This document shows positions 1 through 38,398 of a stretch of DNA of 38,398 nt, in pieces (the stretch's first letter is position 1; every line of letters begins with the position of its first letter). This DNA is from Streptacidiphilus neutrinimicus. Its GTDB lineage: Bacteria > Actinomycetota > Actinomycetes > Streptomycetales > Streptomycetaceae. The notes beneath the pieces were generated by a model. That model was not told the DNA's origin. It did not search any database and worked only from the letters and a program-made list of their open reading frames with translations. The stretch lies in assembly GCF_000787815.1 (NCBI RefSeq), contig NZ_BBPO01000021.1:1-38398 (forward strand), given 5' to 3'. Both the position numbers and the translations under genes were made by a program.

Positions 1-2
1 GC

Positions 3-1211
3 GGCGGACTGCGTGTCGCGGGCTCTGCTGCCGAGCTCGGCGAAGCAGCCGCCGGCGACCCCGGCGCAGCCGGGCTGGCCGGCAGGGCGGCGGGCGGCAT
101 GGGGGCCGCGGCGGTGCCCTCCGGTGCCACGGGGGACTTCGTGCTGGCCGCGCCCGTGCTCGCCACCGAGGTGGAGGAGCCGGAGGAGGCTGCTGCCGGG
201 GCCGCGCCGGATCCGTGGAGCGGCGTGCCCACCGGGGATGTCCGCGTCTGCGTCGGCTGCGGCGCCCAGCGGATCGACAGCGACGGGTACTGCGAGGCCT
301 GCGGCCTCGCGCAGCCGCGGCCGAGGGACCATCAGGAGCGGTCGCTGAACGGCGTCTGCGGGGTGAGCGACCGCGGGCACCGGCACCACCGGAACGAGGA
401 CGCCTTCGCCGTCGCCGCCACCTCCCGCCCGCACGGGGCCTCCGCCGTCGTCGCCGTCGTGTGCGACGGCGTCTCCTCGGCGACCCGGCCGGACGACGCG
501 TCGCAGGCCGCCGCCGACAGCGCCAGCGAGGCGCTGCTGGAGGCGCTGGAGTCCGGCATCGAGCCGGAGACCGCGATGACCGAAGCGATCATGACCGCGG
601 CCAACCGCGTGGACGAGCTCGCCGACGAGTACGAGCGCGAGCCCAGCCGCAACGCGCCCGCCTGCACCATCGTCAGCGCGGTGCTGACGGAGGGCCGGGT
701 CACCGTCGGCTGGGTCGGCGACAGCCGGGCCTACTGGTTCCCCGACGACCGCTCCGGCTCGCGCCGGCTGACCGTCGACGACTCCTGGGCCACCCGGATG
801 GTCGAGGCGGGCCTGATGTCGGAGACCGAGGCCTTCGCCGACCCGCGGGCGCACGCCATCACCGGCTGGCTCGGCGCGGACGCGATCGAGGTCGAGCCGC
901 ACACCCTCACCTTCGCCCCGGACGCGCCGGGCACCGTGCTGATCTGTACCGACGGCCTGTGGAACTACGCCGAGGCCGCCGCCGACCTCGCGGCCGTCGT
1001 CCCGGCGGACGCCCGCACCAAGCCGCTCGCGGCGGCGCAGGCGCTCGCGCGTTACGCCTGCGACCGCGGCGGCCACGACAACGTCACCGTCGCCCTGCTG
1101 CCCGTCGACCGCGTCGAACCGCACGAGCCCACCATGCCGAACCACCCGCCCACTCTCGTCGGCGACAGCCTCGACTCACCCACTATTCAGCTACGCGAGG
1201 GGGAGAGCTGA
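3..1211 (+). CDS. PP2C-family Ser/Thr protein phosphatase with N-terminal zinc ribbon (5' partial)
   Basis: Metal-dependent phosphatase that removes phosphate from Ser/Thr of proteins in the cytoplasm. The PP2C core is visible in order: SDRGHRHHRNEDAF (metal-binding Asp region), VVCDGVSS, WVGDSRAYWF, ICTDGLWNY and GGHDNVTVALLPV near the C-terminus. In front of it is a short zinc ribbon with Cys pairs (CVGC and CEAC), then a low-complexity Ala/Gly-rich stretch. The frame is open to the left edge with no stop, so the true start may lie outside; an internal ATG at 99 is the first ATG in the window. It ends 3 bases before the vWA gene, so the two are almost surely one operon. Established: PP2C enzymes oppose Hanks-type kinases. 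Inference: a kinase gene of the same module lies to the left. Confidence 0.9.
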   Translation, partial: GGLRVAGSAAELGEAAAGDPGAAGLAGRAAGGMGAAAVPSGATGDFVLAAPVLATEVEEPEEAAAGAAPDPWSGVPTGDVRVCVGCGAQRIDSDGYCEACGLAQPRPRDHQERSLNGVCGVSDRGHRHHRNEDAFAVAATSRPHGASAVVAVVCDGVSSATRPDDASQAAADSASEALLEALESGIEPETAMTEAIMTAANRVDELADEYEREPSRNAPACTIVSAVLTEGRVTVGWVGDSRAYWFPDDRSGSRRLTVDDSWATRMVEAGLMSETEAFADPRAHAITGWLGADAIEVEPHTLTFAPDAPGTVLICTDGLWNYAEAAADLAAVVPADARTKPLAAAQALARYACDRGGHDNVTVALLPVDRVEPHEPTMPNHPPTLVGDSLDSPTIQLREGES

Positions 1212-1214
1212 CCC

Positions 1215-2558
1215 ATGGCCAAGCTCACCAAGTCCAACTTCCCGCAGTTCTCCGTCGACATCTTCCAGAACGCGTACCTCGCCCAGGGGGCCGACGAGGT
1301 CAACGCGATCGTCACGGTCACCGCGACCGGCGGCGGCACCAGCGCGGCGCTCCCGTCCGCGGGATACGGCAGCGCGCTGGACGGACCGGACGCGGCCGTG
1401 GTCATCGCCGTCGACTGCTCGGGCTCGATGGACTACCCGCCCACCAAGATCCGCAACGCGCGTGAGGCCACGGCCGTCGCGATCGACTCGGTGCGCGACG
1501 GGGTCGCCTTCGCGGTGGTCGCGGGCACGCACGAGGCCAAGGAGGTCTACCCGGGCGCGGGGCAGCTCGCGATCTCCTCCCCGGGCACCCGCGAGGAGGC
1601 CAAGCAGTCGCTGCGGCGGCTCACCCCGGGCGGCGGGACCGCCATCGGCACCTGGCTGACCAAGGCCGACCAGATCTTCTCCACCCGCCCCGACATCTCC
1701 ATCCGCCACGCGATCCTGCTGACCGACGGTCGCAACGAGCACGAGCGCCCGGACCAGCTCCAGCACACCCTCGACCGGGTCCAGGGCCGCTTCACCGCGG
1801 ACTGCCGCGGCGTCGGGACCGACTGGGAGGTCGCCGAGCTGCGCCGGATCTCCTCCGCCCTGCTCGGCAGCGTCGACATCGTCGCCGACCCCTCCGGCCT
1901 CGCCGAGGACTTCCGGGCGATGATGGAGAAGGCCATGGGCAAGGCCGTCGCCGACGTCGCCCTGCGCGTGTGGACGCCGGCCAACGCGACGGTGAAGTTC
2001 GTCAAGCAGGTGGCCCCGGTCGTCGAGGACCTGAGCGGCCGTCGCGTCGACGCGGGCCCGCGCGCCGGCGACTACCCGACCGGCTCCTGGGGCGATGAGA
2101 GCCGCGACTACCACGTCTGCATCGAGGTGCCGCCGGCGGGCGTCGGCGACGAGATGCTGGCCGGGCGGATCAGCCTGGTCGTGCCGCAGCCGGACGGGAC
2201 CTCCGAGGTGCTCTCGCAGGGTCTGGTCAAGGCCGTGTGGACGGACGACCTCAACGCCTCCACCAAGATCAACCCGCAGGTCGCGCACTACACCGGCCAG
2301 GCGGAGCTCGCCGGCGCCATCCAGGAGGGCCTCGACGCCCACCGCCGTGGCGACCTCGACACCGCGACGGCCAAGCTGGGCAAGGCAGTTCAGCTCGCCG
2401 CCGAGTCGGGCAACGAGGACACCTTCAAACTGCTGTCGAAGGTGGTCGACGTGGTCGACGCGAAGGAAGGTACCGTTCGCTTCCGTAAGAACGTGAGCGA
2501 GGAGGACTCGATGACGCTCGAAACCCGCTCCACGAAGACCGTCAGGGTGAAGAAGTAG
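1215..2558 (+). CDS. von Willebrand factor A (vWA) domain protein
   Basis: A 447-residue cytoplasmic protein with a metal-ion-dependent adhesion site: the DxSxS motif is seen in VIAVDCSGSMDYPP (about residues 59-72), the Thr in GGGTAIGTWL and the Asp in ILLTDGRN. No signal peptide or membrane segment is visible, so it probably binds protein partners inside the cell. The C-terminal 240 residues form an additional beta-rich and helical part that I cannot name. The ATG follows a GAGGGGGAGAG ribosome site. It is sandwiched between the PP2C phosphatase and the FHA protein with short spacing, which suggests a scaffold in a phospho-signalling complex (inference). Confidence 0.9.
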   Translation: MAKLTKSNFPQFSVDIFQNAYLAQGADEVNAIVTVTATGGGTSAALPSAGYGSALDGPDAAVVIAVDCSGSMDYPPTKIRNAREATAVAIDSVRDGVAFAVVAGTHEAKEVYPGAGQLAISSPGTREEAKQSLRRLTPGGGTAIGTWLTKADQIFSTRPDISIRHAILLTDGRNEHERPDQLQHTLDRVQGRFTADCRGVGTDWEVAELRRISSALLGSVDIVADPSGLAEDFRAMMEKAMGKAVADVALRVWTPANATVKFVKQVAPVVEDLSGRRVDAGPRAGDYPTGSWGDESRDYHVCIEVPPAGVGDEMLAGRISLVVPQPDGTSEVLSQGLVKAVWTDDLNASTKINPQVAHYTGQAELAGAIQEGLDAHRRGDLDTATAKLGKAVQLAAESGNEDTFKLLSKVVDVVDAKEGTVRFRKNVSEEDSMTLETRSTKTVRVKK

Positions 2559-2612
2559 CGGGGGTCCCCCGCTTCCGACCGCCGCCTAGCTTGCCCGAGG
2601 GGGGCTTGCACG

Positions 2613-3683
2613 ATGCCGATCTGCCCGAACGGCCACACCTCGCAGACCACGGACTACTGCGACTACTGCGGGACACCCATGACCGGGCAGCCGGCCGCCC
2701 CGCAGCCGCAGCAGCCGGGCGCGGGCCAGCCGTGGCAGCAGCCCGCGCCGTCCGCGCCCGCACCCGCGACGCCGACGGCCGGTCTGCCGGTCTGCCCGAT
2801 CTGCACCACCCCGCGAACGGGTCGCTACTGCGAGGAGTGCGGCTACGACTGGGATCTGGCGCCCCAGGGGGCGGCGGCGCCGGGCCCGGCTCCGGTCCCG
2901 AGCCAGTCGTCCCCGATGGGACAGCCACCGATGGGCCAGCCGTACCAGCAGCAGCCCATGCAGCAGCCCTTCCAGCAACCGTTCCAGCAACCGTTCCAGC
3001 AGCCGCCCGCGCCGCAGCCGGTGCAGCAGCAGCCGGTGCAGCAGCAGCCGGTCCCGTCGGGCCTGGCCGAGCCCGTCTCCGGGCCGGTCACGGGCGGCGG
3101 CGGGTACGGCGCGTACATCACCGGGGACACCAACGGCGGCAACACCGAGTACGTCCTGGCGCCGCCGAGCTCCGCGGGGCCGGACGGCGGCTCGCCCGGC
3201 CTTGACCCCTTCGGTCCGCCGTCGGGTTCCGTGGGGCAGGCGCCGCAGCAGGGCGGCGGCGCGCCAGGCTACACGGGCACCTGGATCGCCGTGGTCAGCG
3301 CCGACCGTGACTACTTCCAGGACATGATGGCCCGCAGCGGTCCCGACGCCGCCGGGCTCTACTTCCCGCCCTACTCGCCGGAGCGGCGGGTCCCGATGAC
3401 CGGTCAGGGCCAGCTCCGCATCGGCCGCCGCAGCCACCAGCGCGGCACCGTCCCGGAGATCGACCTGTCGATCGCCCCGGAGGACCCGGGGGCCTCGCAC
3501 AACCACGCGCTGCTCCAGGAGCAGCCGGGCGGCGGCTGGGTCGTCATCGACCAGGACTCCACCAACGGCACCTCGCTGAACGGCAGCCCCGACCCGCTGC
3601 CGGCGTTCACCCCGGTCGAGCTGAAGAACGGCGACCGGATCCACGTCGGCGCCTGGACCACCATCACGGTCCACTGCGCCTGA
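2613..3683 (+). CDS. Double zinc-ribbon protein with Pro/Gln linker and C-terminal FHA domain
   Basis: A 356-residue adaptor. Residues 1-25 and about 55-75 are two zinc ribbons (CPNGH...CDYC and CPIC...CEEC). A long Pro/Gln-rich linker follows, with FQQP and VQQQP repeats at about residues 105-150. The last 100 residues are a forkhead-associated fold: RIGRRSHQRG (phosphothreonine-contacting Arg), then GASHNHALLQE and DSTNGTSLNG. FHA domains bind phosphothreonine, so this protein probably docks to a kinase substrate or to an autophosphorylated kinase. ATG 2613 is preceded by GAGGGGGGC at good spacing. It is the last gene of the PP2C-vWA-FHA run. Confidence 0.92.
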   Translation: MPICPNGHTSQTTDYCDYCGTPMTGQPAAPQPQQPGAGQPWQQPAPSAPAPATPTAGLPVCPICTTPRTGRYCEECGYDWDLAPQGAAAPGPAPVPSQSSPMGQPPMGQPYQQQPMQQPFQQPFQQPFQQPPAPQPVQQQPVQQQPVPSGLAEPVSGPVTGGGGYGAYITGDTNGGNTEYVLAPPSSAGPDGGSPGLDPFGPPSGSVGQAPQQGGGAPGYTGTWIAVVSADRDYFQDMMARSGPDAAGLYFPPYSPERRVPMTGQGQLRIGRRSHQRGTVPEIDLSIAPEDPGASHNHALLQEQPGGGWVVIDQDSTNGTSLNGSPDPLPAFTPVELKNGDRIHVGAWTTITVHCA

Positions 3684-3798
3684 AACGGGGCCGACCGGCA
3701 CGGCCTGCGCAGGCGCTGCGGCGCGGCGCGGGCCGTCGACGGGATCCCGTCCCGCTGCGGCTTCTCCGACGGGACGGCGGGTGACTTCCGCGGTCTGA
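3684..3798. other. Intergenic region with GACGGGA/TCCCGTC inverted repeats
   Basis: About 115 bases between the FHA gene and the globin gene. It holds interleaved inverted repeats around 3735-3780 (CCGTCCC pairing with GGGACGG, and a GGGATCCC palindrome), which could end the signalling operon. No gene is seen. Confidence 0.35.
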
Positions 3799-3804
3799 GA
3801 GGAT
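3799..3804 (+). promoter_or_regulatory. Possible -10 element of the globin gene
   Basis: GAGGAT lies six bases before the GTG start of the globin gene, so the transcript may have almost no leader. The 13-base string GAGGATGGACGCG that starts here recurs at 27239 upstream of egtA. No good -35 is visible, so this is a weak call. Confidence 0.3.
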
Positions 3805-3810
3805 GGACGC

Positions 3811-4212
3811 GTGGACCAGATCAAGCGAGGAACCCTGCAGAACCAGACCTTCTACGAGCGGGTCGGCGGCGAGCCGACCTTCCGTCGCCTGGTCCACCGG
3901 TTCTACGAGGGCGTGTCCGCGGACCCCTTCCTCCGCCCGATGTACCCCGAGGAGGACCTCGGCCCGGCGGAGGAGCGCCTCACCCTCTTCTTCATGCAGT
4001 ACTGGGGCGGCCCGCGCACCTACAGCGAGGGCCGCGGCCACCCGCGCCTGCGCATGCGCCACGCCCCCTTCAAGGTCGACCGCGCGGCGCACGACGCCTG
4101 GCTGCGGCACATGCGGGACGCGGTGGACGCACTGGAGCTCGACGCGGAGGACGAGCAGGAGCTCTGGGGCTACCTCGTCTACGCGGCGCAAAGCATGATC
4201 AATTCGGATTGA
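3811..4212 (+). CDS. Group 2 truncated haemoglobin (trHbO type)
   Basis: A 133-residue haem protein of the 2-on-2 globin fold. Visible are FYERVGGEPTFRRLVHRFY (helix A/B with the B10 Tyr region), FMQYWGGP typical of the group-2 class, HPRLRMRHAPF (F8 proximal His region) and HDAWLRHM with the conserved G8 Trp. Group-2 globins bind O2, NO and peroxide and are used for redox or NO protection. The start is GTG 3811. The last 14 bases overlap the 3' end of the convergent ribD-like gene, so the two mRNAs are complementary at their ends. Confidence 0.92.
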   Translation: MDQIKRGTLQNQTFYERVGGEPTFRRLVHRFYEGVSADPFLRPMYPEEDLGPAEERLTLFFMQYWGGPRTYSEGRGHPRLRMRHAPFKVDRAAHDAWLRHMRDAVDALELDAEDEQELWGYLVYAAQSMINSD

Positions 4213-5365
4213 CCAGGTGCGCGTTCACGGCCCGGGCCTCCTCCGCCAGGGAGGGGGTCTCCAGGACCGTCGCGCCTGCGGCTTCCAGCAGTTCGACGCC
4301 CTGGCAGTCGGCCACGAAGAGCGCCGGCTCGCGCCAGGCCAGGACCACGCGGCCGATGCCCGCCGTGCGGATGAGTTCCGCGCAGGGGGAGGGGCGGGAG
4401 GCGCGGACCGAGCAGGGCTCCAACGTGGAGTAGATCGTCGCCGTGCGGAGGCGGGGGTCGCTCGGGTCGATCTTGCCCAGCGCGGACTCCTCCGCGTGCG
4501 CCTTGTCGTCGCCGCCCTCGCGTGAGAAGCCGCGTGCGATCTCCGTGCCGTCCGCGGCGACGACGACCGCGCCGACGGAGTACGCCGTCTCCGACGGCGG
4601 ACACTGACGCGAGAGGTCGATCGCGACCCGCATCCAGTCGAGGTCCGCCTGCGTGACCAGCGACGCGTCCTCGCGCCGCGCGGCGTACCGCAGCACCACG
4701 ACGTCCCCGAGGGTCTGCGCGCCCAGCAGCGTCATGCGGTGCGTCGCGTCCTGCGGGAACGCCCGTGCCGCCGGTGGGGCGAACCGCGGAGCGGATGCTT
4801 CGCCGACGAAGAACGGCGCGACGGCCAGCTGGATCTCGTCGACCAGACCCGCCGTCAGGAAGAGGGACTGGATCGCGCCCCCGCCCTCGACCATGAGCCG
4901 GCGCACGCCCCGCGCGGCCAGCTCGTCCAGCACGCGCGCCGCGTCCAGCCCGGCGCCCGTGCCGACGACCTCGGCCAACCCGCCCAGGGACGCCCGCAGC
5001 CCGGGGACCGCCGCGTCCGGCGCGAGGACGAGCTTCGCCCCGCCGCTGTGCCACAGGCGCAGCTCGGGAGCGAGGCCTCCATGGCCCGCGAGGGCCACCT
5101 TCAGCGGATGCTCGGTCAGGCCGCGTGCCAGGCGCGCCTCGCGACGCGCGGCGTCGCGGACCTCCAGGCGCGGGTCGTCGGCGCGCAGCGTGCCGGCGCC
5201 GACGAGGACGGCGTCGCTCTGCGCGCGCAGCGCGTCGACCCGGTCGAAGTCCTCGGCGGTGGAGAGCATCAGCCGCGCCTCGGTGGCGTCGTCGATGTGC
5301 CCGTCGACGGACATGGCCGCGCTGATCAGCACGAACGGGCGGGCGGGCGGGGGTTCGGGGCTCAT
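4199..5365 (-). CDS. Bifunctional RibD-like protein with reversed order: reductase then deaminase
   Basis: A 388-residue protein. Residues 1 to about 215 are a RibD-C/dihydrofolate-reductase-like domain (LISAAMSVDGHIDD, VLVGAGTLRADDPRLE, VEGGGAIQSLFL). About residues 225-388 are a cytidine-deaminase-like zinc domain with HAEES and the PC...PC pair in TLEPCSVRASRPSPC. In riboflavin synthesis RibD deaminates then reduces the pyrimidine from GTP, and in normal RibD the deaminase is N-terminal; here the order is swapped. All zinc ligands and the catalytic Glu look intact. ATG 5365 is chosen for the GGAG ribosome site six bases upstream; the frame extends to 5416. No other rib gene is adjacent, so the substrate could instead be another pyrimidine. 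Confidence 0.85.
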   Translation of the reverse strand: MSPEPPPARPFVLISAAMSVDGHIDDATEARLMLSTAEDFDRVDALRAQSDAVLVGAGTLRADDPRLEVRDAARREARLARGLTEHPLKVALAGHGGLAPELRLWHSGGAKLVLAPDAAVPGLRASLGGLAEVVGTGAGLDAARVLDELAARGVRRLMVEGGGAIQSLFLTAGLVDEIQLAVAPFFVGEASAPRFAPPAARAFPQDATHRMTLLGAQTLGDVVVLRYAARREDASLVTQADLDWMRVAIDLSRQCPPSETAYSVGAVVVAADGTEIARGFSREGGDDKAHAEESALGKIDPSDPRLRTATIYSTLEPCSVRASRPSPCAELIRTAGIGRVVLAWREPALFVADCQGVELLEAAGATVLETPSLAEEARAVNAHLVNPN

Positions 5366-5662
5366 GGACGACTCCAACGATTGTTCCCTTCCCGATATGC
5401 CCTCGTGTCTTGGCACAGCACGGAACGTAGTGACACACTTACTTCACGTCATCTTCACGCAATCAGGGGACCACGCTTCGCATCCGTGCGAGAACTTTCC
5501 GCATTCGGCCGATCGTGGGTAGTTGTGTTAGACGACTTTCACACCGGGGGACACAACACGGCATCCACCACCAGGAAACTTCGGCCACCCGTGGCCGAAG
5601 TTTTCTGACTGGGCGTCAGATGGAGCCGCCGTCGGGGGAACCAAGAACGGGGGAAACGTCTC
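5366..5662. other. Divergent intergenic region between ribD-like gene and RND operon
   Basis: 297 bases, less GC-rich than the genes, holding the promoters of both divergent units. Visible: TTCACG repeated at 5444-5462, a GTTGTGT (5522-5528) / ACACAAC (5551-5557) inverted pair, and the hairpin listed separately at 5576. A weak -10 candidate for the RND operon is TTAGAC near 5528. No convincing gene. Confidence 0.4.
5576..5603 (+). promoter_or_regulatory. Perfect hairpin with T-run in the leader of the RND operon (attenuator or operator)
   Basis: Left arm AAACTTCGGCCAC (5576-5588) and right arm GTGGCCGAAGTTT (5591-5603) match perfectly, and the right arm runs into TTTTC. It stands 60 bases before the first RND start and after the likely promoter region. 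No gene ends here, because both neighbours start divergently, so a simple end-of-gene terminator is unlikely. A transcription attenuator or a palindromic repressor site fits better. Confidence 0.55.
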
Positions 5663-8600
5663 GTGCGTTGGCTGATCTCTTCCTGCCTGCGACTCGCCGC
5701 CGCCGTCGTCGTCGCCGCCCTCGTGCTGATGGGGCTCGGCATCGGATCCCTGCGCCACGCCGCCGTGGACACGCTGCCCGAGTTCCTGCCGACCCAGGTG
5801 GAGGTCCAGACCGAGGCGGTCGGGCTCTCCACCAACGAGGTGGAGCAGCTGATCACCGTGCCGATGGAGGACGAGCTCAACGGCGTCGCCTTCCTGGACC
5901 ACATGCGCTCCCGTTCGATTCCGGGCCTCTCCGACATCCAGCTGACCTTCCAGCCCGGCACCGACCTCTACCAGGCCCGCCAGCTCGTCCAGGAGCGCGT
6001 CACCCAGGGCCCGGCCGTGGTGAACGTCGGCACCCCGCCCGTCATGGTGCAGCCGCTGTCCGCCGAGACCCGCGCGCTGATGGTCGGCATCTCCTCGACG
6101 AAGATCAGCCCTATCGACCTGTCGACCCTCGCCCGCTGGCGGATCCGTCCGCGGCTGCTGGCCGTGCCGGGCGTCGCCAACGTCACCATCTGGGGGCAGC
6201 GCGACCAGCAGCTCCAGGTCCTGGTCGACCCGGCCAAGATGCACGCCAAGGGCGTGACGCTCACACAGGTGATCAACACCGCCGGTGACGCGATGTGGAC
6301 CTCTCCGCTCTCCTTCGTCGAGGCCTCCTCCCCCGGCGCGGACGGCTTCATCGACACGCCCAACCAGCGCCTCTCCGTCCAGCACCTGCTGCCCATCTCC
6401 ACCCCTCAGGACCTGGCCAAGGTCCCGGTCGAGGTCGACACCGGCGTCAGCAAGCTGAAGCTCGGCGATGTGGCGACGGTCGTCGAGGACCACCCGCTGC
6501 TGCGCGGCGACGCGGTGTTGACCTCGCAGTCCGCCGACGGCACCGGCTTCCTGCTGGTCGTCGAGAAGTTCCCCGGCGCCGACGCCCTCACGGTGGACCG
6601 CGGGGTGCGGCAGGCCATGGCGGAGCTCGCGCCCGGACTGTCCGGCGTCAAGGTCGACACCAGCGTCTACGGGCCCGCGAACTACGTCGACTCGATGCTG
6701 CGCAACCTCGGCTGGGCCGCCCTGGCCGGTCTGGTGCTGCTGGTCGCCTGGTTCGGGCTGGCGTGGCGCTCGTGGCGGGTGGCGCTGGTCGGGCTGGTCG
6801 CGGTCACGCTGCCGCTGATCGCCGCCGCCTGGGTGCTGCAGCTGCGCGGCGCGACCTTCACCTGGTTCACCCTGGCGGGGCTCGCCGCCGCCCTCGCCGT
6901 CGTCGTGGACGACGCCGTCTCCGCGATCGCAGCGGTGCAGCGCGGCCTCGACCTGCCGCGCGGCCGGGAAGGCGACGGCACGAACGGTCAGGCGGGCACG
7001 GAGGGCGAGCGGCAGGACAGCCGGGACGGCCGCACCGCCGCGATCACCGACGCGCTGCTGGGCGTGCGCCGCCCGCTCGGCTGGGCGCTGGCCGTGCTGC
7101 TGCTCGCCGCCGTCCCGCTGCTGCTGGTCCCGGGCAGCAACGGCGCGCTGACCCGGCCGGTGCTCTTCAGCTACGTGCTCACCATGGTCGCCGCGACCGC
7201 CGTCGCCCTGACGGTCACCCCGGCGCTCGCGCTCCTGCTGCTGCGCCGCGCGCCCGAGGGACGCGCCGTCCCGCCCGTGGCGCGCTGGGTCGAGGCCGCC
7301 TACGACAGCCTCACCGCGGTGTTCGCCCGGCGTCGCGCCGCGTCCCTCGTGGTGGCCGGCGTGCTGGCGCTCGGCGCGCTGGCGATCATCCCGCAGTTCG
7401 GCGACGGCACACTGATCCCCACCCCGCAGGACCGGAACCTGGTGGTGCAGTGGAGCGCCGCCCCCGGCACCTCGCTGTCCGCCATGCGGCAGACCACCGA
7501 GGCGGCCGGCGCCGAGCTGCGGGCCGTCCCCGGCGTCACGGGGGTGGCCAGCGACATCGGCCAGGCCCTGCTCGGCGACCAGATCGTCAACGTGGACTCG
7601 GCGCAGACCTGGGTCACCGTCTCGGGCGGCGCGAACCTGGCGATGACGAAGTCTGCGATCGCCCAGGTGCTGGACCGCTACCCCGGCCTGCACCACCGGC
7701 TGCTGACGTACGCGCAGACCGCGCTCGCCGAGGCCCCCGCGTCGGACACCGACCCCGGCGACGGGGCACCCCTGACGGTCCGTCTCTACGGCACCGACTG
7801 GGCCACGCTGACGGCCGACGCGAACCGGCTGCGATCCGTGGTCGACGGCGTCGGCGGCGTCAGCGGTGCGACGATCCACCAGCCGACGCAGGAACCCTCG
7901 GTCCTGATCGACACGAACGTGGACCAGGCGGCCCAGTACGGGCTCTCTCCGGGCGACGTGCGCCGCGCGACCGCCGTCCTGATCTCCGGCATCCCCGTCG
8001 GCAGCTACTACCAGCAGCAGCAGATCTTCGACGTCGCCGTGTGGAGCGTCCCGGCGGTCCGCTCGAACCTGGGCGACATCGAGAACCTGATGCTGGACAC
8101 CCCCAGCGGCGGCCAGGTCCCACTCAAGGACGTCGCCACCGTCAGCATCGCGCCCACCCCGGCCGAGATCGACCACGAGCAGGCGTCCCGCTACCTCGAC
8201 ATCACCGCCCGGCTCCACGGCATCGACGCGGACACCGCCGTCTCACACGTGCGGGCGGCCGTGCGCGGCGTCGCCCTCCCGCTCGGCTACCACGCCGAGG
8301 TCTCCAGCGGTCTGGCGCAGCAGCAGAGCGCCGCTCTGGTGATCATCCTCGTGGCCGTCGGCTGCGCGCTGGGCACGCTGCTGCTGTTCCAGGCGGCGCT
8401 GCGGAGCTGGCCGCGCGCCGGGCTGCTGCTCGCCTCGCTCCCGCTGTCGCTGGCCGGCGGCGCGCTGACCGCGTACGCGGCGGGCCGCACGCTCACGGCC
8501 GGAACGCTGATCGGCTTCCTCGGCGTGCTGGCGCTCGCGGTGCGAGGCGGCATCCGGGTGCTGCGGCGGACCCGCGATCTCGAGCTGAGCGGCCGCTCGG

Positions 8601-9121
8601 GCGCGGCGGGCCTCGCGGCACGGGAGGCGTCGTTCCCGGTGGTCGCCACGGCGGTCGGCCTGATCCTCGTGGTCGTGCCGTTCACGCTGCGCGGCGACAT
8701 CGCCGGCCTGGAGCTGGTCCGCCCGCTCTCCTTCGTCCTGATCGGCGGGGCGGTGACGGCCACGGTGGTCACCCTCTTCCTCCTCCCCGCGTTCGCGGGC
8801 CAGGGGCCCGCGGAGGAGGACGAGGCGAAGCTCTTCCCGAGCGACGGCGGCGACCCGGGCGAGCGCGAGGCCGCCACACCGCGGCCCGGCCCGAGCGCGA
8901 CCGCGCTGGGGACGGCGCGGAGCAGCGCGGCTGCGACCTCAGGGGCACGAGGCTCTGCTGACAAGGGACTCCGCCCCGGGGCGCGACACGCCACCAAGCC
9001 AGGTAGCGTCCCGAACGAGGAGGGCCATCCTCCCCCAGCCTTCGGCCGGGGGGAGCCCCATCGGGGGGCCGGTCGCGCCCCTGATGTGCAGCCCCCCGCG
9101 CCAGGGCAAGGCACAGCCTGA
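5663..9121 (+). CDS. RND-family efflux permease, divergent partner (pump A)
   Basis: 1152 residues with the RND plan: one membrane helix at residues 8-28, a large extracytoplasmic loop, six helices, second loop, six helices. The N-terminal signature (DTLPEFLPTQVEVQTEAVGL, NEVEQLITVPME) is of the CzcA/CusA type. The proton-relay pair is kept in VVVDDAVSAI, but the Glu-Asn that usually follows it is lost, and the C-terminal RNG motif of the partner pump is RGG here. Residues from about 1045 are a 108-residue hydrophilic, Pro/Gly-rich tail absent from the partner; it contains a palindromic repeat. GTG 5663 is used with a GGGGGAAAC ribosome site. Stop and next start share one base (TGATG). RND pumps are best known from Gram-negative bacteria; substrate unknown. 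Confidence 0.9.
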   Translation: MRWLISSCLRLAAAVVVAALVLMGLGIGSLRHAAVDTLPEFLPTQVEVQTEAVGLSTNEVEQLITVPMEDELNGVAFLDHMRSRSIPGLSDIQLTFQPGTDLYQARQLVQERVTQGPAVVNVGTPPVMVQPLSAETRALMVGISSTKISPIDLSTLARWRIRPRLLAVPGVANVTIWGQRDQQLQVLVDPAKMHAKGVTLTQVINTAGDAMWTSPLSFVEASSPGADGFIDTPNQRLSVQHLLPISTPQDLAKVPVEVDTGVSKLKLGDVATVVEDHPLLRGDAVLTSQSADGTGFLLVVEKFPGADALTVDRGVRQAMAELAPGLSGVKVDTSVYGPANYVDSMLRNLGWAALAGLVLLVAWFGLAWRSWRVALVGLVAVTLPLIAAAWVLQLRGATFTWFTLAGLAAALAVVVDDAVSAIAAVQRGLDLPRGREGDGTNGQAGTEGERQDSRDGRTAAITDALLGVRRPLGWALAVLLLAAVPLLLVPGSNGALTRPVLFSYVLTMVAATAVALTVTPALALLLLRRAPEGRAVPPVARWVEAAYDSLTAVFARRRAASLVVAGVLALGALAIIPQFGDGTLIPTPQDRNLVVQWSAAPGTSLSAMRQTTEAAGAELRAVPGVTGVASDIGQALLGDQIVNVDSAQTWVTVSGGANLAMTKSAIAQVLDRYPGLHHRLLTYAQTALAEAPASDTDPGDGAPLTVRLYGTDWATLTADANRLRSVVDGVGGVSGATIHQPTQEPSVLIDTNVDQAAQYGLSPGDVRRATAVLISGIPVGSYYQQQQIFDVAVWSVPAVRSNLGDIENLMLDTPSGGQVPLKDVATVSIAPTPAEIDHEQASRYLDITARLHGIDADTAVSHVRAAVRGVALPLGYHAEVSSGLAQQQSAALVIILVAVGCALGTLLLFQAALRSWPRAGLLLASLPLSLAGGALTAYAAGRTLTAGTLIGFLGVLALAVRGGIRVLRRTRDLELSGRSGAAGLAAREASFPVVATAVGLILVVVPFTLRGDIAGLELVRPLSFVLIGGAVTATVVTLFLLPAFAGQGPAEEDEAKLFPSDGGDPGEREAATPRPGPSATALGTARSSAAATSGARGSADKGLRPGARHATKPGSVPNEEGHPPPAFGRGEPHRGAGRAPDVQPPAPGQGTA
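9031..9073. repeat. Palindromic intergenic-type repeat inside the 3' end of pump A
   Basis: CCCCCAGCC / GGCCGGGGGG around a TTC loop (9032-9052), followed by CCCC-ATC-GGGGGG (9056-9067). Hairpins of this form are, from memory, frequent between Streptomyces genes. Here it is translated as part of the pump A tail, which suggests the ORF grew by run-through after the original stop was lost, or that the element inserted. Confidence 0.5.
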
Positions 9122-9582
9122 TGTCGCGGGTACGTGTACTCGCCGGCGTCGTGGCCGCGATCGTGGGGCTGCCCGTGGTCGCCGCCTGTGGGCCCAAGGA
9201 CGAGACCCCCGCCTCCTACAGGCCCGCGTCGCTCGCGCCGCTGCCCAGCGCCGTCGCCGCGCTGCCGGGGTACGGGCACGTGCGGAAGGTCGTGCTCACC
9301 CCGCTCGCGGAACAGCGCCTGCGGGTGCGGACGGTGACCGTCGCTCCGGGGGCGGGCGGTGAGACGGAGGCGCCCATCACCGCCGTGATCTACGACCCCG
9401 ACGGCGTCCCCTGGGTGTACGTCCCGGACGGCGGCCACGCCTACACGCGGCACGCCATCACCATCGCGCGGTACGACGGCGACACGGTCGTCCTCGGCGC
9501 GGGGCCGAAGGCGGGCACCGCCGTGGTCGTCGTCGGCGCAGCCGAGCTGCTGGGCACCGAGTACGGAGTGGGGGAGGAATGA
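9121..9582 (+). CDS. Lipoprotein resembling only the C-terminal domain of an RND membrane fusion protein
   Basis: 153 residues. A signal peptide ends in the lipobox VAAC, placing the lipidated Cys at residue 23, so the protein is anchored on the outer face of the membrane. About residues 75-153 read like the membrane-proximal C-terminal domain of periplasmic adaptors: AVIYDPDGVPWVYVPDGG, ARYDGDTVVLGAGPKAGT, and AAELLGTEYGVGEE at the end. The lipoyl, alpha-hairpin and most beta-barrel regions of a normal 350-450-residue adaptor are missing. It overlaps both pump genes (1 base before, 4 bases after), so the three products are probably made together. Inference: a minimal adaptor or docking subunit for the pumps. 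Confidence 0.8.
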   Translation: MSRVRVLAGVVAAIVGLPVVAACGPKDETPASYRPASLAPLPSAVAALPGYGHVRKVVLTPLAEQRLRVRTVTVAPGAGGETEAPITAVIYDPDGVPWVYVPDGGHAYTRHAITIARYDGDTVVLGAGPKAGTAVVVVGAAELLGTEYGVGEE

Positions 9583-12500
9583 TGCGCGGGCCAGGAAAGG
9601 GGCACGGCGGCGTGATGCGCGCCATCGTCGCCTGGAGCCTCAGCTTCCGGTTCCTGGTCGTCGCGGCCGCCGTCGCGTTGATGACGGTCGGCATCGCGAC
9701 CATGCCCAGCACCCCTCTCGACGTCTTCCCCGAGTTCGCTCCCCCGCAGGTGGAGATCCAGACCGAGAGCCTCGGCCTGTCCACCTCCGACGTGGAGCAG
9801 CTGGTCACCGTGCCGCTCGAGCTGGCGATGAACGGCATGCCGGGGCTGAGCCAGATGCGGTCCACCTCGGTGCCGCAGCTCTCCTCCATCGTCATGGTGT
9901 TCTCGCAGAACACGAACCTGCTGCGGGCCCGTCAGCTGGTCGCGGAGCGGTTGGCCACCGTCCGGCCGACGCTGCCGCGCTGGGCGAGCCCGCCGGTCAT
10001 CCTCGCGCCGGTCTCCGCGACCGCACGCGTCGTGCAGATCGGCATGACCGCCAGCGGCAACGGCCCGGACGGCAAGCCGCTGACGCCGATGGATCTGTCG
10101 CAGCTCGCCTATTGGAACGTCAAGCCCCGGCTGCTGCACGTCGACGGCGTGGCGGACGTGTCGATCTGGGACCAGCGCCCGGAGACCTTCCAGGTCCAGG
10201 TGGACCCGAAGAAGATGGCGGCGCAGCAGGTCACCCTGGACAACGTGGAGCGGTCCACCGCCGACGCGCTGGACTCGGGGGCGCTGCAGTTCTCCACCGG
10301 CGCGGTCGTCGGCGCGGGCGGGTACCTCGACGGGAACGGCGCGCCGGGCCTCGGGGCCCAGCGACTCCAGGTCGCCCACCAGCTGTCCGTGCAGAGCCCG
10401 GCGGAGCTGGCCAAGATCCCGCTGGAGGACCAGGCCGCCCAGGGCAAGAAGGTGACCCTGGGCCAGATCGGCGACGTGGTCGAGAACTACCAGCCGCTGA
10501 TCGGCGACGCCGTCATCAACGGCAAGCCGGGCATCCTGCTGGTCGTCGAGAAGCTGCCCTGGGGCAACACGCTCAAGATCACCTCGGCGGTAGAGGACGC
10601 GCTCAAGTCGCTGCAGCCGGGCCTGAAGGGCGTCGCCTTCGACTCGCACATCTTCCGGCCGGCCGACTTCATCGACGACTCCATCCACAACCTGCTGGAC
10701 TCGCTGCTGCTCGGCTTCCTGCTGGTCGTGGTGATCCTGGTGCTGTTCCTCTTCGAGTGGCGGGTGGCGCTGATCAGCCTGGTCAGCATTCCGCTCTCGC
10801 TGACCGCGACGGTGCTGGTGCTCAGAGCCCTCGGCACCACCGTCAACACGATGGTGCTGGCCGGGCTGATCATCGCGCTCGGCGCGGTCGTCGACGACGC
10901 GATCATCGACGTCGAGAACATCCTCAGACGGCTGCGTATCGCCCGGCGCACCGGGAAGGACGACGGCCGGGCCACCAAGTCGACGGCCAGGATCATCCTG
11001 GGCGCCTCGCTGGAGGTCCGCAGCCCGATCGTCTACGCGACGCTGATCATCGTCGCGGCCGCCGTGCCGATCTTCCTGCTGCACGGCCTGACCGCGTCCT
11101 TCTTCCGGCCGCTGGCCTTCGCCTACACGCTGGCGATCATCGCCTCGATGGCGGTGGCGCTCACGGTCACCCCGGCGCTGACGCTGATCCTGCTGCGCCG
11201 CGCGCCCCTCAAGCGGTTCCAGTCGCCGCTGGTCCGGGTGCTGCGTCGGTGGTACGAGCGGTTCCTGAACCGGATCGTGGCCCGTCCCACCGCCGCCTAC
11301 GGCGTCTTCGCCGCCGTGGTGCTGTGCGGCGCGCTGGTCGCGCCGCAGCTCGGCCAGTCGCTGTTCCCGGCCTTCCAGCAGCGCGACCTGCTGATCCACT
11401 GGGACGCCATCCCCGGCACCTCCGACACCGAGGTGCTCCGCTCCACGACCCAGCTCTACGACGAACTCAAGGCCATCCCGGGCGTCGAGGACTTCGGCGC
11501 GCACATCGGCCGCGCGCCGCAGGGCGAGGAGATCGTCGGCATCAACGCCACCGAGGTGTGGATCCACATCGACTCGAAGGTCGACTACGACACGACCCTG
11601 GCCAAGGTCCGCGCGGTGGTCGACAGCCACCCGGGCCTGTACCGGGACGTGGAGACCTACCTCAACGAGCGCATCGAGGAGGTCCTCACCGGCTCCCAGC
11701 AGGCCGTCACCGTCCGCGTCTACGGCCAGGACCTGGGGCAGATGCGCAACACGGCCCAGTCGGTGCTGAACCAGGTCGCAAGCGTCCCGGGCGTGGTCGA
11801 CCCGCACATGGCCCTCTCCGTCGACACCCCCCAGATCAACGTCGAGGTCGACCTCGCCAAGGCCGCGAGGTACGGCCTCAAGCCCGGCGACGTGCGACGG
11901 CAGGCCGCGACCATGGTGGCCGGCCAGGAGATGGGCAACGTCTTCGAGAACAACCAGGTGTACGGCGTGTTCGTATGGAGCGTCCCCTCCGCCCGGCAGA
12001 ACGCGGGCTCGATCGCCGCGCTGCCGCTGGACACGCCGAACGGCGGTCACATCAAGCTGGGCGACATCGCGAACGTCACCCTCGGCCCCGACCCCTACCT
12101 GATCACCCGCGAGGACAACTCCCGCTACATCGACGTCGGCGCGAACGTGCAGGGCCGCGACCTCTCCGCCGTCGTCGACCAGATCCGGGCGAGGCTCGCC
12201 GCCAACGTGACCGTCCCGCAGGGCTCGCACTACACGCTGCTCGGCGAGTACCAGGAACGCGAGCAGGCGCAGCAGAGCCTGCTGACGACGGCGGCGCTGG
12301 CCGCCGTGGCCATCATGCTGCTGCTGCAACTCGCCTTCGGCTCCTGGCGGCTGGCGGCGCTGCTGTTCGTCACCCTGCCGATGGCGCTGATCGGCGGCCT
12401 GATCGCGATCTGGTTCGGCGGGGCGGAGATCACCATCGGTGCGCTGGTCGGCTTCTTCACCGTCTTCGGGATCGCGGCGCGGAACGGGATCCTGATGATC

Positions 12501-12806
12501 AATCACTGCCAGCATCTGGAGACCGAGGAGGGCATGGCCTTCGGCCCCGACCTCGTCGTCCGCGGCGCGAGCGAGCGGCTGGCGCCCATCCTGATGACCT
12601 CGCTGGCGACCGCCCTGGCCCTGGTGCCGCTGGTCATCGCGGGCAACCAGCCCGGCCGGGAGATCGAGTACCCGTTGGCCGTCGTCATCCTCGGCGGTCT
12701 GGTGAGCTCGACGCTGCTGACGCTGTGCGTGGTGCCGTCGCTGTACCTGCGGTTCGGCCGCCGCAAGCAGCAGGGCCCCACCGGGATGCCGGAGGTCGAG
12801 GCGTAG
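9579..12806 (+). CDS. RND-family efflux permease, canonical partner (pump B)
   Basis: 1075 residues of the CzcA/CusA-like RND class. N-terminal DVFPEFAPPQVEIQTESLGL and DVEQLVTVPLEL; proton-relay segment LGAVVDDAIIDVENILRRL has both Asp and the following Glu-Asn; the C-terminal half has FGIAARNGILMINHCQHLE. The length is normal for the family and there is no long tail. The ATG at 9579 lies in ATGATG overlapping the lipoprotein stop, with GGGGGAGG just upstream; ATG 9582 is an alternative. Unlike pump A, all signature positions are kept, so this may be the active subunit of a mixed complex. Whether it moves metals or organic compounds cannot be told; no His-rich or Met-rich loop stands out. 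Confidence 0.93.
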   Translation: MMRGPGKGHGGVMRAIVAWSLSFRFLVVAAAVALMTVGIATMPSTPLDVFPEFAPPQVEIQTESLGLSTSDVEQLVTVPLELAMNGMPGLSQMRSTSVPQLSSIVMVFSQNTNLLRARQLVAERLATVRPTLPRWASPPVILAPVSATARVVQIGMTASGNGPDGKPLTPMDLSQLAYWNVKPRLLHVDGVADVSIWDQRPETFQVQVDPKKMAAQQVTLDNVERSTADALDSGALQFSTGAVVGAGGYLDGNGAPGLGAQRLQVAHQLSVQSPAELAKIPLEDQAAQGKKVTLGQIGDVVENYQPLIGDAVINGKPGILLVVEKLPWGNTLKITSAVEDALKSLQPGLKGVAFDSHIFRPADFIDDSIHNLLDSLLLGFLLVVVILVLFLFEWRVALISLVSIPLSLTATVLVLRALGTTVNTMVLAGLIIALGAVVDDAIIDVENILRRLRIARRTGKDDGRATKSTARIILGASLEVRSPIVYATLIIVAAAVPIFLLHGLTASFFRPLAFAYTLAIIASMAVALTVTPALTLILLRRAPLKRFQSPLVRVLRRWYERFLNRIVARPTAAYGVFAAVVLCGALVAPQLGQSLFPAFQQRDLLIHWDAIPGTSDTEVLRSTTQLYDELKAIPGVEDFGAHIGRAPQGEEIVGINATEVWIHIDSKVDYDTTLAKVRAVVDSHPGLYRDVETYLNERIEEVLTGSQQAVTVRVYGQDLGQMRNTAQSVLNQVASVPGVVDPHMALSVDTPQINVEVDLAKAARYGLKPGDVRRQAATMVAGQEMGNVFENNQVYGVFVWSVPSARQNAGSIAALPLDTPNGGHIKLGDIANVTLGPDPYLITREDNSRYIDVGANVQGRDLSAVVDQIRARLAANVTVPQGSHYTLLGEYQEREQAQQSLLTTAALAAVAIMLLLQLAFGSWRLAALLFVTLPMALIGGLIAIWFGGAEITIGALVGFFTVFGIAARNGILMINHCQHLETEEGMAFGPDLVVRGASERLAPILMTSLATALALVPLVIAGNQPGREIEYPLAVVILGGLVSSTLLTLCVVPSLYLRFGRRKQQGPTGMPEVEA

Positions 12807-12823
12807 GGCGCGACCCGGGCCGA

Positions 12824-13006
12824 CTCAGCCCAGGGCGGCGCGGCCCCGGGCGCGCCTCAACCCGGGGCAGCTCAGCCCAGGGCGGCTCAGCCCAGGGCGC
12901 CTCAGCCCAGGGCGGCTCAGCCTGGGGCGGCTCAGCCCGGGCGCGCCTCAACCCGGGGCAGCTCAGCCCGGGGCGGCTCAGCCCGGGGCGGCGATGCCCG
13001 GGGCGG
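12824..13006. repeat. 15-bp tandem repeat, about 12 copies
   Basis: Units such as CTCAGCCCAGGGCGG and CTCAGCCCGGGGCGG run head to tail from just after pump B into the 3' end of the tetR gene. Two units are one or two bases longer (CGCGC inserts), giving a higher-order repeat. The last two units (12977-13006) carry the tetR stop and its last codons. Confidence 0.8.
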
Positions 13007-13610
13007 CGATGCCTTCCAGGACCATGGACAGGTACTGCCGGGCGATCTGCTCCGGGCTGTGCCCGCCGCCCGGCCGGTACCAGGACGCGGCGACCCACAC
13101 GGTGTCCCGCAGGAACCGGTAGGCGAGCCGCAGATCGAGATCCGCGCGGAAGGCGTGCGCGGAGACGCCGCGCTCAAGCGTCTCCAGCCACACCTGCTCG
13201 AAGCGCCGCTGCGATTCGGCCAGGAACGCGAACCGCGGCTGCACCGCGAGCTGGCGGGCCTCCTTTTGGTAGATCGCCACCGCGTCGCGGTGCCGGTCGA
13301 TCTCCCGGAACGACTCCGTCACCAGCGCGGCCAGGGTGTCCTTGGGGTCGAGCCGGGCGGCGAGGACCTCGTCGTAGCCGGCCCACAGCTCGTCCAGGAA
13401 GCCCGAGAGGATCTCCTCGAGCATCGACTCCTTGGAGTCGAAGTGGTAGTAGAGGCTCCCGGCCAGCAGCCCCGCCTCGTCCGCGATCTTCCGCACGGTC
13501 GTGGCGTTGTAGCCCTGCTCCGCGAAGACCCGGGCGGCGGTCTCCAGGATCTCCCGCCGCCGGGCTGGAGACGCCGACTGGCTGCTTCTCTGTGTACTCG
13601 GCACCCTCAC
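12978..13610 (-). CDS. TetR/AcrR-family transcriptional regulator (KstR2-like C-terminal domain)
   Basis: 210 residues. Residues about 17-65 are the DNA-binding helix-turn-helix (RREILETAARVFAEQGYNA, TTVRKIADEAGL, GSLYYHFDSKESML). The ligand domain ends with DTVWVAASWYRPGG, EQIARQYLSMVLEGI, which resembles the KstR2/TetR_C_33 class that often senses acyl-CoA esters (family knowledge). The start is GTG 13610 with AGGAG four bases ahead; GTG 13604 is possible. The final residues GIAAPGIAAPG are encoded by the 15-bp repeat. It converges on the RND operon and diverges from the TPR gene; which it controls is not shown. The divergent TPR gene is only 122 bases away. Confidence 0.9.
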   Translation of the reverse strand: MRVPSTQRSSQSASPARRREILETAARVFAEQGYNATTVRKIADEAGLLAGSLYYHFDSKESMLEEILSGFLDELWAGYDEVLAARLDPKDTLAALVTESFREIDRHRDAVAIYQKEARQLAVQPRFAFLAESQRRFEQVWLETLERGVSAHAFRADLDLRLAYRFLRDTVWVAASWYRPGGGHSPEQIARQYLSMVLEGIAAPGIAAPG

Positions 13611-13720
13611 ATTCTCCTGTACGAAACCCTGCGGTCCCCCGGCGGGGGCGCGGCGGCTTCGGCTGCCGCTCGGAATCGTCCGGTGTCCGAATTGTCCACC
13701 CGACTGTCCGTACACGGGGC

Positions 13721-13726
13721 TAGGGT
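13721..13726 (+). promoter_or_regulatory. Likely -10 of a leaderless transcript for the TPR gene
   Basis: TAGGGT stands six bases before ATG 13733, the spacing expected if transcription starts at the start codon. No Shine-Dalgarno sequence is seen. The same arrangement occurs at 16970. TTGTCCACC (13692-13700) just upstream differs from a DnaA box by one base. Confidence 0.5.
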
Positions 13727-13732
13727 TCGGCC

Positions 13733-15694
13733 ATGGCTGATTCCGGAGACCTCGACGGATTGCACTCGTGTTCGGTCGGCGGCGCGGAGCGACTCGACGC
13801 CGAGGGCGAGATCGCGGTGGCGCGTCTCGCCATGGACGGCGGCGACCTCGCGCACGCCGCCACGCACGTCGGCAACGCGATCGCCACCGCACCCCAACTG
13901 CCCGAGGCGCACGAGGCGCTGGGCGAGCTCGCCGCCCGGGCCGGCGGCGCCGAGGCCGCGCTCGCGCTCTTCCCGATGGAGCGGCCCTACATCGGCGCCG
14001 TCGCGGCCCGCGCGAATCTGCTCGCGGCCTGCGGCCAGTGGAACCAGGCGTTGCGCCTGCTCGCGGAGGTCGTGGCCACGGAGCCGGGCCGGCCCTGGTC
14101 CGAGGTGGCCTGGCTGAGCCGCCCCGACCTGCCGTCCCTGGTCAGCCCCGAGGTCGTCGCCCAGTCCATCGGCCGGATCGTCGGCTCGGGCCTGCCCGAC
14201 CCCTTTCCCGAGGTGCTGCGCACCAGCCTGCGGCCCTTCTACGACGCGGTCCGCGCCGCCACCGCCGCGCATCGGCGGCACGCGATGCTGCTCTCGCTCG
14301 CCTCCGGCCTGGCCCGGCGCTACGACGACCACGACGAGTCGATCGCCTGGGCCCGCGCCGCCGTCGCCGCCGAGCCCACGCACATGAGCGCGGTCATGCT
14401 CGGCTACGCGCTGCGCGCCGCGGGCAGGCCCGACGAGGCGCTCTCCGTCTGGACGGACGAGCTGGCCCGCGACCCGGCCGACCTCAGCCTGCATGTGGAC
14501 GTCGCCGAGCTGTACGCCGCGACCGGTCGGCCCGAGCTCGGCCTGCCCTGGGCCGAGAGGGCCGTCGCCGCGAACGCCGACGACCCGCTGGTCGTCCCCG
14601 CCCTCCACGGCATCCGCTTCGCCGTGGACCAGGACCCGGCCCATCTGGTCGCCCTCGTCGACCACCTGCGCGAACACCCGGACCACGACTACGCCGCGAC
14701 GGTCCTGGCCCAGCACAGCAAGGGCCGCCCCTGGCTGGCCGGCGTCAGCCCCGCCCGCGAGGCGACAGCGAACATGCTGCGGCAGTTCCCGCGCAGCCCC
14801 GACGTCGAGGCGCACCACGGCCTCTCCGTCGTGGGCTCCGCCGTCGAGGCGCCCAGCTGCGTGCTGACGCTGCTTCAGTGCTTCCCCCACGCCGACCTGG
14901 AGTTCCGGTCCATACCCGAGCCGGATCCCCGGCACCCGCTGCACCCGGTCAGCACACAGGTCTGGAACTACCTCGGCACCGTGGCCGAGCCCGCCGTCGC
15001 CGCGCCGTCGGCGGAGGCGAGCGCGGCGGTGCGGTCCGTCGCCGAGCACGTCTGGCCGTCGCTGCCCGCCGCCTACGACCGCGCCGTCCTGCTGGCCTCG
15101 ATCCCGATCACGCAGCTTCTCGGCGTGCTGGTGCACCCGCCGCTCCCCCGGGACGACGAGCGGGGCCGAGCCCTGGCCGCGAACGCCCCCGACCTCTGGG
15201 TGCGCGCCGTGCAGGTCTTCGCCTGCCTGGGCATCGCCCACCACGGCACGGACACCCCGTGGCCGGAGTCGGAACGTCGCCGTGTCCTGTCCGATCTGCT
15301 GGTCGGCCCCGAGGACTGGGTCACCGAGGCGGCCGGCCTCGCCCTGCTCGCCGTCGCCTGGAGTGAGCCCGCCACCAGGGAGGACATCGGGCGGCTGCTG
15401 GCGGCCCGGCTGGCCTTCGCCACGCGGGCCTTCCGTACCCGCCCGGTCGAGGTGCTGCCGACCCTCTGCGCCCTCGTCCTCGCCTGCCCCTGGCTCGACG
15501 AGCGGGACCGGGAGCCGGCGCGCCTCGCGGCGGAGGCCGTCCGCCGCAGTGACGAGGCGTCCGAACCGGTGGACGCGGAACAGCGGGGGCGTGAACTCGT
15601 GGCCGCTGGGAAGGAGCGCGCGAGAGAGAAGGTGCGCTCCACGGAGGAACCGGAGCCGAGGCGGCGGGGCCTCTTCCGTCGACGCCGCCGCTGA
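13733..15694 (+). CDS. Tetratricopeptide-repeat protein, function unknown
   Basis: 653 residues, soluble, almost entirely helical with Ala-rich TPR-like units. Examples are AVARLAMDGGDLAHAATHVG, EALGELAARAGGAEAALALF, NLLAACGQWNQALRLLAEVV and, at about residues 215-300, ALRAAGRPDEALSVWTDEL with LYAATGRPELGLPWAERAV. The end is strongly basic (EPEPRRRGLFRRRRR), which could bind nucleic acid or membrane. No enzyme motif was seen. It probably starts without a leader. A 53-residue gene begins 44 bases downstream and then a cysteine-rich protein, so it may head a three-gene operon. Confidence 0.8.
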   Translation: MADSGDLDGLHSCSVGGAERLDAEGEIAVARLAMDGGDLAHAATHVGNAIATAPQLPEAHEALGELAARAGGAEAALALFPMERPYIGAVAARANLLAACGQWNQALRLLAEVVATEPGRPWSEVAWLSRPDLPSLVSPEVVAQSIGRIVGSGLPDPFPEVLRTSLRPFYDAVRAATAAHRRHAMLLSLASGLARRYDDHDESIAWARAAVAAEPTHMSAVMLGYALRAAGRPDEALSVWTDELARDPADLSLHVDVAELYAATGRPELGLPWAERAVAANADDPLVVPALHGIRFAVDQDPAHLVALVDHLREHPDHDYAATVLAQHSKGRPWLAGVSPAREATANMLRQFPRSPDVEAHHGLSVVGSAVEAPSCVLTLLQCFPHADLEFRSIPEPDPRHPLHPVSTQVWNYLGTVAEPAVAAPSAEASAAVRSVAEHVWPSLPAAYDRAVLLASIPITQLLGVLVHPPLPRDDERGRALAANAPDLWVRAVQVFACLGIAHHGTDTPWPESERRRVLSDLLVGPEDWVTEAAGLALLAVAWSEPATREDIGRLLAARLAFATRAFRTRPVEVLPTLCALVLACPWLDERDREPARLAAEAVRRSDEASEPVDAEQRGRELVAAGKERAREKVRSTEEPEPRRRGLFRRRRR

Positions 15695-15738
15695 GTCACC
15701 ATGGGAACGCGAGCCGTCACCGACAGGAGAGGGTCGTC

Positions 15739-15900
15739 ATGAAACTGGGCAAGCTCGTCGCCAGGGGCGTCGCGGAGGACGTGCTCGACGCCACCGTCGA
15801 GGAGGCGCCTCCCGCGCCTGAACCCGAGACCACCGAGGCGGCAACCGTGGTGCCACCGCGCGCGGCACCGGTGACCGCGGGGTCGAGCACAGAGCGGTGA
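15739..15900 (+). CDS. Small 53-residue protein of unknown function
   Basis: Starts MKLGKLVARGVAEDVLDATV and continues as a Glu/Pro/Ala-rich tail ending AGSSTER. A clear AGGAG lies ten bases before ATG 15739. The N-terminal 20 residues could form an amphipathic helix and the rest is probably disordered. Its TGA overlaps the GTG of the next gene (GTGA), which supports that it is really translated. I do not recognise the family. Confidence 0.65.
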   Translation: MKLGKLVARGVAEDVLDATVEEAPPAPEPETTEAATVVPPRAAPVTAGSSTER

Positions 15901-16613
15901 GCGGATTCCGGCGCGCTCCCCGCGAGCGTCCGGACCGTCCACCGGTCGGGTACAAGATCGCCCGGCCGATGCTCTCCGCCGACGGCACCCGCCTCGGCTT
16001 CCGGGGCGTGTCGCTCGGCGGGGACATCGTCTACGGGCCGCTGGACGACGCCCGGTGCGGGTACGAGCGGCGACACCGCCCGCCCTCGCGCTGGTGCGCC
16101 TGCGGCTTCTACTGCCTGCACGACGCGGGCGCGGCGATCGAACTCGGCTGTGCGACGGAGTACCGGGACACCGTGCTGCTCGAGGTCGCGGTGCTGGGCG
16201 CGTACCTGCGTCACGAACGCGGCATGCGCTTCGAGCGTCAGCGCGTGCGCCGCGTCCACTTCCCACGGTGCGCCTGCGGACGCGCGTCGGAGGGCGTCCT
16301 CGACACCGGCGAGGGCGTGATGGGCTGGCGCGCGATCACCGGCAGCTGCGCCGCGTGCGCGGGCCACCGCGCGCTGCTGCGGTTCGACGCCTACACCCGC
16401 CTCGTCGGCCCCGAGTCTGTCACCGCCTGCGACGACCGCCTCGCTCCCCCGGCCCCCGCGCTCGCGCACACAGCCGCCCTCCCCCTGGACCCGGGCAAGG
16501 ACGGCACGGACGCCGTCGTCCCCCAACTCGCCGCCGAAGCCGCCCTCCTCCAGGCCCGCCTGGACTGGTTCCAACTCCAACTCGGCAAACTCACCGGCCA
16601 AGGCGAAGCCTGA
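15897..16613 (+). CDS. Cysteine-rich protein, probable zinc binder, function unknown
   Basis: 238 residues starting at GTG 15897 inside the stop of the preceding small gene. Cysteines cluster as WCACGFYC (residues 67-73), C85, RCACG (125-127) and CAAC (151-154), a pattern that suggests structural zinc sites. The first third (IARPMLSADGTRLGFRGVSL) looks like a beta-rich leader. The C-terminal 50 residues form a helical segment (AAEAALLQARLDWFQLQLGKL). No signal peptide is seen. Translational coupling to the 53-residue gene and closeness to the TPR gene suggest a joint role, which is not known. Confidence 0.75.
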   Translation: MSGFRRAPRERPDRPPVGYKIARPMLSADGTRLGFRGVSLGGDIVYGPLDDARCGYERRHRPPSRWCACGFYCLHDAGAAIELGCATEYRDTVLLEVAVLGAYLRHERGMRFERQRVRRVHFPRCACGRASEGVLDTGEGVMGWRAITGSCAACAGHRALLRFDAYTRLVGPESVTACDDRLAPPAPALAHTAALPLDPGKDGTDAVVPQLAAEAALLQARLDWFQLQLGKLTGQGEA

Positions 16614-16969
16614 GACCGGCGGCACGGCACGGCTGCGTGCGGCTCCGCATAGCTCGGCGGCGCACGGCACCCACCCGGCGAAGCCGGCGAGCGCGGCGGG
16701 TCTCACGCGCAGCCCGGGGCGCAGCAGCTCCGCTGAACCATCCGTCCCAGGGTTGGAGGGCCCGGGCCTCGCGGGGCGACCGCGCGGGGCCGGGACGGCG
16801 CCCCGTGCGACCGCGTCTACGCGGAGCCAGGACGGCGCCCCGCGCGACCGCGTCTGCGCGGAGCCAACGGTGCCCCGTGCGACTGCGTCTGGGCGGGGCC
16901 GGGACAGCGCACGTGCGACCGCGTCTGGGCGGGGCCAGGCGGGGCAACTGGCCGGTGTACCGGGAGGCG
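16614..16969. other. Intergenic region with 36-37-bp tandem repeat
   Basis: About 356 bases with no supported gene. The first half is GC-rich, unstructured sequence after the Cys-rich gene; the second half is the tandem repeat listed separately. The promoter of the S4 gene lies at the right end. Confidence 0.5.
16785..16944. repeat. 36-37-bp imperfect tandem repeat, four copies plus a partial
   Basis: Copies begin at 16785, 16822, 16859 and 16894, with a partial copy at 16930. Each starts CGGGGCC or CGGAGCC and ends with a GCGACCGCGTCT core. The first two differ at four positions of 37; later copies have lost one or two bases. Unit length is near a multiple of a helical turn and a half; no coding function is supported. 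Confidence 0.8.
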
Positions 16970-16975
16970 TAGGGT
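16970..16975 (+). promoter_or_regulatory. Likely -10 of a leaderless transcript for the S4 gene
   Basis: TAGGGT is followed seven bases later by ATG 16983, as at 13721. This favours the ATG as start. A competing reading is GTG 16974 with GGGAGG six bases upstream, giving three more residues. Confidence 0.45.
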
Positions 16976-16982
16976 GGGCCGC

Positions 16983-17360
16983 ATGGCTCAGGAGCTTCCG
17001 ACCGCGCCGGTGCGGGTCGACGCGTGGATCTGGTCCGTGCGTCTGGCCAAGACGCGGTCCGCCGCCGGGACGGCGTGCCGGGCCGGCCATGTACGGGTGA
17101 ACGGGGAGCGGGCCAAGCCCGCGCAGCTGGTGCGGCCCGGTGACGAGGTGCGGGTGCGTCAGGAGGGCCGGGAGCGGATCGTCATCGTGCAGAAGACCGT
17201 CGCCAAGCGCGTCGGCGCGCCCGTCGCCGCGGAGTGCCTGATCGACAACAGCCCCCCGCCGCCGCCCCGCGAGCTCCTCGCCGTGCCCGTCCGCGACCGC
17301 GGCGCGGGGCGGCCGACGAAGCGGGACCGGCGCGACATCGAGCGGCTGCGCGGCTTCTGA
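16983..17360 (+). CDS. S4-domain RNA-binding protein (Hsp15-like)
   Basis: 125 residues. The S4 fold is at about residues 8-65: VRVDAWIWSVRLAKTRSAA, ACRAGHVRVNGERAKPAQL, VRPGDEVRV. It is followed by a Pro run (SPPPPPREL) and a basic end, GRPTKRDRRDIERLRGF. In other bacteria Hsp15 binds stalled 50S subunits carrying nascent chains and helps recycle them; the same role is a family-based guess here. The length matches the family. It converges on the DUF574 gene, with a short GC-rich palindrome (17365-17381) between them. Confidence 0.9.
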   Translation: MAQELPTAPVRVDAWIWSVRLAKTRSAAGTACRAGHVRVNGERAKPAQLVRPGDEVRVRQEGRERIVIVQKTVAKRVGAPVAAECLIDNSPPPPPRELLAVPVRDRGAGRPTKRDRRDIERLRGF

Positions 17361-17382
17361 CCCCGGCGGCCGCCGGCCGCCG

Positions 17383-18351
17383 TCACGCCTTCTTGATCGC
17401 CACCAGCCCGTAGCCGCCGACGTCGGAACGGCTCAGGCGCAGGTCCTCGTCGCCGACGCGCTCCGAGCCCGCCTGCCACTCGTTGATGGAGACGACGCCG
17501 GGACCGACCAGCTCCCAGCCGTCCTCGCCGGTAGCGCCGAAACGCTCAATCTCGTCCCGGGGGCGCGTCGCGACGGTGATGCCGCCGGCCTTGTAGATCC
17601 TCTCGACGGCGTCCTTGATCTCCTGGGTGGAGTAGTCCGAACTGCCATGGGTGAGGATGAGCACGCTGCCGGGGGCGAGCGCCTGCTTGTAGCGGTCGAG
17701 CAGCGCGAAGGGCTCGTCCGAGTCCGGCAGGAAGTGCAGCAGGGCCACGACCAGCAGGGCCACGGGCTGCTCGAAGTCGATCATCTCCTTGACCGCCGCC
17801 GCGTCCAGGATCGCGTCGGCGTCGTGGAAGTCCGCGTCGACGTAGGCGGTGCGACCCTGCGGCGTGCTGCTGAGCAGTGCGCGGGCGTGGGTGAGGACCA
17901 TCGGGTCGTTGTCGACGTAGACGATCCGGGACTCAGGCGCCTGGCGTTGGGCCACCTCGTGGGTGTTCTCGGCGGTCGGGATGCCCGTGCCGATGTCGAG
18001 GAACTGGCGTATGCCGAGCGAGCTCGCGTAGCGGACCGCGCGGCCGAGGAAGCGCCGGTTGGCGCGCGCCGCGTCCTGGACCGTCGGGATGAGCCCCACG
18101 ACCTGCTCGGCCGCGACGCGGTCCGCGGGGAAGTTGTCCTTGCCACCGAGGTAGTAGTCGTACATCCGCGCCGGGTGCGGGACGTCGGTGCGCAGCTCGG
18201 TGCGGGGCTCGGCGTCGCCCTCCTCCGCGACGGCCCAGTCCCAGTCGATCGCGGCGTCGGTGACGACGGCGACGTCGGGCTCGCCGTGCACTGCTGCCTC
18301 CGCCGCCGCCTTCGCGCCGACCTCGGCGTTGACGTCCGTGTTCTCAGCCAC
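17383..18351 (-). CDS. SAM-dependent methyltransferase, DUF574 family
   Basis: 322 residues. The family block TDVPHPARMYDYYLGGKDNF is at about residue 53, then a SAM-binding motif QFLDIGTGIPTAENTHEVA, the acidic strand end IVYVDNDPMVL, and LLVVALLHFLPDSDEPF. This family is greatly expanded in actinomycetes; substrates are mostly unknown. The first 50 residues are an Ala/Glu-rich extension not usual for the family. The start GTG 18351 has AAGGGGGC upstream. The frame continues to 18414, but that stretch has no better ribosome site. Confidence 0.88.
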   Translation of the reverse strand: MAENTDVNAEVGAKAAAEAAVHGEPDVAVVTDAAIDWDWAVAEEGDAEPRTELRTDVPHPARMYDYYLGGKDNFPADRVAAEQVVGLIPTVQDAARANRRFLGRAVRYASSLGIRQFLDIGTGIPTAENTHEVAQRQAPESRIVYVDNDPMVLTHARALLSSTPQGRTAYVDADFHDADAILDAAAVKEMIDFEQPVALLVVALLHFLPDSDEPFALLDRYKQALAPGSVLILTHGSSDYSTQEIKDAVERIYKAGGITVATRPRDEIERFGATGEDGWELVGPGVVSINEWQAGSERVGDEDLRLSRSDVGGYGLVAIKKA

Positions 18352-18444
18352 GTCAGCCCCCTTCACCCACAACCCCGGCACGGGGTGACAGCTCGTCACC
18401 CCGCGGTCCCCCATATGTTAGCTGTGAGACGGCAGACTGAGGCC

Positions 18445-18948
18445 ATGGATCACGGATCGTTCACGTCTCATCAACTCCGCGCCCTCTGCCTGGACTTCAA
18501 CGGGGCCGAGGAGACGTTCCCGTTCAACCCGGAGACCTCCGTCTTCAAGGTCGGCGGGAAGATCTTCGCCATCTCCGCCCTGGACGGGGATCCGCTGCAG
18601 GTCAGCCTGAAGTGCGACCCCGAGCTTGCGGTCCGGCTGCGCGCGGAACACCCCGCCGTCACCGGCGGCTGGCACCTGAACAAGCGCCACTGGAACACCG
18701 TCCTGCTGGACGGTTCGCTCCCGGACCGGCTGGTCCGGGAGATGGTCGAGGACTCCTACGACCTGATCGTCTCCGCCCTGCCGCGCAAGCAGCAGTTGCT
18801 GCTCGACTGGCCCGGCCTCAGGGCGCGACCGGAGGGGTCGGGGCCTGGGGCGGTGTCCGGGTCTGGCTCGGGGCCTGGGGCGGGGTCCGGGTCTGGCTCG
18901 GGGCTTGTGTCGGGGTCTGGGGAGGGATCACCGGAAGATCGATCGTGA
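18445..18948 (+). CDS. MmcQ/YjbR-family protein with repeat-encoded C-terminal tail
   Basis: 167 residues. Residues 1-120 are the YjbR fold (CLDFNGAEETFPFNPETSVF, KVGGKIFAI, GWHLNKRHWNTVLLDG, VEDSYDLIVSALPRK). Members are small cytosolic proteins with a double-wing DNA-binding-like fold and no settled function. The last 40 residues are a Gly/Ser tail encoded by a 30-bp repeat, and this tail overlaps by 131 bases the 3' end of the convergent cupin gene. ATG 18445 is six bases after CAGACT, so it may be leaderless. Confidence 0.88.
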   Translation: MDHGSFTSHQLRALCLDFNGAEETFPFNPETSVFKVGGKIFAISALDGDPLQVSLKCDPELAVRLRAEHPAVTGGWHLNKRHWNTVLLDGSLPDRLVREMVEDSYDLIVSALPRKQQLLLDWPGLRARPEGSGPGAVSGSGSGPGAGSGSGSGLVSGSGEGSPEDRS

Positions 18949-19276
18949 CGTAGGTCTTGCGCAGCGTCTCGTGGACCTCCCAGACCCCCGTCCACCCGGC
19001 CGGGGTCACCAGCGTGTCACCGGGCCCGATCTCCACCGGCTCACCGCCGGTCGCGGTGACGCTCGCACGGCCGGAGAGGATCTGGCAGACCTCGTGGTAG
19101 CCCTCCCGCGTCGCCGTGAACCGTCCCGGCGTCGCCTCCCACACGCCCGCCTCCACGCCTTCCGGTGCGGTCCACACCGTGCGCAGCGCCTCCTGTTGCC
19201 CCTCGGTGGTGCTGGTCGGCTTGGGTGCGAACGCGCCGAGCTCGGCCTTCTCGGCACGGTGCAGGACGATGGCCAC
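18818..19276 (-). CDS. Cupin-domain protein (Cupin_3/DUF861 type)
   Basis: 152 residues. The barrel is visible as TPGRFTATREGYHEVCQILS, GRASVTATGGEPVEIGPGD and VTPAGWTGVWEVHETLRKTY, matching the ethanolamine-utilisation-like cupin class. The usual metal His pair is reduced (one His in GYHEV, one in WEVHE), so metal binding is uncertain. The last 35 residues are a Pro/Thr/Gln tail (PSQTRTPPQAP repeats) encoded on the opposite strand of the YjbR tail repeat. GTG 19276 has AGGAG eight bases upstream. The core barrel ends at about residue 115. Confidence 0.85.
   Translation of the reverse strand: MAIVLHRAEKAELGAFAPKPTSTTEGQQEALRTVWTAPEGVEAGVWEATPGRFTATREGYHEVCQILSGRASVTATGGEPVEIGPGDTLVTPAGWTGVWEVHETLRKTYVTIDLPVIPPQTPTQAPSQTRTPPQAPSQTRTPPQAPTPPVAP
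18841..18920. repeat. 30-bp tandem repeat translated on both strands
   Basis: Unit 1 is 18841-18870 and unit 2 is 18871-18900; they differ at a single base (T or G at unit position 14). A partial third unit runs to about 18920. Plus strand codes Gly/Ser for the YjbR tail; minus strand codes PSQTRTPPQA for the cupin tail. Confidence 0.85.
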
Positions 19277-19504
19277 GGGTGGTGCTCCTCTGGGCGGTTC
19301 GGGGCAGACGGACCACCACGCTGCCAAAGCACGGTCACCCCCACCACGGACAAGGTGTAACGCCCGTACGCGCCGGTCCGACAACCCGCGACGGTGCCGG
19401 TCTCGTCGCGGTCCGGCAACAGTCCGGGGGCCGCGCTGTTCGTCCCGTTTCGGCGGCGATACGGTGCCGTCAGAGACGACCAGGATCTGGAGGGGGCGGC
19501 CGCC

Positions 19505-20263
19505 ATGCAGGCTGAGATCAAGGGCAGCACCATGCCGGTGCTCGAGGTACAACTCGGCGCCGGGGAGTACGTGGTGACGCCGCACGGCGAACTGTCGTGG
19601 ATGTCCGCCAACGTGCAGATGTCACAGACCATGTCGGGCGGCGCACCCGGCGGCGGCGGGGGCGGCTTCATGGGCGCGATGAAGCGCGTCCTCGGCGGCG
19701 GCGGCCTCTTCGTCACGCAGTACACCGCCCAGGGCGGACCGGGCCTGGTCGCGTTCGCGTCCAAGGTGCCGGGCCACATCGTGCCGGTGGACGTCGCCCC
19801 GGGCCGCAGCGTCATGGTCCACCGCCACGGCTGGCTGGCCGGCACCCCGGGCATCACGCCGACCGTGGGCTTCCAGCAGAGTTTCCGCGGCGGCCTCTGG
19901 GGCGGCGACGGCTTCGTGCTGCAGAAGCTCGAAGGCCAGGGTCGCGCCTGGGTCGAGCTCTCCGGCGAGCTCACCACCTACACCCTGGGCCCCGGCCAGA
20001 CGATGCTGGCCCACCCCGGCCACGTCGGCATGTTCGACCAGTCCGTGCAGTTCACCCTGACTCGGGTGCCCGGCATCGCGAACAAGGTCTTCGGCGGCGA
20101 CGGCTTCTTCCTGGTCGCCCTGACCGGTCCCGGCCAGATCTGGCTGCAGAGCATGCCGCTGCCCAACCTCGCCCACTCCCTCGCCCCGTACCTCCCGGCG
20201 AGCGGCGCGGAGAACGCCGAGGCCGCCGGCGTCGGCGGCCTCATCGGCGGCATGCTGCGCTAG
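19505..20263 (+). CDS. AIM24-family protein
   Basis: 252 residues, soluble, built of beta-rich repeats: VLEVQLGAGEYVVTPHGELS, GLVAFASKVPGHIVPVDVAP, GFVLQKLEGQGRAWVELSGE, FFLVALTGPGQIWLQSMPLP. This is the TIGR00266/AIM24 family, named after a yeast mitochondrial protein; its bacterial role is unknown. Family features present are the SANVQMS region and a Gly-rich hinge (PGGGGGGFMG). ATG 19505 follows GGAGGGGG. It is transcribed divergently from the cupin gene and is ended by a strong hairpin. Confidence 0.92.
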   Translation: MQAEIKGSTMPVLEVQLGAGEYVVTPHGELSWMSANVQMSQTMSGGAPGGGGGGFMGAMKRVLGGGGLFVTQYTAQGGPGLVAFASKVPGHIVPVDVAPGRSVMVHRHGWLAGTPGITPTVGFQQSFRGGLWGGDGFVLQKLEGQGRAWVELSGELTTYTLGPGQTMLAHPGHVGMFDQSVQFTLTRVPGIANKVFGGDGFFLVALTGPGQIWLQSMPLPNLAHSLAPYLPASGAENAEAAGVGGLIGGMLR

Positions 20264-20289
20264 TCGCACCGGACACAACCGGACACAGG

Positions 20290-20314
20290 GGGGCCGCACC
20301 AACGGTGCGGCCCT
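20290..20314 (+). terminator. Hairpin terminator after the AIM24 gene
   Basis: GGGCCGCACC (20291-20300) and GGTGCGGCCC (20304-20313) pair perfectly around a 3-base loop. It follows 27 bases after the stop. A direct repeat ACCGGACACA lies just before it. No T-run, as is usual in this GC range. Confidence 0.75.
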
Positions 20315-20381
20315 CTGCCGTAAGACTTTCGTAGCCGGGTCGCCGGGTCTCGACGCCCCAGTTCAGAGGTCATATGGAGGC

Positions 20382-21551
20382 ATGAGACGACTCCGCCTCC
20401 GCGACCCGCTCGACACGCCCCTGCCGACCCCGCCGGACTCGCTGCGGAAAGGGCCGTTCCGGGAAGGGGCCTTCCGGTCGCGCCTGCACGAGCCACGGAC
20501 CGCGGTGGTGGTGGGCCGATGGCTCGGCGCGGCCGTGCTGGTCTGCTTCGTCACCGGTCTGACCAGCCACGTGCTTCAGCAACCGCCGGGCTGGCTGCGA
20601 GACCACCTGCCCAGCAGGCCGGTGCAGGGCTACCGCGTCACCCAGGGCCTGCACGTGATCAGCGGCATCGCCGCGATCCCGCTGCTGGGTGCGAAGCTGT
20701 GGACCGTCTACCCGCGCCTCTTCGCCTGGCCGCCCGCGCGCACGGTCCGGCACGCGCTGGAGCGGCTCGGGATCGCACTGCTCGTCGGCGCCATGGTCCT
20801 GGAGCTGTTCACGGGGCTGCTCAACACCCTGCAGTGGTACCCGTGGCCGTTCCCCTTCCGGCAGACGCACTTCTGGCTGGCCTGGATCGCGGTCGGCGGC
20901 CTGCTGCTCCACATCGCCGCGAAGGGGCCGGAGATCGCGGCCCACTGGCGGCGGAGCAGGACGGCTCTCCCGGGACGGCGGGCGCTGCTGGGGTCGGTGG
21001 CGGCCGCCGTCGGCGCGGTGACGCTGGTGACGGCCGGTCAGACGGTGCCGTGGCTGCGCTCCTTGGATCTGCTCGGGCCGCGCCGCCCGGACCTCGGGCC
21101 GCAGGGGCTGCCGGTCAACCGCACCGCTGCCCAGGCCGGGATGCTGCACGCGCCCGCCGACTGGCGCCTGCGTGTCGAGGGGCCGCGCCCCTACACGCTC
21201 ACCATGGACGAGCTGCTGGCCCTGCCGCAGACCGAGGTCGACCTGCCGATCGCCTGTGTGGAGGGCTGGAGCGCCTCCGCCCGCTGGGGCGGGGTCCGGC
21301 TGCGCGACCTGCTCGACCGCGCGGGCGCCGCGCCGGGCGCGTTGATCCAGGTCACCTCGCTGGAACAGGGCGGCCCGTACGCCGTGATGACGATGCCGCA
21401 CACCTACGCGCGCGACCCCCTCACCGTGCTCGCGCTCCGCGTCAACGGCCAGGTCCTGGCCCCGGACCACGGCTACCCAGCCCGGATCATCGCACCCAAC
21501 CGGCCAGGCGTACTGCAGACCAAGTGGGTTTCCCGTCTGGAGGTGCTCTGA
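20382..21551 (+). CDS. Membrane cytochrome b561-like / sulfite-oxidase-type molybdopterin fusion protein
   Basis: 389 residues. About residues 40-215 hold four membrane helices with His residues suited to haem b (QGLHVISGIAAIPLLGAKLW, QTHFWLAWIAVGGLLLHIA). About residues 235-389 are the sulfite-oxidase molybdopterin fold, with the molybdenum-ligating Cys in LPIACVEGWSASARWGGVRL, followed by TMPHTYARDPLTVLAL and GYPARIIAPNRPGVLQTKWV. Family knowledge: YedY/MsrP-type enzymes reduce oxidised Met with electrons from a separate haem protein (YedZ/MsrQ); here both parts are in one chain, but catalysed direction and substrate are unknown. ATG 20382 has GGAGG too close, so initiation may use AGAGGT further up. 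Confidence 0.88.
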   Translation: MRRLRLRDPLDTPLPTPPDSLRKGPFREGAFRSRLHEPRTAVVVGRWLGAAVLVCFVTGLTSHVLQQPPGWLRDHLPSRPVQGYRVTQGLHVISGIAAIPLLGAKLWTVYPRLFAWPPARTVRHALERLGIALLVGAMVLELFTGLLNTLQWYPWPFPFRQTHFWLAWIAVGGLLLHIAAKGPEIAAHWRRSRTALPGRRALLGSVAAAVGAVTLVTAGQTVPWLRSLDLLGPRRPDLGPQGLPVNRTAAQAGMLHAPADWRLRVEGPRPYTLTMDELLALPQTEVDLPIACVEGWSASARWGGVRLRDLLDRAGAAPGALIQVTSLEQGGPYAVMTMPHTYARDPLTVLALRVNGQVLAPDHGYPARIIAPNRPGVLQTKWVSRLEVL

Positions 21552-21553
21552 CG

Positions 21554-22030
21554 ATGCTCCGCACACTGCGCGCGGGCCTGGCCCTCATCGGGGCCGGCAT
21601 CATCGGCTACGGGATCTACGGTCTGCTGCACGACCCCTACGTCCGCGACCCCTTCGACGTCCTGGTCTGGGGCGTCGGCGGGCTCGTCCTGCACGACGCG
21701 ATCTGGCTGCCGCTGGTGCTGCTGGCGGGCCTGGTGCTGTCCCGCACGGCCCTGGCCCGACACCCGCTGCTGCGCGGCGGGTTGGTGGTCGCGGCGGCCC
21801 TCACCGCCGTAGGACTGCCCGCGGTGCTGCGGGCCGGCGTCGACCACGGCAACCCGACACTGCTGCCGCTGCCGTATCTGCGCAACTGGCTGCTGCTGCT
21901 CGCCGCCGTCGCGATCGCCGTCGCCGTGCTCGCCGCCGCGCCGAAAGTCCCGGGCGCGGCACGAGCGTTCGGACGCCGGGTCCGCGCGCCCCGGTCCGCT
22001 CGCCCAGGCCGGACGTCACGCCGGGCGTGA
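21554..22030 (+). CDS. Small integral membrane protein of unknown function
   Basis: 158 residues with about four membrane helices (GLALIGAGIIGYGIYGLL, LPLVLLAGLVL, GGLVVAAALTAVGLPAVL, WLLLLAAVAIAVAVLAAA) and a basic tail. It starts two bases after the stop of the molybdopterin fusion gene, so it is almost certainly in the same mRNA. It may be an extra membrane partner or electron-transfer subunit, but the visible His residues (LLHDP, LVLHD) are few. I do not recognise a named family. Confidence 0.78.
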   Translation: MLRTLRAGLALIGAGIIGYGIYGLLHDPYVRDPFDVLVWGVGGLVLHDAIWLPLVLLAGLVLSRTALARHPLLRGGLVVAAALTAVGLPAVLRAGVDHGNPTLLPLPYLRNWLLLLAAVAIAVAVLAAAPKVPGAARAFGRRVRAPRSARPGRTSRRA

Positions 22031-22051
22031 CGCCGGGCGGGCCTGCGAGAA

Positions 22052-22057
22052 TAGGGT
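22052..22057 (+). promoter_or_regulatory. Possible -10 of the MOSC gene
   Basis: TAGGGT in GAATAGGGTGC, 50 bases before ATG 22108. No clear -35. The leader between them holds GACAGACCCGACAG repeats. Confidence 0.35.
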
Positions 22058-22107
22058 GCAAGCCCCCGTGACCTGTCCGAGCGACAGACCCGACAGAAGG
22101 GCCGTAT

Positions 22108-22734
22108 ATGACCGACCAGGCAGCAACCGATCAGGCAGCGACCGACCAGGCCGTCATCCACCAGGCCGCCACCGCGCACCAGGCCAGCACTGTCCCCGCC
22201 ACTGTGACCGCCGTCAGCCTGAGCGCCGAGCACTCCTTCAGCAAGCCGAACGCGCCCACGATCCGGCTGCTCGCCGGCCTCGGCGTTGAGGGCGACACGC
22301 ACCTCGGCGTCACCGTCCAGCACCGGTCACGGGTCGCGGCGGACCCGACGCAGCCCAACCTGCGCCAAGTCCACCTGATGCACGCCGAGTTCCACGACGA
22401 GCTGCGCGCGGCCGGATACGAGGTGGCGGCCGGGGCGCTCGGCGAGAACGTCACCACCCGCGGCCTGGACCTGCTGGCCCTGCCGCGCGGCACGCGCCTC
22501 CGGCTCGGCGCCGAGGCGCAGGTCGAGATCACCGGCCTGCGCAACCCCTGCCCGCAGATCAACGACTTCCGGCCCGGCCTGCTCAGGCACTGCGTGGGCC
22601 GGGGCGCGGACGGCAACGTGGTGCGCAAGGCCGGGATCATGGGGGTCGTGCTGCGCGGCGGCGCGGTCCGCCCCGGCGACCCGATCACCGTCGAGCTGCC
22701 CGACGAGCCGCATCTCCCGCTCGAACGGGTCTGA
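22108..22734 (+). CDS. MOSC-domain protein (molybdenum cofactor-related sulfur carrier)
   Basis: 208 residues. After a 30-residue repetitive leader made of TDQAA units, the MOSC fold runs from about 35 to 200: LLAGLGVEGDTHLGVTV, NLRQVHLMHAEFHDEL, GALGENVTTRGLDLLALPRG, and the conserved Cys in ITGLRNPCPQI. MOSC domains bind molybdenum cofactor or carry sulfur to it. Its position behind a molybdopterin oxidoreductase suggests they work together. ATG 22108 has AGAAGGG upstream. The N-terminal repeat comes from a 15-bp DNA repeat (22111-22185). Confidence 0.9.
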   Translation: MTDQAATDQAATDQAVIHQAATAHQASTVPATVTAVSLSAEHSFSKPNAPTIRLLAGLGVEGDTHLGVTVQHRSRVAADPTQPNLRQVHLMHAEFHDELRAAGYEVAAGALGENVTTRGLDLLALPRGTRLRLGAEAQVEITGLRNPCPQINDFRPGLLRHCVGRGADGNVVRKAGIMGVVLRGGAVRPGDPITVELPDEPHLPLERV

Positions 22735-22768
22735 CGGCCTGCCGGCCTCCTCGTCTGCCGATCTGTCG

Positions 22769-22820
22769 GTCCGCCGGTCTGCCCGTCCGCCGGTCTGCCC
22801 GTCCACCCGTCCGTCTGCCC
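22769..22820. repeat. 16-bp tandem repeat
   Basis: GTCCGCCGGTCTGCCC occurs at 22769-22784 and again at 22785-22800, then in degenerate form to 22820. It lies between the MOSC stop and the hairpin. Confidence 0.7.
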
Positions 22821-22825
22821 CGGAA

Positions 22826-22867
22826 CGAGCACGGCCGGGCGGCGTGTTCGCCACCCGGCCGTGCTCG
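22826..22867. terminator. Bidirectional hairpin terminator between MOSC and GH8 genes
   Basis: CGAGCACGGCCGGG (22826-22839) pairs perfectly with CCCGGCCGTGCTCG (22854-22867), and the loop has a further GGCG/CGCC stem. It sits between two convergent genes, 20 bases from the GH8 stop. Confidence 0.85.
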
Positions 22868-22886
22868 GGGCCCCCGTGATCGTGCG

Positions 22887-24158
22887 TCAGTGCTGCGCGG
22901 GGTTCCAGTAGTCGCCCGCCATCACGATCATCACCAGCGTCTTGATGGTCTCGCCGTAGTACCCGTCGCCGAACGGGTTGCTCTGCAGCTGCTTCCAGAT
23001 CGCGTTCGTCCAGGTCTGGTCACCGGCGGCCATCGCGGCCGGGCCGATGGAGTCGCCGGCCTCCTCCGCCTGGGTGTCGCCGGAGACGTTGCCGTCGGCG
23101 CAGTTCAGCTTGATGTGCGGCTGCACCTTGGCCGGGTCGCCGCCGGAGAGCTTCTTGGTGCAGGCGGACCACTTCTTCGCGTCGTCGAGCGAGACGGCGG
23201 CCGCGCTGGAGCCGTAGAGCAGCGCGTCGGTGCCGAGGTGCCAGGGCACGCGGATGGAGTTGTAGCCGACGATGTTGTCGGGCTGGTCCTCCTGGTAGTT
23301 CGCCGGGGCCGGGGAGGGCGAGGTGGTGTTCGCGTGGATCACGAAGTCCGACATCAGCCCGGAGCTCGAGGAGTACTTCCCGGTGAACTCGCTGACCACC
23401 GCCTCCATGCGGTCCACGACCTTGGTCCAGTCGTGGGCCTTGTCGTAGGCGGCGAAGGCGCGCAGGTGGTCCAGCATGTTGTCGGACGGCCGGGTGTCGG
23501 TGGACGGGCCGTCGTCCTCGCACTTGAGGTGGCCGTCGGAGGTCACGTCGTGCGCGTAGACGCTCGCCAGCCAGGCCTCGGCGTCGGCGGTGTAGCCGCC
23601 CCACTGCTTGTCGGCGAGGATCAGGCCGTAGCCGATGTCCAGGTCCCCGTCGGTGGCCGCGTCCGGCGTGCCGGAGCTGTAGTACTTGCAGCTCTTGCCG
23701 TCCAGCTGCCACTGCATGAGGCCCCACGTGTCCTTGTGGTCCTTCACCAGCTGCCAGAGGCCGTTGAACTCGGTCTGCGCGTTGGCGTCATAGCCGGCCA
23801 TCAGCGGCACGATGTTCATGCCGTAGCCCTGGCCCTCCGAGACCGGACCGTTGTTGGTCGCGTCCCCGTCGCCCTTGGTGGAGACGTAGTACTCGTTGCT
23901 CGCGCACCCGTGGACGAGGTACGTCTTCTTCCAGGAGTCGTACTGCTTCTCCACCGCCGCGTCGCGCGTCGACTGCGAGACCGCCGGCGTCACGCCGGTC
24001 TTGTAGGTCTGGTGCTGCGGAAAGGCGAGCTTGGGGGCCGATCCGGCCGCGCCGGCCGTGGCTGCGGCGTCCGCGTTGCCGCCGACGGCGTACGCGCCCG
24101 CGGCGACTGCGGCGGTGGCCACCAGCGCGGCCACGAGGCGTTGGGGAGTACGGGACAT
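22887..24158 (-). CDS. Secreted glycoside hydrolase family 8 (chitosanase/beta-glucanase type)
   Basis: 423 residues. An N-terminal secretion signal (RLVAALVATAAVAAGAYAV) is followed by a Thr/Ala spacer. The GH8 hallmarks are VSEGQGYGM with the proton-donor Glu108 and AATDGDLDIGYGLILA with Asp170/172/174. The family inverts beta-1,4 bonds in chitosan, cellulose, xylan or lichenan; the exact substrate cannot be told. No carbohydrate-binding module is attached. Several Cys suggest disulfides. ATG 24158 has AAGGAG five bases upstream; GTG 24164 is less likely. A 19-bp palindrome lies just before the ribosome site and probably controls it. Confidence 0.92.
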   Translation of the reverse strand: MSRTPQRLVAALVATAAVAAGAYAVGGNADAAATAGAAGSAPKLAFPQHQTYKTGVTPAVSQSTRDAAVEKQYDSWKKTYLVHGCASNEYYVSTKGDGDATNNGPVSEGQGYGMNIVPLMAGYDANAQTEFNGLWQLVKDHKDTWGLMQWQLDGKSCKYYSSGTPDAATDGDLDIGYGLILADKQWGGYTADAEAWLASVYAHDVTSDGHLKCEDDGPSTDTRPSDNMLDHLRAFAAYDKAHDWTKVVDRMEAVVSEFTGKYSSSSGLMSDFVIHANTTSPSPAPANYQEDQPDNIVGYNSIRVPWHLGTDALLYGSSAAAVSLDDAKKWSACTKKLSGGDPAKVQPHIKLNCADGNVSGDTQAEEAGDSIGPAAMAAGDQTWTNAIWKQLQSNPFGDGYYGETIKTLVMIVMAGDYWNPAQH

Positions 24159-24176
24159 CGACACTCCTTCGTTGGA

Positions 24177-24195
24177 GTTAGGAAACCTTCCTAAC
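24177..24195 (-). promoter_or_regulatory. Perfect 19-bp palindromic operator before the GH8 gene
   Basis: GTTAGGAA-ACC-TTCCTAAC, eight-base arms with a three-base spacer. It lies between the candidate promoter (TTGACG at 24230-24235 and AAGACT at 24207-24212 on the minus strand) and the ribosome site, where a bound repressor would block initiation or elongation. Palindromes with a TTAGGAAA half-site are, from memory, found before some actinomycete hydrolase genes. Confidence 0.7.
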
Positions 24196-24206
24196 CGGGC
24201 TCTGGG

Positions 24207-24235
24207 AGTCTTCCGTCCACCTGGCGAGACGTCAA
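24207..24235 (-). promoter_or_regulatory. Candidate promoter of the GH8 gene
   Basis: On the minus strand TTGACG (24235-24230), a 17-base spacer, then AAGACT (24212-24207). The -35 is good, the -10 weak. Start of transcription would fall next to or inside the palindrome. Confidence 0.4.
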
Positions 24236-24342
24236 TACCCCTGCAACCAACGCCCCCTCAACCCCCGAATCCCCCGCACACCGCCCTCACACGGCCCACA
24301 CAGCCACCCAGGAACAAGATCCCGTGGCGCGACGGGACCGGC

Positions 24343-24348
24343 TAGGCT
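24343..24348 (+). promoter_or_regulatory. Possible -10 of the ATP-grasp operon
   Basis: TAGGCT, 41 bases before GTG 24390. No strong -35 seen. Confidence 0.3.
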
Positions 24349-24389
24349 CACGAACGGGTCATCCAAGCACCATGAGAGGCGGAAGTCCC

Positions 24390-25259
24390 GTGACCGACAT
24401 CGTCCTGCTCACCGGCCGCACCATGCCCCGCGAGGTCCACGAGAACGACCTCCTGGTGGACGAGCTGCGCGCACTGGGCGTCACCGCCGAGATCCACCCC
24501 TGGGACGAGGCACTGGACTGGAGCGCCTACGGCCTCGCGCTGGTGCGCACCACTTGGGACTACTGGGACCGGCTGGACGAGTTCCTCGACTGGGCTGGAC
24601 GCACCGACCGGCAGACCAAGCTGCGCAACCCCGGCGAGGTCATCGCCTGGAACCACCACAAGGGCTACCTCGTCTCCCTCGCCGAGCAGGGCATATCCGC
24701 GGTGCCCACCGCGCTGCTGTCCCGCGGCTCCGACCGGCGCGGGATCGACGCCACGCTCGCCGCGTTCCGGGAGCGCCACGGCGATATCGAGATCGTCGGC
24801 AAGCCCGCCGTCTCGGCCGGGGCCCGTGGCGCCCTGCGCGCCCGCGTCGACGCACCCGAGACCGCCGCCCACCTGGAGACGCTCGTCGCCCGCGGCGACG
24901 CGCTGCTCCAGCCCCTCGTCGACTCCGTGCTGACCCGCGGCGAGACCTCGCTGATCTTCTTCGGCACCGAGTTCAGTCACGCCGTGCGCAAGGTCCCCGC
25001 CGCGGGCGAGTACCGCATCCACGAGCACCACGGCGGCACGGTGCGGGAGCACACCCCCTCCGAGGCCGAACTCGCGGTCGCGAAAGCCGCGTTGGCGGCC
25101 GCGCCCGCACCGGTGGCCTACGGGCGGGTCGACCTGGTGGAACTCGAGGACGGCCCCGCCGTCATGGAGCTCGAACTGATCGAGCCCGAGCTCTTCCTCC
25201 CCCACACGGCGGGTGCGACGGCCCGCTACGCCCACCACCTCGCCGGGCTGCTGCCGTGA
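24390..25259 (+). CDS. ATP-grasp ligase (DcsG/glutathione-synthetase-like)
   Basis: 289 residues. ATP-grasp enzymes form amide bonds through an acyl-phosphate. Visible are LVRTTWDYWDRLDEFLDWA, KLRNPGEVIAWNHHKGYLVS, IVGKPAVSAGARGAL (nucleotide-binding Lys), ETSLIFFGTEFSHAVRKVP and the metal-binding end AVMELELIEPELFLPH. The pattern recalls the ligase class that includes DcsG of cycloserine synthesis. GTG 24390 is chosen for the GAGAGGCGGAAG upstream; ATG 24372 would add six residues. Its stop overlaps the start of the phosphopantetheinyl transferase gene (GTGA), so the two are translated together. Confidence 0.87.
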   Translation: MTDIVLLTGRTMPREVHENDLLVDELRALGVTAEIHPWDEALDWSAYGLALVRTTWDYWDRLDEFLDWAGRTDRQTKLRNPGEVIAWNHHKGYLVSLAEQGISAVPTALLSRGSDRRGIDATLAAFRERHGDIEIVGKPAVSAGARGALRARVDAPETAAHLETLVARGDALLQPLVDSVLTRGETSLIFFGTEFSHAVRKVPAAGEYRIHEHHGGTVREHTPSEAELAVAKAALAAAPAPVAYGRVDLVELEDGPAVMELELIEPELFLPHTAGATARYAHHLAGLLP

Positions 25260-25957
25260 CCGACGCAGCGCAGATCCGAACGGCGGGGCCCGAGGCAGCG
25301 CAGATCGACCTCTGGCTCGTCGACGTGCGGGTTCCCCAGCCCGCGCTGGACCCGACCGTCCTCGACCCGGAGGAGGGCGAGCGCGCGGCACGTTTCCTGC
25401 GCGAGAGCGACCGCGTCCTCTACTCCGTCGCCCACACCGCCCTGCGCACCGTGCTCGCGGCACGGACCGGCCTACCGGCGGCGGAGCTCCGCTTCGAGCG
25501 TGCGCCCTGCCCCTGCTGCGGCGCCCTCCACGGCCGACCCCGGCTGGCCTCGGTGGGCGGCCCCGAGTTCTCCCTGTCCCACAGCGGCGACCTCGTTCTC
25601 ATCGGCCTGGCACCGCCCTCCGTGCCGATCGGCGTGGACGTGGAGCGGCTCCCCGAGGCGAGGGCGGTCCGCGAGACGGTGACCACCCTCCACCCGGCGG
25701 AGCGCGCCGAGTTGACCGCGGCTCCCGGCGGCCCCTCGCCCGAAGCCTTCGCACGGGTCTGGACCCGCAAGGAGGCCTATCTCAAGGCCCTCGGCACCGG
25801 CCTCGGCCGCGATCCCGCCGAGGACTACGTCGGCGAGGCCGACCCGGGGGCCCTCCCGCAGGGCTGGACCATCACCACGCTCGACGCCGGCGCCACCTAC
25901 GCCGCGGCCGTCGCCGTCGCCGCGCCCGCGGCGACCTTCACCTTCCACGCGATCTGA
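25256..25957 (+). CDS. Sfp-type 4'-phosphopantetheinyl transferase
   Basis: 233 residues. It moves phosphopantetheine from CoA to a Ser of carrier proteins of polyketide, peptide or fatty acid assembly lines. Motifs: CPCCGALHGRPRL, FSLSHSGDLVLI, IGVDVERLPEA (magnesium-binding Asp and Glu), and FARVWTRKEAYLKALGTGL. The length matches the Sfp class rather than the short AcpS class. GTG 25256 overlaps the ATP-grasp stop by four bases. No carrier-protein gene is in the window, so its targets are elsewhere. Confidence 0.92.
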   Translation: MTDAAQIRTAGPEAAQIDLWLVDVRVPQPALDPTVLDPEEGERAARFLRESDRVLYSVAHTALRTVLAARTGLPAAELRFERAPCPCCGALHGRPRLASVGGPEFSLSHSGDLVLIGLAPPSVPIGVDVERLPEARAVRETVTTLHPAERAELTAAPGGPSPEAFARVWTRKEAYLKALGTGLGRDPAEDYVGEADPGALPQGWTITTLDAGATYAAAVAVAAPAATFTFHAI

Positions 25958-25994
25958 GCCTGCCGACCACGGCCGCGGAACCCCGGACGGTGGC

Positions 25995-26310
25995 ATGGTC
26001 GTGCTCACCAACGACGACACGGAGCAGTCTGGATCAACGCCCAGGAGGGACGCCGGTACACCGACGCCGAGGCCGAGCCGTGGACGGCGCTGGACCCCGT
26101 CTTCCCGTTCAGCCGCGACCCGTACCCGAGCGCGGGGCGGGCCCGCCGGACGGGCGGGACGGTGATCTCGGTCGACGGCGAGGGAGGTCCCGCGCTGTCA
26201 CTTCGTGAAGCAGCCGCTCGGCAACCTCTACGACGTCTTCGCGGGCGGCGTGCTGGAGCGGATCCCGGCCGCCCGGCCGCGGCCCGCGAGCGCCGAGCGG
26301 GCGGACGTGC
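25995..26310 (+). pseudogene. Possible frameshifted remnant of an unrecognised gene
   Basis: Protein-like pieces appear in three successive frames: MVVLTNDDTEQ (from 25995), then WINAQEGRRYTDAEAEPWTA, LDPVFPFSRDPYPSAG and GGTVISVDGEGGPAL, then HFVKQPLGNLYDVF, AGGVLERIP. The joins look like small insertions or deletions. I cannot name the family. The 3' part overlaps the end of the Pr6Pr gene on the other strand. Weak call. Confidence 0.3.
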
Positions 26311-26995
26311 CGAGCCTGTCGAGGCCGACGACGAGGGCGGCGAGCACCACGAACTCGACGGTCAACTGAGCGATCTGCAGGCCGACCCAGCCGTAGCCGT
26401 GGCCGCTCGGGTCCAGGAAGAAGTACGGGTAGCGGTTGGGGAAGAAGGGGAACAGCGCGGCGCGAAGCTCCGTCAGTCCGGCGTAGCCGAGCGGGAAGGC
26501 GAGCCAGAGGGGCAGGTCGCGCCAGCGGGAGGCGTTGCGCGGGCGGCAGCACAGCCAGTCCAGCAGCACCATGATCGGCGTGGTGTAGTGCAGGAGCAGC
26601 AGCGACCAGCTCTGCAGGCGGTCCGCCGCGCTTCCGTGCGTGAGGCCCGGGAGCGGGCTCGCTCCGTGGTTGAGCACGATGTGCGCGACCAGGCCGGTGA
26701 TCAGGATGTAGAGGGTCACGGCGCCGCGCAGGCGCGGCGCCGGGCCGTCGACGGTGCGCTGGGTGATCATCCGGTAGAGGGCCGCCGTGAAGTAGCCGAG
26801 CACGAGCACGTTGCTCTCGACGGTGAAGTACACCAGCGAGCTGGTGCCGGTGATCAGCCCTCCGCCGGCGGAGAGGACGATGCCGAGCCGCCACCAGAGG
26901 GCGGGCCTCACCCAGAGGGAGGGCCCGCTTGCCTCGACGTTCTGTTCCACGTCACGTTCCACGTGTTCCACGCTCTGTACCACTGCCTGTACCAC
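26228..26995 (-). CDS. Pr6Pr-family membrane protein
   Basis: 255 residues with about six membrane helices. Recognisable are LVYFTVESNVLVLGYFTAAL, LYILITGLVAHIVLNHG, LLLLHYTTPIMVLLDWL, RDLPLWLAFPLGYAGLTELR and YPYFFLDPSGHGYGWVGLQI, as in the Pr6Pr (FAR-17a/AIG1-like) group. Function is unknown; related eukaryotic proteins are membrane hydrolases of fatty-acid esters. The N-terminal 25 residues are built from short direct repeats (VEHVERDVEQNVE) and the start is uncertain: ATG 26995 or a later GTG. It is divergent from egtA. Confidence 0.82.
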   Translation of the reverse strand: MVQAVVQSVEHVERDVEQNVEASGPSLWVRPALWWRLGIVLSAGGGLITGTSSLVYFTVESNVLVLGYFTAALYRMITQRTVDGPAPRLRGAVTLYILITGLVAHIVLNHGASPLPGLTHGSAADRLQSWSLLLLHYTTPIMVLLDWLCCRPRNASRWRDLPLWLAFPLGYAGLTELRAALFPFFPNRYPYFFLDPSGHGYGWVGLQIAQLTVEFVVLAALVVGLDRLGTSARSALAGRGRAAGIRSSTPPAKTS

Positions 26996-27308
26996 TGCCT
27001 TGCGACGCTCGGACCAGATCGCTGCACTCTACCGGCGGGTAGCCCCCGCGGGTAGGTCTCCCGACCGAACGACACGCGCCACGCTAAACGCATCTTTCCA
27101 GCCATGTCGGGCAGATTTCTCCGCATACGATCCACCCTTACCGCACTTGTTTTCGACATGCTTGCGAACCCCGTGCCGACGACAGTTCGCAGGCGACAAA
27201 CGGCTCAGACCCTCCTGTCGATCCTCTGTTCCGGCTCGGAGGATGGACGCGCTCGGCGTGCCGCCCGGCCCGTCGAGGGGTTAGGTGGACGTGGGAGGAG
27301 GAGTAACC
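26996..27308. other. Divergent intergenic region Pr6Pr / egtA
   Basis: 313 bases, less GC-rich than the genes. A CGGGTAG direct repeat lies near 27040-27057 and a GATCCTC/GAGGATC-like inverted pair at 27220-27245. GAGGAT at 27239 is a possible -10 for egtA. GGAGGAGGAG just before 27309 is the egtA ribosome site. No gene seen. Confidence 0.45.
27239..27244 (+). promoter_or_regulatory. Possible -10 of the egt operon
   Basis: GAGGAT; the 13 bases from here (GAGGATGGACGCG) are identical to those at 3799-3811 before the globin gene. A -35 (TGTCGA near 27216) is poor. Confidence 0.25.
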
Positions 27309-28619
27309 GTGGACCATGAATCCGACGCCGCCGGACCCGACGAGCTCACGCTCGACACGGCCGCCGGCCACATCCACGGCGTGTGCTTCAAGACTGGGCC
27401 GCCCGGAAACGCGGGCATCGAGCTGGAATGGCTGGTCCTCGACCGCACACAGCTGCACCGTCCCGTACCGCCCGAGCGCCTCGACGCAGCGCTCGCACCA
27501 CTTCCGACGACGGACGGAAGGCTGCCGAGCGGCACACTGCTGACCCGCGAACCCGGCGGGCAGCTCGAACTGAGCACGTCCTGCGTGCCCGGCCCCCTCG
27601 CCTGCGTCACCACGGCCGCCGACGACCTCGCACTGGTCCGGCGGGCCCTCGACGAGCAGGGCCTGGATCTGTCCGGCTACGGCCTGGATCCGTTCCGCGA
27701 CTCTCCGCGGGTGCTCGACCATCCGCGCTACGCGGCCATGGAGGCCTACCTCGACCGCATCGGCCCATGGGGCCGGATGATGATGCGCGCCACCGCCGCC
27801 GTCCAGCTCAATCTCGACGCCGGCACCGAGAACGGCGACATCGACGGCTACCGCGCCCGCTGGCAGCTGGTCCACCGGCTGGGCCCGGTCCTGGTCGCCG
27901 CCTTCGCGAACTCCCCCCTGTGGCACGGCAGACCCACCGGCTGGCGGTCCACCCGCCAGGCCGTCTGGGAACACCTCGACCCGAGCCGCACCCGCCCCCC
28001 GCAAGGCCTGCCCGCGGACGCCGACCCGCGCGACGCGTGGGTGCGGTTCGCCCTCGACGCCGGGCTGCTCTGCCTGCAGCGCACCCCACCCGCCGCCTGG
28101 ACCGCACCGCCCGGCCACACCTTCACCACCTGGCTGCAGGGCGGCGTCACCGAGCGCCCGCCGACGCAGGAGGACCTGGACTACCACCTGAGCACGCTCT
28201 TCCCGCCCGTCCGCGCCCGCGGCTGGCTGGAGCTGCGGATGATCGACGCCCAACCCGGCGACGGCTGGATCGTTCCGGCGCTGCTCACCACGGTGCTGCT
28301 GGACGACCCCGACGCCGCCCGTGCGGCGTGGTCGGCCACGGAGCCGCTCTGTCCGGCCTCCTCGCCGTTCCCTCCGCAGTCCGTCTGGTCCCGCGCAGCC
28401 CGGCTGGGCGCGTCCGCGCCCGAGTTCGCCAAGGCCGCGCTGGCCTGCTTCGAGGTCGCGGACGCCGCGCTCACCCGGGCCGGTGTCCCCGCGTCGTTGC
28501 GCGAGGCGGTCGCGGCCTACGCCGAGCGCTACCCCGCCCGCGGACGATGTCCCGCCGACGACCTCCTGGACGACCGCGTCGCTGGTCGACCTGCCCATCC
28601 GGAAGGACTCCTGCGATGA
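27309..28619 (+). CDS. egtA: Glutamate-cysteine ligase EgtA, ergothioneine pathway
   Basis: 436 residues. It joins Glu and Cys to gamma-glutamylcysteine, the sulfur donor for ergothioneine. Motifs of the GCS2-like family: GIELEWLVLDR, TREPGGQLELST, RMMMRATAAVQLNLDAG and FANSPLWHGRPTGWRSTRQA. GTG 27309 is preceded by GGAGGAGGAG at proper distance; GTG 27285 is a weaker option. The ATGA overlap with egtB shows translational coupling. Confidence 0.93.
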   Translation: MDHESDAAGPDELTLDTAAGHIHGVCFKTGPPGNAGIELEWLVLDRTQLHRPVPPERLDAALAPLPTTDGRLPSGTLLTREPGGQLELSTSCVPGPLACVTTAADDLALVRRALDEQGLDLSGYGLDPFRDSPRVLDHPRYAAMEAYLDRIGPWGRMMMRATAAVQLNLDAGTENGDIDGYRARWQLVHRLGPVLVAAFANSPLWHGRPTGWRSTRQAVWEHLDPSRTRPPQGLPADADPRDAWVRFALDAGLLCLQRTPPAAWTAPPGHTFTTWLQGGVTERPPTQEDLDYHLSTLFPPVRARGWLELRMIDAQPGDGWIVPALLTTVLLDDPDAARAAWSATEPLCPASSPFPPQSVWSRAARLGASAPEFAKAALACFEVADAALTRAGVPASLREAVAAYAERYPARGRCPADDLLDDRVAGRPAHPEGLLR

Positions 28620-30049
28620 CCGCGACCTCCCGTCCCTACGACCCCACCCGCACGACCGACGCCGCGTCGCCCGTCACCCCCGGATCCACCGAGGCGCTCC
28701 GAGCGACCGCACGGGCCGCGCTGGAGCGCGCCCGACGGCGGACCCTCGCGCTCACCGACTGCCTGGACGAGGAGGAGCTCGGCGCGCAGCATTCGCGGCT
28801 GATGTCGCCCCTGGTCTGGGACCTGGCCCACATCGGCAACCAGGAGGAGATCTGGCTGGTGCGCGCGGCGGGCGGCCGGGACGCCATCCGGCCGGACCTG
28901 GACCCCCTCTACGACGCCTTCCAGCACCCGCGCGCCGACCGGCCCGCGCTGCCGTTGCTGCCCCCCGATCCGGCGCGCCGGTACGTCGCCGCCGTGCGCG
29001 AGCGCTCCTTCGAGGTGCTCGACGCCGCGCCGATCGGCCCCGACGAGGACCCGCTGCTCGCGGACGGCTTCGTCTTCGGCATGCTCGCTCAGCACGAGCA
29101 ACAGCACGACGAGACCATGCTCGCCACCCACCAGCTGCGCCGCGGCCCCGCCGTGCTCCACGCGCCGCCGCCCGCCCCGGCGCCCGCCGACGCGGGCGAG
29201 CTCCCGTCCGAGGTCCGGATCCCGGGCGGCCTGTTCACCATGGGCACGGACGACGAGCCCTGGGCCCTCGACAACGAGCGGCCCGCGCACCGCGTCGACG
29301 TGCCGGAGTTCTGGCTGGACACCGTGCCGGTCAGCAACCGCGCCTACCAGGCCTTCATCGCCGCCGGCGGTTACGAGGACCCGCGCTGGTGGACCCCGGC
29401 GGGCTGGTCCCACCGGGTCCAGGCGGGCCTGCACGCGCCGCTGTTCTGGCGGCGCGCCGAGGATCCCGACGCGGTCGAGGGCGGCTGGCTGCGCCGTCGG
29501 TTCGGCGTGGTAGAGCCGGTTCCGCTCGACGAGCCGGTGCTGCACGTGTGCTGGTACGAGGCTGACGCCTACGCCCGCTGGGCGGGGCGCCGTCTGCCCT
29601 CCGAGGCCGAGTGGGAGAAGGCGGCCCGCCACGATCCCGCCACCGGCCGGTCCCGTCGCTATCCGTGGGGCGACGCGGACCCCACGCCCGAGCTGGCCAA
29701 CCTCGGTCAGCGCCACCTCCAGCCCGCCCCGGTCGGCAGCTACCCGGCCGGCGCCTCCCCCCACGGCGTGCGTCAGCTGATCGGCGACGTGTGGGAATGG
29801 ACCGCGAGCGACTTCGAGCCGCACCCGGGCTTCACGGCCTTCCCGTACAAGGAGTACTCGGAGGTCTTCTTCGGCCCGGACTACAAGGTGCTGCGCGGCG
29901 GCGCCTTCGGCGTCGACCCGGTGGCCTGCCGCGGCACCTTCCGCAACTGGGACTACCCGATTCGTCGGCAGATCTTCGCCGGCTTCCGCACCGCCCGCGA
30001 CGCGGGCCCGGGCGGGACCGCCGACAACCCGGCGGAGGCGCGCGGCTGA
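28616..30049 (+). CDS. egtB: Sulfoxide synthase EgtB
   Basis: 477 residues. A non-haem iron enzyme that links gamma-glutamylcysteine to hercynine with O2, forming the C-S bond. An N-terminal DinB-like domain carries the three-His iron site: His72 in WDLAHIGNQEE and His160/His164 in QHEQQHDE. The C-terminal half is the FGE-sulfatase fold (GGLFTMGTD, RLPSEAEWEKAARHD, RYPWGD, GDVWEWTASDF, VLRGGAF, GFRTARD). Length and all three ligands are normal. It overlaps egtA by four bases and shares one base with the egtC start. Confidence 0.96.
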   Translation: MTATSRPYDPTRTTDAASPVTPGSTEALRATARAALERARRRTLALTDCLDEEELGAQHSRLMSPLVWDLAHIGNQEEIWLVRAAGGRDAIRPDLDPLYDAFQHPRADRPALPLLPPDPARRYVAAVRERSFEVLDAAPIGPDEDPLLADGFVFGMLAQHEQQHDETMLATHQLRRGPAVLHAPPPAPAPADAGELPSEVRIPGGLFTMGTDDEPWALDNERPAHRVDVPEFWLDTVPVSNRAYQAFIAAGGYEDPRWWTPAGWSHRVQAGLHAPLFWRRAEDPDAVEGGWLRRRFGVVEPVPLDEPVLHVCWYEADAYARWAGRRLPSEAEWEKAARHDPATGRSRRYPWGDADPTPELANLGQRHLQPAPVGSYPAGASPHGVRQLIGDVWEWTASDFEPHPGFTAFPYKEYSEVFFGPDYKVLRGGAFGVDPVACRGTFRNWDYPIRRQIFAGFRTARDAGPGGTADNPAEARG

Positions 30050-32103
30050 TGTGTCGTCACCTCGCCTACCTGGGACCGGAGGTGCCGCTCGCCGAGGTCG
30101 TGCTGCGTCCCGCGCGCGGGCTCTACGAGCAGTCCTGGGCGCCCCGCCGCCAACGCCACGGCAAGGTAAACGCGGACGGATTCGGCCTCGGCTGGTACCC
30201 GGCGCCGCCTCCACCCCGGCAGGCTCCGGACGTCGCGTCCGAGGCCGGAGCGGGGGCCGGTTCGGAGACCGGGCCGGGGGCCCGCTCGGAGACCGGGACG
30301 GGGGCCCGCTCGGAGACCGGGACGGGGGCCGGATCCGAGGACCCGCCCGAGGCGCCCGAGCCCGCGCGCTACCGCCGCGCGGTGCCCATCTGGGCCGACC
30401 CGAACCTCCCCGAGCTGGCGGGCGCGGTGCGCAGCGGCGCCGTCCTCGCCGCCGTACGCTCCGCGACCGCGGGCACCACGCAGGACGAGTCCGCCGCCGC
30501 GCCGTTCCGCGACGGGCGCCGCCTGTTCAGCCACAACGGCGCGATCCGGGACTGGACCCGGCTGCCGGCGGCGATCGCCGCCGCGGGCGGCCCCGGGGCG
30601 GACTCCCCGCTCGACAGCGCCGCGCTGCTCTCGCTGGAGACGCACAGCGACTCCGGCCTGCTGTGGGCGATGTTGACCCGCCGCCTGCGCCGGGGCGAGA
30701 CGGCGGGCGGCGCGCTCGCCGCACTCGTCCGCCAGGTCGCCGCGGTCCGCCCCGACGCCCGGCTCAACCTGCTGCTCACCGACGGCGCGACCATCGCCGC
30801 CACCCGCTACGGCGACACGCTCTGGTACCGGCACGCGCCGGGCCAGGTGCTCGTCGCCTCCGAACCCGACGACGAACCGTCGTCGGAGGCGCTGGGCAGT
30901 TGGCAGGAGGTCCCCGACCACTCACTCGTCCTGGCGACCCGGGCCGGCGTCCGCGTCATCGCCCTGCGCCCGCCAGCGGAGCCCCAGCGGCCGTCGACCG
31001 TCCGGACGGACCGCTTTTCCCGCCCCGACAGCCTTTCCCGTCCTACCCGTTCCACCCGCAGGCCCGACAACCGCCTGCCCGCCGACGGCGGATCAGAACC
31101 GGAGAGACTCACCATGATCACGCAGCGACCCCGCTTCACCCTGGACGACCGGCTTCCCGCCGACCACCTGGCCAAGGCCCTGCGCAACGACGTCGCCTCC
31201 GGCCTCACCGCCGAACCCAAGTCCCTGCCACCCAAGTGGTTCTACGACGCCCACGGCAGCGAGCTGTTCGAGCAGATCACGCACCTCGCCGAGTACTACC
31301 CGACCCGCGCCGAGCAGGAGATCCTGACCCGCCGGGCCCCGGAGATCGCCGCGCTCACCCGGGCCGGCACCCTCTTCGAGCTCGGCTCCGGCTCCTCCCG
31401 CAAGACCCGGCTGCTCCTGGACGCCCTCACCGAGGCCGGCACGCTCTCCTGCTACGCCCCGCTCGACGTCAGCCCGAGCGCCCTGGAGCAGGCCGGCGCG
31501 GCCCTCGTCCGCGACTACCCGAGCCTTCGCGTCACCGCCACCGTCACCGACTTCGAATCCGACCTCACCCTCCCGCCGGACGCCCCGGGCCCGCGCCTGG
31601 TCGCCTTCCTCGGCAGCACCATCGGCAACCTGGACCCGCAGCAACGCGCGGCGTTCTACCGCTCGCTGCGCCGCACCCTCAGCGCCGACGACGTCCTGCT
31701 GCTCGGCGCCGACCTCGTCAAGGACCCCGAGATCCTCGTCCGCGCCTACGACGACGGCGAGGGCGTGACGGCAGAGTTCAACAAGAACGTCCTCAGCGTC
31801 CTCGACCGCGAGCTCGACGCCGACTTCGACGTGGACGCCTTCGCCCACGTCGCCCTCTGGAACGAGCAGCAGGAGCGGATCGAGATGCACCTGCGCTCCC
31901 TGCGCGCCCAGACGGTCAAGGTCCCGGCGCTCGACCTCTCGGTCGACTTCGCGGCCGACGAACTCATGCGCACGGAGATCTCCTGCAAGTTCCGCCGCGA
32001 ATCCCTGACCGCCGAACTGGCCGCGGGCGGCCTCACCGTCCGCCACTGGTGGACGGACGAAGCCGACCGCTTCGCCCTCCTCCTCGCGGTCCCCAGCCGC
32101 TGA
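30049..32103 (+). CDS. egtC-egtD: EgtC-EgtD in one open reading frame: amidase plus histidine methyltransferase
   Basis: 684 codons without a stop. Residues 1 to about 307 are EgtC, an Ntn-type class II amidotransferase with nucleophile Cys2 (MCRHLAYLG), VNADGFGLGWY and LFSHNGAIRDW, which removes the glutamyl group. A 24-bp repeat inserts about 35 residues after GWY. Residues about 308-355 are a Arg/Pro/Ser linker, and from about 356 comes EgtD, which trimethylates His to hercynine: FYDAHGSELFEQITHLAEYY, ELGSGSSRKTRLLLDAL (SAM site), LGSTIGNLDP. In other actinomycetes the two are separate proteins. EgtD has its own ATG at 31114 with GGAGAG eight bases upstream, so free EgtD may also be made. 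Confidence 0.9.
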   Translation: MCRHLAYLGPEVPLAEVVLRPARGLYEQSWAPRRQRHGKVNADGFGLGWYPAPPPPRQAPDVASEAGAGAGSETGPGARSETGTGARSETGTGAGSEDPPEAPEPARYRRAVPIWADPNLPELAGAVRSGAVLAAVRSATAGTTQDESAAAPFRDGRRLFSHNGAIRDWTRLPAAIAAAGGPGADSPLDSAALLSLETHSDSGLLWAMLTRRLRRGETAGGALAALVRQVAAVRPDARLNLLLTDGATIAATRYGDTLWYRHAPGQVLVASEPDDEPSSEALGSWQEVPDHSLVLATRAGVRVIALRPPAEPQRPSTVRTDRFSRPDSLSRPTRSTRRPDNRLPADGGSEPERLTMITQRPRFTLDDRLPADHLAKALRNDVASGLTAEPKSLPPKWFYDAHGSELFEQITHLAEYYPTRAEQEILTRRAPEIAALTRAGTLFELGSGSSRKTRLLLDALTEAGTLSCYAPLDVSPSALEQAGAALVRDYPSLRVTATVTDFESDLTLPPDAPGPRLVAFLGSTIGNLDPQQRAAFYRSLRRTLSADDVLLLGADLVKDPEILVRAYDDGEGVTAEFNKNVLSVLDRELDADFDVDAFAHVALWNEQQERIEMHLRSLRAQTVKVPALDLSVDFAADELMRTEISCKFRRESLTAELAAGGLTVRHWWTDEADRFALLLAVPSR
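30238..30333. repeat. 24-bp tandem repeat inside egtC, four copies
   Basis: Units start at 30238, 30262, 30286 and 30310; the middle two differ at one base. Each codes eight residues of the type SETGTGAR, so copy number can change without a frameshift. The insert lies between the GFGLGWY motif and the strand RYRRAVPIW of EgtC. Confidence 0.85.
31114..32103 (+). CDS. egtD: Alternative product: free L-histidine N-alpha-methyltransferase EgtD
   Basis: Internal start within the fused frame. The 329-residue product from ATG 31114 (MITQRPRFTLDDRLPADHLA) has the length of normal EgtD. The ribosome site CGGAGAGACTCACC is good. Which product is made cannot be decided from sequence; the overlap with the fusion entry is deliberate. 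Confidence 0.7.
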   Translation: MITQRPRFTLDDRLPADHLAKALRNDVASGLTAEPKSLPPKWFYDAHGSELFEQITHLAEYYPTRAEQEILTRRAPEIAALTRAGTLFELGSGSSRKTRLLLDALTEAGTLSCYAPLDVSPSALEQAGAALVRDYPSLRVTATVTDFESDLTLPPDAPGPRLVAFLGSTIGNLDPQQRAAFYRSLRRTLSADDVLLLGADLVKDPEILVRAYDDGEGVTAEFNKNVLSVLDRELDADFDVDAFAHVALWNEQQERIEMHLRSLRAQTVKVPALDLSVDFAADELMRTEISCKFRRESLTAELAAGGLTVRHWWTDEADRFALLLAVPSR

Positions 32104-32113
32104 GCCGCCCCTG

Positions 32114-32169
32114 ATCGAGCGGGCCGGGATCTCGGGGCGCACTCGCCCCGACATCCCGGCCCGCTCGAT
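32114..32169 (+). terminator. Long hairpin terminator after the egt operon
   Basis: ATCGAGCGGGCCGGGAT (32114-32130) pairs perfectly with ATCCCGGCCCGCTCGAT (32153-32169), and inside it TCGGGGCG pairs with CGCCCCGA around a four-base loop. TTTC follows. It starts ten bases after the stop and closes the operon; no egtE is attached. Confidence 0.88.
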
Positions 32170-32330
32170 TTCATCGCGTATGCGTCGCAGCCGCCCGCAA
32201 CGACCCGGAATCGGCCGGACTACCCCTGTTGCTCAGGCCAGATGGCTGGTAATGTACACGTCACACAACTTCAATACCCCTGACCTGCGATAACACCGCA
32301 GAGGATCACGGCACAGGGGTTCCATGAGCG

Positions 32331-32403
32331 CGCCCCCGGCAGGACTCGAACCTGCGGCCAAGTGCTTAGAAGGCACCTGCTCTATCCACTGAGCTACGGG
32401 GGC
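32331..32403 (-). tRNA. tRNA-Arg (anticodon UCU)
   Basis: 73 bases on the minus strand. Acceptor GCCCCCG pairs with CGGGGGC, discriminator G; D arm GCTC/GAGC; anticodon stem GGTGC/GCACT with loop CTTCTAA, so anticodon UCU reading AGA and AGG; T arm GCAGG-TTCGAGT-CCTGC. The CCA end is not encoded. AGA/AGG are rare codons in this GC range. Confidence 0.97.
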
Positions 32404-32804
32404 ATGGCGCGGAGCCTGGCGGGCGGCCTGGTCCTGTCGTGGGACAGGATAAGCAGCGCCGGGCGTGGCGTCGGGTGCGTGCGGCCGGGTCGTTCGGGCG
32501 AATCCTGCCGCGAGGCGGTCTGATAATCGCAGGTGGGGTCGGTCGGGCGCAGCGATCGCGGAACAATGGAAGCCTGCTGTTGTTCACTCGTTACGGCGCT
32601 GCCCCCTCAGCCGTTATGGAGTCGCACGGCCGGGCGAAAAGTGTGGGGTTCTCGTGAAAGTGCACCCGTAAGGGTGGCTGAGTTGTCCACACCCCCCGAC
32701 TTGTCCACAGGTCGCTCGGAGGCGCGCGCAAACGTCCACGTCGCGAGGCAGTGTGGTCGCAGGCGGCCCCGCAGGGCCGGAGAACGACCGCTGGGGGCTG
32801 CACG
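32404..32804. other. Intergenic region between tRNA-Arg and ssb
   Basis: 401 bases without a supported gene. It holds a perfect TCCTGTC-GTGG-GACAGGA hairpin (32432-32449) upstream of the tRNA, GCGGAACAATGGAAGCCTG near 32556 (a near copy of a promoter-like string at 33429), and two DnaA boxes listed separately. Confidence 0.5.
32683..32709 (+). promoter_or_regulatory. Two tandem DnaA boxes before ssb
   Basis: TTGTCCACA occurs exactly at 32683-32691 and 32701-32709, same orientation, 18 bases apart start to start. This nine-base word is the preferred Streptomyces DnaA box. They lie about 100 bases before the ssb start, in its likely promoter region. Confidence 0.75.
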
Positions 32805-33395
32805 ATGATGAACGGCACGATGGTCACGCTCGTCGGGGTCGCGGTGAGCCAGGTCCGGTACGCGACGACCGTCGGCGGGGTGCCGGTGGCGCATTTCCGT
32901 CTGGCGGCGACGGAACGTCGCTTCGACCGGCCGCGGCAGGTCTGGGTGGAGGGTGACACCAGCTACTTCACAGTATGGGCGTGGCGGAGCCTTGCGGAGA
33001 ACGCCCTCACCTCGATCGGTTGCGGAGATCCCCTGCTGGTGACGGGTCGGATGCGGATCCGCGAGTGGGAGCGCCCGAACGGTCAGTCCAAGGGCGTCTC
33101 CGCGGAGATCGAGGCCACCGCGCTCGGCCACGACCTGGCCAGGGGTACGACGGTCTTCCGCCGGACCCTGCGCGGCCGGCCCGAGCTGGTCGCCTCCACC
33201 TCTGAGCGGAGCAGGGTCGCCGAGCAGCGCCGTACCGCGCACCGCATGGAGCGGCCGCCCGCGGCAGACAGCGGGGATCGCGGGGATCGCGGGCCGGAGA
33301 GCCTCGACCGCAGTGACACCGTGACCGCCCCGGCGGCGGAAGGCAGGGTGCTCGCCCTCGCCTCGGACGCCGCAGCGTCCCAAGGCCTGGCATAG
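32805..33395 (+). CDS. Single-stranded DNA-binding protein, SsbB-like
   Basis: 196 residues. The OB fold is at residues 1-115: MVTLVGVAVSQVRYATTVGG, VAHFRLAATERRFDR, SYFTVWAWRSLAENAL, LVTGRMRIREWER. The rest is a charged, probably unstructured tail. It lacks the acidic DDDIPF-type end that recruits repair proteins in the main SSB, as in the second streptomycete SSB (SsbB), which serves chromosome segregation in sporulation (established for S. coelicolor, as I recall). ATG 32805 follows GGGGGC at eight bases. Tandem DnaA boxes lie upstream; ettA follows by 87 bases. Confidence 0.88.
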   Translation: MMNGTMVTLVGVAVSQVRYATTVGGVPVAHFRLAATERRFDRPRQVWVEGDTSYFTVWAWRSLAENALTSIGCGDPLLVTGRMRIREWERPNGQSKGVSAEIEATALGHDLARGTTVFRRTLRGRPELVASTSERSRVAEQRRTAHRMERPPAADSGDRGDRGPESLDRSDTVTAPAAEGRVLALASDAAASQGLA

Positions 33396-33431
33396 CGGGC
33401 CACGGCGTTCGGGGTCCCTCCGCGGGTGCGG

Positions 33432-33437
33432 CACAAT
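33432..33437 (+). promoter_or_regulatory. Possible -10 of ettA
   Basis: CACAAT in GCGGCACAATGGAAGGCTG, 45 bases before TTG 33483. A close copy (GCGGAACAATGGAAGCCTG) lies near 32556. Confidence 0.4.
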
Positions 33438-33482
33438 GGAAGGCTGTAGCCACACCCCAACAACGACGCCGGACGGTTCATC

Positions 33483-35147
33483 TTGGCTGAGTACATCTAC
33501 ACCATGCGCAAGACGCGAAAGGCGCACGGCGACAAGGTCATCCTTGACGACGTGACGCTCAGCTTCCTGCCTGGAGCGAAGATCGGCGTCGTGGGACCCA
33601 ACGGTGCCGGTAAGTCCACGGTGCTGAAGATCATGGCCGGACTGGAGCAGCCGTCCAACGGCGACGCCTTCCTCTCCCCCGGTTACACGGTCGGCATGCT
33701 GCTGCAGGAGCCGCCGCTCGACGAGACCAAGACGGTCCTCGAGAACGTCCAGGACGGCGTGGCCGACATCAAGAAGAAGCTGGACCGCTTCAACGAGATC
33801 GCCGAGCTGATGGCGACCGACTACTCCGACGCGCTGCTCGACGAGATGGGCAAGCTCCAGGAGGACCTCGACCACGCCAACGCCTGGGACCTCGACGCCC
33901 AGCTCGAGCAGGCCATGGACGCGCTGGGCTGCCCGCCCGGCGACTGGCAGGTCAACAACCTCTCCGGTGGCGAGAAGCGCCGCGTCGCGCTCTGCAAGCT
34001 GCTGCTCGAGGCGCCCGACCTGCTGCTCCTCGACGAGCCCACCAACCACCTGGACGCCGAGTCGGTCCAGTGGCTGGAGCAGCACCTCGAGAAGTACGCG
34101 GGCACCGTCGTCGCCGTCACCCACGACCGGTACTTCCTCGACAACGTCGCTCAGTGGATCCTGGAGCTGGACCGCGGGCGCGCCTACCCCTACGAGGGCA
34201 ACTACTCCACGTACCTGGAGACCAAGCAGTCCCGCCTCAAGATCGAGGGTCAGAAGGACGCGAAGCGCGCCAAGCGCCTCAAGGAAGAGCTGGAGTGGGT
34301 CCGCTCCAACGCCAAGGGCCGCCAGGCCAAGTCCAAGGCCCGTCTCGCCCGCTACGAGGAGATGGCGGCCGAGGCCGACAAGATGCGGAAGCTGGACTTC
34401 GAGGAGATCCAGATCCCGCCGGGCCCGCGCCTGGGCTCCGTCGTCATCGAGGCGGACCACCTCGGCAAGGCCTTCGGCGAGAAGGTCCTGGTCGACGACC
34501 TGAGCTTCACCCTGCCCCGCAACGGCATCGTCGGCGTCATCGGCCCGAACGGGGCCGGCAAGACCACGCTCTTCAAGATGATGCTCGGTCTGGAGTCGAC
34601 CGACTCCGGCAGCGTCAAGGTCGGCGAGACGGTCAAGGTCTCCTACGTCGACCAGAGCCGCGCCAACATCGACCCGAACAAGACGCTCTGGGAGGTCGTC
34701 TCCGACGGCCTGGACTGGATCAACGTCGGCCAGGTCGAGATGCCGTCCCGCGCCTACGTCTCCGCGTTCGGCTTCAAGGGCCCGGACCAGCAGAAGCCGG
34801 CCGGCGTCCTTTCCGGCGGTGAGCGCAACCGCCTGAACCTGGCGCTGACCCTCAAGGAGGGCGGCAACCTGCTCCTCCTCGACGAGCCCACCAACGACCT
34901 CGACGTCGAGACGCTGAGCTCGCTGGAGAACGCGCTCCTGGAGTTCCCGGGCTGCGCCGTGGTCATCTCCCACGACCGCTGGTTCCTGGACCGAGTGGCC
35001 ACGCACATCCTGGCCTACGAGGGCGACTCCAAGTGGTTCTGGTTCGAGGGCAACTTCGAGTCCTACGAGAAGAACAAGATCGAGCGTCTGGGCGCCGACG
35101 CGGCCCGTCCGCACCGCGCCACCTACAAGAAGCTGACCCGCGACTGA
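33483..35147 (+). CDS. ettA: Energy-dependent translational throttle protein EttA (ABC-F ATPase)
   Basis: 554 residues from a TTG start. Two ABC cassettes without membrane helices: Walker A VGPNGAGKST (about 38) and IGPNGAGKTT (about 355); signatures NLSGGEKRRVAL and LSGGERNRLNLAL; Walker B LLLLDEPTNHLD and LLLLDEPTNDLD. Between them is the EttA arm and linker with GRQAKSKARLARYEEM. EttA binds the ribosomal E site and slows the first peptide bond when ATP is low. Length is normal. The A-site/P-site contact tail ends THRATYKKLTRD-like at the C-terminus. Confidence 0.95.
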   Translation: MAEYIYTMRKTRKAHGDKVILDDVTLSFLPGAKIGVVGPNGAGKSTVLKIMAGLEQPSNGDAFLSPGYTVGMLLQEPPLDETKTVLENVQDGVADIKKKLDRFNEIAELMATDYSDALLDEMGKLQEDLDHANAWDLDAQLEQAMDALGCPPGDWQVNNLSGGEKRRVALCKLLLEAPDLLLLDEPTNHLDAESVQWLEQHLEKYAGTVVAVTHDRYFLDNVAQWILELDRGRAYPYEGNYSTYLETKQSRLKIEGQKDAKRAKRLKEELEWVRSNAKGRQAKSKARLARYEEMAAEADKMRKLDFEEIQIPPGPRLGSVVIEADHLGKAFGEKVLVDDLSFTLPRNGIVGVIGPNGAGKTTLFKMMLGLESTDSGSVKVGETVKVSYVDQSRANIDPNKTLWEVVSDGLDWINVGQVEMPSRAYVSAFGFKGPDQQKPAGVLSGGERNRLNLALTLKEGGNLLLLDEPTNDLDVETLSSLENALLEFPGCAVVISHDRWFLDRVATHILAYEGDSKWFWFEGNFESYEKNKIERLGADAARPHRATYKKLTRD

Positions 35148-35182
35148 GCGAGCAGCGCCCCGCACACCCGCACGACCAGTGA

Positions 35183-35221
35183 CCGGGGCAGGGCGGACGC
35201 CTTACGTCCCTCCTGCCCCGG
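35183..35221 (+). terminator. Hairpin after ettA
   Basis: CCGGGGCAGG (35183-35192) pairs with CCTGCCCCGG (35212-35221), with an inner GACG/CGTC stem. It stands between ettA and the thioesterase gene, 22 bases before the latter, so it may terminate or attenuate. Confidence 0.8.
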
Positions 35222-35243
35222 CACCGCAACCGACGGAGACTCC

Positions 35244-35687
35244 GTGGCCCGCCACATATACGCCTGCCCGATGCGCTGGTCCGACATGGATGTCTTCGGG
35301 CACATCAACAATGTGAACTTCCTCCGCTACCTGGAGGAGGCCCGGATCGACTTCACCTTCACCACCGCGGGCGAGGTCGGTGAGAGGGCGATGGCCGAGG
35401 GCTCGGTCGTGGCCCGGCACGAGATCGACTACCTGATCCCGCTGGTGTACCGGCCCGAGCCGATCACGATCGAGACCTGGATCAGCAAGCTCGGTCGCGC
35501 GTCGTTCACGGTGACGTACGAGGTCAAGGACGTCGGCGCCGGCCCAGACGGCAAGGACAAGGTCTACGCCCGCGCCACCACCGTCTGCGTCCCCTACGAC
35601 CTGGCGGCCGCACGACCGCGGCGGCTGACTCCGGGCGAGCACGCCTTCCTGGCCGAGTACCTGGAACCCAGCACGGTCAGCGCATGA
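35244..35687 (+). CDS. Hotdog-fold acyl-CoA thioesterase (4HBT type)
   Basis: 147 residues. The signature RWSDMDVFGHINNVNFLRYL contains the catalytic Asp and the GHINNV turn of the 4-hydroxybenzoyl-CoA thioesterase class, followed by HEIDYLIPLVYRPEPITIET and SFTVTYEVKD. It hydrolyses an acyl-CoA or acyl-carrier thioester, identity unknown. GTG 35244 has GGAG five bases ahead. The last four bases overlap the next gene. Confidence 0.92.
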   Translation: MARHIYACPMRWSDMDVFGHINNVNFLRYLEEARIDFTFTTAGEVGERAMAEGSVVARHEIDYLIPLVYRPEPITIETWISKLGRASFTVTYEVKDVGAGPDGKDKVYARATTVCVPYDLAAARPRRLTPGEHAFLAEYLEPSTVSA

Positions 35688-36337
35688 GCACCGCCGTCGA
35701 GCCGCTGCGCCTCGCCGAACCGCAGGAGGCCGCGCCGCTGGCCGACTTCCTGGAGCGGCTGCTGCGCTACGACCGCGCGGCGGCCGTGCGCCTGCAGACG
35801 GCGGGTACGACGCTTGCCGTCTTCGCCCGCCTCCCGCTCGGCCAGACGGGCCCGTTGGTGGTCCGCACAGCGCGGCTGGCCGAGCCCGCCCCCCTGGACG
35901 TGACGGTCTCGGCCGGGCAGTGGCTGGAGGAGCTGGCCCGCGACGCCTCGGCCACGGACGTCTCCTTGCCGCCCGCCATCACCGGCCCGTCCTGGGCCGG
36001 CCTGCTCCCGCCCCGGGCTGGATGGGAGCACGTCGAGGACCTCGCGACCGCGCCGCTCGGCGCGGCGGTCGCCGCGGCGATCGGGGAGTTCCGCAAGGCC
36101 GCCGGGGCCACGGAGGGCGGCGACGCACTCGCCGAGGCCATCTGGTCCCGCCGGGTCCACCCCTCGGGCCTCACCCTGCGCGCCCTCCACGCCGCCCACC
36201 TCACCGGCCTCCTGCGGCAGTCCCCGCAACTGGCCCTGCACCGCCACCCCTCCTGGCTGCGCCTCACCGCCCCCCGCGGCTCGGTCGCCATCCGGCGCAG
36301 CACCCCAGGCTTCGGCCTGACCCTGACGCCGAACTGA
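35684..36337 (+). CDS. Conserved hypothetical protein
   Basis: 217 residues, soluble, no signal or membrane segment. Ala- and Leu-rich with FLERLLRYDRAAAVRLQTAG, LAVFARLPLGQTGPLVVRTA, VTVSAGQWLEEL and a C-terminal RHPSWLRLTAPRGSVAIRRS. No motif recognised. ATG 35684 overlaps the thioesterase stop (ATGA), so they form a translationally coupled pair. Confidence 0.8.
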   Translation: MSTAVEPLRLAEPQEAAPLADFLERLLRYDRAAAVRLQTAGTTLAVFARLPLGQTGPLVVRTARLAEPAPLDVTVSAGQWLEELARDASATDVSLPPAITGPSWAGLLPPRAGWEHVEDLATAPLGAAVAAAIGEFRKAAGATEGGDALAEAIWSRRVHPSGLTLRALHAAHLTGLLRQSPQLALHRHPSWLRLTAPRGSVAIRRSTPGFGLTLTPN

Positions 36338-36356
36338 CGCCCCCTCACGGGCTGGA

Positions 36357-36566
36357 GTGACACCTCGACGACGCACGGGCAGGCCCGCGCTCGGCGCCGA
36401 GCCGATCACCCTGGCGGCGAACGCCGGATACCTGGTCGACGGTCTCTCCGCCCTCGCCTGCGCGGAGGTGGAGCTCCACTACACCACGCCCACCCGGCCC
36501 GCTGTCCTCACCGGCGGGGGCGAGGACGCGTACCGCTACCTCTTCATGCCGCTGCGCACGAACTAA
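36357..36566 (+). pseudogene. Orphan C-terminal fragment of DNA polymerase III beta subunit (sliding clamp)
   Basis: 69 codons. After about 12 unrelated residues the frame reads ITLAANAGYLVDGLSALACA, EVELHYTTPTRPAVLTG and DAYRYLFMPLRTN, which matches the last ~55 residues of DnaN, ending where DnaN normally ends. The other five-sixths of a clamp (about 370 residues) is absent; the preceding gene abuts it. It is probably a decayed second dnaN. Confidence 0.75.
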
Positions 36567-36706
36567 CCCGGGCGGACGTCCGTCGCCCGGCCCCACGCGC
36601 GTGCGTCCTGTCCGGTGGGCCGCCGGGCGAGTCGCGGGCACTGTCAGAGGGCGGTGCTACGTTCGCGGCAGGACAACGGCCAGGACGAGGACAGGGACGA
36701 CGAACG

Positions 36707-38398
36707 GTGGCGGAGCTGCGGATCGCGGTCGACGCGGACCAGGACGGTCCGGGCGGGCGGCTCCAACCCCTGGACGAGCGCGGGCAGCCCCTGGGGCCGG
36801 TCGACCGGGTGCGGGATCTGGCGGCGGCCCTGGCCGCCCGGGAGCGGTCGGAGCGTCCCCGCTGGGTCTGGGCGGCCACGGACGAGGTCTACGCCCGCCT
36901 GCTGCCGCAGCTGCCCGGGAGCCGGCTCGCCCGCTGCCACGACGTCAAGCTGGTCGAGCCGCTGCTGCTCGCCCACGAGGGGCTGTATGGCGCGCCGCGC
37001 TCGCTCGGCGCGGCATGGGCGCGGCTGCACGGGCTGCCCGTCCCGGCGGATCTGCCGCTGGGCCTGGCGGGGGCTGAGGCGGACGCCCACGCGCAGGACG
37101 CCCTCTTCGCGCCGGACCGCAGCCGGCTCGAACCGGGCGTCGATCCGCTGACCGCCCTCGTGGCCGTCCACGCGGAACAGCTGCGTCGGCTGGGGGCGCT
37201 GCCCGAGGCGGAGCAAAACGGCTTGCGGCTGCTCGCCGCGGCGGAGTCCGCAGGCGGGCTCGCGGCCGCGGAGATGGCGTACGACGGGTTGCCGTGGAGC
37301 ACGACCGTCCACGACGCGCTGCTGGAGGAGCTGCTCGGCTCGCGTCCGACGACCGCTCAGGCGGCGAGCGGGGCGCGTCCGCCCAAGCTGGCGGCGCTCG
37401 GCGTGGAGCTGCAGGAGGCGCTGCACGCGCGGCAGCTGAACCCGGACTCGCCCGGCCAGGTGCTGCAGGCCTTCGCCAAGCAGGGCGTCAGCCTCACCTC
37501 GACCAGGAACTGGCTGCTGCGCCAGGTCGACCACCCGGCCGCGCCGCTGCTGCTGCGCTACAAGGAGCTCTCACGCATCTACGCGGCCCATGGCTGGGCC
37601 TGGCGCGACGCCTGGGTGCGCGGCGGCCGGTTCCGGCCGGAGTACGTCGTGGGCGGCGTCGTCTCCGGACGCTGGGCGAGCCGGGGCGGCGGCGCGCTGC
37701 AGATCCCGCGGATCCTGCGTGGCGCGGTCGTCGCCGAGCCGGGCTGGCGGCTGGTCGTGGCGGACGCCGGGCAGCTGGAGCCGCGCGTCCTGGCCGCCCT
37801 GTCGGGAGACCCGGGCCTGATCCGCGCGGGCGCGGCGGGCGACCTGTACGCCGGGCTGGCCACGGACGCCTTCGGCGGGGACCGGGCGCGGGCCAAGCTC
37901 GGCCTGCTCGGCGCGATGTACGGGCAGACCAGCGGCGAGGTGGGCCCGCTGCTGACGGTGCTGCGGCGCCGCTTCCCCCAGGCGATGGGGCTGGTGGAGG
38001 CGGCGGCGCGCACGGGCGAGGCGGGCGGCACGGTCCGCTCCCGCCTCGGCCGGGTCTGCCCGCCGCCCTCGGCGGCGTGGCAGGACGCCACCTCCGCCGC
38101 GTTCGGCGGCGACGTGGACGCCCTGGCCGAGGAGGGCGGCGGCCGCGCCGGCTCGGCGGCCCGGTCACGCGGCCGCTTCACCCGCAACTTCGTCATCCAG
38201 GCCAGCGCCGCGGACTGGGCGCTCGCGCTGATCGCGGCGCTGCGCCGCCGTCTCACGGAGCTCCCGTCCGGCCCGGCGGGCGAACGGGCGCGCCTGGTCT
38301 TCTTCCAGCACGACGAGATCGTCGTGCACAGCCCGGCCCCGTTGGCGGAGGCGGTCGCCGAGGCGGTCACGGCCTCGGCGGAGGAGGCTCGGCTGCTG
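36707..38398 (+). CDS. PolA-like DNA polymerase, actinomycete second type (3' partial)
   Basis: 564 codons to the right edge, open. The family-A polymerase palm is seen as motif A VVADAGQLEPRVLAALSGD (about residue 350), motif B AKLGLLGAMYGQ (about 396) and motif C FFQHDEIVVHS (about 535). The N-terminal half corresponds to the 3'-5' exonuclease region in name only: no clear DxE exonuclease motif is seen. It is annotated in streptomycetes as bifunctional exonuclease/polymerase; true exonuclease activity is doubtful. Length shows only a few residues are missing. GTG 36707 follows AGGGA at nine bases. Confidence 0.85.
   Translation, partial: MAELRIAVDADQDGPGGRLQPLDERGQPLGPVDRVRDLAAALAARERSERPRWVWAATDEVYARLLPQLPGSRLARCHDVKLVEPLLLAHEGLYGAPRSLGAAWARLHGLPVPADLPLGLAGAEADAHAQDALFAPDRSRLEPGVDPLTALVAVHAEQLRRLGALPEAEQNGLRLLAAAESAGGLAAAEMAYDGLPWSTTVHDALLEELLGSRPTTAQAASGARPPKLAALGVELQEALHARQLNPDSPGQVLQAFAKQGVSLTSTRNWLLRQVDHPAAPLLLRYKELSRIYAAHGWAWRDAWVRGGRFRPEYVVGGVVSGRWASRGGGALQIPRILRGAVVAEPGWRLVVADAGQLEPRVLAALSGDPGLIRAGAAGDLYAGLATDAFGGDRARAKLGLLGAMYGQTSGEVGPLLTVLRRRFPQAMGLVEAAARTGEAGGTVRSRLGRVCPPPSAAWQDATSAAFGGDVDALAEEGGGRAGSAARSRGRFTRNFVIQASAADWALALIAALRRRLTELPSGPAGERARLVFFQHDEIVVHSPAPLAEAVAEAVTASAEEARLL

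Follow-up and report, generated by a model that had tools for sequence, protein, structure and literature searches.

The window, that is, the whole stretch of DNA analysed (38,398 nucleotides, positions 1 to 38,398 of contig NZ_BBPO01000021.1 of Streptacidiphilus neutrinimicus, to which all coordinates refer), carries a small open reading frame set between two genes for RND permeases (Table 1). Its product is a lipid-anchored adaptor consisting only of the membrane-proximal domain (MPD) of RND adaptors, hereafter the mini, and a locus made of pump A, a reduced adaptor, and pump B is termed a triad. The host of this A-mini-B locus is a soil actinomycete.

Table 1. Features of the triad in the window, in order of position.
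Feature	Positions	Strand	Basis
Pump A, RND permease (ACR_tran, HME-like), 1152 aa	5663..9121	+	Pfam, NCBIfam
MPD-only adaptor lipoprotein (mini)	9121..9582	+	153 aa ORF
Signal peptide and lipobox ending at Cys23 (VAAC)	9121..9189	+	sequence
N-terminal MPD segment, residues 54-74 (VRKVVLTPLAEQRLRVRTVTV)	9280..9342	+	alignment, HMM, spacing
C-terminal MPD block, residues 85-147, AELLG-E motif at its end	9373..9561	+	alignment, HMM
Pump B, RND permease (ACR_tran, HME-like), 1075 aa	9579..12806	+	Pfam, NCBIfam

The lipobox read in the initial annotation is borne out, with Cys23 preceded by V-A-A within a hydrophobic N-terminus. Of 39 aligned minis, 38 share the cysteine at this anchor position, and a loose lipobox pattern fits 34 of 38 relatives. 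The mini at locus L049 has a hydrophobic N-terminus without the cysteine. An N-terminal membrane anchor, a trait of RND adaptors, is therefore predicted for the mini from its sequence. The overlaps with both pump genes noted earlier are likewise present, measuring 1 nt with pump A (TGATG) and 4 nt with pump B (ATGA). An overlap was counted in 34/38 minis, a figure that leans upward because start codons were picked by script near the stop of the upstream pump, at or after the point 40 nt before it.

The mini ORF is a real gene, as its homologues in other genomes and a dN/dS of 0.22-0.53 against five congeners (simple counting method) demonstrate. Besides the start methionine, eight columns are invariant in a 23-member, multi-phylum alignment; no His or other Met is invariant in the minis, and the sole nearly invariant Cys is the lipid anchor.

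Homology and fold of the reduced adaptor

The end of the protein had been likened to the C-terminal domain of CusB/HlyD-type adaptors, and the NCBIfam model TIGR01730 (RND_mfp) agrees, covering residues 81-143 with model positions 252-313 of 322 (E = 1.3e-4). At 21.1 bits the window mini lies far below the whole-protein cut-off of 94.9; across the family, the model matches 12 of 17 members at E <= 0.1. Pfam returned no match at E <= 1 for the window mini and scattered weak matches only for its family. Pfam being uninformative, the homology to adaptors rests on the NCBIfam match, family HMMs, and fold.

Alignment of eight minis, six Rokubacteria homologues, and 33 full-length adaptors revealed two blocks common to all three groups: an N-terminal one with the pattern V-x-L-T-x-x-A-x-x-R-L-x-I-x-T, and a C-terminal one running from a conserved P-x-x-A-V-x-Y-D through A-E-L-x-G-x-E. 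HMMs were then built from 39 minis only (the window's and the 38 with an upstream pump). The C-terminal HMM matched 33/33 full-length adaptors, always in their C-terminal part, at 57.7-85.1 bits (best of 990 shuffles, 6.1). The 21-residue N-terminal HMM placed 30/33 above the shuffle maximum of 7.8 (990 shuffles), the remaining three comprising two below that maximum and one without a match. These N-terminal matches sit on the N-terminal side of the adaptors, except in L097, which has a doubtful start. AcrA Gly363 aligns by profile with Gly139 of the window mini, a column occupied by Gly in 36/39 minis and Ala in three. In a separate search of a plasmid collection (E 1e-5), one Arthrobacter mini matched five Hymenobacter adaptors only, over 45% of the query, so annotated neighbours give no pointer to the substrate.

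The distance between the two blocks is 5-18 residues in 38/38 minis measured (those with an upstream pump) and 202-309 residues in 33/33 full-length adaptors; it is 107-114 in five of the six Rokubacteria homologues and 44 in the sixth. By this spacing, the beta-barrel, lipoyl, and alpha-hairpin domains are absent from the mini, and the HMMs, alignment, and model alike identify the MPD in it. The mini is thus, by homology, an RND adaptor that has kept the MPD and lacks the alpha-hairpin, lipoyl, and beta-barrel domains. The initial annotation described it as the last adaptor domain alone; it does consist of the pump-contacting domain only, but the two ends of an adaptor together make up the MPD, and both are retained in the mini, with the middle removed.

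An AlphaFold model of the mini, built from 17 sequences, had a mean pLDDT of 83.7 and a pTM of 0.72, with ten-residue block means of 83-97 over residues 31-150. The unrelated fold that would have spoken against the adaptor assignment did not emerge: the first 30 Foldseek PDB matches are adaptor chains, some identities being deduced from entry and length, and include AcrA, MexA, TriA, MexC-like, CusB, BesA, ZneB, and SilB. The rmsd is 1.2-2.5 in 26/30, mostly over about 60 residues; E-values are weak (best 5.6e-3, none <= 0.001), and unrelated proteins appear from rank 31 on. No MmpS-MmpL complex appears among the 50 of 642 fold matches listed.

Five Rokubacteria MAGs carry an intermediate form comprising MPD and barrel without lipoyl domain or hairpin. 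Its model (pLDDT 88.7) displays an MPD together with six strands and a single helix, the make-up that an adaptor barrel should have. The first 37 PDB matches of this model are adaptors, headed by CusB and again including BesA, with 35 matches at E <= 0.001 and a large rmsd over the full length. These MPD-plus-barrel intermediates provide an extant series of domain loss.

Pumps, gene order, and ancestry of the triads

Both permeases are full-length ACR_tran proteins and score far above the Pfam cut-off (E = 3.2e-133 for pump A and 4.9e-213 for pump B). The nearest model, TIGR00914 (CusA/CzcA), scores 338.9 and 600.8 bits, respectively, both under its cut-off of 701.45, and the nearest solved structures to pump B are ZneA and CusA. 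Pump A has a Pro/Ala-rich C-terminal tail beyond residue ~1044. In pump B the TM4 motif is intact (VVDDAIIDVEN); in pump A it is eroded (VDDAVSAIAAV), both aspartates being kept and the later Asp and Glu replaced by Ala.

Of 45 triads, four with a short, split, or cut pump were left out, and this asymmetry was examined in the remaining 41, whose two pumps are both complete (36 with a mini, four from Rokubacteria, and the window). All four acidic TM4 proton-relay residues are kept in 39/41 B pumps, as against 4/41 A pumps (those of L041, L064, L084, and L106). The equivalent of the CusA TM4 aspartate, which we take to be D405, is kept in 26/41 A pumps and lost in 15/41; in the D-V-E part of the motif, Asp is kept in 22/41 and Glu in 10/41. 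Columns at least 95% identical number 338 in B versus 159 in A, and charged ones 65 versus 29, with 19 common to both. Columns picked from B alone would favour B, a bias from which this symmetric count is free. Pairwise identity is lower in A than in B in all pairs, and pump A diverges faster than pump B across the 41 triads. At the three CusA methionine positions, presumably M573, M623, and M672, the alignment places H607, A657, and E701 of pump B. A Cu(I)/Ag(I) pump is therefore unlikely; these residues would suit a divalent cation or some other substrate.

The three-gene order proposed for survey recurs in other genomes. One genome per species was scanned (84,980 species), and the best 80 of 282 loci were kept, comprising 40 minis, six Rokubacteria intermediates, 33 full-length adaptors, and one adaptor cut at a contig end (L105). 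Within these best 80, a pump lies on both sides of 38/40 minis, the exceptions being L072, which opens a contig and has a pump downstream, and L077, without a detected pump; pumps flank all six intermediates. The mini thus has the genetic linkage to an RND permease seen in adaptors. Hosts of the minis in the best 80 of 282 loci are mostly Actinomycetota, joined by a Chloroflexota MAG, a Gemmatimonadota MAG, and unassigned MAGs; the genera include Streptacidiphilus, Kitasatospora, Catenulispora, Lentzea, Actinocrispum, Kribbella, Rhodococcus, Arthrobacter, Pseudarthrobacter, and Solirubrobacter.

The distribution of the family is patchy. Homologues occur in 16 of the 61 genomes searched near the window, its own included, with minis in 9/13 other genomes of the same genus versus 0/23 from other genera of the family. 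A sample of Actinomycetota contained a mini in 15/396 genomes and 12/237 genera. In the phylum survey, pumps lie on both sides at 15 of the 17 mini places outside the window; L135 is cut by a contig end, and L142 has a pump downstream only. A conserved fourth gene gave no Pfam match (seven proteins) and weak, sub-cut-off NCBIfam matches only (six proteins), by which no substrate is named.

The pump tree, which sampled only pumps beside adaptor matches, included 117 of 124 rows after removal of six short pump fragments and of L096_dn, an adaptor of 401 aa that had been wrongly assigned as a pump and scored 85.8 bits in the mini HMM comparison. Triad pumps split from pumps of full-length adaptors with support 100, and the triad adaptors separate from full-length ones in the C-block tree at SH-aLRT 98. 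Within the triads, the upstream (A) and downstream (B) groups are largely mirrored, with SH-aLRT values of 99 for the B group and a low 19 for A as one group, a topology consistent with a single duplication. Rokubacteria pumps lie at the base of the pump A tree, where the support for the A group is low, and the MPD tree, with few columns (72), gives no order between Rokubacteria and minis. Genome G083 has a mini ahead of each of its pumps, A first and B second, with the fourth gene last. This is the arrangement expected had an adaptor-pump unit been duplicated, with later loss of the first adaptor in most lineages; we infer that the whole unit was duplicated in this way. The mini before each pump in G083 also fits two independent adaptor-pump units.

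Proposed mechanism and competing explanations

In the window's genome, A and B are the only ACR_tran permeases over cut-off, and no OEP/TolC gene was found. Its sole adaptor over the TIGR01730 cut-off adjoins an FtsX/MacB-like ABC permease (family read from sequence) on another contig, and contig C145 carries two sub-cut-off matches of 31.2 and 28.7 bits. Given this pump, OEP, and adaptor content, the mini is the best adaptor candidate for A and B. Docking to an outer-membrane factor, as full adaptors do, is not indicated for a protein with no hairpin in a genome with no OEP match.

We favour, with a probability of roughly two in three, a reading in which the MPD-only lipoprotein stimulates extrusion by docking on pump B or on an A/B hetero-trimer, without an outer-membrane bridge and with pump A as a partner pump. 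It builds on the homology, domain content, gene order, conservation, and pump asymmetry observed. With its lipid anchor in the outer leaflet of the cytoplasmic membrane, the mini would dock onto the porter domain of either pump B or the hetero-trimer and, limited to the presumed tasks of an MPD, would stabilise the substrate-bound state and stimulate or gate proton-coupled extrusion. With no outer-membrane channel to be bridged, the substrate would be freed on the outer side of the membrane, and pump A may be a partner of pump B that has become partly specialised or does not conduct.

The role of the MPD has been given as that of a spacer or as cargo selection and presentation (PMC4446572, available text). 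For AcrA and MacA, the C-terminal/MPD part is reported to be critical for transporter stimulation, the AcrA substitution G363C is reported to block functional and not physical interaction, and OMF binding is taken to drive the MPD of both proteins (PMC4338810, available sections). With OMF binding as the presumed trigger in AcrA and MacA, an MPD that has neither hairpin nor OMF may be deprived of its trigger; by this analogy, that of the mini system must be different or absent.

That a Gram-positive cell needs no bridge, the rationale offered in the initial annotation, is part of the story and falls short as a full account. OEP matches number 11, 8, and 7 in three Rokubacteria MAGs and 15 in the Gemmatimonadota MAG (bins unchecked), while the Chloroflexota MAG, another of the five MAG genomes searched, has none. 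As reduced adaptors occur in these OEP-bearing Rokubacteria and Gemmatimonadota MAGs, bridge loss is not restricted to cells that lack an outer membrane, and the reduced forms there may still act with an OMF. The rationale is weakened further by other Gram-positive adaptors, which keep the hairpin (PMC4446572, PMC4338810, both in their available parts): its loss might be expected there, yet it is present (available text of PMC4446572), and its conservation has been called puzzling (available text of PMC4338810).

A more specific version, which we hold only tentatively, is that of an undescribed RND machine: an asymmetric A/B hetero-trimer in which A would be a pseudo-transporter lacking a functional proton relay and a free-standing MPD would act as activator, with no outer-membrane channel, having arisen through duplication of an adaptor-pump unit and stepwise removal of the bridge domains. 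Both TM4 aspartates in pump A of the window, and the whole A motif in four triads, are points against a non-conducting A.

It is somewhat unlikely that pump B is the only pump served by the mini, with A and B as separate, co-transcribed homotrimers and A adaptor-free or having its own function. Full-length adaptor genes precede the gene of their pump, and the gene directly after the mini is that of pump B; moreover, each pump in G083 has its own upstream mini, and the intact TM4 motif in pump A of four triads suits an independent A. Nevertheless, the two pumps are kept together at 38/40 mini loci (best 80 of 282) even though the TM4 relay of A is eroded, and loss of the D405-equivalent Asp would cripple an independent A homotrimer in the 15 lineages concerned. 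We rate lower still the chance that the mini is an assembly or oligomerisation factor in place of a gate or activator. Such a role is reported for MmpS5, a small membrane-anchored accessory of the actinobacterial RND pump MmpL5 that is described as needed for trimerisation and activity (PMC12501195, available text), but the mini is homologous to adaptor MPDs and its first fold matches are adaptors. An assembly factor would differ from the favoured reading only in the step affected.

Metal-pump adaptors can bind metal (PMC4338810, available text) and the solved structures most like pump B are ZneA and CusA, so a CusF-like periplasmic metal chaperone or substrate loader feeding the pump was considered; it was set aside as very improbable, there being no invariant His or Met past the start and no near-invariant Cys other than the anchor. 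Three of the four adaptor domains are gone from the mini, and an orphan without pumps exists (L077), as a functionless, decaying remnant would predict. The dN/dS range, the eight invariant columns, and the two-pump placement at 38/40 loci (best 80 of 282) contradict decay, which we regard as scarcely credible.

A natural MPD-only adaptor removes the bridging role, so that activation of an RND pump by the MPD alone becomes testable with a small protein, and the eroded partner pump offers a natural test of whether RND trimers must have three working proton relays.

Comparison with known systems

No MPD-only adaptor was found in the available passages of the open-licence PMC literature searched, and a term search of the available text of a 2026 adaptor review (PMC13328181) returned none.

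The mini shares with AcrA, MexA, CusB, and ZneB (TIGR01730) the MPD, the N-terminal anchor, a gene directly upstream of an RND permease, and the Gly363-type glycine; it differs from them in having no barrel, lipoyl domain, or hairpin, in scoring under the TIGR01730 cut-off, and in a genome where no OEP gene was found. MuxABC, like MdtABC, is a two-permease RND system, and MdtBC and MuxBC use a full-length adaptor with a TolC-type channel. In contrast to both, the adaptor here is MPD-only and the TM4 motif of pump A is mostly eroded. The likeness to MdtABC lies in two paralogous RND permeases encoded in one operon (PMC8277102, available text).

YknX-type proteins are also adaptors of a Gram-positive cell, but they have a prominent hairpin and an ABC transporter as partner, and in 2015 were described as the only Gram-positive adaptors with an MPD so far (PMC4446572, available text). 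MmpS5 of the mycobacterial MmpS5L5 system is, like the mini, a membrane-anchored accessory of about 15 kDa to an actinobacterial RND pump; MmpS5 has an Ig-like domain with a TM helix, and it differs in its HAE-2 pump (PMC12501195, available text). BesA of Borrelia burgdorferi is, like the mini, a naturally reduced, lipid-anchored RND adaptor, and it is without a hairpin (PMC3807786, available text). The mini departs from the BesA type, in which only the hairpin is lost: BesA keeps the lipoyl, barrel, and membrane-proximal domains and works with the OMF BesC (available text of PMC3807786), whereas the mini keeps the MPD only.

A conserved fourth gene near some triads

A conserved fourth gene occurs close to some of the triads, in which an adaptor lipoprotein consisting only of the membrane-proximal domain (the mini) lies between two RND permeases, pumps A and B. 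Its predicted product is approximately 285–320 aa long, appears to be secreted, and carries the motifs D-N-x-W-x-P-x-K-P-G and V-T-D-L-T-K-V. An HMM built from eight of the loci listed below placed the gene near the triad in 13 of the 38 mini loci, all six Rokubacteria loci (domain plus barrel intermediates), L072 and L144; it was found beside none of the 33 full-length adaptors, nor in the window. The proteins gave no Pfam matches (n = 7) and nothing close to any NCBIfam cut-off (n = 6). The fourth-gene loci were L041, L045, L046, L048, L049, L050, L051, L056, L057, L058, L060, L062, L063, L071, L072, L084, L086, L092, L106, L109 and L144.

Coordinates of features in the window and at homologous loci
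Feature	Location	Strand	Remark
Pump A C-terminal tail	window, about 8795-9118		~108 residues, Pro/Ala/Gly-rich, past the ACR_tran match
TetR-type regulator candidate	window, 12978-13892	minus	ORF convergent with pump B; assigned by reading the protein sequence
Fourth gene, example copy	L048:9398-10366
Pump B in two ORFs	L045:6428-9432		Chloroflexota MAG
Mini	L077:5854-6306		Arthrobacter

Pumps and neighbouring regulators

Long pump A proteins (1114–1165 aa) also occur in other Streptacidiphilus. The broken pump B of L045 is attributable to either a frameshift or an assembly error. Response-regulator genes were observed upstream of pump A, near the triad, in L041, L045, L048, L060, L071 and L106; Pfam support was confined to L048 (Response_reg and LuxR) and L045, where it identified a sensor (HisKA_3), the assignments in L041, L060, L071 and L106 being made by reading the sequences. 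These triads may be under two-component control.

Variant gene orders and a further reduced adaptor

On the minus strand of L144 (G083:C68), the order is mini, pump A, mini, pump B and fourth gene, each pump being preceded by its own separate mini. No RND pump was detected around the L077 mini within its 12-kb locus, and the same Arthrobacter strain also carries an ordinary triad (L079).

Adaptors of 334–346 aa were observed at L076, L088, L100, L103, L107 and L108, and in seven of the 33 full-length adaptors the two parts of the membrane-proximal domain are just 202–212 residues apart. In the alignment, four of them (L076, L088, L100 and L108) keep the hairpin while missing most of the lipoyl region and represent a further reduced adaptor architecture.
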